A stretch of 39,393 bases of DNA from an uncultured Spirochaetia bacterium. GTDB lineage: Bacteria; Spirochaetota; Spirochaetia; JABEVK01. Positions 1-39,393 of the stretch are shown here, piece after piece (position 1 is the first letter of the stretch; each line of letters begins with the position of its first letter). The notes below the pieces were generated by a model, which worked only from the letters and a program-made list of their open reading frames with translations, made no database searches and had not been told where the DNA came from. A program made the translations under genes and the position numbers. Location: the NCBI GenBank assembly GCA_937960645.1, contig CALGPJ010000003.1:1-39393 (forward strand), read 5' to 3'.

Positions 1-90
1 CGCGTTATCGATCTTCGGGGCGGTGCTCGTGTTATCAGAAGCATCAAGGTAAAGTACAGGACGGTAAGGTTCCTCACCTGCGATTGTTGG

Positions 91-128
91 TCGAGAAGGT
101 TCCTCCTTGCTTCGCAAGTCGGAATGAC
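91..128. repeat. Dispersed hairpin repeat, copy A
   Basis: This 38-nt stretch recurs in inverted orientation at 29962-29999 with one mismatch. It contains the mini-hairpin CTTGC-TTC-GCAAG and ends in the GGAATGAC motif that also starts each tandem unit downstream. GGAATGACA-type intergenic repeats of this general kind occur in many bacterial genomes; here the match between two distant intergenic sites is seen directly. Its function is unknown. The preceding 90 bases hold no gene that I can support. Confidence 0.8.
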
Positions 129-190
129 ACCATGGGAGTACGCAGGTTCGGAATGACACCCTGGGAGTATGCAGGTTCGGAATGACAATT
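121..190. repeat. 29-bp tandem repeat (2.4 units)
   Basis: Units at 121-149 and 150-178 differ at only two positions, and a third, partial unit starts at 179. Each begins GGAATGACA and ends GCAGGTTC. There is no variable spacer between units, so it is not a CRISPR array. It lies directly upstream of the promoter of the LysR-type gene. Confidence 0.85.
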
Positions 191-217
191 TGGGGTCGTC
201 ACACGGTTGCCGCAAAA

Positions 218-253
218 TTGCCCTCCGTTCCGAGTTTGATTAGCCTTAGGCTA
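218..253 (+). promoter_or_regulatory. Putative leaderless promoter and palindrome for metR-like gene
   Basis: TTGCCC (218-223), a 17-bp spacer and TAGCCT (241-246) are followed by six bases and then the ATG at 253. No Shine-Dalgarno is visible. TAGCCTTAGGCTA (241-253) is a perfect palindrome of the T-N11-A form typical of LysR-family sites, and its last base is the A of the start codon, so self-binding would block both transcription and the start site. The -10 is weak; this is inference from spacing and symmetry. Confidence 0.45.
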
Positions 254-1140
254 TGTGGATTCTCGAACGCTCCCATCTGGAAATTTTGCGGGCTCTCGTC
301 GAGGAGGGGACCCTGATGCGGGCGGCTGAGCGGCTCAGTTTGACCCAGCCGGCGTTGACCCATAGCCTGCGCAAACTCGAGTCCCTTTTGGGCGCCGCCC
401 TGGTTCAACGCGCCGGTCGGCGGGTGATACTAACCCAGGCCGGCGAGCGGCTGGTCAAGGCTGCCATCCAGGTCCTGCCCCGCTTGGAGAAGGCGGAAGA
501 GGATTTGCGGCGCATGGCCCGAGGGGAACTCATGGTCCTGCGCATCGGAGTGGAATGCCACCCCTGTTACCAGTGGTTGCTCGGGGTCATCGAACGGTAC
601 CTGGAGGCAGGGGATCGTGAGGTAGAAATTTCTCGAAAGTTCCAGTTCGCGGCCGTGGATGCCTTGTTGCATCATCGGGTAGATGTGGTGGTGACGCCGG
701 ACCCCTATCCCTCGCCGGCCCTGGAGTGGGTTCCCGTTCTGGATTACACCTTGGTGGCGGCGCTGTCCCTCGATCATCCTCTTGCCAAAAAAGACTGCCT
801 TGAGCCACAGGATTTTTCCGCCGAGACCTTGCTCACCTATCCGGTCGAAGAAACGCGACTGGACGTGTTTACCCGATTTTTGCTCCCGGCAGGTATTCGG
901 CCCAAGCGCGTCCGCACCGAGGAATCGCACGAACTCATGTTGGTCCTGGCACGGCAGGGGAGGGGGGTAGCGGTGCTGCCCGACTGGTTGATGGAGCCCC
1001 AGCAAGCCGGTCTGCGCGTGCTGCGGCTGGGAGCTCAGGGACTGTCCAAACAGCTCCTGGTGGGGTATCGAAGGGAAAACAAGGGCGACCCGGCGCTTGG
1101 TCGTTTTCTCGAAATCGCCGCAAGTAAGGGGGAGCCGTGA
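253..1140 (+). CDS. metR: LysR-family transcriptional regulator, MetR-like
   Basis: A 295-residue protein of normal LysR length. Residues about 3-62 form the winged helix-turn-helix (AAERLSLTQPALTHSLRKLE), followed by the substrate-binding domain. The segments VECHPCYQWLL, LLTYPVEETRLDVFTRFLLPAGI and RQGRGVAVLPDWL match the pattern I know from MetR, the homocysteine-responsive regulator of methionine biosynthesis. No met gene lies in the window, so its targets are elsewhere or it has another role. The ATG at 253 lacks a Shine-Dalgarno but has a -10-like hexamer six bases upstream. The stop overlaps the GTG of the next gene by four bases, so the two are translationally coupled. LysR family is certain; MetR subtype is likely. 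Confidence 0.8.
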   Translation: MWILERSHLEILRALVEEGTLMRAAERLSLTQPALTHSLRKLESLLGAALVQRAGRRVILTQAGERLVKAAIQVLPRLEKAEEDLRRMARGELMVLRIGVECHPCYQWLLGVIERYLEAGDREVEISRKFQFAAVDALLHHRVDVVVTPDPYPSPALEWVPVLDYTLVAALSLDHPLAKKDCLEPQDFSAETLLTYPVEETRLDVFTRFLLPAGIRPKRVRTEESHELMLVLARQGRGVAVLPDWLMEPQQAGLRVLRLGAQGLSKQLLVGYRRENKGDPALGRFLEIAASKGEP

Positions 1141-1790
1141 GCATCCGGGGCGTGCTCTTCGATTTGGACGGCACCCTGGTCGATTCGATTCCGGATATCG
1201 CGAGGGCGGTGGACCATGCTCTGGCTGTTGCAGGGCTGGGCCCCCTACCGACCGAGCTCTATCCCCAGTTGGTGGGCTGGGGGCTCCCTCATCTGGTCAG
1301 CGAGGCGCTGAGACGATTGGGGGCAGATCCCGGCTCGGCTGCTGAAGTCACGCAGGCCACCGTGGCCTACTACGAACGCCATCCCGTGGTGGACACCCGG
1401 GCGTATCCGGGCATCCCCCAGGTCCTCGGAGAACTGAGGCGACGCGGCATAAAGTTGGCGGTGGTCACCAACAAGCGGCATAGCGTGGCCCAGCAGGTCG
1501 TGGATGGAGTCTTTGGGGAAGGGGTGTTCGAGATCGTGATCGGCGAATCACCCGGGCAGCCCAAAAAGCCAGATCCCAGGGTGGCTCACGAGGTGTTTGC
1601 GGCTTTGGGCGTGGGAGCGGCGGAGTGTGTCATGGTGGGAGACTCGGCGGTTGATATCCAGTTTGCCCGTGCGGCGGGGATTCCTGTGATCGGTGTGGGG
1701 TGGGGGTTTCGGGGCCCCGAGGAGCTGAAGGAGGCCGATGGCTTAGCTTATGAGTCAGAGGATATTCTGAGACGAATTTTAGGGTTTTAG
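1137..1790 (+). CDS. gph: HAD-superfamily phosphatase, phosphoglycolate phosphatase-like
   Basis: A 217-residue HAD subfamily IA enzyme. Motif I is FDLDGTLVDS with nucleophile D9 and acid D11; motif II is the T of VVTNK; the lysine is in QPKKPDP; motif IV is MVGDSAVDIQFARAAG. Length and motif spacing fit Gph, which removes phosphate from 2-phosphoglycolate, but this family has broad and hard-to-predict substrates. The GTG start overlaps the upstream TGA (GTGA), indicating coupling to the regulator. Its last 12 bases overlap the convergent small gene on the other strand, an unusual arrangement that puts both stop codons inside the neighbour. Confidence 0.8.
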   Translation: MSIRGVLFDLDGTLVDSIPDIARAVDHALAVAGLGPLPTELYPQLVGWGLPHLVSEALRRLGADPGSAAEVTQATVAYYERHPVVDTRAYPGIPQVLGELRRRGIKLAVVTNKRHSVAQQVVDGVFGEGVFEIVIGESPGQPKKPDPRVAHEVFAALGVGAAECVMVGDSAVDIQFARAAGIPVIGVGWGFRGPEELKEADGLAYESEDILRRILGF

Positions 1791-2327
1791 TTCAATTGTA
1801 AATGGCAATAGGTGCGAAATTTGAGAGGCTGTCCCGACTTTGACTTTGGGATCGAGACGACGGAGGTGGCGTCTAACCGAGTCCTTAATCGAGGATAAAG
1901 AAACTCCCTTTTGCTTTGCCGGGGGAATTTCTATGTGTAAAATGCATTGAATAGACTTCATTTTTTGAAATTCATCACTCGCTTTGTCATTTTCACTCGT
2001 TTTGTCTTTTTTGGCGTGGGCCCAAGGGCTAACCTGGAGTGCCGCCAAAAGAGAGAGCGTATCACGGCATTTCCTTGCAAATTCCAACCCAATTTCCGCC
2101 GTCTTGCTACGGGGGTGCCTTCGATAATCTTTTACCTCAATGAGCCATAATTTTTTCTCAGATGTGTCAAAGGCTACGAAATCCGTTTCCGCATTGCCCG
2201 GTTGATTTTTGCCTACGGCGAATGTTTGCCAATCCTGGGTGTAGTATTTGCACTCACAGGGCCGCATGACCTTAAAAGAGTCAGGAAAATGATAGATAAA
2301 ATCGCCTTCCTGAATATCGCTGGGCAC
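1779..2327 (-). CDS. Small PD-(D/E)XK-like protein, partner of AAA ATPase
   Basis: A 182-residue protein of no family I recognise by name. Residues 47-67 (ETDFVAFD, then LWLIEVKDY) give D49 ... E64-x-K66, the spacing of a PD-(D/E)XK nuclease core (Asp, then E-x-K on the next strand), followed by a helix with EFARKCRDT. The C-terminal half is basic (residues 140-165). The GTG start lies two bases after the ATPase stop, with GGAG 11 nt upstream, so the two are one operon. Base composition is lower in GC than the flanks (19 G/C of 60 at 1921-1980). A nuclease effector is inferred; it could also be a nucleic-acid-binding accessory protein without activity. Confidence 0.6.
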   Translation of the reverse strand: MPSDIQEGDFIYHFPDSFKVMRPCECKYYTQDWQTFAVGKNQPGNAETDFVAFDTSEKKLWLIEVKDYRRHPRSKTAEIGLEFARKCRDTLSLLAALQVSPWAHAKKDKTSENDKASDEFQKMKSIQCILHIEIPPAKQKGVSLSSIKDSVRRHLRRLDPKVKVGTASQISHLLPFTIELKP

Positions 2328-2329
2328 GT

Positions 2330-3373
2330 TCAGGGTAGCTCCATGTACCGATCACCCTGTTCCAACTCGGCTTCCAGGCTGGCCACCGGGTCGACGTCAT
2401 CGAGGTCACCGCCCTGAGACAGGGTGACACCGTTATCTCCGGGCGCCAAGGCGATGTAGTTGGCAGGTGAATGAATTTTTCTTGTGAACCGCATAATCTT
2501 TATCTCCCGCAAGAGGAACAGACTGTGTGTCGCCATGATGATCTGAACACCTTTTTCCGTAAGGTCGACAAGGATGCTTGCGAGATGACGCATGAGTTTG
2601 GGATTGAAATTGACCTCGGGTTCATCCCAAAAAAGGATCGAAGTTTTCCGCAGGCTTCCGTTCATGATCAGCTGGGCAAGAAGGGCGATTTTTCGAATTC
2701 CCTCGGCGACCAGGGGCATCTCCAACTTACCTTTATTATCCTGTTCCGAAACGAGGTAAAATCTGTTGTTTTCATAAACAATTTTGCCTTGCATCACGGC
2801 TTCAAGGGATTCTTTCAATTGCTGTTCGTGCGTCGGCAATCTTCTCAAGGTGGCTACAGACAAGGATTCGGCCAAATCCAGATAGGTACTGTCGAACGAA
2901 AGCTGCCGCTCTTTGAGTGTCGAAGCGAAGTTGGGGTATACAGACATGATTTCCATGGTAGGAATGAAGACGGGAGCTGACTTTAACCACAAACTGGGGA
3001 GATCGCTTTCCAGCTTCACCTCCTTGTCACTATTCGTGGCAAAGGAAAAGTCGATGGGATCGGCGCTGTTTTCCAGAAATCGAAACTGAATCTCGCAGCG
3101 ATTTCTCCCTTGCCTTCTACTGACCAACCTGCCGAGAGAGTCAGGCATGCAAGTGCTCTTCAATTTGTCGGCGAGAGCACGCTGGAGTTCATCTTTCGTT
3201 TTTCGGTCGCTCTTTCCGATGGAGTGGCTGACAAAGGCTCCTGTATAAGCGAGCTTCAACAAGAGGCTTTTACCCGTGCAATTTTCTCCCAGAATCACAT
3301 TGAGACCCGCAGAAAAATTGATTTTTTCTTTCCCGAGGACGGCGAAATGAGTGAGATCCAGACTTTCCAGCAT
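2330..3373 (-). CDS. AAA/ABC-like ATPase (AAA_15/AAA_21, OLD/SMC-like)
   Basis: A 347-residue ATPase. Walker A is GENCTGKS (29-36) after the typical N-terminal strand LTHFAVLGKEKINF; an ABC-signature-like segment is LVAEGIRKI; Walker B is ILFWDEPEVNFNP with D250-E251; the switch histidine is H283 in MATHS. This is the SMC/OLD-type head of ATPases used in many defence and repair systems, with a short insert instead of a long coiled coil. No TOPRIM domain is visible, so it is not a complete OLD nuclease. It is first in a two-gene operon with a PD-(D/E)XK-like protein. Low GC (20 of 60 at 2761-2820) against GC-rich neighbours suggests horizontal gain. Its exact role is inferred. Confidence 0.85.
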   Translation of the reverse strand: MLESLDLTHFAVLGKEKINFSAGLNVILGENCTGKSLLLKLAYTGAFVSHSIGKSDRKTKDELQRALADKLKSTCMPDSLGRLVSRRQGRNRCEIQFRFLENSADPIDFSFATNSDKEVKLESDLPSLWLKSAPVFIPTMEIMSVYPNFASTLKERQLSFDSTYLDLAESLSVATLRRLPTHEQQLKESLEAVMQGKIVYENNRFYLVSEQDNKGKLEMPLVAEGIRKIALLAQLIMNGSLRKTSILFWDEPEVNFNPKLMRHLASILVDLTEKGVQIIMATHSLFLLREIKIMRFTRKIHSPANYIALAPGDNGVTLSQGGDLDDVDPVASLEAELEQGDRYMELP

Positions 3374-3387
3374 GACGATATCAAAAT

Positions 3388-3416
3388 TCTTTAGACCGAT
3401 CTTCTTGAAAGGTCAA
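3388..3416 (-). promoter_or_regulatory. Putative promoter of the ATPase/nuclease-like cassette
   Basis: Reading the minus strand, TTGACC (3416-3411), a 17-bp spacer and TAAAGA (3393-3388) precede the ATG at 3373 by 14 bases. The -35 matches five of six consensus bases; the -10 is weak. No Shine-Dalgarno is visible, so the leader would be very short. A second possible -10, TTTGAT, lies six bases before the ATG. Confidence 0.45.
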
Positions 3417-3427
3417 CAGATCCATTC

Positions 3428-4162
3428 CTAAAATCCCTTCGAGAAACTTTGCCTCCACCCAAGGCGTCCCCAGAATGGCCACTCCCCAATCGCCATGCCG
3501 TCGAAGCCGCCGAGGAGGGAACCCGGCGTCCCTTGCCAGCCGCCCTCGATCAGGAGATGGCCGATGTCGGCTAAGGAGGCGCTGAAACCCAAGCCCGCTT
3601 GCAGGAGGTTCGCGTTAAAAACCAACCAGCCCTCGCTCGGCGAGATCGCAGCCGATCCCGGGTAGTCCTCAAAAGTGGAACGGACCCAGGCGCTCGGGGT
3701 GTAGTTGGTCAGCCATTGGGTTTTCCAAACCAGGGGCAGGGAGAGGCTGATGCCGTCCCACCGAAGTTCGGGGGCCACCCGGAAGTAGCCTCCCAGGTTA
3801 AAAAATTGTCCCAGGTTTTGTGATTGATGCGAAATTTGCAAACCCGCTTCAGCATCGAGGTTCCATACGGTCCAACCCAGGTCGGCCCCAGTCAATATTT
3901 GCCGCCATCCCAGGTTGAACTCCCAGGTGTCCCATCCTTGATCCTGGACAATCAAAAAGACCGGCACTACCAGACCCGATCTGAAGGAACCGCTGTAGCG
4001 GGTGGTGTCGATGAGCTTCAGTTCCGCATCGATTTCCAGGCTTAGCCAGGAACGGGCGCTGAGCATCACTTGCAGGGACCAATCGGGTTGGGCTGATAAA
4101 CCTGGCCCGATTCCCAGAAGGCAAACCAGGAAAAGGGTGTGGGCAGAAAGAAGCGGTTTCAT
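3428..4162 (-). CDS. Secreted, outer-membrane-beta-barrel-like protein
   Basis: A 244-residue protein. The frame stays open upstream, but the ATG at 4162 is chosen because it overlaps the hydrolase stop as ATGA and begins a signal peptide (MKPLLSAHTLFLVCLLGIGPGLSAQ). The mature part has alternating polar and aromatic strands (WEFNLGWRQIL, WNLDAEAGLQIS, FNLGGYFRVAPELRW, GLGFSASLADIG) and ends near an aromatic strand (GRLGWRQSFSKGF), as small outer-membrane barrels do. No named family recognised. It is co-transcribed with the lipoprotein hydrolase, which suggests a joint envelope function. Confidence 0.65.
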   Translation of the reverse strand: MKPLLSAHTLFLVCLLGIGPGLSAQPDWSLQVMLSARSWLSLEIDAELKLIDTTRYSGSFRSGLVVPVFLIVQDQGWDTWEFNLGWRQILTGADLGWTVWNLDAEAGLQISHQSQNLGQFFNLGGYFRVAPELRWDGISLSLPLVWKTQWLTNYTPSAWVRSTFEDYPGSAAISPSEGWLVFNANLLQAGLGFSASLADIGHLLIEGGWQGTPGSLLGGFDGMAIGEWPFWGRLGWRQSFSKGF

Positions 4163-5142
4163 GGGACCCCCAGAAATGTTTTGATGGCAGTTTCGAGATC
4201 GGCCCAGTTTTCGGTGAGCATACGGTGGCCGGAGTCCTCCAATTTGTAAACTTGAGCCGGGGGGGTGGCCGCGGGAAACAAGGGCTTGTTCCACTGGGTT
4301 TGAAAGCTCGCTCCGATCGGGGAATATTCGGAGCCTACCAGGAGGACGGCTCCGCCAAACTGATTCAGGCCCGGACGGAAGTCGTAATCCCAGACGCCGT
4401 TCTTCAGGAGAAGGGCTTCCCAGGTCATCAGGGCCAGACCGCCAACCCGCCAGACCGGCCACTCCGGCAGGTTGTCGATGTCCTTGAAAAAATTGCGGAC
4501 CTTGCTACGTAGCATGGAGAGGGTTTGAAAGTCCAGGCTGTCGTGGTCCACTGCGGCCCCCTTGCCGCCCGACCAGGCCATGTCCAGGTAGCCTACGGTA
4601 AAGAGGTTGATTTGAGCCTGGTCCCCCTTCATGGCCTCGGAATAAAAGCCGATGGGTTCCAGAAGAATCAGGTGGCTGACGTCGGCGGGGTAACGGGCGG
4701 CGTACAGACCCGCAAAAACGGCGCTCCAGCTGTGGCCCAGTAGCCTGACGGGTTGGGAGGGCGAATAGACCTGTTTCATCGCGCGGATCTCCTCCACCAT
4801 GTGGTCAAAATCCAGGCGCGAGGCGGGAACGCGCTCCGACAGCCCCTGCCCGGCCTGGTCCCAAAGAACCACGAACAAAGAGGTTTGAAACGAAGCGAAG
4901 ATCTGATACACCCTGAGGTCGGACAAGGACCCGGGCATCACGAAGAACACCGGGTTGGCCGGATTGCCGAAGGTTTTCACGTGGACCCGCAGAGGCTGGC
5001 CTTTCACCATCAGATTTTGGGCAGGAAGGCTGGAATCCTCGGTAACGGTAGGCGGCACAAGTCGGGGTTTCTCGGTCAGGGTGGCACAACCCAGGAATAT
5101 TCCTAGAAGCAGTACCCACCTGGGTAAAAGTAAGTCTTTCAT
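4159..5142 (-). CDS. Alpha/beta-hydrolase, predicted lipoprotein
   Basis: A 327-residue protein starting MKDLLLPRWVLLLGIFLGC, a lipoprotein signal with the lipidated Cys after IFLG. The alpha/beta-hydrolase fold follows: oxyanion-region strand VFFVMPGS, LWDQAGQGLSER (like proline iminopeptidase GWDQRGSGLS), nucleophile elbow LLGHSWSAVFAG, and catalytic His in EDSGHRM. An upstream in-frame start at 5190 would bury the signal peptide; the ATG at 5142 is preferred because it has a strong promoter six bases before it. Substrate unknown (ester, amide or peptide). Its stop overlaps the next gene by four bases. Confidence 0.8.
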   Translation of the reverse strand: MKDLLLPRWVLLLGIFLGCATLTEKPRLVPPTVTEDSSLPAQNLMVKGQPLRVHVKTFGNPANPVFFVMPGSLSDLRVYQIFASFQTSLFVVLWDQAGQGLSERVPASRLDFDHMVEEIRAMKQVYSPSQPVRLLGHSWSAVFAGLYAARYPADVSHLILLEPIGFYSEAMKGDQAQINLFTVGYLDMAWSGGKGAAVDHDSLDFQTLSMLRSKVRNFFKDIDNLPEWPVWRVGGLALMTWEALLLKNGVWDYDFRPGLNQFGGAVLLVGSEYSPIGASFQTQWNKPLFPAATPPAQVYKLEDSGHRMLTENWADLETAIKTFLGVP

Positions 5143-5148
5143 ATATCT

Positions 5149-5177
5149 ATTAGATACTAAAAACGCTACGCCGTCAA
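5149..5177 (-). promoter_or_regulatory. Putative leaderless promoter of hydrolase operon
   Basis: On the minus strand: TTGACG (5177-5172), 17 bp, TCTAAT (5154-5149), then six bases and the ATG at 5142. Both hexamers match five of six consensus bases. A transcript from here would begin at or next to the start codon. This also decides the hydrolase start over the longer alternative. Confidence 0.65.
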
Positions 5178-5230
5178 GGGAAGGAGGCATTTATTTTTGT
5201 CGTTTCTTGTATTAAGATTTTACCAGATCG

Positions 5231-6481
<1,251 letters not shown>

Positions 6482-6491
6482 GGATAGCGTC

Positions 6492-7541
6492 ATGGCTTGT
6501 GAGAAATGCACGACGACTCCCGACGTGCCAGCCACGTCTCGGGTAATTGTGACGGCGGCGCACCGGTACATGCTCGACAAGATTCGTCTGTGCTATGGCA
6601 AAACCTTCCCGATGACAAGCTCCGAAAATTGGGTTGAACTTCGCGTCGACCTCAACACCTTCTTAAAGGGATGTGCAGCGAGCACGCAATTTACCGAAAC
6701 CGAACTCAGGAATATCGTCCTGCTTCCCCTCGAAGACCAGGAGGCGTTTTCGCCGGAGGTCCTGCACAGGGCAAAAACCTTCGAGTCCTGGTACCACTTG
6801 CATCAAGCGGTTGACCTCAAGCACGTTCTCGATAACAAAAGCATCCTTACCCACTTTCAGCCCATCGCCGATACGCAAAACGGCAAACTCGTGGCCTACG
6901 AATGCTTGTCTCGGGGGATCAGACAGGATGGATCGGTTTATCCTCCCCACCTCATGTTCCAGGATGCCCGCCGAACCGAGATGATTTCCAACCTGGATCG
7001 GCAGTGCCGTCTTACTGCCTTGCGCAGCGCGAGCAAGGCCGGGGTCGATTGCCTGGTGTTCATCAACTTTACCCCGTCCGCGATCTACAATCCCGAATAT
7101 TGCCTGGCGGACACGGTGCAGGCGGCCTCCGAGCTAAACTTCGATCCTGCCAACATCGTGTTCGAGGTGGTGGAGAGCGACCGAATCGACAGTGTGGACC
7201 ACCTGCGCGAAATCTTCGATTATTACAAGGCCCGGGGCTTCAAAATTGCCCTGGACGATGTCGGATCGGGCTACTCCTCGCTGAACTTGATCGCCAGGCT
7301 CAAACCCCAGATCATCAAAATCGACATGGAACTCATCCACGGCATCGATCACGATTCCGCAAGGCAGGTGATCGTGCAGTCCCTGGTGAATATAGCACGC
7401 GAGATCGGTGCGAAAGTGCTGGCCGAGGGTGTGGAGACCTATCAGGAGCTCGAGACGGTCCGAAACATGAACATCGATTTAGTCCAGGGATATTATCTGG
7501 GACGACCGGCGCCGGTTCCCACACGGCCCCAGGGGTTCTGA
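6492..7541 (+). CDS. EAL-domain c-di-GMP phosphodiesterase
   Basis: A 349-residue protein: an N-terminal region of about 115 residues with a CxxC near the start (C3, C6) and no clear domain, then an EAL domain. The signature is ECL (137-139) instead of EAL, keeping the metal Glu. The other catalytic positions are present: N in INFTPS, E in FEVVESD, DD in IALDDVGSG, K in IIKIDME, E in LAEGVE, and the closing VQGYYLGRP. It is therefore probably active in hydrolysing c-di-GMP. AAGGA stands eight bases before the ATG. It shares an operon with an adenylate cyclase, linking the two second messengers. Confidence 0.88.
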   Translation: MACEKCTTTPDVPATSRVIVTAAHRYMLDKIRLCYGKTFPMTSSENWVELRVDLNTFLKGCAASTQFTETELRNIVLLPLEDQEAFSPEVLHRAKTFESWYHLHQAVDLKHVLDNKSILTHFQPIADTQNGKLVAYECLSRGIRQDGSVYPPHLMFQDARRTEMISNLDRQCRLTALRSASKAGVDCLVFINFTPSAIYNPEYCLADTVQAASELNFDPANIVFEVVESDRIDSVDHLREIFDYYKARGFKIALDDVGSGYSSLNLIARLKPQIIKIDMELIHGIDHDSARQVIVQSLVNIAREIGAKVLAEGVETYQELETVRNMNIDLVQGYYLGRPAPVPTRPQGF

Positions 7542-7708
7542 TCCGGCTGCCGGGATTCCCAGTGGGACTTCGGAACACCAGCGCGTGCCGGGCTTGACGG
7601 AAGGTTTGTCGACAGGGGAAAAAACAAAGCGGCTTGAATTCGTGAAATGGCCCGACCGTCACGAGGCGGCTTCAGGCGATGGTTTCGCAGGAAATGGAGG
7701 CTGCTCCT

Positions 7709-8581
7709 TTACACCTGCCCTGTCCACCAGCCGGGGTTTTTGCGGTTGTACAGATCGTGCAGCTGCTGAAGGTGTTCTCTCGGAAGCGGGCCCTGAGCGG
7801 CGGCCTGCTGCAGTTCGGACCAGTGCTCCGCCTTCGTCGTTCCTGCCACGACGGCATCGGCCCAGCCCAGGGCAAAGCGCAGAAAGAGTTCTTCCCAGGT
7901 CTGGGTTCCGAAGTCGGCCGGCTTTATCTCGAATGTTTGAAAGCGCCTCCAGTACTCCTCCACGTATTGACCCGCAGGCAGGGTGCTGTAGCGCCAGGGG
8001 GCGTTGGCCAGGGGACGCTTGGCGATCACGCGCACACCTTTTTCGCGGGCAAGGGGGATGGCCTGCTGGAGGCTGGCCTGGTCGGTGACGTTCAAACTCG
8101 TCATGATTACGTCGAGGGTGCCGTGCATGAGGGCAAAGAGCAAATCCTCGTTGTCGCCGGAATAGCCGATCAGCCGTGCTCCGCCGGCGGCCTTTTCGTC
8201 GTGCAGGGCGCGCAGAGCTTCACCGCGTTCCAGATCGGATTGGCTGCAGGAATGTAAAAGCAAGATGTCGATGGCGCCGCGGCCAAGTTTGTGACGGGCC
8301 TCGGCCGCCCCCCGCCGCACCGCTTCGTAGGACCAGTCCGCCACTCCGGGGACGCCGTAACCCAATTTGGTGCAAACCAGGCTTTGGGGCTTCAGGTACC
8401 TTCCCAGCCTCTCCTCGGACAGGCCGTAGCCGCGGGCGGTATCGAACAGGTTCGTCCCGTTTTGCTGCAGGTACTCTGCCAAAGCGGCGGCCTCGGACTC
8501 GGGAAAGGACTCGGCCCCGAAAGGGCCGGCGCCGTACCCCAGGGGATCGATCGTCACGCCGGCGAGATTCCATGAGTTCAT
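7709..8581 (-). CDS. Aldo/keto reductase
   Basis: A 290-residue NADPH-dependent oxidoreductase of the aldo/keto reductase fold. The catalytic tetrad is visible: D47 (FDTARGYG), Y52, K72 (CTKLG) and H110 (LLLHSC). The C-terminal cofactor loop includes ADAVVAGTTKAEHWSE, similar to the V-I-G-T/P-x-K motif of the family. Substrate cannot be told from sequence. It is convergent with the EAL gene; the 167 bases between them (7542-7708) hold no gene or clear terminator. It faces the RlmM-like gene across a short divergent promoter region. Confidence 0.88.
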   Translation of the reverse strand: MNSWNLAGVTIDPLGYGAGPFGAESFPESEAAALAEYLQQNGTNLFDTARGYGLSEERLGRYLKPQSLVCTKLGYGVPGVADWSYEAVRRGAAEARHKLGRGAIDILLLHSCSQSDLERGEALRALHDEKAAGGARLIGYSGDNEDLLFALMHGTLDVIMTSLNVTDQASLQQAIPLAREKGVRVIAKRPLANAPWRYSTLPAGQYVEEYWRRFQTFEIKPADFGTQTWEELFLRFALGWADAVVAGTTKAEHWSELQQAAAQGPLPREHLQQLHDLYNRKNPGWWTGQV

Positions 8582-8587
8582 AGAAAC

Positions 8588-8617
8588 AGTGTAATATAAA
8601 GTGTGTCAGGCTGCGAA
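8588..8617 (-). promoter_or_regulatory. Putative leaderless promoter of aldo/keto reductase
   Basis: Minus strand: TTCGCA (8617-8612), 18 bp, TACACT (8593-8588), then six bases and the ATG at 8581. Each hexamer matches four of six. The opposite strand carries TAATATAAA (8592-8600), which may serve as the -10 of the divergent methyltransferase gene, so the two promoters would overlap. Confidence 0.4.
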
Positions 8618-8648
8618 ACCTCAACAAAAACCCAGAGCCGGGGCCACA

Positions 8649-9602
8649 ATGTCCCCCGCTAATGCGATCTATCTCGCTGCTCCTGGCTTCGAGCATCATT
8701 TGGCAGTCGAGTTGGGGCGTTTGGGAGCGTCGCGCGAGCTGCTTCCCGGCGTCTGGGAGGGGCCGCCCCCTCGGGGAGAGGAGGGGGATCCTGTCTGGTT
8801 TCGGAACCTTTGGATTCAGCCGGAAATATTGACCTTCGGTTCGGTGTCCGAGGCTGCCGATCTCTTGCGCAAACGAAACGGTCTTTGGGTGGACCATCTG
8901 GTTGGGTACCATCGGCGGGGGCAGCTCATCAAAAATAAATTGCCAGCGTTTCGTCCCAAGCCCCTGGTCTTTCCCCAACCCCTTCCGAAGGCCCAAATCG
9001 GGGGCTGGACCCTTTTGGACGAAAATACCCTTTTGTGTTCGGCCCAAACCCTGAGTCCCTTCCCCGGTGGCGTAGCTCGTTTCGCCCATGGCGACGAAAA
9101 GCCGCCCTCGGCTGCAGCCGGAAAGCTCCAGGAGGCGCTGACCCTGATGCGTCATTGGTGGGGGGTATTTCCCCAACCTGGAGAGCACTGCCTGGACGCC
9201 GGCTGTAGCCCCGGAGGCTGGAGCTGGGTTCTGGCTCGCCTGGGGTGTCGGGTGCTGGCGGTGGATCGAAGCCCTCTGGATCTGGATCCCGAGACGTATT
9301 CGCAGGTGAGGTTCTTCCAGGGGGATGGTTTCAAGGTTCATCCTCGGCGTCTTCGGCGCGAGGGCTGGGAACCCGTCGATTGGGTTTTTTCCGACATGGC
9401 GGCCTATCCGGCCAGGGTTTGGGAATGGGTCAAGCTGTGGTTGGAAGCTCCCGAGGTTCCCCACATGGTGGTGACGCTCAAGATGCAGGGAGAGCCGGAC
9501 TGGGAAACCCTGCACAGCTTTCAGCGTTTAACCGGGGGCCGTTTGGTGCATTTGTACCACAACAAACACGAACTGACGTGGATGAGTGTACACTCATCGT
9601 AA
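8649..9602 (+). CDS. rlmM: RlmM-like 23S rRNA 2'-O-ribose methyltransferase
   Basis: A 317-residue protein, somewhat shorter than E. coli RlmM (about 366). The C-terminal half is an RrmJ/FtsJ-type methyltransferase: SAM motif [10 protein letters not shown] (182-191), then DRSPLD. The K-D-K-E tetrad is K159 ([13 protein letters not shown]), D249 (VFSDM), K278 (VTLKMQ) and E308 (YHNKHELT). RlmM methylates C2498 of 23S rRNA in E. coli; the same target is inferred here. The ATG at 8649 is preferred to an in-frame GTG at 8601 because the likely -10 (8592-8597) overlaps that GTG region. The stop is ten bases before msrB. Confidence 0.8.
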
Positions 9603-9612
9603 GAGGTGGCTG

Positions 9613-10116
9613 ATGTCTAAACGAGAGGTTTTGATTTTCATTCTATCCCCGTTGCAGGTTTTGTTGTTATATTCGTGTATGAATAGCAACCGAATCGAGG
9701 AACTCAAGCGCATCGATCCGATGGCCTACTACGTTACCCAGGAGTGCGGCACCGAGCCCCCCTTCCAAAACGCCTATTGGAACAACAAGAGGGAGGGGTT
9801 GTACGTGGACGTCGTCAGTGGGGAGCCGCTTTTCTGCAGTCGGGACAAGTTCGATTCGGGTACGGGATGGCCCAGTTTTACCCGTCCTATCCAGCCCGAT
9901 TTCATTGTGGAGAAGGTCGATCGCAGTCACGGCATGGTCCGCCTCGAGGTTCGTTCCCGAGGCGCCAATTCCCATCTGGGCCATGTTTTTGACGATGGTC
10001 CCCTTCCCACCGGAAAGCGGTATTGCATCAACTCAGCGGCCCTGCGTTTCATCCCCCGGGAGAAGCTGGCGGAGGAGGGGTATGCCCAGTGGCTGTACCT
10101 ATTCGAGGACCGCTGA
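9613..10116 (+). CDS. msrB: Methionine-R-sulfoxide reductase B, predicted lipoprotein
   Basis: A 167-residue MsrB with an N-terminal lipoprotein signal ending LLLYSC (C22), so it probably repairs oxidised Met in the envelope. Family landmarks are [41 protein letters not shown] and the catalytic Cys C138 in [11 protein letters not shown]. The two CxxC pairs that bind zinc in many MsrBs are absent. The Cys commonly seen in S-x-CGWPSF is Thr here; C75 (LFCSRDKF) or C45 could resolve the sulfenic acid instead. GAGGTGG precedes the ATG at 9613; a longer frame from 9586 would mask the signal peptide. DsbD at 34160-35827 is a plausible electron donor. Confidence 0.92.
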
Positions 10117-10122
10117 GCCCCC

Positions 10123-10890
10123 ATGGACCTCAGCATCGTCACCGTGGTCAAAAACGCCCGGGAAGACCTTATGCGGACCGCGGCCTCGGTGCAGGAGCAA
10201 ACCATTCGCCCGCATCTGGAATACCTGGTGATCGATGGCGCCTCCACGGATGGCACCTGTGCGCTTGTCCAGGAACTGGCAGATCGCGGCACTGTCGATC
10301 GTTGGATCTCGGAGCCGGACGAAGGCATCTACGAGGCCATGAACAAGGCCCTGGAACTCGCCCGCGGAAATTGGATCCTTTTTTTGAACAGCGGGGATGT
10401 CTTTCATGAGCCTCGATCCCTCGAAAACCTCTTTCAGTTTGCCTTGAAAAAAGAAGAGACGCCCTACGGCTGCAGCGGGGTTTATGGCGGCTGTGTTCAA
10501 GTTCTTCCCGACGGACAGCGAATCGAGTCCCCGCCCCTGGAGCCCCGGAAAATCTATACCCGGATGGTGTGTTCGCATCAAAGCCTCCTTCTCAAAACCG
10601 AGGCCGCTCGTGCCTTTCCCTTCGATACGCGGTATCGAATTGCCGCGGATCATCACCAGCTCCTGCGCATGATCTACAAGTTCGAACCTCTCTGGCCTAC
10701 TCCGCAGATCGTTTCGGAGGTCAGGCTCGAATCCTACACCTGGGATCAGCTCAAAAAAGGCTTGTGGGAAAAACGCCGCGCCCTCTGGGAAACCACACAC
10801 AACCCGGTCTTTTATATTTTCCACGGGATTCGATATGCGGGGGTAGGAATCAAGCACCTCTTGAAGAAGACCGTGAGAAAACCCCAGTAG
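10123..10890 (+). CDS. Family 2 glycosyltransferase
   Basis: A 255-residue GT-A fold transferase. The N-terminus reads LSIVTVVKNAREDLMRTAASV, followed by YLVIDGASTDGT, ISEPDEGIYEAMNKAL and ILFLNSGDVF, the pattern of the WcaA-like GT2 group that uses a nucleotide sugar. The metal-binding residue is probably the D of NSGD. There is no membrane segment, so it acts at the cytoplasmic face on a lipid-linked glycan. It opens the surface-polysaccharide cluster. Six bases separate it from msrB and there is no close Shine-Dalgarno. The sugar is unknown. Confidence 0.88.
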   Translation: MDLSIVTVVKNAREDLMRTAASVQEQTIRPHLEYLVIDGASTDGTCALVQELADRGTVDRWISEPDEGIYEAMNKALELARGNWILFLNSGDVFHEPRSLENLFQFALKKEETPYGCSGVYGGCVQVLPDGQRIESPPLEPRKIYTRMVCSHQSLLLKTEAARAFPFDTRYRIAADHHQLLRMIYKFEPLWPTPQIVSEVRLESYTWDQLKKGLWEKRRALWETTHNPVFYIFHGIRYAGVGIKHLLKKTVRKPQ

Positions 10891-10940
10891 AGCGGCTACA
10901 GAGGCGGCTTTCCCGTTCCGGGTGTATACTATGAACGAAC

Positions 10941-11681
10941 ATGCGGGAATGTTACTACCTCAGGCTCGATGACGCTTGCCCCACCTGGCACCGGGAGCGG
11001 TGGCTCAGGGTGCTGGACCTCTTATCGGATAGGGGTGTCATCCCTCTAATCGCCGTGGTTCCCGACAACAGAGACCCCGACCTGGTTCATCAAAAGCCCG
11101 ATCCGGGATTTTGGGACCAGGTGAAAACCTGGCAGGGAGCTGGTTGGGTTTTGGGGCTTCATGGGTACCAGCACCGCCTCCAAAAGCGACCCCGCGGCTT
11201 GGTCCCCCGCAACGCTTACGGCGAGTGGGCCGGAGAGGATCCGGAACACCAGCGGGAAACAATGCGTCGGGCGTGGGCCCTGGTTCGGCAGCAGGGATGG
11301 CTGCCATCCTGGTGGGTGGCCCCGGCCCACAACATGGACCGGGGGACGCTGCAGGCTCTGGAGTCGGAAACCTCCATCCGCAATATCAGCGATGGCTGGA
11401 CCCGCCGGCCCTACCGTCGCTGGGGCTTTGTCTGGCTTCCGCAGCAACTGGGCCAACCGCGCCGCATGGGGGGTGGGTTCTGGACCATCTGCCTTCACCC
11501 CAATATGATGTCGGGGGACGACTTCGACCGGCTGAAGACCTGGCTGAAAAAAAGGCCGCCTTTGGGCCAATGGAACGAGGTCCTGGCGGCTGCCCACGAT
11601 TACGGTTTCGAGGATGGCATCATGCATGGGATTTGGGCTCTGAGACATCGAGTGACCTCTGCCCTGAAGGCAGTCTTATGA
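10941..11681 (+). CDS. DUF2334-like polysaccharide deacetylase-family protein
   Basis: A 246-residue protein with the NodB-like features of the DUF2334 group: LRLDDACPTW near the N-terminus (metal Asp pair), VIPLIAVVPDN, LGLHGYQH (metal histidines) and VAPAHNMD in place of the R-P-P strand. It probably removes acetyl groups from a glycan made by this cluster. A TATACT at 10925-10930 lies ten bases before the ATG and no Shine-Dalgarno is seen, so it may start its own short-leader transcript. Its stop overlaps the next gene by four bases (ATGA). An ATG at 10931 is out of frame. Confidence 0.75.
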   Translation: MRECYYLRLDDACPTWHRERWLRVLDLLSDRGVIPLIAVVPDNRDPDLVHQKPDPGFWDQVKTWQGAGWVLGLHGYQHRLQKRPRGLVPRNAYGEWAGEDPEHQRETMRRAWALVRQQGWLPSWWVAPAHNMDRGTLQALESETSIRNISDGWTRRPYRRWGFVWLPQQLGQPRRMGGGFWTICLHPNMMSGDDFDRLKTWLKKRPPLGQWNEVLAAAHDYGFEDGIMHGIWALRHRVTSALKAVL

Positions 11682-12391
11682 TCCTGACGGAAAAAAAATA
11701 CGGCCCCCTGGTGTACCGGAAACGTTGGTTTGCCCGCCAGAGCTACCCGAACGAGTGCCTTCTCACCATGTACGCCCAGTTCCTCGGGGAGTCTCCGCCC
11801 CAGGGCTGGTCCGTCCAAAAATTTTGGACCGTGCTGAGCACCCTCGATACCGACGGTGAGGGTCACCTGGCCCGGATGAAAAAGGGGACAGCCTACGAAA
11901 TCCGGCGGGCGGAAAAGGATGGGCTGGAATTTTTCGAGGAAAAAGACCGGGCAGCGTTTTTGGATTTTTACAACCGCTTCGCCCGGCAAAAAAAGCTCGG
12001 AGTTCTGGGAAAGGGGCACCTGAGCTGTCTGGACCGCCACCTGATGCTCACCGGGGTCCGGCAAGCGAACCATAACCTGGCCTATCACGCCTACGTCGTG
12101 GATGCCGAGGAGTCCCGGGCCCGGCTCCTGTATTCGGCCCAGCTCCAGGAAGGATACGACCGGGCATTGTTGGGAAGGGCCAACCGATGGCTTCATTTTC
12201 GGGACATGCTCGCCCTCCAGGCCCAGGGTTTTTCCCTCTACGACTGGGGAGGCATCACCGAGCCGGGTTCTGACCCGCAGCGGGAAGGAATCAACCAATT
12301 CAAGCTGGGCTTCGGGGGCGAGGTGGTTCAGGAGAGAAACTGTTACTCCCCCTTGCTGGCGACATCACGGAAATTATTGGGCAAATCATGA
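11678..12391 (+). CDS. FemAB/GNAT-like acyltransferase of polysaccharide cluster
   Basis: A 237-residue protein. The frame is open upstream to 11111 but that part only shadows the deacetylase gene; the ATG at 11678 makes an ATGA overlap. Features that recall the FemAB/BioF2-like acetyltransferase fold are MKKGTAYEIRRAEKDGLEF (K/R-x-R-x-A-x-K-x-G pattern), DFYNRFARQKKLG and the C-terminal YDWGGITEPGSDPQREGINQ followed by FKLGFGG. These enzymes transfer an amino acid or acyl group to an amino-sugar, which fits a role after the deacetylase. Both its start and end overlap its neighbours. Confidence 0.7.
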   Translation: MILTEKKYGPLVYRKRWFARQSYPNECLLTMYAQFLGESPPQGWSVQKFWTVLSTLDTDGEGHLARMKKGTAYEIRRAEKDGLEFFEEKDRAAFLDFYNRFARQKKLGVLGKGHLSCLDRHLMLTGVRQANHNLAYHAYVVDAEESRARLLYSAQLQEGYDRALLGRANRWLHFRDMLALQAQGFSLYDWGGITEPGSDPQREGINQFKLGFGGEVVQERNCYSPLLATSRKLLGKS

Positions 12392-13785
12392 TTCAGGAAA
12401 GAACCGACGAATTCAAATTCACCTTCATCGTCTACGATATTTTGGCGGCTCTGGCGGCTTACGCCCTGAGCTTTTTCATCAGATTTTATCTGATGGATCC
12501 CGGCCGGATCGAAGTGCTTCGGATCGATCTGGAGTCCTATCTCTTTTTCGGGGCCCTTCTGGTAGTTTTACAGATCGCGGCCTTTCTCATCGTCAACGTT
12601 TATGAACCCTCCAGGTTCACCAGCTTTCTGGACGAGTTGGGCCCCATCATCCTGGGAATCGTCCTGAACCTTTTGCTGAGCTTTTCGGTCCTGTTTTTTC
12701 TTCAGATTTCCCAAATCGCCCGCGTTTTGCCCCTCCTGTACTCCATCACCGCCTTCGTGTTGATTTCGGTCGGTCACGGAATGTTGAGAAGCTTTGTGCA
12801 CTGGAGGCTTTCGCTCAGCTCCAAACTCCATAAGGTCATCATCCTGGGCAGCGGGCGGACCGCGGCCCGGCTTGCCCGCCTGCTTTCGGAACACAAGATT
12901 CTGGGCTTCGAGGTGATTGGCTTCATCAGGGAACAAGAAGCGCGCGAGGGCCTGGAACCCGATTTGGGGCACATCGGGGAGCTCGAGGACATCGTCGACA
13001 AGTACCGACCCCACACCCTGGTGTTCGCCACCGGTACCGGCGGGCATCGTGAACTGCCGGAAATCCTCGGTATCTGCGACAAACACGGGGTCCACCTCAA
13101 GATCGTTCCCGGCTACGAGGATTTGATCACCATCAACGGTCAGGTCGAAAATCTGGGCGGCTTCACCATCATCAGCATCCGGGATATTCCGGCGAGGCTG
13201 GGCATCAATCGATTGATCAAGCGCACCTTCGATATCGTGTTTTCGCTCTTGTTCATCGTGATCTTCTCTCCAGTGTTCCTGATTGCCGCCCTTCTGGTGA
13301 AGCTCACCAGCAAGGGACCGGTGTTTTTCGTCCAGGAGAGGGTAGGCATCGACGGAAGAACCTTCCCCATTCTCAAGTTCCGCACCATGTACGTTCAGGA
13401 AAAGCAACAATCCGATCTGGTATGGACCACCAAGAACGACCCGAGGGTGACGCCGGTCGGACGGATTTTGCGTAAGAGCTCCATCGACGAGTTCCCCCAG
13501 TTTTTCAACGTCCTGGTCGGGCACATGAGTGTGGTCGGTCCCCGGCCCGAACGTCCCTACTACGTGGAAAAGTTCAAGGAGCTCTATCCCAGCTTCAAGA
13601 GACGCCACGCGGTGAAGGCGGGCATCACCGGCTGGGCCCAGGTCAATGGACTGCGTGGAGACACCAGCATCCAGGAGCGCATCGAGGCCGACATTTATTA
13701 CATCGAGAACTGGAGCCTCTGGCTCGATATCCAAATCATACTCATGACTCCCTTCAAGGGGATGTTCAGCCGCAATGCCTACTGA
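12388..13785 (+). CDS. Polyprenyl-phosphate sugar-1-phosphate transferase (WbaP/WcaJ type)
   Basis: A 465-residue initiating transferase that puts the first sugar phosphate on undecaprenyl phosphate. It has four N-terminal membrane helices (about 12-130), a Rossmann-like CoA-binding-type domain (VIILGSGRTAARLARLL), a re-entrant membrane helix (FDIVFSLLFIVIFSPVFLI) and the catalytic domain: GPVFFVQERVGIDGR, PILKFRTMYV, LRKSSIDEFPQFFNVL, MSVVGPRPE and the KAGITGWAQVNGLRGDT segment. This is the full-length polyisoprenyl-phosphate hexose-1-phosphate form. It is coupled to the FemAB-like gene (ATGA) and overlaps the GT4 gene by 11 bases. The actual sugar cannot be told. Confidence 0.92.
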   Translation: MIQERTDEFKFTFIVYDILAALAAYALSFFIRFYLMDPGRIEVLRIDLESYLFFGALLVVLQIAAFLIVNVYEPSRFTSFLDELGPIILGIVLNLLLSFSVLFFLQISQIARVLPLLYSITAFVLISVGHGMLRSFVHWRLSLSSKLHKVIILGSGRTAARLARLLSEHKILGFEVIGFIREQEAREGLEPDLGHIGELEDIVDKYRPHTLVFATGTGGHRELPEILGICDKHGVHLKIVPGYEDLITINGQVENLGGFTIISIRDIPARLGINRLIKRTFDIVFSLLFIVIFSPVFLIAALLVKLTSKGPVFFVQERVGIDGRTFPILKFRTMYVQEKQQSDLVWTTKNDPRVTPVGRILRKSSIDEFPQFFNVLVGHMSVVGPRPERPYYVEKFKELYPSFKRRHAVKAGITGWAQVNGLRGDTSIQERIEADIYYIENWSLWLDIQIILMTPFKGMFSRNAY

Positions 13786-14884
13786 GGTCCCCAGTCCCTT
13801 CCTGTTCGTGATCACCCGGGCAGACAGCCTCGGTGGGGCCCAAATCCACGTTCGCGACCTGGCTCTGGAGTATCGCCGCCGCTTTGCCGAGGTCCACGTG
13901 GCGGTCGGGCAGCCTGGCATCTTGTCGGATTTTCTGCTCGGCCAGGGTATTGAAGTCCACAGAATCCCCAGCCTGGTCCGCCCCATTCACCCCATCCAGG
14001 ATGCGGCGGCGATTTTCCAGCTGAGACGGCTTTACCGACAGCTGAACCCCGCCCTGGTGTCCGCCCACACCGCCAAGGCGGGGATGGTGGCCCGCCTGGC
14101 CGCCTTGCCGTACGGACCGCCCGTGGTGTTCACGGCCCACGGTTGGCAGTTTGCGGAGGGGATCGGGCTCGGGCAAAAACTCGCGGTCCTCGCCACGGAA
14201 AAAATCTGTGCGCCGTTGTCCCACCGGATCATCGTGGTCAGCGACTACGATTTCGAACTGGCCCGCAGGCTGGGAATCGCCCGTCCGCCGCGCATGGTTC
14301 GGGTACACAACGGTATGCCCGACCAGGATCCGCCGCTTCGGACAGGCTGGGATGGCCATCGGGAACTCCGACTGATCATGGTGGCACGGTTTCAGGAACA
14401 AAAGGACCATCCGACCCTGTTTCGGGCCCTGGCCCTCCTGCGCAGTCTTCCGTGGAAACTCGACCTGGTGGGTGATGGCCCTCGCCTGGAGGAGGCCAGA
14501 CAACTCTGTGAAAAACTCGAACTGGGGGAGAGGGTCCGGTTTTTGGGGCAGGCATGGAATGTGGCCGAACTCCTTTCCCAAAACGACGTGTTTCTTTTGA
14601 TCAGCCATTGGGAGGGGTTCCCCCGAAGCATCCTCGAAGCGATGCGGGCCGCCATGCCGGTCATTGCGAGCGACGTGGGCGGGGTTGCCGAAAGCGTGAA
14701 AAAAGGCGTCAGCGGCCTTTTGGTCCCGCGGGGTGACCACCGGCTTTTGGCTGACGCCTTACGTTTTTACTTTGACCACCCGGAAGAGGTGCTCCAGCAT
14801 GGCAGGGCCGGAAGGCAGCTCTTCGAAAGCCGCTTCCGGTTCGAGATCATGGTGGAGGCAACCCTTCGGGCCTATCGCACGTAA
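13775..14884 (+). CDS. Family 4 glycosyltransferase
   Basis: A 369-residue GT-B fold transferase. The N-domain starts with ITRADSLGGAQIHVRDLA; the C-domain contains IMVARFQEQKDHPTLFRAL, LVGDGPRLEEARQL, VRFLGQAWNVAELL and the E-x7-E motif EGFPRSILE, then MPVIASDVGGVAE. It probably adds a sugar after the initiating transferase. Its ATG is 11 bases inside the upstream gene. The TAA is immediately followed by the stop of the convergent gene, with zero bases between. No flippase, polymerase or export gene follows, so the cluster is incomplete here. Confidence 0.9.
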   Translation: MPTEVPSPFLFVITRADSLGGAQIHVRDLALEYRRRFAEVHVAVGQPGILSDFLLGQGIEVHRIPSLVRPIHPIQDAAAIFQLRRLYRQLNPALVSAHTAKAGMVARLAALPYGPPVVFTAHGWQFAEGIGLGQKLAVLATEKICAPLSHRIIVVSDYDFELARRLGIARPPRMVRVHNGMPDQDPPLRTGWDGHRELRLIMVARFQEQKDHPTLFRALALLRSLPWKLDLVGDGPRLEEARQLCEKLELGERVRFLGQAWNVAELLSQNDVFLLISHWEGFPRSILEAMRAAMPVIASDVGGVAESVKKGVSGLLVPRGDHRLLADALRFYFDHPEEVLQHGRAGRQLFESRFRFEIMVEATLRAYRT

Positions 14885-15691
14885 TCAATCTTCCCTTCCA
14901 AGGTAAACCGGTATGACCATGTTGAGGGCGGCTGCCGCCTGCCTTCCGCTATAGACAGACCGAATGACCAGGCTGACCTTACCGCCTGCAGGGACGGGGT
15001 TGGTTAGGTTGATGAGCTGAAAGTTGGGATTGTCCTCGAGGTTGACCACTTGCCGGTTTTGCCCCACCTGGATCTCCAGCTGGCGGACCCGGCTGTAGTT
15101 TTCCCAGGCTCTCAGGTTGTTCGGGTCGATGAACCCGTTGGCGATGTAGAGACGTTTTGTCCCGTAGGGTACCTCGAAATCGATCCGGGTTCCCACCGGG
15201 TTGGCGGGGCTGACCCAGCTGGCCGCCGGGGTGTCGAAGAGCTTGCTCAATGACTCCGGCGGCGTTGCCGGCGTGGACACGGGTTCGCTGGCCAAACCGC
15301 CTTCGATCAGGAAGCCGTGGGAAGCGAGGGGGCTGTCGGCCCGCATCAGACGTTCCCAGGCGCCCCCGTCACGGCGGCGAGCGATATAGTTGTTGGGCCA
15401 GTCGCTGAAGCCCGCCAGGACGAGAAGTTTCTTGTCCGACGACTCCAAAACGGGATAGGCCTTGCCTGCGGTGCGAAACACCTGGAAGGCTCCTTCCCGA
15501 GCCAGCTGGCCCTCGAGGGTCTGAGTGACCTGTCCCTTGCTGAACACCCGCAAAACACGGCCGGTGAACTCCAGTTCCATGTCCTCACCCTGGATGGGAG
15601 AGGGGAACCATACATATCGAACCTCAGCCTGCTGAGCCCAGGCCAAACCGGCCAGGGCGACGAGTCCGATCATTCGCAAGACTTTTATCAT
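14885..15691 (-). CDS. Secreted protein with NADase-type glycan-binding-like domain
   Basis: A 268-residue protein with signal peptide MIKVLRMIGLVALAGLAWAQ. The C-terminal half resembles the NADase-type glycan-binding (discoidin-like) domain: LFDTPAASWVSPANPVGTRI, DFEVPYGTKRLYIANGF, NYSRVRQLEIQV, VVNLEDNPNFQLINLT and KVSLVIRSVYSG. The N-terminal half (YVWFPSPIQGEDMELEFTG) is unrecognised. AAGGAGA stands before the ATG. It ends exactly where the GT4 gene ends on the other strand. Function unknown; a carbohydrate-binding envelope protein is a fair guess. Confidence 0.65.
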   Translation of the reverse strand: MIKVLRMIGLVALAGLAWAQQAEVRYVWFPSPIQGEDMELEFTGRVLRVFSKGQVTQTLEGQLAREGAFQVFRTAGKAYPVLESSDKKLLVLAGFSDWPNNYIARRRDGGAWERLMRADSPLASHGFLIEGGLASEPVSTPATPPESLSKLFDTPAASWVSPANPVGTRIDFEVPYGTKRLYIANGFIDPNNLRAWENYSRVRQLEIQVGQNRQVVNLEDNPNFQLINLTNPVPAGGKVSLVIRSVYSGRQAAAALNMVIPVYLGRED

Positions 15692-15708
15692 ACCTTTTCT
15701 CCTTGTAC

Positions 15709-16632
15709 TTATCTCCTTTGTTCCTGGATGACAAGACCGGGTATGGTGGCCCCGCGCTCCACACCCCAGGCTGCCAACCTTTTGTGAATCATACTAAGGG
15801 TTTCGCCGGTGAATGTAAAGCATCCAGCCGATGTCGGCAGGTTCTTCAGACCGGGTTTGGCGTAATCGTTGAGGTCACGGTGGAGGCGGTACGGGGCGGA
15901 CGTACTTCCGTCCGGATAGACAGCCTGGCCCCTTTCGTTGAGTCTTCCGCCACCGAGGGTCTGTCCCTGGATAATCGTCATGACGGTGTCGGGTTGGGGC
16001 ATCTGTGTACCGGGAGCGTCGTTCAATAGCGTGATGGAGCCCGGTGCAATGGTTCCACGGCGGCCATCCCGGGCGTTCGAGACGGTTTGAACCCGGACCT
16101 GAAAGGCCTCGCCGGTGTCGTGGTTGTAGAAAATGATCACGTCGCGCCCGAGGTTTTTGGGATCCACCTTACCCGCGGAATCCAACGATTCCGGCGCTCG
16201 GCGGATTTCGACGGTGACGTTGGGGCCCCCATTGGCCGGTGCCGACGGGACGAGGGTGGGCTGTGGGACCTGGGCCATGGTAGCCTGTACGGCCTGGGGG
16301 ATCTTTTTGTCTACCACGTAGTTTGTGGTTGGTTGATTGTTGGGCCGCGTGTCGTTTTTGGCTGTGTTGGAAACCTGATGGGAAGAGGAGCCGCTTAATC
16401 CTGAAGCAGATGGGGGGAAACCCTGGGCAGGGGCCGATCCCGCAAGGGCGTCATTATTTTTACTCGATATCTTGGTCGCGACCTTGGCCGAGTTCGAGGG
16501 CGACCAGGAATTTTTTCCCCCGTCCGAAGACGGGGGTGCCGAGCTGGGGGCGGCGCTCCCCAGATTCGGACTTTTGGTTTGGGACGATGTCGCACCGGAA
16601 GTGGTGGACCCTTTTTTGGTGGTCTTTGCCAC
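15709..16632 (-). CDS. Ser/Pro-rich protein with His/Cys C-terminal domain
   Basis: A 307-residue protein. Residues 1-125 are low-complexity (Ser, Pro, Thr, Lys, Asn) without a signal peptide or membrane helix. The C-terminal 180 residues look folded and contain VIIFYNHDTGEAFQVRVQ, YRLHRDLND and LPTSAGCFTFTG. The H followed some 20 residues later by (S)AGC recalls the H...S-x-G-C signature of YkuD L,D-transpeptidases, but surrounding residues differ and I do not claim the family. The GTG start is supported by AAAGGAGG five bases upstream. It lies 17 bases from the signal-peptide gene downstream, so both may be one operon. Confidence 0.6.
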   Translation of the reverse strand: MAKTTKKGSTTSGATSSQTKSPNLGSAAPSSAPPSSDGGKNSWSPSNSAKVATKISSKNNDALAGSAPAQGFPPSASGLSGSSSHQVSNTAKNDTRPNNQPTTNYVVDKKIPQAVQATMAQVPQPTLVPSAPANGGPNVTVEIRRAPESLDSAGKVDPKNLGRDVIIFYNHDTGEAFQVRVQTVSNARDGRRGTIAPGSITLLNDAPGTQMPQPDTVMTIIQGQTLGGGRLNERGQAVYPDGSTSAPYRLHRDLNDYAKPGLKNLPTSAGCFTFTGETLSMIHKRLAAWGVERGATIPGLVIQEQRR

Positions 16633-16725
16633 AGAAACCTCCTTTGAGGGACGAGCCCTCGTTCTTATAAGCGCAAAGACCGAGGTTTTGGACGTGTTTT
16701 TTTTAACGATTTGCCTTTTTCCGGG

Positions 16726-16741
16726 AAAAAATCGATTTTTT
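16726..16741. promoter_or_regulatory. Perfect 16-bp A/T-rich palindrome before bcp
   Basis: AAAAAATCGATTTTTT is a perfect palindrome, 17 bases before the peroxiredoxin ATG and just upstream of its AAGGAGG. It could be an operator for a redox regulator or a bent A-tract. It lies in the 126-base divergent gap 16633-16758, which otherwise holds only T-rich sequence and no gene. Confidence 0.4.
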
Positions 16742-16758
16742 AGTGCAAGGAGGAATGC

Positions 16759-17244
16759 ATGCCAACAGCTTCAGACTGGGTTGGGAAGGATTTCCCGACC
16801 TTCGAGCTTCAGGACCAGGAAGGTAAGGTCCATCGTTTGTCGGATTATTCCGGTAAGTTCATCGTGTTCTACACGTATCCCAAAGACGACACCCCCGGAT
16901 GCACGGCCGAGGCCTGTGGTTTTCGGGACAACATCTCGGAATTGGAGTCCCTGGGTGCGGTGGTCCTCGGCGCTTCGATTCTGGACACCGCATCCAAGGC
17001 CAAGTTTGCCAAAAAATACAGCCTCAATTTTCCGCTTCTGGCCGACCCTGAGGCCAAGCTCCTGGAAAAAATCGGGGTCTGGAAAGAAAAATCGATGTAC
17101 GGTAAAACCTACATGGGAGTTGCCCGCGAGACCTTCATCATCGGTCCGGACGGAAAGGTTCGAGCCCATTGGCCGGATGCCAAGGGGAGCGAGGAGCATT
17201 CCCGAGAAATTATCGAATGGTTAAAAGCTAACCGCGGAGGTTGA
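16759..17244 (+). CDS. bcp: Bcp/PrxQ-type thioredoxin-dependent peroxiredoxin
   Basis: A 161-residue peroxiredoxin of normal Bcp length. The peroxidatic Cys is C48 in PKDDTPGCTAEAC and the resolving Cys is C53, five residues later, the hallmark of the 2-Cys Bcp/PrxQ type that reduces H2O2 and organic peroxides with thioredoxin. FYTYPKDDTPGCT and ARETFIIGPDGKV are typical. AAGGAGG precedes the ATG by five bases. Its TGA is directly followed by the GTG of pepD. Confidence 0.95.
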   Translation: MPTASDWVGKDFPTFELQDQEGKVHRLSDYSGKFIVFYTYPKDDTPGCTAEACGFRDNISELESLGAVVLGASILDTASKAKFAKKYSLNFPLLADPEAKLLEKIGVWKEKSMYGKTYMGVARETFIIGPDGKVRAHWPDAKGSEEHSREIIEWLKANRGG

Positions 17245-18690
17245 GTGCTCACCATCAGTCGGGTTTTGGAATGGTTCGATCAGATTTGCCGCATTCCGCA
17301 CACCAGCGGACACGAGGAGGAGCTTCGGTCCTTCATCCAGAAATGGGCTCAGGGACAGGGGCTCAAAACCCGAACCGATGCGGCAGGGAATCTCCTGGTG
17401 ATCAAACCGGGCCGAGGTTGCGGGGCTCAGTCAGCATCGGTGGCCCTGCAGGCTCACCTGGACATGGTGGCCGAGAAAAACCTCGGGGTTCCCCACAATT
17501 TTTTACAGGATCCCATACGAACCGTCCGAGACGGCGACTGGCTTCGGGCCGATCAAACCACTCTGGGAGCCGATAACGGTGCGGGCGTCGCCCTGATGCT
17601 TACCGTCCTGGAAGATCAGGAGATCGAGCATCCACCCCTGGAATGTTTGTTCACCATCGATGAAGAAACAGGACTGACCGGCGCCCTCCAGATGGACCCC
17701 GAATTACTGAGTTCCCGCGTCTTGATCAATCTGGACAGCGAAGAGACAGGGGTGATCACCATCGGATGTGCCGGCGGGGTAACGGGCGTTCTCAGCCGCA
17801 CGCTGCCTTCGGAACGAGTACCCCCGGATTATATCGTCAAGCGGATCTGGGTCCGCGGTCTCAAAGGCGGACACTCGGGGACGGACATCCATAAACGCCT
17901 GGGAAATTCGTTGGTGCTTTTGAGCAGGCTTTGGGATGCGGTTTCCTCGGGGGGTGATTGGCGACTGCAGAGCTTCCGCGGGGGAGACAAACATAACGCC
18001 ATCCCTCGCGAGGCTTATCTGGACGCCTGGGCTCCCGCACCGGCCTGGGAACAAGTGGAGACCCATCTCGCAAATTGGCAGAGAACCTTTGCCCAGGAAC
18101 TTGGCGATAACGGCAACTCCCTCGAGATCAAGGTGACCCCAGCCTCACCGGAGCTGGCTTTGGGCAGAAACAATTCGCGTTTACTCGGTGATTTTTTGCT
18201 CTGCCTGCCCCATGGTGTTTGGACCATGAGCGCTCAATGGAGCAACCTGGTGGAAACCAGTTCCAATTTGGCCTCGGTGCATACGGGCTGGATCGACGAG
18301 GAGATGCAACTGCGGGTTTTGTTCAGTGTCCGTTCTGACCGCCGCTCGCTGTTGGAGGCCCTGCTTTCCCGTTACGCTTCCCTCGGTCGGCTGGCCGGTA
18401 TGAAGCTCGATGTCAGGGATGGTTATCCCGGCTGGACTCCCAACCCCGATTCGCTGTTGCTCCAGAAAGCGTGCCGGGTGTGGCAAAAATTGACTGGCTC
18501 CGAGGCCCGGGTCGAGACAGTTCATGCCGGTTTGGAATGCGGGGTCCTTGCGGATAAATGCCCCAGCCTCGACATGATCAGCATTGGACCCGACATCCGA
18601 GGAGCCCACACTCCCGAGGAAAGGCTTCATGTCCCCTCGCTTCAGCTCATCGGCGAATATCTGGTCAAGCTTTTGAGGGAGTTGTGTTAG
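17245..18690 (+). CDS. pepD: Aminoacyl-histidine dipeptidase (PepD, M20 family)
   Basis: A 481-residue di-zinc metallopeptidase of typical PepD length. Metal and catalytic residues visible: H71 and D73 (LQAHLDMV), D110 (TLGADNGAGVA), E140/E141 (TIDEETGLTGA), D in LINLDSEE, and the last His in GPDIRGAHTPEERL. The lid domain carries GLKGGHSGTDIH. It hydrolyses Xaa-His and other dipeptides in the cytoplasm. The GTG start follows the bcp stop with no gap and has GGAGG a few bases upstream. Its end overlaps the purK start by seven bases. Confidence 0.93.
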   Translation: MLTISRVLEWFDQICRIPHTSGHEEELRSFIQKWAQGQGLKTRTDAAGNLLVIKPGRGCGAQSASVALQAHLDMVAEKNLGVPHNFLQDPIRTVRDGDWLRADQTTLGADNGAGVALMLTVLEDQEIEHPPLECLFTIDEETGLTGALQMDPELLSSRVLINLDSEETGVITIGCAGGVTGVLSRTLPSERVPPDYIVKRIWVRGLKGGHSGTDIHKRLGNSLVLLSRLWDAVSSGGDWRLQSFRGGDKHNAIPREAYLDAWAPAPAWEQVETHLANWQRTFAQELGDNGNSLEIKVTPASPELALGRNNSRLLGDFLLCLPHGVWTMSAQWSNLVETSSNLASVHTGWIDEEMQLRVLFSVRSDRRSLLEALLSRYASLGRLAGMKLDVRDGYPGWTPNPDSLLLQKACRVWQKLTGSEARVETVHAGLECGVLADKCPSLDMISIGPDIRGAHTPEERLHVPSLQLIGEYLVKLLRELC

Positions 18691-19787
18691 ACCTCGGCAT
18701 CCTCGGCGGCGGACAGCTGGCGCGGATGATGATCTACCGCTCCGCCCCCCTGGGAAAAAGCATCGCCGTCCTCGATCCCGACTCCAATTGTTCGGCTGCC
18801 TCGTTGACGCCGTGGCGGGTGCAGGGCGCCTTAAAGGACCCGCAGGCGATTCGGCAACTTTCCCGGCAGTGCCGCGTTCTTACCTACGATATCGAGCACC
18901 TGGACGTCACCACTCTTTTGCGTCTGGAAGAGGAGGGCGTACCGATCCGGCCCAGCCCGCGGGTGCTGCAGGTGGTTCAGGACAAGCTGCAACAGAGGCG
19001 TCACCTCCAGAAGGCAGGAATCCCCCAACCAGGTTTTGGGGAAGGGATGCCCGAGCGGCGGCCTTTGGTGGTCAAGACGCGGACCGGCGGCTATGATGGC
19101 CGAGGGGTGCAAATTCTTTCCTCTTTCCAGGATGTCCCGAACCTGGCCGGTGATCTTTACTGGGAGGAGTATGTGGAGACCCAACGGGAGCTGTCCGTGC
19201 TGGGAGTGGCAGACACCCGGGGAAATATCGTCTTTTATCCACCGGCCGAGATGGTTTTCGATCCCCAACTCAACATTTGCGACCAGGTTCTCATGCCAGC
19301 CCGAATCGATGCGGCTCAAACGCGCACCGCATTGGAAATCGGCCGCGCGGTCATCGAGTCCTTCTGGGATCTGGGCCTGGTGGGGGTCATGGCTGTGGAG
19401 ATGTTCCTGGCTGTTGACGGGCGCATCCTGGTAAACGAGGTGGCTCCGCGCCCCCACAATTCGGGCCACGTCACCATGGAAATCGCACATCCCTGCCAGT
19501 TCGAGGCCCATGTTCGTGCGGTTTTGGGGCTTGAAGTCCCCGAGCCCTGGATTCACGGCGCGGGCTGGATGCGAAACCTCCTGGGCCAGGGCTTTGGGCG
19601 CCCCGTGCTGGTGGGGGGGGACCTCCTGGACGATCCCCGAATCCGGGTTCATCTTTACGCCAAACCCGAGTGCCGTCCCGGCCGCAAAATGGGCCATTTG
19701 ACAGCTGTCGCGGCAACCCCGGAAGATGCCCTTTCGTTTCGCTCCCTTTTGGAAAATGTCCGGGTGGAGGGGCAGCCGCAGTCTTGA
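18684..19787 (+). CDS. purK: N5-carboxyaminoimidazole ribonucleotide synthase
   Basis: A 367-residue ATP-grasp enzyme of purine synthesis that carboxylates AIR to N5-CAIR. Motifs: LGILGGGQLARMM at the N-terminus, PLVVKTRTGGYDGRGV (ATP loop), WEEYV, REL, VGVMAVEMFL, NEVAPRPHNSGHVTMEIA and the C-terminal KMGHLTAV. The GTG at 18684 is chosen because the glycine-rich first strand must start within a few residues; the open frame upstream only shadows pepD. GAGGGA precedes it. It acts with PurE, whose gene follows after 30 bases. Confidence 0.93.
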   Translation: MLDLGILGGGQLARMMIYRSAPLGKSIAVLDPDSNCSAASLTPWRVQGALKDPQAIRQLSRQCRVLTYDIEHLDVTTLLRLEEEGVPIRPSPRVLQVVQDKLQQRRHLQKAGIPQPGFGEGMPERRPLVVKTRTGGYDGRGVQILSSFQDVPNLAGDLYWEEYVETQRELSVLGVADTRGNIVFYPPAEMVFDPQLNICDQVLMPARIDAAQTRTALEIGRAVIESFWDLGLVGVMAVEMFLAVDGRILVNEVAPRPHNSGHVTMEIAHPCQFEAHVRAVLGLEVPEPWIHGAGWMRNLLGQGFGRPVLVGGDLLDDPRIRVHLYAKPECRPGRKMGHLTAVAATPEDALSFRSLLENVRVEGQPQS

Positions 19788-19811
19788 AGTTCCCCCGCGC
19801 TTGCCTAGAAT
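19784..19811 (+). promoter_or_regulatory. Putative leaderless promoter of purE
   Basis: TTGAAG (19784-19789, overlapping the purK stop), 16 bp, TAGAAT (19806-19811), then GGAAAT and the ATG at 19818. The -10 matches five of six. purE and the two signalling genes behind it could thus be transcribed apart from purK. Confidence 0.55.
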
Positions 19812-19817
19812 GGAAAT

Positions 19818-20327
19818 ATGGCATCTCCAAAATGTGAACCTCTGGTGGGCATCATCATGGGGAGTGAATCGGACCTGCCCGTTATGGAACAGTCCGTTGA
19901 AGTACTTCGGGAATTCGGGGTCCCTTGCGAGGTCACCGTGGTCTCGGCGCATCGGACACCACAACGCATGGTGGATTACGCGAGGTCGGCAATTTCTCGG
20001 GGCCTGAAGCTCATCATCGCCGGTGCGGGCGGAGCTGCACATCTGCCGGGAATGACGGCCAGCCTGACGACTCTGCCGGTGATCGGGGTCCCCATCCCCA
20101 CCAAAGACCTGGGGGGGGTGGACAGCCTTTACAGCATCGTGCAAATGCCCGGGGGGATACCCGTCGCCACGGTGGGAATCGGCGGGGCAAAAAACGCGGG
20201 TCTTTTGGCCGTTCGGATCCTGGCCAACGACCAGCCCCACCTGCGGGAGAAATTACAGGAGTACCAACGCAACATGGAACAACAGGTCCGGGATATGGCC
20301 CATCGGGTGGAGGAAAAACATGGCTAA
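19818..20327 (+). CDS. purE: N5-CAIR mutase, class I
   Basis: A 169-residue PurE that converts N5-CAIR to CAIR. Typical class I segments: [25 protein letters not shown] (active-site His), [15 protein letters not shown] and [21 protein letters not shown]. The [15 protein letters not shown] form belongs to the bacterial mutase that works with PurK, in agreement with the neighbour. Its last eight bases overlap the start of the response regulator gene, so a purine gene is translationally coupled to a signalling gene. Confidence 0.95.
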
Positions 20328-21534
20328 GACGATTTACCTCCTGGAAAAGAATCCCCGGCTTCAATTTTTTCTCGAGGAGAGGCTGGTGATGCAGGGCGGC
20401 ATCGCCGTGGTGGCCTTCAAAGGAGTTGCCAACCTCAGCGCCTATCTCCGCCAGCCTCCAGACCTTCTTGTATTGTCCCTGAACGAGGAAAAAAAAGCCA
20501 TCGACGACCTGCTGAGTAAACAAGGGTTACAACTGGCGTCCCGCGGCGTCACGATCTTTCTCCTCGGAGAAAAGTTCACCTCCGATGAAATCGAGGCCTA
20601 TCAATCCTACGGTGTCAAACGGATTTTCGACCGCCCCCTGAAAATCGACGAGTTCCTGCTAGCCGTCGGTTCCGCCCTGAACATCAAGCTCGAAATCGAC
20701 GATACCCCGTGTGTCGTCGATGCCCACATCAACGACGATGTTCTGTATGTCGAGGTGGGATTGGGATTCAACCTTGAGAAATTCGGCTTGCTAAAATACC
20801 GAATCAAAGAGCTTCTGGAACTCTACAAGATCAAAACTCCCAAGGTCATCGTCATGCTCAACGATTACAGCCCTGGCAAGTCCGCCTTCAGCAACAAAAA
20901 ACTGTTCGGACTCATGGACTACCTCCTGGACCTGCTCGGGGGACGTGCGGGCTGGATCAAGGTGATCAGTCGGAACCCTGCCGTGAAGGAAGTTTTGTCG
21001 GAACAAGTGCGCCTTGCCGAAATCGGGGTGGTGAGCAGTCTGGAGGAGGCCCTGGATGGTCTGATGGTGAGCACCGACAAGGATCTGTTCAACGAAAATC
21101 TTCTTCGTGCCCTGTCTCAGGAGGGCTCGGACCTAAGTTTACGCCTTCTGCAGGACTCCCACGACGGGAAAATTTTGAATATCGCGGTGGTGGACGACGA
21201 CTTCGTGGTACAGGAGATACTCAAAAACACTCTCGAGGGTCTTCCGGTTCAGGTGCGCTGTTACGATGATGGGAAATCGTTTCTGGCGGACCTCAGTGCC
21301 GACACCCAGCTCATCTTCCTCGATTTGATGATGCCCGGCTTGACCGGCTTCGATGTTCTTGCCCGGCTGAGAGAGTCCAGGGTGGCTACCCCCGTCATCA
21401 TCATGAGTGCCCTGGGACGACGGGAAACCGTGCTGCGGGCCATGGGTTTCGGTGTCAAAAGTTACCTAATCAAGCCGCTGAAACCGGCCGATATCCTGCG
21501 CAAGGTCAAAGAGGTGCTCGAATTACCGCTCTAG
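20320..21534 (+). CDS. Response regulator: pseudo-REC, STAS-like, REC
   Basis: A 404-residue protein. Residues 1-120 resemble a receiver domain that has lost its phospho-acceptor (LLVLSLNEE at the Asp position). Residues 128-250 look STAS-like ([37 protein letters not shown]). Residues 285-404 form an intact receiver: acidic D292-D294, acceptor D335 (IFLDLMMPG), S363 and K385 (YLIKPLKP). No DNA-binding or enzymatic output is visible, so output probably runs through protein contacts, perhaps by the STAS-like part. The next gene is a hybrid kinase 17 bases downstream, the likely partner. Confidence 0.8.
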
Positions 21535-21551
21535 AACGTCTCCCCGAGTAT

Positions 21552-23873
21552 TTGCAAACCTCCTTCGAAAAATCTGCAGTCGGAATGTGCCTGGTCAACC
21601 GTTGGGGGTGCATCCTTGTTGCCAACCCGGCCCTGGGAAGGATTTTGGAGACAGAACACCGGAGTCTGGAAGGAAAAACCCTGGACGTTTTCCTGGAATC
21701 CCATGAGGTGTCACGCTACCAGTCCTTCCTGGAAGATTTCACCCGGCAGCGCTCCGTGGAATACTATTACGAGGGGGAGTTCCACACCGAAGCCGGCCGA
21801 AAGGCCTGGTGGAGCCTTCAGTTCAGCGAGGTCAGCCCTTCCGGCGACGGTCTGTATTTCGTCATCGCTCAGGATATCACCCTCAAAAAAATCTACGAGG
21901 AAGAACTGCGTGTGGCTCACGAACAGGCGGAAAAGGCCAACTCGGCCAAGAGCCAGTTTTTGGCCAACATGACGCACGAAATCCGAACCCCCATCCACAC
22001 CATCATCGGGATGACCGAGCTCCTCAGCCAAACACGCCTCACGGCCGAACAAACAGATTACGTCAAGCAGGTTGTCGCTGCCGCAGATTCTTTGCTGAAC
22101 CTGGTGAACGACGTGTTGGACTTTAGCAAGATCGAGGCCGGCAAAATGGTGTTGGAGTTTTCTCAGTGCCGCCTGGACGAGGTTGTGGCACAATCCCTGG
22201 AGCTTGTGGCGGTCAAGGCTTACAACAAGGGGCTGGAGATCGGGGTATGGCTCCAGCCCGAGTTCTGCACCTCGGTCAAGGCCGATCCCCTGAGGATTCG
22301 ACAAATCCTGGTCAACCTCCTCACCAATGCCATCAAGTTCACCCCTTCCGGGGGCTGGATTCAGCTCCGAAGCAAACTGGAAGGACCGCCGGATGATTCC
22401 GTCTTTCTGATCGAAGTCGCCGATTCGGGCATCGGCATCGAGCCCCACAAGATCCCTCAGTTGTTCCACCCCTTTTACCAGGCCGACGACTCGCACACCC
22501 GGCATTTCGGCGGAACCGGCCTGGGTCTGACCATCTGCCAACAGCTGGCGCGCATGATGAATGGCCAAATCGAAGTCGAAAGCCAGCTGGGGAGAGGGAG
22601 CACCTTCAGGGTTCGCCTGAACCTGGAGCGCGACAAAACAACAGCCGCCCCCGAGCTTTGGAAAAATCTTTTTAGCGGGAAGCGCCTTTTGGTGGCCGAT
22701 GCCCGACCCATCGAGGGCCAAAACCTCCATGACCTCTTGACGGACTGGGGGTGCGAGGTGAAAAACGTTCATACGGGAAGGGGCTTGCTGCACACCCTCG
22801 CGCAGGATTATCGATTCGATGCGGTGTTTCTCTGCGATTCTCTCGGCGATTACGACGTTTGGAGCCTTGCCGACGTGATCTACTCCATGAAAACAGAGAA
22901 GAACCTGCCCATGATTTTGTGCACCGATCCCCTCCACCATTTAGAAGTGTCGCGAAAAAAAGCCGAACGTCGGTTTGCCGGCTATGTGGTAAAACCTTAT
23001 CTACCCAACGCTGTGGCCAGTGTCCTGATACGAGTCCTGAGCGGGGAGCCTCTGGCCCCTCCCTCTTCCCGGGTGATGGACGTGCATGGGAACCTGTCGC
23101 TTTTGCGGGATTTACACGTTTTGGTGGCCGAGGACCACGAGGTCAATCGAGCCTTGTTTCAGCTCATTCTGGAGCAGATGGGCGCCCAGGTAAAACTGGC
23201 CACCAACGGTCGGGAGGCTGTGGAGCATTTTAAGCAACAACCCGCTCAGCTGGTGTTTCTGGATTTGCAAATGCCGGAGATGGACGGCTTCGAGGCCGCA
23301 CGGCAGATCCGCGGTGCCGATCCTCAGGTGCCCATCATCGGGGTTAGCGCCAGTGCCGTCAAAAGCGAGATCGAAAAAGCTCAGCAGGCGGGAATGAACG
23401 AATTCATCACCAAACCCTTCAAGAGGCAGGATTTGGTCCAGGTTCTCGAGCGGCTCGAGTTGATCCGCCGCCAAAACGAGCCTGTATCCGAGGCCGGCTC
23501 TCAACCAGTCATCGTCAACCGGAGCTTCGACCCCCAGGAGGCCCTCGAGACCTTCATGAATCGATCCGAGGTGCTGCAGAGGGTTCTGACATCTTACCTC
23601 AAAAAAGGTGATGAGGATCTTCAGTCCCTGAGACTCGCCCTGGACAGGGGGGACCTGGATGCCTGTTTCAAGATCGGACACGCGCTCAAGGGAAGTTCGC
23701 GAAACGTCAGCGCCTTTCGGCTGGGTGATTTGGCCGCGGAAATCGAGTCCCTCGCCCGTCAGAAGCGGGAGGTCGAGCTGCTGGAGCCGGTCTTCATGCA
23801 GCTGGTTCACGAGTGGCAGCGTTTCCGAATGGAGGCCGAACTCTGGATGGCTGGACAAAAACAGCAGGGTTAA
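21552..23873 (+). CDS. Hybrid sensor histidine kinase (PAS-HisKA-HATPase-REC-REC-HPt)
   Basis: A 773-residue kinase with no membrane segment. PAS domain 1-110; phospho-accepting H142 in NMTHEIRTP; ATPase N box NLLTNAIKF, G1 DSGIGI, G2 GGTGLGLTI; a first receiver-like domain (375-495) with D383, possible acceptor D429 and K481; a second, canonical receiver (520-635) with D571 (FLDLQMPEMDG) and K621; C-terminal HPt with H710 (IGHALKGSS). A full phosphorelay lies on one chain, which could pass phosphate to the upstream regulator. The start is uncertain: TTG at 21552 lacks a ribosome site, and the frame upstream reads [13 protein letters not shown] without ATG/GTG; ATG at 21585 would cut into the PAS. 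Confidence 0.9.
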   Translation: MQTSFEKSAVGMCLVNRWGCILVANPALGRILETEHRSLEGKTLDVFLESHEVSRYQSFLEDFTRQRSVEYYYEGEFHTEAGRKAWWSLQFSEVSPSGDGLYFVIAQDITLKKIYEEELRVAHEQAEKANSAKSQFLANMTHEIRTPIHTIIGMTELLSQTRLTAEQTDYVKQVVAAADSLLNLVNDVLDFSKIEAGKMVLEFSQCRLDEVVAQSLELVAVKAYNKGLEIGVWLQPEFCTSVKADPLRIRQILVNLLTNAIKFTPSGGWIQLRSKLEGPPDDSVFLIEVADSGIGIEPHKIPQLFHPFYQADDSHTRHFGGTGLGLTICQQLARMMNGQIEVESQLGRGSTFRVRLNLERDKTTAAPELWKNLFSGKRLLVADARPIEGQNLHDLLTDWGCEVKNVHTGRGLLHTLAQDYRFDAVFLCDSLGDYDVWSLADVIYSMKTEKNLPMILCTDPLHHLEVSRKKAERRFAGYVVKPYLPNAVASVLIRVLSGEPLAPPSSRVMDVHGNLSLLRDLHVLVAEDHEVNRALFQLILEQMGAQVKLATNGREAVEHFKQQPAQLVFLDLQMPEMDGFEAARQIRGADPQVPIIGVSASAVKSEIEKAQQAGMNEFITKPFKRQDLVQVLERLELIRRQNEPVSEAGSQPVIVNRSFDPQEALETFMNRSEVLQRVLTSYLKKGDEDLQSLRLALDRGDLDACFKIGHALKGSSRNVSAFRLGDLAAEIESLARQKREVELLEPVFMQLVHEWQRFRMEAELWMAGQKQQG

Positions 23874-23896
23874 CTAAGAAAGAGCAGGAGGCAACC

Positions 23897-24502
23897 GTGT
23901 TTCACATCGTCACCCTGGATCTGGAGGGAGTCCTGGTTCCGGAGATCTGGATCGAATTCGCCCAGAAAACCGGCATCGAGGAACTGCGCCTGACCACCCG
24001 CGACATCCCCGTTTACGACAACTTGATGGCCCACCGGCTCAAGATTCTGGACGAGCATCGACTTCGGCTGTCGGACATTCAGGAGGTGATCCGGTCCATC
24101 CAGCCTTTCGAGGGCGCGCGGGACTTCCTGCTTCGGCTGCGGCAGCGGACCCAGGTGGTGATCCTCTCCGACACGTTCACCCAGTTTGCCGGCCCTCTCA
24201 TGGAAAAATTGGATCATCCCACTTTGTTTTGCAATGCCCTGGAGGTGGATGGGGACGGACGTATTACCGGATGGCACATGCGCCAGCAGGACGGCAAGAA
24301 AAAGGCCGTTCAGGCGCTGCAATCCCTCGGGTTTCGGGTATACGCCAGCGGGGACAGTTACAACGATCTGGGAATGCTGCGTCAGGCCGAGAAGGGCTGG
24401 TTCTTCCGTCCGCCTCGGAGCATTGTGGAGCAGAACCCCGAGATTCCGGTGGTCCAGGACTATTCCGAGCTGATGCGCGAGCTGGAGCCCCTGCTGGTTT
24501 AA
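23897..24502 (+). CDS. thrH: ThrH phosphoserine phosphatase/phosphoserine:homoserine phosphotransferase
   Basis: A 201-residue HAD enzyme. TLDLEGVLVPEIWIEFA has the ThrH-specific D-x-E motif instead of D-x-D; ELRLTTRDIPVYDNLM, VILSDTFTQFAGPLM and ASGDSYNDLGML follow as in Pseudomonas ThrH, which dephosphorylates phosphoserine and can pass the phosphate to homoserine. It thus links serine and threonine synthesis. The GTG at 23897 has AGGAGG seven bases upstream; an earlier ATG in frame lies inside the kinase gene. Its stop overlaps the convergent DUF3783 gene by four bases. Confidence 0.93.
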   Translation: MFHIVTLDLEGVLVPEIWIEFAQKTGIEELRLTTRDIPVYDNLMAHRLKILDEHRLRLSDIQEVIRSIQPFEGARDFLLRLRQRTQVVILSDTFTQFAGPLMEKLDHPTLFCNALEVDGDGRITGWHMRQQDGKKKAVQALQSLGFRVYASGDSYNDLGMLRQAEKGWFFRPPRSIVEQNPEIPVVQDYSELMRELEPLLV

Positions 24503-24744
24503 TCTTCCGGTTTGGGGCCCGTACCCAACACCATATAATTGTGATCTTTGCGGACCTCGCGAATGAGTTCGTGAACCCGCAGCTGGAGATTGTTCTTAGT
24601 GCTGGTGCAAAACGCGATCTCTTTGGGGTTGTCCACATTTTTTTTGATGATGTCGAGCAGGTGGAAAAGTTCGGACCGATCGAAGCCGTGGAAATAGATC
24701 ACCTTCTCGTTGAGGGGTGGGGTTGTTGCCGCTGAATCGCTCAT
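24499..24744 (-). CDS. DUF3783 family small protein
   Basis: An 81-residue protein. EKVIYFHGFDRSELFHLLDI, KEIAFCTSTKNN, and RVHELIREVRKDHNYM match the short DUF3783 pattern (strand, HGF, helix, then a helix with ELI-E). The function of the family is unknown; the small alpha/beta fold suggests a binding protein. It is divergent from hisC with back-to-back promoters and convergent with thrH. It has no Shine-Dalgarno but a very good promoter six bases before its ATG. Confidence 0.8.
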   Translation of the reverse strand: MSDSAATTPPLNEKVIYFHGFDRSELFHLLDIIKKNVDNPKEIAFCTSTKNNLQLRVHELIREVRKDHNYMVLGTGPKPED

Positions 24745-24750
24745 GGGGAA

Positions 24751-24779
24751 AAAATAACCCCTGCGGCCTGCCTTGTCCA
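24751..24779 (-). promoter_or_regulatory. Putative leaderless promoter of DUF3783 gene
   Basis: Minus strand: TGGACA (24779-24774, five of six), 17 bp, TATTTT (24756-24751), then TTCCCC and the ATG at 24744. The -35 lies only five bases from the hisC -35 on the other strand, so the two promoters are back to back. Confidence 0.6.
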
Positions 24780-24784
24780 GTGTC

Positions 24785-24814
24785 TTGACCCCGGGACTGT
24801 TTCGTCGTTATCGT
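24785..24814 (+). promoter_or_regulatory. Putative leaderless promoter of hisC
   Basis: TTGACC (24785-24790, five of six), 18 bp, TATCGT (24809-24814), then five bases and the ATG at 24820. The start would fall at the ATG. A TTG at 24814 in the same frame overlaps the -10 and so is unlikely to be the start. Confidence 0.6.
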
Positions 24815-24819
24815 TGAGC

Positions 24820-25878
24820 ATGCTTTTTCGCGACGACCTGCTGAGCCTGGCGCCCTATACTCCTGGTCAGACCCGACCGGGAGCCATCAAACTCTCCAGC
24901 AACGAAAACCCCCTGGGCCCTTCGCCGCGGGCGGTGGAGGCGGTCCGAAACGCCCTTGACGGCCTGAACCGCTACCCCGATGGAGCCTCCCGGCTTTTGC
25001 GCGAGGCCATCGCACGACGCTATGATCTGGATCCGACTCAGGTGGTGACAGGTAACGGCTCCGACGAGGTGCTGACCCTGATCGCCGGCTGCAGTGTTCG
25101 ACCGGGGGTTAATGCGGTCACCGCAGCCAACACGTTTTCGGAATATACCTTTGCGGCACGGCTGTTCGGCGCCAACGTGCGCAAGGCCCCTCTCCGGGAA
25201 GGCCGCTTCGATCCAGAGGCTCTCCTTGCGTTGTGCGACCAATCGACGCGGCTCATGTTCCTGTGCAACCCTAACAACCCCACCGGAACCTACCTGACCC
25301 ACGCCGAGGTGGAGCGTATCCTGCGGTTGGCTCCGGCGGAGACCCTGGTAGTCCTGGACGAGGCCTACGCCGATTACGCCATGGCCGAAGACTTTCCCCG
25401 GTCGCTGGAGCTGCTGAAAAAGTACGAACGGCTGGTGATCCTTCGCACCTTTTCCAAACTCTACGGTTTGGCAGGGCTTCGGGTTGGCTTCGCTCTGGCC
25501 CATCCCGAGGTGGCCGAATGGATGCAGCGGGTCCGCCAGCCCTTCAATAACGGCAATTTGGCGCAGGCCGGAGCCCTGGCGGCCCTGGAGGATACCGAGT
25601 TCGTCGCCAGGAGCCTGCAGATCAACCGGGAGGGGATGGAGCGGCTGACCAGGTTTCTGGAGGCGCGCAAACTGGTGTATTATCCCAGCCAGGCCAACTT
25701 TGTGTGCTTTCACTGCGCCGGGGATGCCCGTGTCCTTTTCGAGGCGCTGTTGGAGGAGGGAGTGGCGGTGCGCCCGCTCAACAGTTTTGGGCTTTCGGAG
25801 TGGGTACGGGTGACCGTGGGTGCACCCGAGCAGCTGGATCGGTTTTTCGCGGCCATGGACAGGCGTTTTAACGGGTAG
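24820..25878 (+). CDS. hisC: Histidinol-phosphate aminotransferase
   Basis: A 352-residue fold-type I PLP enzyme. Landmarks: IKLSSNENPLGPSP, LNRYPDG, TGNGSDEVL, LCNPNNPTGTY, VVLDEAYADY and the PLP lysine K213 in RTFSKLYGLAGLRVGF. These fit HisC, which makes L-histidinol phosphate; HisC-like enzymes may also act on aromatic amino acids. The ATG at 24820 is chosen from promoter position. It is not in a his operon; the neighbours are unrelated, so the gene is scattered. Confidence 0.9.
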   Translation: MLFRDDLLSLAPYTPGQTRPGAIKLSSNENPLGPSPRAVEAVRNALDGLNRYPDGASRLLREAIARRYDLDPTQVVTGNGSDEVLTLIAGCSVRPGVNAVTAANTFSEYTFAARLFGANVRKAPLREGRFDPEALLALCDQSTRLMFLCNPNNPTGTYLTHAEVERILRLAPAETLVVLDEAYADYAMAEDFPRSLELLKKYERLVILRTFSKLYGLAGLRVGFALAHPEVAEWMQRVRQPFNNGNLAQAGALAALEDTEFVARSLQINREGMERLTRFLEARKLVYYPSQANFVCFHCAGDARVLFEALLEEGVAVRPLNSFGLSEWVRVTVGAPEQLDRFFAAMDRRFNG

Positions 25879-25913
25879 GACTGTTCCCGGGGGCAATTTT
25901 GGCTGTGCAGGGG

Positions 25914-25942
25914 TTGAATTATCGGAACCGTCAGGGTACATT
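25914..25942 (+). promoter_or_regulatory. Putative promoter of first lipoprotein gene
   Basis: TTGAAT (25914-25919), 17 bp, TACATT (25937-25942), then 11 bases and the ATG at 25954. The predicted leader is only about five bases and no Shine-Dalgarno is visible. Confidence 0.5.
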
Positions 25943-25953
25943 AGACCTAGACC

Positions 25954-26667
25954 ATGATTAAAATACTTTTAAAAATGATTTCGATTTTGTCCCTTGTTGT
26001 GGTGGCCTCGTGTGCCTGGGAGCAGCCTGGTGGGAGAGTCACCCTGGTGATGTCCGGCAGGGGGCGCGACCTCCTCGCGTCAACAAATTTAAGTTTTAGC
26101 ACCAGCCAAAGCCTGGTATTGAAATTGACGGATTACGAAGGCAAGGTCATTGCGCAAAAATCCTGGACCCAGACCGCTGCCGAGTACCGTTTAGAGGCAG
26201 ACGGGCTGATTTATGGAAATTCCTACCGGGCCATGGCCCTTCTTACCGACACTGAACACTATTACCCGCCCAATCTGGTCACCCACATGGACGTGAAGGA
26301 GTTCCTTTACCTTGGCCAGCCCTTGACCCTCGATCTACGACTGGGGCATACCTTTGCGGATCTCGAAATATCGACGGATTACATTGGGGTTGATATTATC
26401 GAATTTGATTCCCAGAAATTCTCTTATCCGGGTTTAACTGTCGACCCTATGGATACCCAAATTCAAATTTTTCCGTTCAACGATTATCACCCCTCCTCGT
26501 TCAACGAATTTGAATATAGTTTCAATGGTTCGGCCTTTGCGACGATCACCGATTTCAACTCCAGCACGAATTTGCCTCTGAAAATCGGCAAAAACCTCCT
26601 CGTGATCCGCTATCGGCAGGAGTCGGATAACCAATTTGTGACGTACCGGTTTGAAATCACCCGATGA
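25954..26667 (+). CDS. Lipoprotein, tandem paralogue 1
   Basis: A 237-residue protein. The signal MIKILLKMISILSLVVVASC ends in a lipobox (VVAS-C20), so it is a lipoprotein. The body appears beta-rich. It shares with the next gene an LDLRLGHTF segment, a Y-x-F/V-N-G segment (FEYSFNGSAF) and the C-terminal IRYRQESDNQFVTYRFEI. These common features show a tandem duplication followed by strong divergence. I recognise no family. AT content is higher than in most of the window. Confidence 0.75.
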   Translation: MIKILLKMISILSLVVVASCAWEQPGGRVTLVMSGRGRDLLASTNLSFSTSQSLVLKLTDYEGKVIAQKSWTQTAAEYRLEADGLIYGNSYRAMALLTDTEHYYPPNLVTHMDVKEFLYLGQPLTLDLRLGHTFADLEISTDYIGVDIIEFDSQKFSYPGLTVDPMDTQIQIFPFNDYHPSSFNEFEYSFNGSAFATITDFNSSTNLPLKIGKNLLVIRYRQESDNQFVTYRFEITR

Positions 26668-26694
26668 GAGGGCATACCGCAACCCGCCAACATC

Positions 26695-26723
26695 CTGAAA
26701 AAATTCTGGAAATGCTGTAAGCT
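26695..26723 (+). promoter_or_regulatory. Putative leaderless promoter of second lipoprotein gene
   Basis: CTGAAA (26695-26700), 17 bp, TAAGCT (26718-26723), then TTTTAT and the ATG at 26730. It lets the second paralogue be expressed apart from the first. The -10 is weak. Confidence 0.35.
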
Positions 26724-26729
26724 TTTTAT

Positions 26730-27434
26730 ATGAGTAAATATCTATCGATCTTCGTGGTGATCAACATCCTTCTGACGGTCGGGTGCGCCTTAGTAGTGGA
26801 GGATGCCGGCTCCGAGGTGGTGGAAATCAGTCTGGGGGGAGGACGGACCCTGATTCCGGTGGCCGATCTTCCCTTTGCGTTCAACGACCAGCTGGTCATT
26901 CGCATCGCCTCCGAAAACGGCCTGGAAACCTTTGCCGATAAAATCTACACCGCCCCGGCCGAGCGGTACCGCCTTTCTGCCAATCTGGAACGGGGGCGGT
27001 TGTACCGGGCCAGCGCCTTTTACATGGACGGCAATGGGGGCGTCAAGGGCTTCGACACCAAGCTGTTCGTTGTTGGCGTCGAGGACGGTCTCCTATCTCT
27101 CCGGTTGGGGCACTCCCCGAAAATCCGGCTGGTCAGACCCATAAGCGATTTTGACATCGTGCCGTTCAAAAACCATCTTTTCCGGTACTCGGGTTCAGAT
27201 CAACCAGGGGATTCCGGCGCAAAAATCAAGTTTATCGTAAACCCGGACCACTCCGGAACACTGACCAGTTACCAGTATCGTGTGAATGGGGGCACCTGGA
27301 TTACCCAAAGTGCCAGCGCCGAACCGACGATCGCTTTTCCGGACCTGGGACTGTATGTTATTCAGGTTCGTTACCGGCAGGAATCCGATGGGGCCTGGGT
27401 CGTCTACACATTCAATATATTACGAGACACTTGA
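26730..27434 (+). CDS. Lipoprotein, tandem paralogue 2
   Basis: A 234-residue protein with lipoprotein signal MSKYLSIFVVINILLTVGC (C19). Shared with the upstream gene: LSLRLGHSP, YQYRVNGGTW and VRYRQESDGAWVVYTFNI, at equivalent places. Between them the sequences have diverged nearly completely, for example it has DIVPFKNHLFRYSG where the first has EFDSQKFSYPG. The C-terminal 70 residues, from IKFIVNPDHSG on, read like an Ig-like or fibronectin-like beta domain. Function unknown; surface or periplasmic lipoprotein. It ends 14 bases before the convergent GGDEF gene. Confidence 0.75.
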   Translation: MSKYLSIFVVINILLTVGCALVVEDAGSEVVEISLGGGRTLIPVADLPFAFNDQLVIRIASENGLETFADKIYTAPAERYRLSANLERGRLYRASAFYMDGNGGVKGFDTKLFVVGVEDGLLSLRLGHSPKIRLVRPISDFDIVPFKNHLFRYSGSDQPGDSGAKIKFIVNPDHSGTLTSYQYRVNGGTWITQSASAEPTIAFPDLGLYVIQVRYRQESDGAWVVYTFNILRDT

Positions 27435-27448
27435 AAATAGGCCGGGTC

Positions 27449-29824
27449 TCAAAAACAGACTCGGTTTCGTCCTTCCTGTTTGGCCTTGTAGAGAAGGTTG
27501 TCGGCGCGCTTGAGGAGGGACTCGTCGGTATCCTCCTTTTCGAAGCCGGCAACACCGAAACTGGACGTTACCCTGCCCAGCCTGGGGATCTCCGTGGTCT
27601 CGATTTGGACACGAATTTTTTCGGCGAGGATCGCGGCGTTCTCTTTGGGAGTTTCGGGAGCGATGATCAAAAACTCCTCGCCGCCCCAGCGCCCCAGGAC
27701 GTCGGATTGGCGTAGTCGCTGCTGCACGCTCAAAGCGACGGTCTTGAGAACCAGGTCCCCGGCGTCGTGCCCAAAGTTGTCGTTGTAGTTTTTGAAATGG
27801 TCGATGTCCATCATGATGATCGAAAAGGGGCTCCCGTACCGTCGGGCGCGGTAAACCTCGGCCTGGAGCCGTTGGGCGGTGTACCGTCGGTTATAAATGC
27901 CCAATAACCCGTCCGTAACCGCAAGCTGCTCCAGTTTTTTCTCCATCTCCTTGTACTTGGTGACGTTGATCGCATAGTGGAGGTAAACATCGGTTCCCAG
28001 AGGAATCCACCACACGTCCCAAAACGTCCCGTCGATTTCGATGAGCTCGTTCCGTTTTTGTTGAAAACTGAGACTGTATTCCGATTGACAGAAGCTGCAG
28101 TGTGTGGGTCTTGCCCCCGTATCCAGGGAACCCGGTACTGTCCTGGCCTTGCAATGTTGGATGGCGCTCCAGCAAAAATCCCCAACGCTCGTGCGAAACT
28201 CTTCCGATGCAGCCTTGTTCTGGAGGATGATTCGCCTTTCCTTGTCCAAAAGCCAGGCCGGAGATACCAGGCCTTCGATAAACAGCCCCATGGTTCGGTT
28301 GTGCTCGAGGATTTCCTGCTCGTAGCGCTTGCGTTCGGTGATGTCGTTGATGATGATGTGCACCGTTTCGGTTCGGCCCTCCACAACCACGGGGGAGGTT
28401 CTGACCTGCATCCAGATCTTTTTTCCCCAGATGGTCTCGTATTCCCGCTCCAGGTTTTTGGGAATTTGGTTGTCGATCGAATCTTCCAGCTCCTGGGCGA
28501 TGCCGTACTCTCGCAGGCGTGGCAACGTTAAAAGGTTTAGGCGTTTTGTAGCCTCGGCCCCCGGAGAGCCCAGGATGGTGAGAGCTGCCTGATTCACATA
28601 GAGGATGTTTCCCCGGTTGTCACTTTTGAGGATGCCCACGGGCGCGTTGTCGGCCAGGCTGGTGTACTCTTTGAGGCTGTGCTCGATTTCGGCGAGCAGC
28701 CGGTGGCGTTCGCTTTGGTCGCGGGCAACCATGATGGTGAAGTGGTGACTGCCGACTTTCAAGGAGTTGCAGGAGACTTCCAGATTCAACGTGTCGCCAT
28801 TTCGGTTGGTATAAACCATCTCCCGGATGGCGGCCTGCCCTTCCCGCGAATCTCCGGAAATGATGGGAAATTTTTCCTTCAATCCCTCGAGATCGGCTTC
28901 GGCAGGAAACAGGAGCCTGACCAGGTTTTCCCCCAGGGCTTCCTCGCGCGAAATGCCGAAAATCGCTTCCGACCTCTTGTTCCAGAGCACGATGGACTCA
29001 TCCTGGCTGATGACCACCGCCTCGTTCAGGTCATGCAGCAGGGCGGCATAGAGGGAATTGGTGACTTCAAAATCCTGCTTCAAATTTTTAAGGATCGTTA
29101 AATCCTGGCCGACAGCCAAAAAATACGGTTCATTTTTGAACCAGAACTTTTGCAAGATGATGTGAACGGGGTAAAGGGACCCGTCCTTTCGTCGATGCAG
29201 GGTCTCGAATGGGACCTCTTGCCGTTGGCCACTCAGCAAGGAATCCAAAATGTCATGAAAAGAAGAGACCTGGAACTCGGGCTTGATGTCCAGGGGCGTG
29301 AGCTGTTGGATTTCCTCGAGCGTGTAGCCCAGGTTATTCAGTGCCGATCGGTTGACCTCGACGAAGTGGAGATCGTCTTGCCGAAAAAGATAAAGCTCGG
29401 CTCCGGCGCGATCGAACAAATTTTGAAACATCACGGCCCAATCGGACTGCTGTTTCATACGCCGCGCCAGGTCGATGACGGTGAGCATTACCTCGGCATT
29501 GGACCCCTTGGGGATAAAACTGTAAGCCCGAACCTGTCGAACCTTTTCCATCACCTGCTGATAGGTGTTGGCGGACAGAAAAACCACGGGATAGTCCCAA
29601 CGCTCGTTGATAATCCGGGTTGTTTCCACCCCGTCCATTCCGTCTCCAAGTTCGATGTCCATCAAGATGAGCTCCGGCACCAAGCCCCCGTTCAACAACT
29701 CGAGGGCCCTCGGCCCCGAATCGGCAGATCGAACATGAAAACCATGCCTATCGAGGATCTGAGAATAAAGAGCTGTGTTCAGGTCGTTGTCATCGACTAA
29801 AAGAATAATTGGAAGGCCACTCAT
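27449..29824 (-). CDS. REC-PAS(x4)-GGDEF diguanylate cyclase
   Basis: A 791-residue soluble protein. REC domain 1-125 with D11-D12, acceptor D56 (LILMDIELGDGMDG) and K106. About four PAS-like domains follow (roughly 130-250, 260-380, 385-500, 510-620). The last holds four Cys: C551, C558, C576 and C579, a C-x6-C-x17-C-x2-C arrangement that could bind metal or sense redox. The C-terminal GGDEF domain has the active motif GGEEF (714-718) and the inhibitory site RQSD (705-708), five residues upstream, so it should make c-di-GMP with product feedback. A phosphorelay input from a kinase elsewhere, perhaps the hybrid kinase at 21552, is inferred. Confidence 0.92.
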   Translation of the reverse strand: MSGLPIILLVDDNDLNTALYSQILDRHGFHVRSADSGPRALELLNGGLVPELILMDIELGDGMDGVETTRIINERWDYPVVFLSANTYQQVMEKVRQVRAYSFIPKGSNAEVMLTVIDLARRMKQQSDWAVMFQNLFDRAGAELYLFRQDDLHFVEVNRSALNNLGYTLEEIQQLTPLDIKPEFQVSSFHDILDSLLSGQRQEVPFETLHRRKDGSLYPVHIILQKFWFKNEPYFLAVGQDLTILKNLKQDFEVTNSLYAALLHDLNEAVVISQDESIVLWNKRSEAIFGISREEALGENLVRLLFPAEADLEGLKEKFPIISGDSREGQAAIREMVYTNRNGDTLNLEVSCNSLKVGSHHFTIMVARDQSERHRLLAEIEHSLKEYTSLADNAPVGILKSDNRGNILYVNQAALTILGSPGAEATKRLNLLTLPRLREYGIAQELEDSIDNQIPKNLEREYETIWGKKIWMQVRTSPVVVEGRTETVHIIINDITERKRYEQEILEHNRTMGLFIEGLVSPAWLLDKERRIILQNKAASEEFRTSVGDFCWSAIQHCKARTVPGSLDTGARPTHCSFCQSEYSLSFQQKRNELIEIDGTFWDVWWIPLGTDVYLHYAINVTKYKEMEKKLEQLAVTDGLLGIYNRRYTAQRLQAEVYRARRYGSPFSIIMMDIDHFKNYNDNFGHDAGDLVLKTVALSVQQRLRQSDVLGRWGGEEFLIIAPETPKENAAILAEKIRVQIETTEIPRLGRVTSSFGVAGFEKEDTDESLLKRADNLLYKAKQEGRNRVCF

Positions 29825-29835
29825 CGCACATTGCT

Positions 29836-29865
29836 ATTATAGTCTGAAATCACGAAAATAACCAA
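29836..29865 (-). promoter_or_regulatory. Putative promoter of REC-PAS-GGDEF gene
   Basis: Minus strand: TTGGTT (29865-29860), 18 bp, consensus TATAAT (29841-29836), then 11 bases and the ATG at 29824. The leader would be four to five bases; no Shine-Dalgarno is visible. Confidence 0.55.
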
Positions 29866-29921
29866 TTAAATAAAGTCCAAAAAGTCCATAATCAATGACC
29901 GTCGGCGTTTACAATAATGGA

Positions 29922-30109
29922 ACGAGGATTCCTCACTTCGTTCGGAATGACATTGAAGAATGTCATTCCAACTTGCGAAGCAAGGAGGAACCTTCTCGAA
30001 CCTGCGAAGCAGGTGAGAGATCTTCTCGCTACGCTCGGGAAAGGTCCCTCGCTACGCTCGGAATGACAAGGGGCGTTCGGAATGACATAATTCGTTCGGA
30101 ATGACATAA
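29922..30109. repeat. Dispersed hairpin-repeat array, copy B
   Basis: This fills most of the 303-base gap 29825-30127, which has no gene. It is a chain of small hairpins: GGAATGACATT-GAAG-AATGTCATTCC (29944-29969, perfect 11-bp stem), CTTGC-GAA-GCAAG (29972-29984) and ACCTGC-GAA-GCAGGT (30000-30014). Then CTCGCTACGCTCGG occurs twice (30025-30038, 30048-30061), and GTTCGGAATGACATAA twice (30075-30090, 30094-30109). Positions 29962-29999 are an inverted copy of 91-128. It resembles the GGAATGACA-type intergenic repeats scattered in many genomes. Its role is unknown. Confidence 0.85.
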
Positions 30110-30116
30110 AATGTGC

Positions 30117-30122
30117 TAAGAT
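30117..30122 (+). promoter_or_regulatory. Putative -10 of Nudix-TPR operon
   Basis: TAAGAT lies five bases (GGGTC) before the ATG at 30128. TTCGGA at 30095-30100, inside the last repeat unit, is a poor -35 at 16 bp. If used, the repeat array supplies part of the promoter. Confidence 0.35.
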
Positions 30123-30127
30123 GGGTC

Positions 30128-30991
30128 ATGGGAATCGACGTTGTTTGCGGCATTTTTCGAGAAAATGGTAAATACCTCATTGCACGACGGCCGCAAGACG
30201 CCGACCTGGGGGGATTTTGGGAATTTCCGGGAGGCAAGGTCAAGAAGGGGGAAAATCACCCGGAGGCCCTCCAACGGGAGATTTACGAAGAGCTGCGGGT
30301 TCGGTGTCAGGTGGGGGAAAAGTTGGGGGAGTCCGTCGTTCATCAGCCCTCGGGCGATGTGGTCCTGACGGCTTACGAGGCTGAACGTTTGAGCGGCAAA
30401 TGGACCTTGAACTTTCACTCGGAAATCCGCTGGGTCGAAGCTCAGGAACTCAGGGCCTACCAAATGGCACCTTTGGACCTTCCCTTCATCGACATGATCC
30501 TGATGCGTCAATGGCCGATTCGTTTGAAGGACGCTCTTGCCCTCAAAGATCAGGGACGAATCGAGGAGGCCATCGATCTCTTGTACAAACTCGGGGACCA
30601 AAATCCTGGCGTCGGAATGATTTACTATTACCTGGGAACCTTGCTGGGGGAGGCGAACCGCGACGACGAATCCCTCGTTGCCTACGAAAAGGCCATCGCG
30701 GGTGACCTCAAGGGGAGCACTCGCCAGCAGGTCTACATGGGTTTGGTGTTTAGCTACTGGCAGCGGGGGCTGTACCAACGTGGTGCCGATGCGGCCAGCA
30801 AGGGCCTTTCCGAGTTCCCCGAGGCCATGGATTTACGGCTCGGCCTGGCCATGAATCGATTTGGCCAGGGGAATCATGAAGAAGCCTTCAAAACGGTGTT
30901 GGAGCTTCTGGCACAGACCTCGGAGCACCCCGACATCCAGCTCTATCGGGATGCCCTCCTCTACTATTTGGAGCACTGGAAGCCGTCATGA
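30128..30991 (+). CDS. Nudix hydrolase (MutT-like) fused to TPR domain
   Basis: A 287-residue fusion. Residues 1-130 are a MutT-type Nudix domain: GIFRENGKYLIARRPQDADL, GGFWEFPGGKVKKGE, with the Nudix box G-x5-E-x7-REIYEEL complete. Residues about 135-287 are helical TPR-like repeats (LKDQGRIEEAIDLLYKL, MIYYYLGTLLGEANRDDESL, MGLVFSYWQRGLYQRGADAA, LALALNRFGQ-like LGLAMNRFGQGNHEEAFKTV), resembling the TPR_5 type. A stand-alone MutT ends near residue 130, so the TPR part is an added interaction module. A GTG at 30113 is a less likely start. Its stop overlaps the GGDEF-EAL gene (ATGA), so it probably works with that protein. Confidence 0.85.
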   Translation: MGIDVVCGIFRENGKYLIARRPQDADLGGFWEFPGGKVKKGENHPEALQREIYEELRVRCQVGEKLGESVVHQPSGDVVLTAYEAERLSGKWTLNFHSEIRWVEAQELRAYQMAPLDLPFIDMILMRQWPIRLKDALALKDQGRIEEAIDLLYKLGDQNPGVGMIYYYLGTLLGEANRDDESLVAYEKAIAGDLKGSTRQQVYMGLVFSYWQRGLYQRGADAASKGLSEFPEAMDLRLGLAMNRFGQGNHEEAFKTVLELLAQTSEHPDIQLYRDALLYYLEHWKPS

Positions 30992-33087
30992 ATACGACCG
31001 CCTTTTTTATCGAGGTCGGTATCCGGAGTGTCTATCTGGGCATTCTGCTCGTGGTAGTCTTCGTGTACACGCTCGCCCGCATCCTGAGGGAACGAAGGGT
31101 GTCCCGTTCCACCTATTATTTTTCGTTGATTGCCACGCTGGCGCTTGTCCTGGATTTGGCCGTATTCATCGCCTCGTACTGGAACAACGATGGGCAACTC
31201 GCCGCTTACTTCAATCTTTTTTATGAGTTATCCATTTTTTTGTTCATCCCCGGAATATTGAATTACGCCGGTGAGTTCATGGACGCTGAATCCCGTGCGC
31301 AGAAATTGATGAAAAAATTGACCCTGGGCTCCCTGATACTGATGCTGATAGCCATCGGGGCCGGTTTAATTTGGCCCTCACTCATCGTTCAACTCCGTGA
31401 GCCCTGGCTGGCTGCCCGTCCCTGGAACATTGGCCGCGGCCTCTACGGCATTCTTACGAGGGTACGTGATGTCGTCGCCTTTCTCTGTCTGGTGTTTCTT
31501 GCGGTGGTGGCCATCCAGCAAAGCCGCCATGTCGGGGATAAAAAGTACCATCTCATTCTCCTGGGGGGCATCCTGGCAAACTTCGTCTTTGTCTTCGATG
31601 CCGTCTATGCCAATGCAAGCCTGTCTTACTTTTTTTTCCCCTCGATTCCCTATCCTCGATTTTTCAGCGGAATCATGATCTTCCTGTTGGTGAGCGTCTG
31701 CCTGGATTTGATTCGTTTCATCGAAAAGGCCATGGCCATGGATCGCACCCTCGAGGAATTGAAGTCTTCCCAGGAAAAGCTCGTGGTCCTTGCCTACTAC
31801 GATTCCCTGACGGGCCTTCCCAACCGCAAGAGTTTCTTCGAAAAAATCGAGATGCTCTGTCTGGAAAACAGCCGCGAGCCACGGGTGATGGCTTTGATGT
31901 TCCTGGATCTCGATTTGTTTCGCATCGCCAACGAGACCTTGGGCCATTCCGGCGGTGATAAGTTGATCCGAGAGGCCGTTTTCAGAATTCGCCAATCCTT
32001 GAGATCGAGCGATCTTCTTTTCCGTCTGGGCGGAGATGAATTCATGCTCATCCTGACAGGGTTGAACAGCGCCTCGGATGCGGGTCTGGTTGCTCAAAAA
32101 CTACTGGGTTTAATGGCAGAACCTTTTGAAATCGACCTGATGACCATCCATCTTTCGTTGAGCATTGGCATCAGTGTCATGCCCCGCGATGGCCGTTCCG
32201 GCGACGAGCTCTACCGCAAGGCAGACGAGGCCCTGTCCGATGCAAAGCGCGATCGTAACACATTTCGTTTCTATACCAACGCGCTGAACATCGAAGCGAT
32301 CAAAAAAATCAACATCATCAACACGCTCCGCTATGCGATCAACAACAACCTTTTCGACCTTCACTATCAGCCTCTGGTTGACGCTTCCGGGCAGGTAGTC
32401 AGTGCGGAAGCCCTTATCCGGCTCAAAGACGGCAATTCCTCGATCGGTCCCGATGTGTTCATTCCGGTAGCGGAACATTCCGGACTCATCCAGCCCATCG
32501 GGAACTGGGTACTCCGCCGCGCGATGCAGGATTACGTGGATCTGCTTCAGGATGGATTTTTACCCAGGATTTCTGTCAATCTCAGCCCCCGGCAGCTTCG
32601 GGAAGGAAACTTCTTAACTTACCTGGACGCCCTGGCCAGGGAGTACCGCCTGGATTTCAGCCCCCTCTACCTGGAAATCACCGAGACGGTCTTGCTGGAA
32701 AAAGACGTCATGATCAGTGCGGCCCTCAAGGGTCTTTTCGACCGCGGCGTCTCGCTCGTCATCGACGATTTCGGCACCGGTTTTTCCAACCTCTCCTACA
32801 TCCGAGACCTTCCCCTGCGCGCGATCAAAATCGATCGAAGTTTCATCCAGCCTCTGCGCGATTCCCCCAGGACCGCCAAAATGGTCGCCAGTATCATCAG
32901 CCTGGCCAAGGCCCTGGAGATGATCGTGGTGGCCGAGGGGATCGAGGACGAGTACCAGCATGATTTTGTCTTCCGCAGTGGGGCCGATCTCTGTCAGGGC
33001 TTCTACTACTCGCGGCCCCTTCCCTTGAAGGACTTAAAATCCTATCTTGTAACACACAATAGAAAAAATATGGAGAAAGACGCATGA
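30988..33087 (+). CDS. 7TM sensor GGDEF-EAL protein
   Basis: A 699-residue membrane protein. Seven or so hydrophobic helices (residues 8-245) form a 7TM-type sensor, then a short coiled linker. The GGDEF domain (265-430) has an intact GGDEF (348-352) and I-site RSSD (339-342). The EAL domain (440-690) has EAL (474-476), NLSP, EITE, VIDDFGTG, IKIDRSF and AEGIE, so all catalytic residues are present. Both synthesis and breakdown of c-di-GMP are possible; which dominates cannot be told. It overlaps the genes on both sides by four bases, so the three are made in fixed ratio. Confidence 0.93.
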   Translation: MNTTAFFIEVGIRSVYLGILLVVVFVYTLARILRERRVSRSTYYFSLIATLALVLDLAVFIASYWNNDGQLAAYFNLFYELSIFLFIPGILNYAGEFMDAESRAQKLMKKLTLGSLILMLIAIGAGLIWPSLIVQLREPWLAARPWNIGRGLYGILTRVRDVVAFLCLVFLAVVAIQQSRHVGDKKYHLILLGGILANFVFVFDAVYANASLSYFFFPSIPYPRFFSGIMIFLLVSVCLDLIRFIEKAMAMDRTLEELKSSQEKLVVLAYYDSLTGLPNRKSFFEKIEMLCLENSREPRVMALMFLDLDLFRIANETLGHSGGDKLIREAVFRIRQSLRSSDLLFRLGGDEFMLILTGLNSASDAGLVAQKLLGLMAEPFEIDLMTIHLSLSIGISVMPRDGRSGDELYRKADEALSDAKRDRNTFRFYTNALNIEAIKKINIINTLRYAINNNLFDLHYQPLVDASGQVVSAEALIRLKDGNSSIGPDVFIPVAEHSGLIQPIGNWVLRRAMQDYVDLLQDGFLPRISVNLSPRQLREGNFLTYLDALAREYRLDFSPLYLEITETVLLEKDVMISAALKGLFDRGVSLVIDDFGTGFSNLSYIRDLPLRAIKIDRSFIQPLRDSPRTAKMVASIISLAKALEMIVVAEGIEDEYQHDFVFRSGADLCQGFYYSRPLPLKDLKSYLVTHNRKNMEKDA

Positions 33088-34163
33088 GCATCGCCGCTTA
33101 CGAACAAAAAATCAGGGAGCTACAACACGCCCTGGCCGCTCTCGGGGGGCGCCACACCGAGCTTTTGCAACAAACGGGCAGGCTTTTAGCCGTCCAGGAG
33201 GCTTTCCGGGAGGTACAGGGCTGGGACAGGGCGAACGAGATCTGCCGCGAGCTCGAAGCCATCATGGCCCGAATCGAAACGGTGGAAACCTACCAGAAGC
33301 GTTACCAGCAGGATGCCATGGATTTGGAACACGTCGAGAGGCACCTGAAACAGCTCGAACAGAGGCACCGGGTCGTCCTCACCGAGATCGGGTCTTTGGC
33401 CTATCAGCAGTACAAGGTGGGTAGTGCCCGTCTGTCCCAGCACGCCGCAGCCTTTGCGGAGTTGGAGTCCCTGGAGGAAAAGATCCAACAACGCGAGCGG
33501 CGCCTGGCCGAAACGCGTCAATCCTCCGATGAGGGCTGGATTGGCCGTCTCAAGCTCGGAACGAGCGGGCTGGTGAACAGATTTCAAAACCTTCTGGAAG
33601 AGGGCAGAAGAAAATCGCTTTACCATGAACTGGGAAACGAGATGGTTCGGGTAGGTCTTGCGCAAACGATTTTGGCAAGACAGGACCCCACCGTGTTCGC
33701 AAAATTTCTGGAGGATCTGGACGGTTGGGAGGAAGCCTTTCGACAGAGGGACAGGCTTCGTCAGAGCCTGGAAGATATCAAGGCTCATCCGACCGATACC
33801 GGGTATCCTTTCGCGGCGACGCTTCGAGACCTTCATCGGCTCCAGGCACAGATCGAGGAAAAAAGCCGGGCAATCTTTGGGAATCTTTACCAGAGATGGA
33901 AGGACGGGGGGTACCAGCCGGCTGCCCAGGGGCAGATCGAAGAATTTCGGCGCCAGATCGAAGACATCGAAGGGGATCTACAGCGTTACCGGTCCGATCT
34001 GGAAAAGGCCGAGTGGGGTCTGCGGGGCGCGCGGCTGTTGGAAGAGGCGCACAGAAATCGCGCACGGGGCCAGAAACTGATCGACGAGGGCAATGCCCTG
34101 ATTCAGAAGGCGCAGGCACAGGAGACCGAGGGAAGGGCACTTCTCGAGAAGGCCGAAGCCTAG
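33084..34163 (+). CDS. Coiled-coil protein of unknown function
   Basis: A 359-residue, highly charged, almost wholly helical protein without signal peptide or membrane segment. Long heptad-rich stretches lie at about 1-150 (YEQKIRELQHALAALGG, MDLEHVERHLKQLEQRH, LEEKIQQRERRLAE) and 215-359. A less charged centre (155-215, GRLKLGTSGLVNRFQNLLEEG, QTILARQDPTVFAKFLEDLD) may be a small domain. The C-terminus has repeated E-G-x-A-L-x-x-K-A-type turns. No family recognised. It is coupled to the GGDEF-EAL gene by an ATGA overlap and overlaps the convergent dsbD by four bases. A scaffold role is a guess. Confidence 0.8.
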   Translation: MSIAAYEQKIRELQHALAALGGRHTELLQQTGRLLAVQEAFREVQGWDRANEICRELEAIMARIETVETYQKRYQQDAMDLEHVERHLKQLEQRHRVVLTEIGSLAYQQYKVGSARLSQHAAAFAELESLEEKIQQRERRLAETRQSSDEGWIGRLKLGTSGLVNRFQNLLEEGRRKSLYHELGNEMVRVGLAQTILARQDPTVFAKFLEDLDGWEEAFRQRDRLRQSLEDIKAHPTDTGYPFAATLRDLHRLQAQIEEKSRAIFGNLYQRWKDGGYQPAAQGQIEEFRRQIEDIEGDLQRYRSDLEKAEWGLRGARLLEEAHRNRARGQKLIDEGNALIQKAQAQETEGRALLEKAEA

Positions 34164-35827
34164 GGGGCCGAATTTTCCACGGCCGATCGGACGAGTTGGG
34201 TACTCAAGACCTCCGGCAGAAAGATCGGGTTTCCTTTCAGGGGGGGATAGAAGGCATAAACGGGCAAACCGGCCCGACGGTGTTCCCTGAGCCAGTCTTC
34301 GATCTCGGGATTGGGCAGGGTCAGGTTGCCGCGCATCCGGGTGACGCCCCTGTCGTCCAACCAGCGCAGTAAATCCTGGTCGGCCAGGACGGTCGCATGA
34401 TTCACCTTGCAGTTGGTGCACCATTGGGCCCAGATGTCCACAAACACCGGCTTCCCCAGGGAAAGCAGGCGGTTCAGCTCATCCCGTTGGAACGCCACCC
34501 ATCCGTCGGATTCTTGAGCCTCCGCCTGCAAGCTGGAACTCGGATTTGCAGTGCGCCCGAGGTCGGACTGGAGCAGGATAAAAGCGCCCAGGACCAGGGC
34601 CAGGCCTCCCAGCCAAATCAGGCGGCGCTGAAGGGTGGGAGCGCTCAGACCACCGAACCTTCCCATCAGGTAAAAAACGACGCTCACGCCAAAGAGGTAG
34701 GCCAGGCTTTGTGCCAGGGATTGCGGGCTCAGTATCCCGAAAAGCGAACTCAGCAAATAAAGGGCGTAGCCCGCCAGGACAAATCCGAGCAGTTTTTCTA
34801 CCGGATCGTACCAGGACGCCGATTTGGGTAGAAATCGCTTGAGGGAGGGCACCAGGGTCAGGGCCACCAGGGGCAGGGCGAATCCCAGCCCCGCCGTCAA
34901 GAAAAACAAAGGGATGGCGGCCAGGGGTAGGGAGAGGGCGAAGGATAGGCCAGCTCCCAGGAAGGGCGCGGTACAGGGGGCGGCGACAAAGACCGCCCCC
35001 AACCCGGTGAAATAGGATCCCCACATCGTCGGCGGGGCGGCTGCGGTTCCGAGGGCTGGCAGGAGGTAGAGACCCCAGAGGCTCAGGGCCAGGACCCAAA
35101 GCAGGGTCACCGAGGCCAGCACGAACGAGGGATTCTGGAGGTGCATGCCCCAACCGGCAAAATGCCCCAGAGCACGGGCCGCCATCAGACCTGCAGAAAC
35201 CAGCAGCATGGCGGTCAGAAGCCCCGCCGTGTACGTTGCGGCCAGTTGGAACCTGCCTCTGCCTAAAACCTCGCCGGAGCGTGCCAGCTGAGCAGCCTTG
35301 ATGGCCAACAGCGGTAACACGCAGGGCATGACATTCAAAAGAAGCCCACCCAAAAAGGCAAAAAACAAATAGAGCAGAAACTCGGACCAAACCACGAAGC
35401 CGGGATCCAGGGTGGTGGGAATGTCCACGGTTTCGGGAAGGAGGCAGAGTCCCTCCTCGTTGCAAGCCTGCCAGCTCAGGCGGACCTGCACCTCGAGGGG
35501 CCCGTCCAGGCCATACACCACTCGGCTCAGCACCGCCTGCCGGGAAAAACTGGGAACGCCCTGCCGAAGGGCCGGCTGGGACCAGCTCAACGCCTCGATT
35601 CCTGCCGAGGCCGGCAAACCCTCCACCTCGAGTCCCAACACCGAAAGGTTCAGGTCGATGTGCAGCCCCTCGGGGATGTCGAGGGTGGCATCGATTCGGG
35701 AACGGCCATTGCCCAGGGGGACGGTGGAAACCCGGTACTGAACTTCGGCCGGCTTTGGGGTGAAACTCAGCAGGGTAGGGGTCTGGGCCATCAGGCCAGT
35801 CTCCAGCAGAAAAAGAAGCACGATCAT
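34160..35827 (-). CDS. dsbD: Thiol:disulfide interchange protein DsbD
   Basis: A 555-residue protein with all three DsbD parts. Signal peptide MIVLLFLLETGLMAQ; alpha domain with Cys pair in WQACNEEGLCLLP; eight-helix transmembrane beta domain with Cys in NVMPCVLPLL and AAPCTAPFLG; C-terminal gamma thioredoxin domain with WCTNC (VDIWAQWCTNCKVNH). It carries electrons from cytoplasmic thioredoxin to periplasmic thiol proteins; the lipoprotein MsrB is a likely client. The ATG at 35827 is chosen over 35842: GGAGGG lies seven bases before it and its ATGA overlaps the DUF6765 stop. Confidence 0.92.
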   Translation of the reverse strand: MIVLLFLLETGLMAQTPTLLSFTPKPAEVQYRVSTVPLGNGRSRIDATLDIPEGLHIDLNLSVLGLEVEGLPASAGIEALSWSQPALRQGVPSFSRQAVLSRVVYGLDGPLEVQVRLSWQACNEEGLCLLPETVDIPTTLDPGFVVWSEFLLYLFFAFLGGLLLNVMPCVLPLLAIKAAQLARSGEVLGRGRFQLAATYTAGLLTAMLLVSAGLMAARALGHFAGWGMHLQNPSFVLASVTLLWVLALSLWGLYLLPALGTAAAPPTMWGSYFTGLGAVFVAAPCTAPFLGAGLSFALSLPLAAIPLFFLTAGLGFALPLVALTLVPSLKRFLPKSASWYDPVEKLLGFVLAGYALYLLSSLFGILSPQSLAQSLAYLFGVSVVFYLMGRFGGLSAPTLQRRLIWLGGLALVLGAFILLQSDLGRTANPSSSLQAEAQESDGWVAFQRDELNRLLSLGKPVFVDIWAQWCTNCKVNHATVLADQDLLRWLDDRGVTRMRGNLTLPNPEIEDWLREHRRAGLPVYAFYPPLKGNPIFLPEVLSTQLVRSAVENSAP

Positions 35828-36831
35828 AAAAAGGCCCTCCATTCGCTAAGGTTGGCGTCCAGGACCCGATAGGCCTCCCGTCTCTGGTCCTGGGCAGCCA
35901 TGTGCCAGCGAAAAAAATGTGAATCAAAAAAGTTTTCCCGGGCGCGCAGCTGCTCCCGGCCGATCAGCCGGGTTTTGACCAGGATTTCCTCGGTCACCCA
36001 GAGTACCTTTTCCCATCCGGCGATGAGGCGCTCGTTCTCCCAGAAATTTGCCGGGGGATAGAGGGCCTCTTCCAGCCACTTGCGGTGATCGAACCTGGGA
36101 ATGGCCAGCTCGGTCAGAAAGCGCTGGGCGCGCGAGGCATGATCGGCGTTCTCGACGATAGGCTCGATCAGGTATTCCAGTTCCCGAATCACGGCGTCTT
36201 CATCGGTCTGGGGGCGATTCAGGACCTGGCAAAGGTAGCGATACGTTTGACGGGCTGCCTCGAAGAAACGGAAATTGTTATTGATTTCACTCAGTTCTTC
36301 GTACAGACGGGAATCGTGCCAGATGCGGTTGTACTGGTCCGGGTCGCGGCCGGCCTGGGCGTGTCCGATTCCCGGCAGAGCGCTGGAGGGGCTCATCACG
36401 TTCCAGGGCTCCCATTTGCCGCTGAAGTCCTGGTGGGCCCAGGTGTCGGCAAAGGTGTGCAGAGCGATGCCGATGCGGTAAAGATCCCGAGTTTTGATGG
36501 CCGTCTCCACCAGTTCCCGGGCCAGGGGGCTGTTCGGGGTGACACAAAGCGGGTTGATCTTCCCGTCCCGACGCTTGGCCCCGGCTTCCTCGGGGACACC
36601 GGGAAGGAAATGGAAGGGGATGTAGACCTGGATGGGGGCGTCCTCGTCCCAAAAACCGAATTGCTGGGTCGGGGTGGTCCGGAACAGTCCTTTGTCTGTT
36701 TTGATGGTCAGGGAAATCAGATTGTTGTCGACGTACTGGTTCGAGAAGGCAAGAATTTCGCAGTCGGATTCGCGAAAGCCGGCTTTCCGGCCAAGGAACC
36801 AAACGGTATAATAATGAAAAAAGAGGTTCAT
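35824..36831 (-). CDS. DUF6765-like protein (metal-site motif)
   Basis: A 335-residue protein. FHYYTVWFLGRKAGF followed by ILAFSNQYVDNN matches the start of proteins I know as DUF6765, and IGIALHTFADTWAHQDFSGK is a His/Asp-rich helix like that of zinc-dependent phospholipase C relatives, suggesting a metal site. No signal peptide. Function unknown. It is coupled to dsbD by ATGA. Its ATG and the ATG of the divergent HAD gene share two bases (CATG at 36829-36832). A -10-like TAGACT lies six bases before its start inside the HAD gene; no good -35 was seen. Confidence 0.75.
   Translation of the reverse strand: MNLFFHYYTVWFLGRKAGFRESDCEILAFSNQYVDNNLISLTIKTDKGLFRTTPTQQFGFWDEDAPIQVYIPFHFLPGVPEEAGAKRRDGKINPLCVTPNSPLARELVETAIKTRDLYRIGIALHTFADTWAHQDFSGKWEPWNVMSPSSALPGIGHAQAGRDPDQYNRIWHDSRLYEELSEINNNFRFFEAARQTYRYLCQVLNRPQTDEDAVIRELEYLIEPIVENADHASRAQRFLTELAIPRFDHRKWLEEALYPPANFWENERLIAGWEKVLWVTEEILVKTRLIGREQLRARENFFDSHFFRWHMAAQDQRREAYRVLDANLSEWRAFL
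36784..36812 (+). promoter_or_regulatory. Putative promoter of HAD gene
   Basis: TTTCCG (36784-36789), 17 bp and consensus TATAAT (36807-36812) lie inside the first codons of the divergent DUF6765 gene. AAGAGG (36821-36826) provides a ribosome site before the ATG at 36830, so this transcript is not leaderless. Confidence 0.5.
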
Positions 36832-37489
36832 GGTGAAAGTCTACTCGCTCCCTCGTTCTGTCCGGGGGTTGATCTTCGACCTCGACAACACCCTCTACGA
36901 ACACCCCGACTATGCCCGCGATCAGGTGGAATCCCAAATTGTCCTGTTGGCTCAGCGCTGGAATCGTCTCCCTGCCGAACTTCAACTAGAAATATATCAG
37001 AAGGAGGCCGAGTGGGCCAGAACCCGCGGGGGGCGCCGGCCCAGTTTCGGCAACCTCCTGCAGGATGCTTACGGAATCGACATTGCCGAAAGTGTTCGGC
37101 TGCGGGAAGAGTCCATCCACCCGGAGCGCTGGCTGCGCCCCGATCCTTTGCTTGGGCAGACCCTGCGGGCCTTGCACGACCGATATCGGATGGTGCTGTT
37201 GACCAACAATCCCACCAGCATCGGCCGCCGATCGCTGAAGGCGCTGGGGCTGGAAGATTGCTTCGATGGCGTGGTGGGACTGGAAACCACGCTCAAAAGC
37301 AAGCCCAGCCTCGAACCCTTTTGGGAGGCACTTCGGGTCCTGGGTTTGGAAGCCTCCGAGGTGGTGAGCGTCGGCGATCGGTATGCGGTGGACATCGAAG
37401 TTCCCCTCAGCCTGGGGATGGGCGGAATCCTGGTGGAGGGAGTGGACGACACCCGGCGGCTGGACCAGATCCTTCTGGGGACTAGTTGA
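36830..37489 (+). CDS. HAD-superfamily hydrolase, subfamily IA
   Basis: A 219-residue HAD phosphatase. Motif I is IFDLDNTLYEHPDYA with D17 and D19, the D-x-D-N-T-L-Y form of pyrimidine 5'-nucleotidase-like enzymes; motif II is LLTNNPTS; the lysine lies in TTLKSKPSL; motif IV is VSVGDRYAVDIEVPLSLG. Substrate unknown, perhaps a nucleotide or sugar phosphate. Its last eight bases overlap the convergent MBL-fold gene. A GTG three bases after the ATG is an alternative start. Confidence 0.85.
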   Translation: MVKVYSLPRSVRGLIFDLDNTLYEHPDYARDQVESQIVLLAQRWNRLPAELQLEIYQKEAEWARTRGGRRPSFGNLLQDAYGIDIAESVRLREESIHPERWLRPDPLLGQTLRALHDRYRMVLLTNNPTSIGRRSLKALGLEDCFDGVVGLETTLKSKPSLEPFWEALRVLGLEASEVVSVGDRYAVDIEVPLSLGMGGILVEGVDDTRRLDQILLGTS

Positions 37490-38333
37490 ATACGTAGTAG
37501 GTCCACTGGCGTGCCAGCGAATGGAAGCCCAGGGACTTCACCTTCTCTTCGTTGCGCTCCCAGTCGTCGCCGTAGTGCATCAGAATCATTTTGCTCTTGA
37601 TCGAGGCCGGAAGGTCCTTTAGCTCGTCGATGCTGGCATGCACGCCCCCGGGCGGGAAGAACTGGCAGTCGTGGAATATGTACTCGATGTTGAATCGACT
37701 GCAATAATCGGTAACGAGCTGTGGGTCGAACCGAGTGTCCCCGCTGAAGAGAATGCGGTCGTCCACCACCAGGCCGGTGCTCCAGGAAGAATCCGACCAA
37801 TTGCGAGCGTCGGCAGGGATGTGTTTTGTGCGCATCGCCTTAAATTGGAGGCTTCCCACCTTGAAGCCGTAGGTCTCCCGGGGGTAACCTTCCAGCCAGT
37901 CGGGGCGGTGGATCTCCCAGTGATCGCCAAAGGTGAGGTCCCTACCCTCTACGACATCGTTGAAACTGCACCCCCCCCTCAGGCTCATGTCCCAAAGCAG
38001 GTGCTGGTAAACCTCGGTGATCCAAATGTGGGGCTTTTGCCGAAGCACGTAACGGCTCATGAGCATTACCTCTTCCAGGCCGCCGATGTGATCGGCATGG
38101 GAATGGGTGATGTAAAAATTGCGAATCTGGGTGATGGGTATACCCAGTTCGTAGATGGCCTGGGGGGTCTTGGTGCCACAATCCACCATCAGGTGGTCCT
38201 GCCCCTTGATGATGAGCAAGTTGTTTTGATAGTGCCGCTTGGAAAAGGCGCTTCCCACCCCAACGAAAAAGAACGAAAGCCGCCCATCATTCGAAAGCGA
38301 TAACTTTTTATCCTGAACATCCTGAAGGATCAT
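37482..38333 (-). CDS. MBL-fold metallohydrolase
   Basis: A 283-residue metallo-beta-lactamase-fold protein. The metal motif THSHADHIGG is complete, and further ligands are H in RTKHIP, D in LFSGDTRFD and H in ILMHYGD. FFVGVGSAFSKRHYQNNLLI is typical of the RNase Z/PhnP-like group, but the family is broad and the insert (GGCSFNDVVEGRDLTFGDHW) is unlike tRNase Z, so no substrate is claimed. It has a good promoter six bases before the ATG and no Shine-Dalgarno. Confidence 0.85.
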   Translation of the reverse strand: MILQDVQDKKLSLSNDGRLSFFFVGVGSAFSKRHYQNNLLIIKGQDHLMVDCGTKTPQAIYELGIPITQIRNFYITHSHADHIGGLEEVMLMSRYVLRQKPHIWITEVYQHLLWDMSLRGGCSFNDVVEGRDLTFGDHWEIHRPDWLEGYPRETYGFKVGSLQFKAMRTKHIPADARNWSDSSWSTGLVVDDRILFSGDTRFDPQLVTDYCSRFNIEYIFHDCQFFPPGGVHASIDELKDLPASIKSKMILMHYGDDWERNEEKVKSLGFHSLARQWTYYVFN

Positions 38334-38339
38334 GTTACC

Positions 38340-38368
38340 ATCCTAAAATCAGACAGATAAAATTACAA
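38340..38368 (-). promoter_or_regulatory. Putative leaderless promoter of MBL-fold gene
   Basis: Minus strand: TTGTAA (38368-38363), 17 bp, TAGGAT (38345-38340), then GGTAAC and the ATG at 38333. Spacing is the same as at 253, 5142 and 39095. Confidence 0.55.
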
Positions 38369-38402
38369 GCTATCTTAACAGGAAAAGCTCCGAGGGGAGT
38401 GT

Positions 38403-39095
38403 TCAAACCTCGTGCAGAAGGGTCGACTCCATTCGGAACAGTTCTTCCAAAGCTTGGGCAGGTTCCAGGCGGCACAGCTTCAGGGCTGCCTCGTCGTTGC
38501 GGAAGAGGGAATTGAGCTTGGCGATCACCCGCAGGTGCAGGGTTTCGCTGTCGGAGAGGAGCAGAAAAAAGACATGAGTCTTTTGCCCGTCGTGGCTTTT
38601 GAAATCGGTGCCCTCGGGACAGAGACCCATCACCAGGTGGGCCCCACTTCCCGGGTTCTCCCTCGGGTGACGCAGGTGGGGAATGGCCATCCCGCGGCCA
38701 AGCGCGGTACTTGTGATTTTTTCCCGCAACAAAAGTTTGCGCAGGAAGTCCTGCGGCTCGGTCACCAGCTCCAGCTTGACCAGCGGCTCAACGAGTTGGC
38801 TCAGTACCTCCTCCTTGGTCCCGGGTTTCAGGGGAACCACGAGGTTTTCGTTGATGAGGCGCTTCAAGGGGATGATGCCTTCCGGGTTGGACAACACCGC
38901 GGCCAAATCGTCCTGAGGAACCACGTTCATTCGGGCCAGCAGCCAGTCGTCGATGACGGTCTTGAGGAAGCGCCACTGGTTGGCGACCTTGACACAGGGG
39001 ATCTCGTTGCGGGCGATCATCCGCAACACCGTTTTTTCGGCAATACGAAGGTATTGGGCGACTTCGGCGAGGGTCAGGACTTCCTGTTCGGGCAT
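38403..39095 (-). CDS. Excisionase-type HTH fused to PTS EIIA domain
   Basis: A 230-residue fusion. Residues 1-55 form a MerR/excisionase-like helix-turn-helix (TLAEVAQYLRIAEKTVLRMI, then KVANQWRFLKTVIDDWL). Residues 75-230 are a fructose/nitrogen-type EIIA domain with phospho-acceptor H140 in GRGMAIPHLRHP and later FFLLLSDSETLHLRVIAKL. This combination is known to me mainly from spirochaetes. It is probably a regulator whose DNA or protein binding depends on EIIA phosphorylation; no other PTS gene is in the window. The start lies six bases after a consensus -10. Confidence 0.88.
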   Translation of the reverse strand: MPEQEVLTLAEVAQYLRIAEKTVLRMIARNEIPCVKVANQWRFLKTVIDDWLLARMNVVPQDDLAAVLSNPEGIIPLKRLINENLVVPLKPGTKEEVLSQLVEPLVKLELVTEPQDFLRKLLLREKITSTALGRGMAIPHLRHPRENPGSGAHLVMGLCPEGTDFKSHDGQKTHVFFLLLSDSETLHLRVIAKLNSLFRNDEAALKLCRLEPAQALEELFRMESTLLHEV

Positions 39096-39101
39096 TCCCC
39101 C

Positions 39102-39130
39102 ATTATAGTCCGTTTTTAGTGCCGCGGCAA
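39102..39130 (-). promoter_or_regulatory. Putative leaderless promoter of HTH-EIIA gene
   Basis: Minus strand: TTGCCG (39130-39125), 17 bp, consensus TATAAT (39107-39102), then GGGGGA and the ATG at 39095. This is the best -10 of the leaderless set. The six G/A bases could also act as a ribosome site if transcription starts further upstream. Confidence 0.6.
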
Positions 39131-39263
39131 CTGCACTTTTTTGGGGGACTTTTGCCGCCCCTTTATAGCATTTTTCCGCTTTTTTGACCCCATCCTCGAT
39201 TTTTGCCCCAAAAACACGTCCAAAACCCTCATTTTTTTGCTTATCAGGATGGAGGTGTTTCCG
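39131..39263. other. T-rich intergenic stretch
   Basis: Runs of T (for example 39137-39142 and 39179-39185) without a gene. No good promoter for the downstream gene was found. A weak 5-bp hairpin (AGTGC/GCACT, 39118-39137) with a T run is noted but not called a terminator. Confidence 0.4.
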
Positions 39264-39393
39264 ATGTCCTTCCTACCCCTATTCTGTCCCAACCCCGACT
39301 GCGCCCACCACCAGCGGCGCACCCCTCTGTTGCCCGGCGAAAAGCCCTGGTTCCACCGCAAAAGCCACTTCAACACCACGCGCAACGGCTGGG
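39264..39393 (+). CDS. Probable transposase N-terminus (partial, runs off the window)
   Basis: The first 43 codons of a gene cut by the window edge, starting MSFLPLFCPNPDCAHHQRR, with GGAGGTG eight bases before the ATG. The FCPNPDCAHH zinc-ribbon half and the WFHRKSHFNT segment resemble the N-terminus of IS1-like transposases of spirochaetes and others (C-x4-C, then a short loop and R/K-rich strand). The catalytic part is not in view. It could also be another zinc-ribbon DNA-binding protein. Confidence 0.45.
   Translation, partial: MSFLPLFCPNPDCAHHQRRTPLLPGEKPWFHRKSHFNTTRNGW

Follow-up and report, generated by a model that had tools for sequence, protein, structure and literature searches.

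The window, by which we mean the whole 39,393 nt stretch of DNA analysed, is a contig (C3) of a 2.2 Mb draft assembly that is 99% complete (genome G000). It contains three consecutive genes encoding a Nudix protein with a C-terminal TPR tail (Nudix-TPR), a membrane-bound GGDEF-EAL protein and a coiled-coil protein, with the following features:

29931–30106, no strand: upstream intergenic region with clustered TTCGTTCGGAATGACA-type repeats, between a divergent response regulator-PAS-GGDEF gene and the operon
30113–30991, forward strand: Nudix-TPR gene, starting at GTG 30113 or ATG 30128, conserved in genome G001
30134–30502, forward strand: MutT/NudG-type Nudix domain with box GGKVKKGENHPEALQREIYEELRV, catalytic R55, E56, E59 and E60 kept, glycine replaced by R62
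30512–30976, forward strand: four TPR helix pairs and a capping helix (residues 134–288), from an AlphaFold model and a phmmer match to BH0479
30988–33087, forward strand: 7TM-GGDEF-EAL gene, with Pfam GGDEF and EAL domains and an ATGA overlap with the Nudix-TPR gene
30994–31737, forward strand: N-terminal membrane domain of about seven helices that no Pfam family covers, with 31% identity to its G001 counterpart
31792–32256, forward strand: GGDEF domain with RxxD-x5-GGDEF (R339–D342, G348–F352)
32320–33018, forward strand: EAL domain, with E474, N531, E563, D593, D594, K614, E650 and Q670 kept in the window and in G001
33084–34163, forward strand: coiled-coil gene, with a profile match to an unnamed class-wide four-glycine family

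All three open reading frames are real genes, being kept in the same order in G001, the one further genome sampled in the genus (a MAG deposited as Borreliella garinii, evidently a mislabel, from which the phylum is taken to be Spirochaetota), with 56% identity for the Nudix-TPR protein, 50% for the GGDEF-EAL protein and 27% for the coiled coil. This bears out both the three reading frames of the first-pass annotation and the conserved gene order it had proposed to look for in relatives. The start at ATG 30128, which matches that of G001, is likelier than the upstream GTG 30113. The four-base overlaps joining the genes were confirmed as ATGA, at 30988–30991 and 33084–33087, and had been taken as a sign of a complex made in fixed ratio. 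A four-base overlap is also found in another same-strand gene pair of the window (253–1140/1137–1790), and two convergent pairs likewise share overlaps of this length, thus the overlap alone is no argument for assembly in fixed ratio.

In G001 a convergent typA gene adjoins the coiled-coil gene. The upstream neighbours differ between window and G001: the window has directly upstream a divergent response-regulator gene that also encodes PAS domains and a GGDEF domain (27449–29824, reverse strand), which was not seen at the G001 locus, whereas the sequence upstream in G001 probably followed aspS, as judged from a stretch of about 100 bases shared with the end of another contig. A G001 contig end (L064, 8001–8186) also carries a second copy of the Nudix gene start which after about 28 residues passes into unrelated sequence, a sign of either an insertion or strain variation in that assembly. 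The intergenic region 29931–30106 gave no Rfam match, and promoter and terminator scans gave results at chance level. Elsewhere in the window (37482–38333, reverse strand) lies a gene whose product has a metallo-beta-lactamase fold and matches the Anti-Pycsar Apyc1 model (PF23023, 4.3e-39); this protein may be an ordinary phosphodiesterase.

The N-terminal half of the Nudix-TPR protein matched two Nudix models of Pfam above their cut-offs (PF14815, 6.9e-17; PF00293, 1.1e-16). Its Nudix box had been called complete, and the catalytic residues R55, E56, E59 and E60 are indeed all present, but against the consensus GX5EX7REUXEEXGU the window reads GX5EX7REUXEEXRU (EELRV), with the penultimate glycine, retained in both G001 and G023 (a genome of another family of the class), replaced by R62, a change that could alter or reduce activity. 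The closest solved relatives by PDB sequence match are the CTP pyrophosphohydrolase NudG of E. coli, a probable pyrophosphohydrolase (3ees) and mycobacterial MutT2. The best NCBIfam model, for a pyrimidine (deoxy)NTP diphosphatase, scored below its cut-off, and the protein was not filed as NudG, since it reached 101.2 bits on the NudG equivalog (NF007834) against a curated cut-off of 156 bits. As the nearest relatives are of the NudG/MutT2 type, (d)NTP housecleaning is pointed to, and the most likely substrates of the domain, predicted from these relatives, are damaged or non-canonical (d)NTPs. The proposal that it processes a nucleotide related to the c-di-GMP signal fits poorly with this kinship, and the Nudix sequence gave no indication of a c-di-GMP-related substrate such as pGpG. 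A match to the PADLOC defence candidate PDC-S07 was discarded as generic, because this model matches every other Nudix protein tested, including a paralogue in the same genome; it is thus no sign of a defence role. A tree of Nudix domains shows two large groups, with the TPR fusions in one of them and separate from the contig C9 paralogue, and is compatible with a single or a multiple origin of the fusions.

The extra C-terminal TPR domain reported by the first-pass annotation holds up, with TPR_16, TPR_14 and TPR_19 above cut-off in Pfam, a phmmer match of the tail to the TPR protein BH0479, and four helix pairs plus a cap modelled with good confidence by AlphaFold, although the models were built on two-row alignments and in Nudix-TPR only the TPR half is confident. 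Proteins are the usual ligands of TPR domains, which in some cases self-associate or block the enzyme that carries them.

The middle gene matched the Pfam GGDEF (1.5e-40) and EAL (7.8e-61) models. It had been described as a 7TM c-di-GMP enzyme with both active sites intact, which agrees with the catalytic residues and the RxxD site present in the window; in the G001 copy the GGDEF signature reads GGDEL. An AlphaFold model, of poor quality and low confidence, shows seven hydrophobic N-terminal helices, and this membrane domain is less well conserved with G001 than the GGDEF-EAL part. Counterparts of the membrane domain were found in 24 of 248 class genomes, for the most part in open reading frames of about 560–870 residues. 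Thirteen of these loci were examined, with flanks that reached about 1.5 kb at most, and none showed a Nudix-TPR or coiled-coil gene. The window's genome has 16 GGDEF domains in all.

The coiled-coil protein matched no Pfam family, and a PDB search with its profile gave partial matches of a generic coiled-coil type, which were set aside. It is a member of an unnamed family found across the class, the members of which share four near-invariant glycines spaced about 70–80 residues apart (G32, G103, G184 and G266 in the window, with codons at 33177, 33390, 33633 and 33879). Searches with a two-sequence and then a seven-sequence profile detected full-length relatives in about 26 class genomes. The window protein scored 61.7 bits (E 2.6e-18) against a profile of 25 loci built without the window or G001, a match that is not fully independent since most of these loci had been picked with a profile including the window; as a control, the window and G001 proteins were shuffled by heptad blocks, and the highest score among 400 such shuffles was 11.5 bits. 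The neighbours of the family's genes vary, and include mltG with a DbpA-type helicase and a metallo-beta-lactamase hydrolase, rarA, and a gyrB-like gene. No GGDEF-EAL or Nudix-TPR gene was found at the family loci outside the window's genus, G023 having been found separately. At two loci (L073 and L074, in G372 and G332) the coiled-coil gene lies between rarA and a gene for a 170-residue protein without a Pfam match, which at L074 shows a four-base overlap beside the coiled-coil gene.

Full-length Nudix-TPR proteins were found in only three genomes (G000, G001 and G023) in searches of 393 genomes of the phylum and then 278 of the class, the latter set including G023; few candidates were scored per genome, so that very divergent copies could be missed. 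A search of plasmid sequences gave no full-length Nudix-TPR protein. All three genes adjoin a coiled-coil gene of the family or lie one gene away from it, and Nudix-TPR proteins are therefore not commonly found alone. The first-pass annotation had named common occurrence alone, or a gene order not kept even in close relatives, as speaking against its proposal, and neither applies outright.

The third genome came from a search with a TPR-only profile, which beyond the genus matched strongly in G023 alone, the weak matches elsewhere looking like ordinary TPR proteins. In G023 a serB-like gene and dgkA precede Nudix-TPR (288 aa), which is followed by the coiled coil (343 aa) and convergent typA, with no GGDEF-EAL gene between or beside the pair; of the 15 GGDEF domains of this genome, the nearest on the same contig is >30 kb off. 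The Nudix-TPR protein aligns end to end with that of the window (29% over 287 residues, E 3e-40), and the coiled coil scored 51 bits (E 2.3e-14) against a family profile built without G023, the window and G001. Since G001 and G023 each have a convergent typA directly after the coiled-coil gene (64% identical), the two loci correspond. The adjacency of the pair in G023 without GGDEF-EAL supports the pair, rather than the trio, as the conserved unit, and so gives no support to the c-di-GMP enzyme as an original member of the proposed three-protein complex. The simplest reading is that in the window's genus the GGDEF-EAL gene was inserted between two genes that had been a pair before, although with one outgroup a loss in G023 would be as cheap. 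In two genomes of the window's family (G002, L009 607–1932; G004, L014 601–1878) a single gene encodes a fusion of a MutT-like Nudix domain with a cysteine-synthase-type PLP enzyme (PF00291); in G004 this gene has dgkA as a neighbour, like the Nudix-TPR gene of G023.

The reading we favour, with about an even chance of being correct, is that of a two-gene housecleaning core to which a c-di-GMP enzyme was added in one genus. The core would consist of a nucleotide pyrophosphohydrolase of the MutT/NudG type that carries a tail of four TPRs, acting on damaged or non-canonical (d)NTPs, and a coiled coil of the class-wide family, which may serve as scaffold or localiser. Because TPRs usually bind proteins, and with the precedent of CheR-TPR, we propose that the tail docks the Nudix enzyme onto the neighbouring coiled coil. 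In the window's genus the membrane-bound bifunctional c-di-GMP enzyme would have been inserted between the two, and in the window it would be translationally coupled to both neighbours. A functional link of c-di-GMP to the pair is possible, as a secondary matter and in this genus only. The stronger version, an undescribed housecleaning module in which a coiled-coil scaffold positions the Nudix enzyme, and which in one genus has come under membrane c-di-GMP signalling or been coupled to it, seems to us rather unlikely.

The linkage behind the two-gene core rests on few independent events, with three genomes carrying Nudix-TPR, and the most serious alternative, somewhat unlikely in our view, is an operon of convenience, in which the genes are co-transcribed in one genus and have separate roles in housecleaning, membrane signalling and structure, with no complex formed. 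Most members of the coiled-coil family lie beside unrelated genes, relatives of the 7TM-GGDEF-EAL protein have neither partner in the nearest 1.5 kb or so, the genome has 16 GGDEF domains, and unrelated genes of the window also share short overlaps, all of which speaks for such an operon; it accounts less well for a Nudix-TPR/coiled-coil adjacency that is kept in two families despite low sequence identity, or for a TPR tail implying a protein partner. The three-protein complex originally proposed, with Nudix processing a c-di-GMP-related nucleotide and the TPR and coiled-coil parts docking, agrees with the conservation and tight packing of the trio in the two species of the genus that were sampled and with the retention of both c-di-GMP active sites in the window, but we consider it improbable, given the pair without GGDEF-EAL in G023, a Nudix domain resembling NudG/MutT2 and not any c-di-GMP-pathway enzyme, and a searched literature in which no paper links the components. 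A tail that serves to regulate or oligomerise its own Nudix enzyme, with the coiled coil a mere neighbour, is very improbable; this reading has a precedent in the CheR-TPR protein FrzF, where TPR removal was reported to increase the methylation sites (PMC3447774), but leaves unexplained why all three Nudix-TPR genes sit near the coiled-coil family.

The locus is a new arrangement of known parts, not a demonstrated new signalling system, and no described Nudix-TPR/c-di-GMP system was found in the literature searched. The comparison with a second family takes the signalling enzyme out of what seemed a fixed three-part system and leaves Nudix-TPR and the coiled coil as a testable pair, which, if the two bind, would exemplify the tethering of a housecleaning enzyme to a scaffold protein, and it places the coiled-coil gene of the window in a class-wide family without a Pfam entry.

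Among known systems, CheR-TPR fusions such as WspC (PMC3447774) resemble Nudix-TPR in being small enzymes extended at the C-terminus by a TPR domain, and are encoded in signalling clusters, which often contain a GGDEF output; WspC-type proteins are methyltransferases of chemosensory arrays, whereas the window encodes a Nudix enzyme in an operon without any chemosensory-array gene. The GGDEF-EAL protein has the domain order, catalytic residues and RxxD site of other membrane-sensor GGDEF-EAL proteins, and differs from these in its membrane domain of ~250 residues without a Pfam family and in the position of its gene between Nudix-TPR and coiled coil. The Nudix fold and catalytic glutamates are common to NudG (2RRK), MutT2 (5ZRC) and the window protein, and so is the box apart from its penultimate glycine, which is arginine in the window; where NudG and MutT2 are single-domain enzymes the window protein adds a four-TPR tail.
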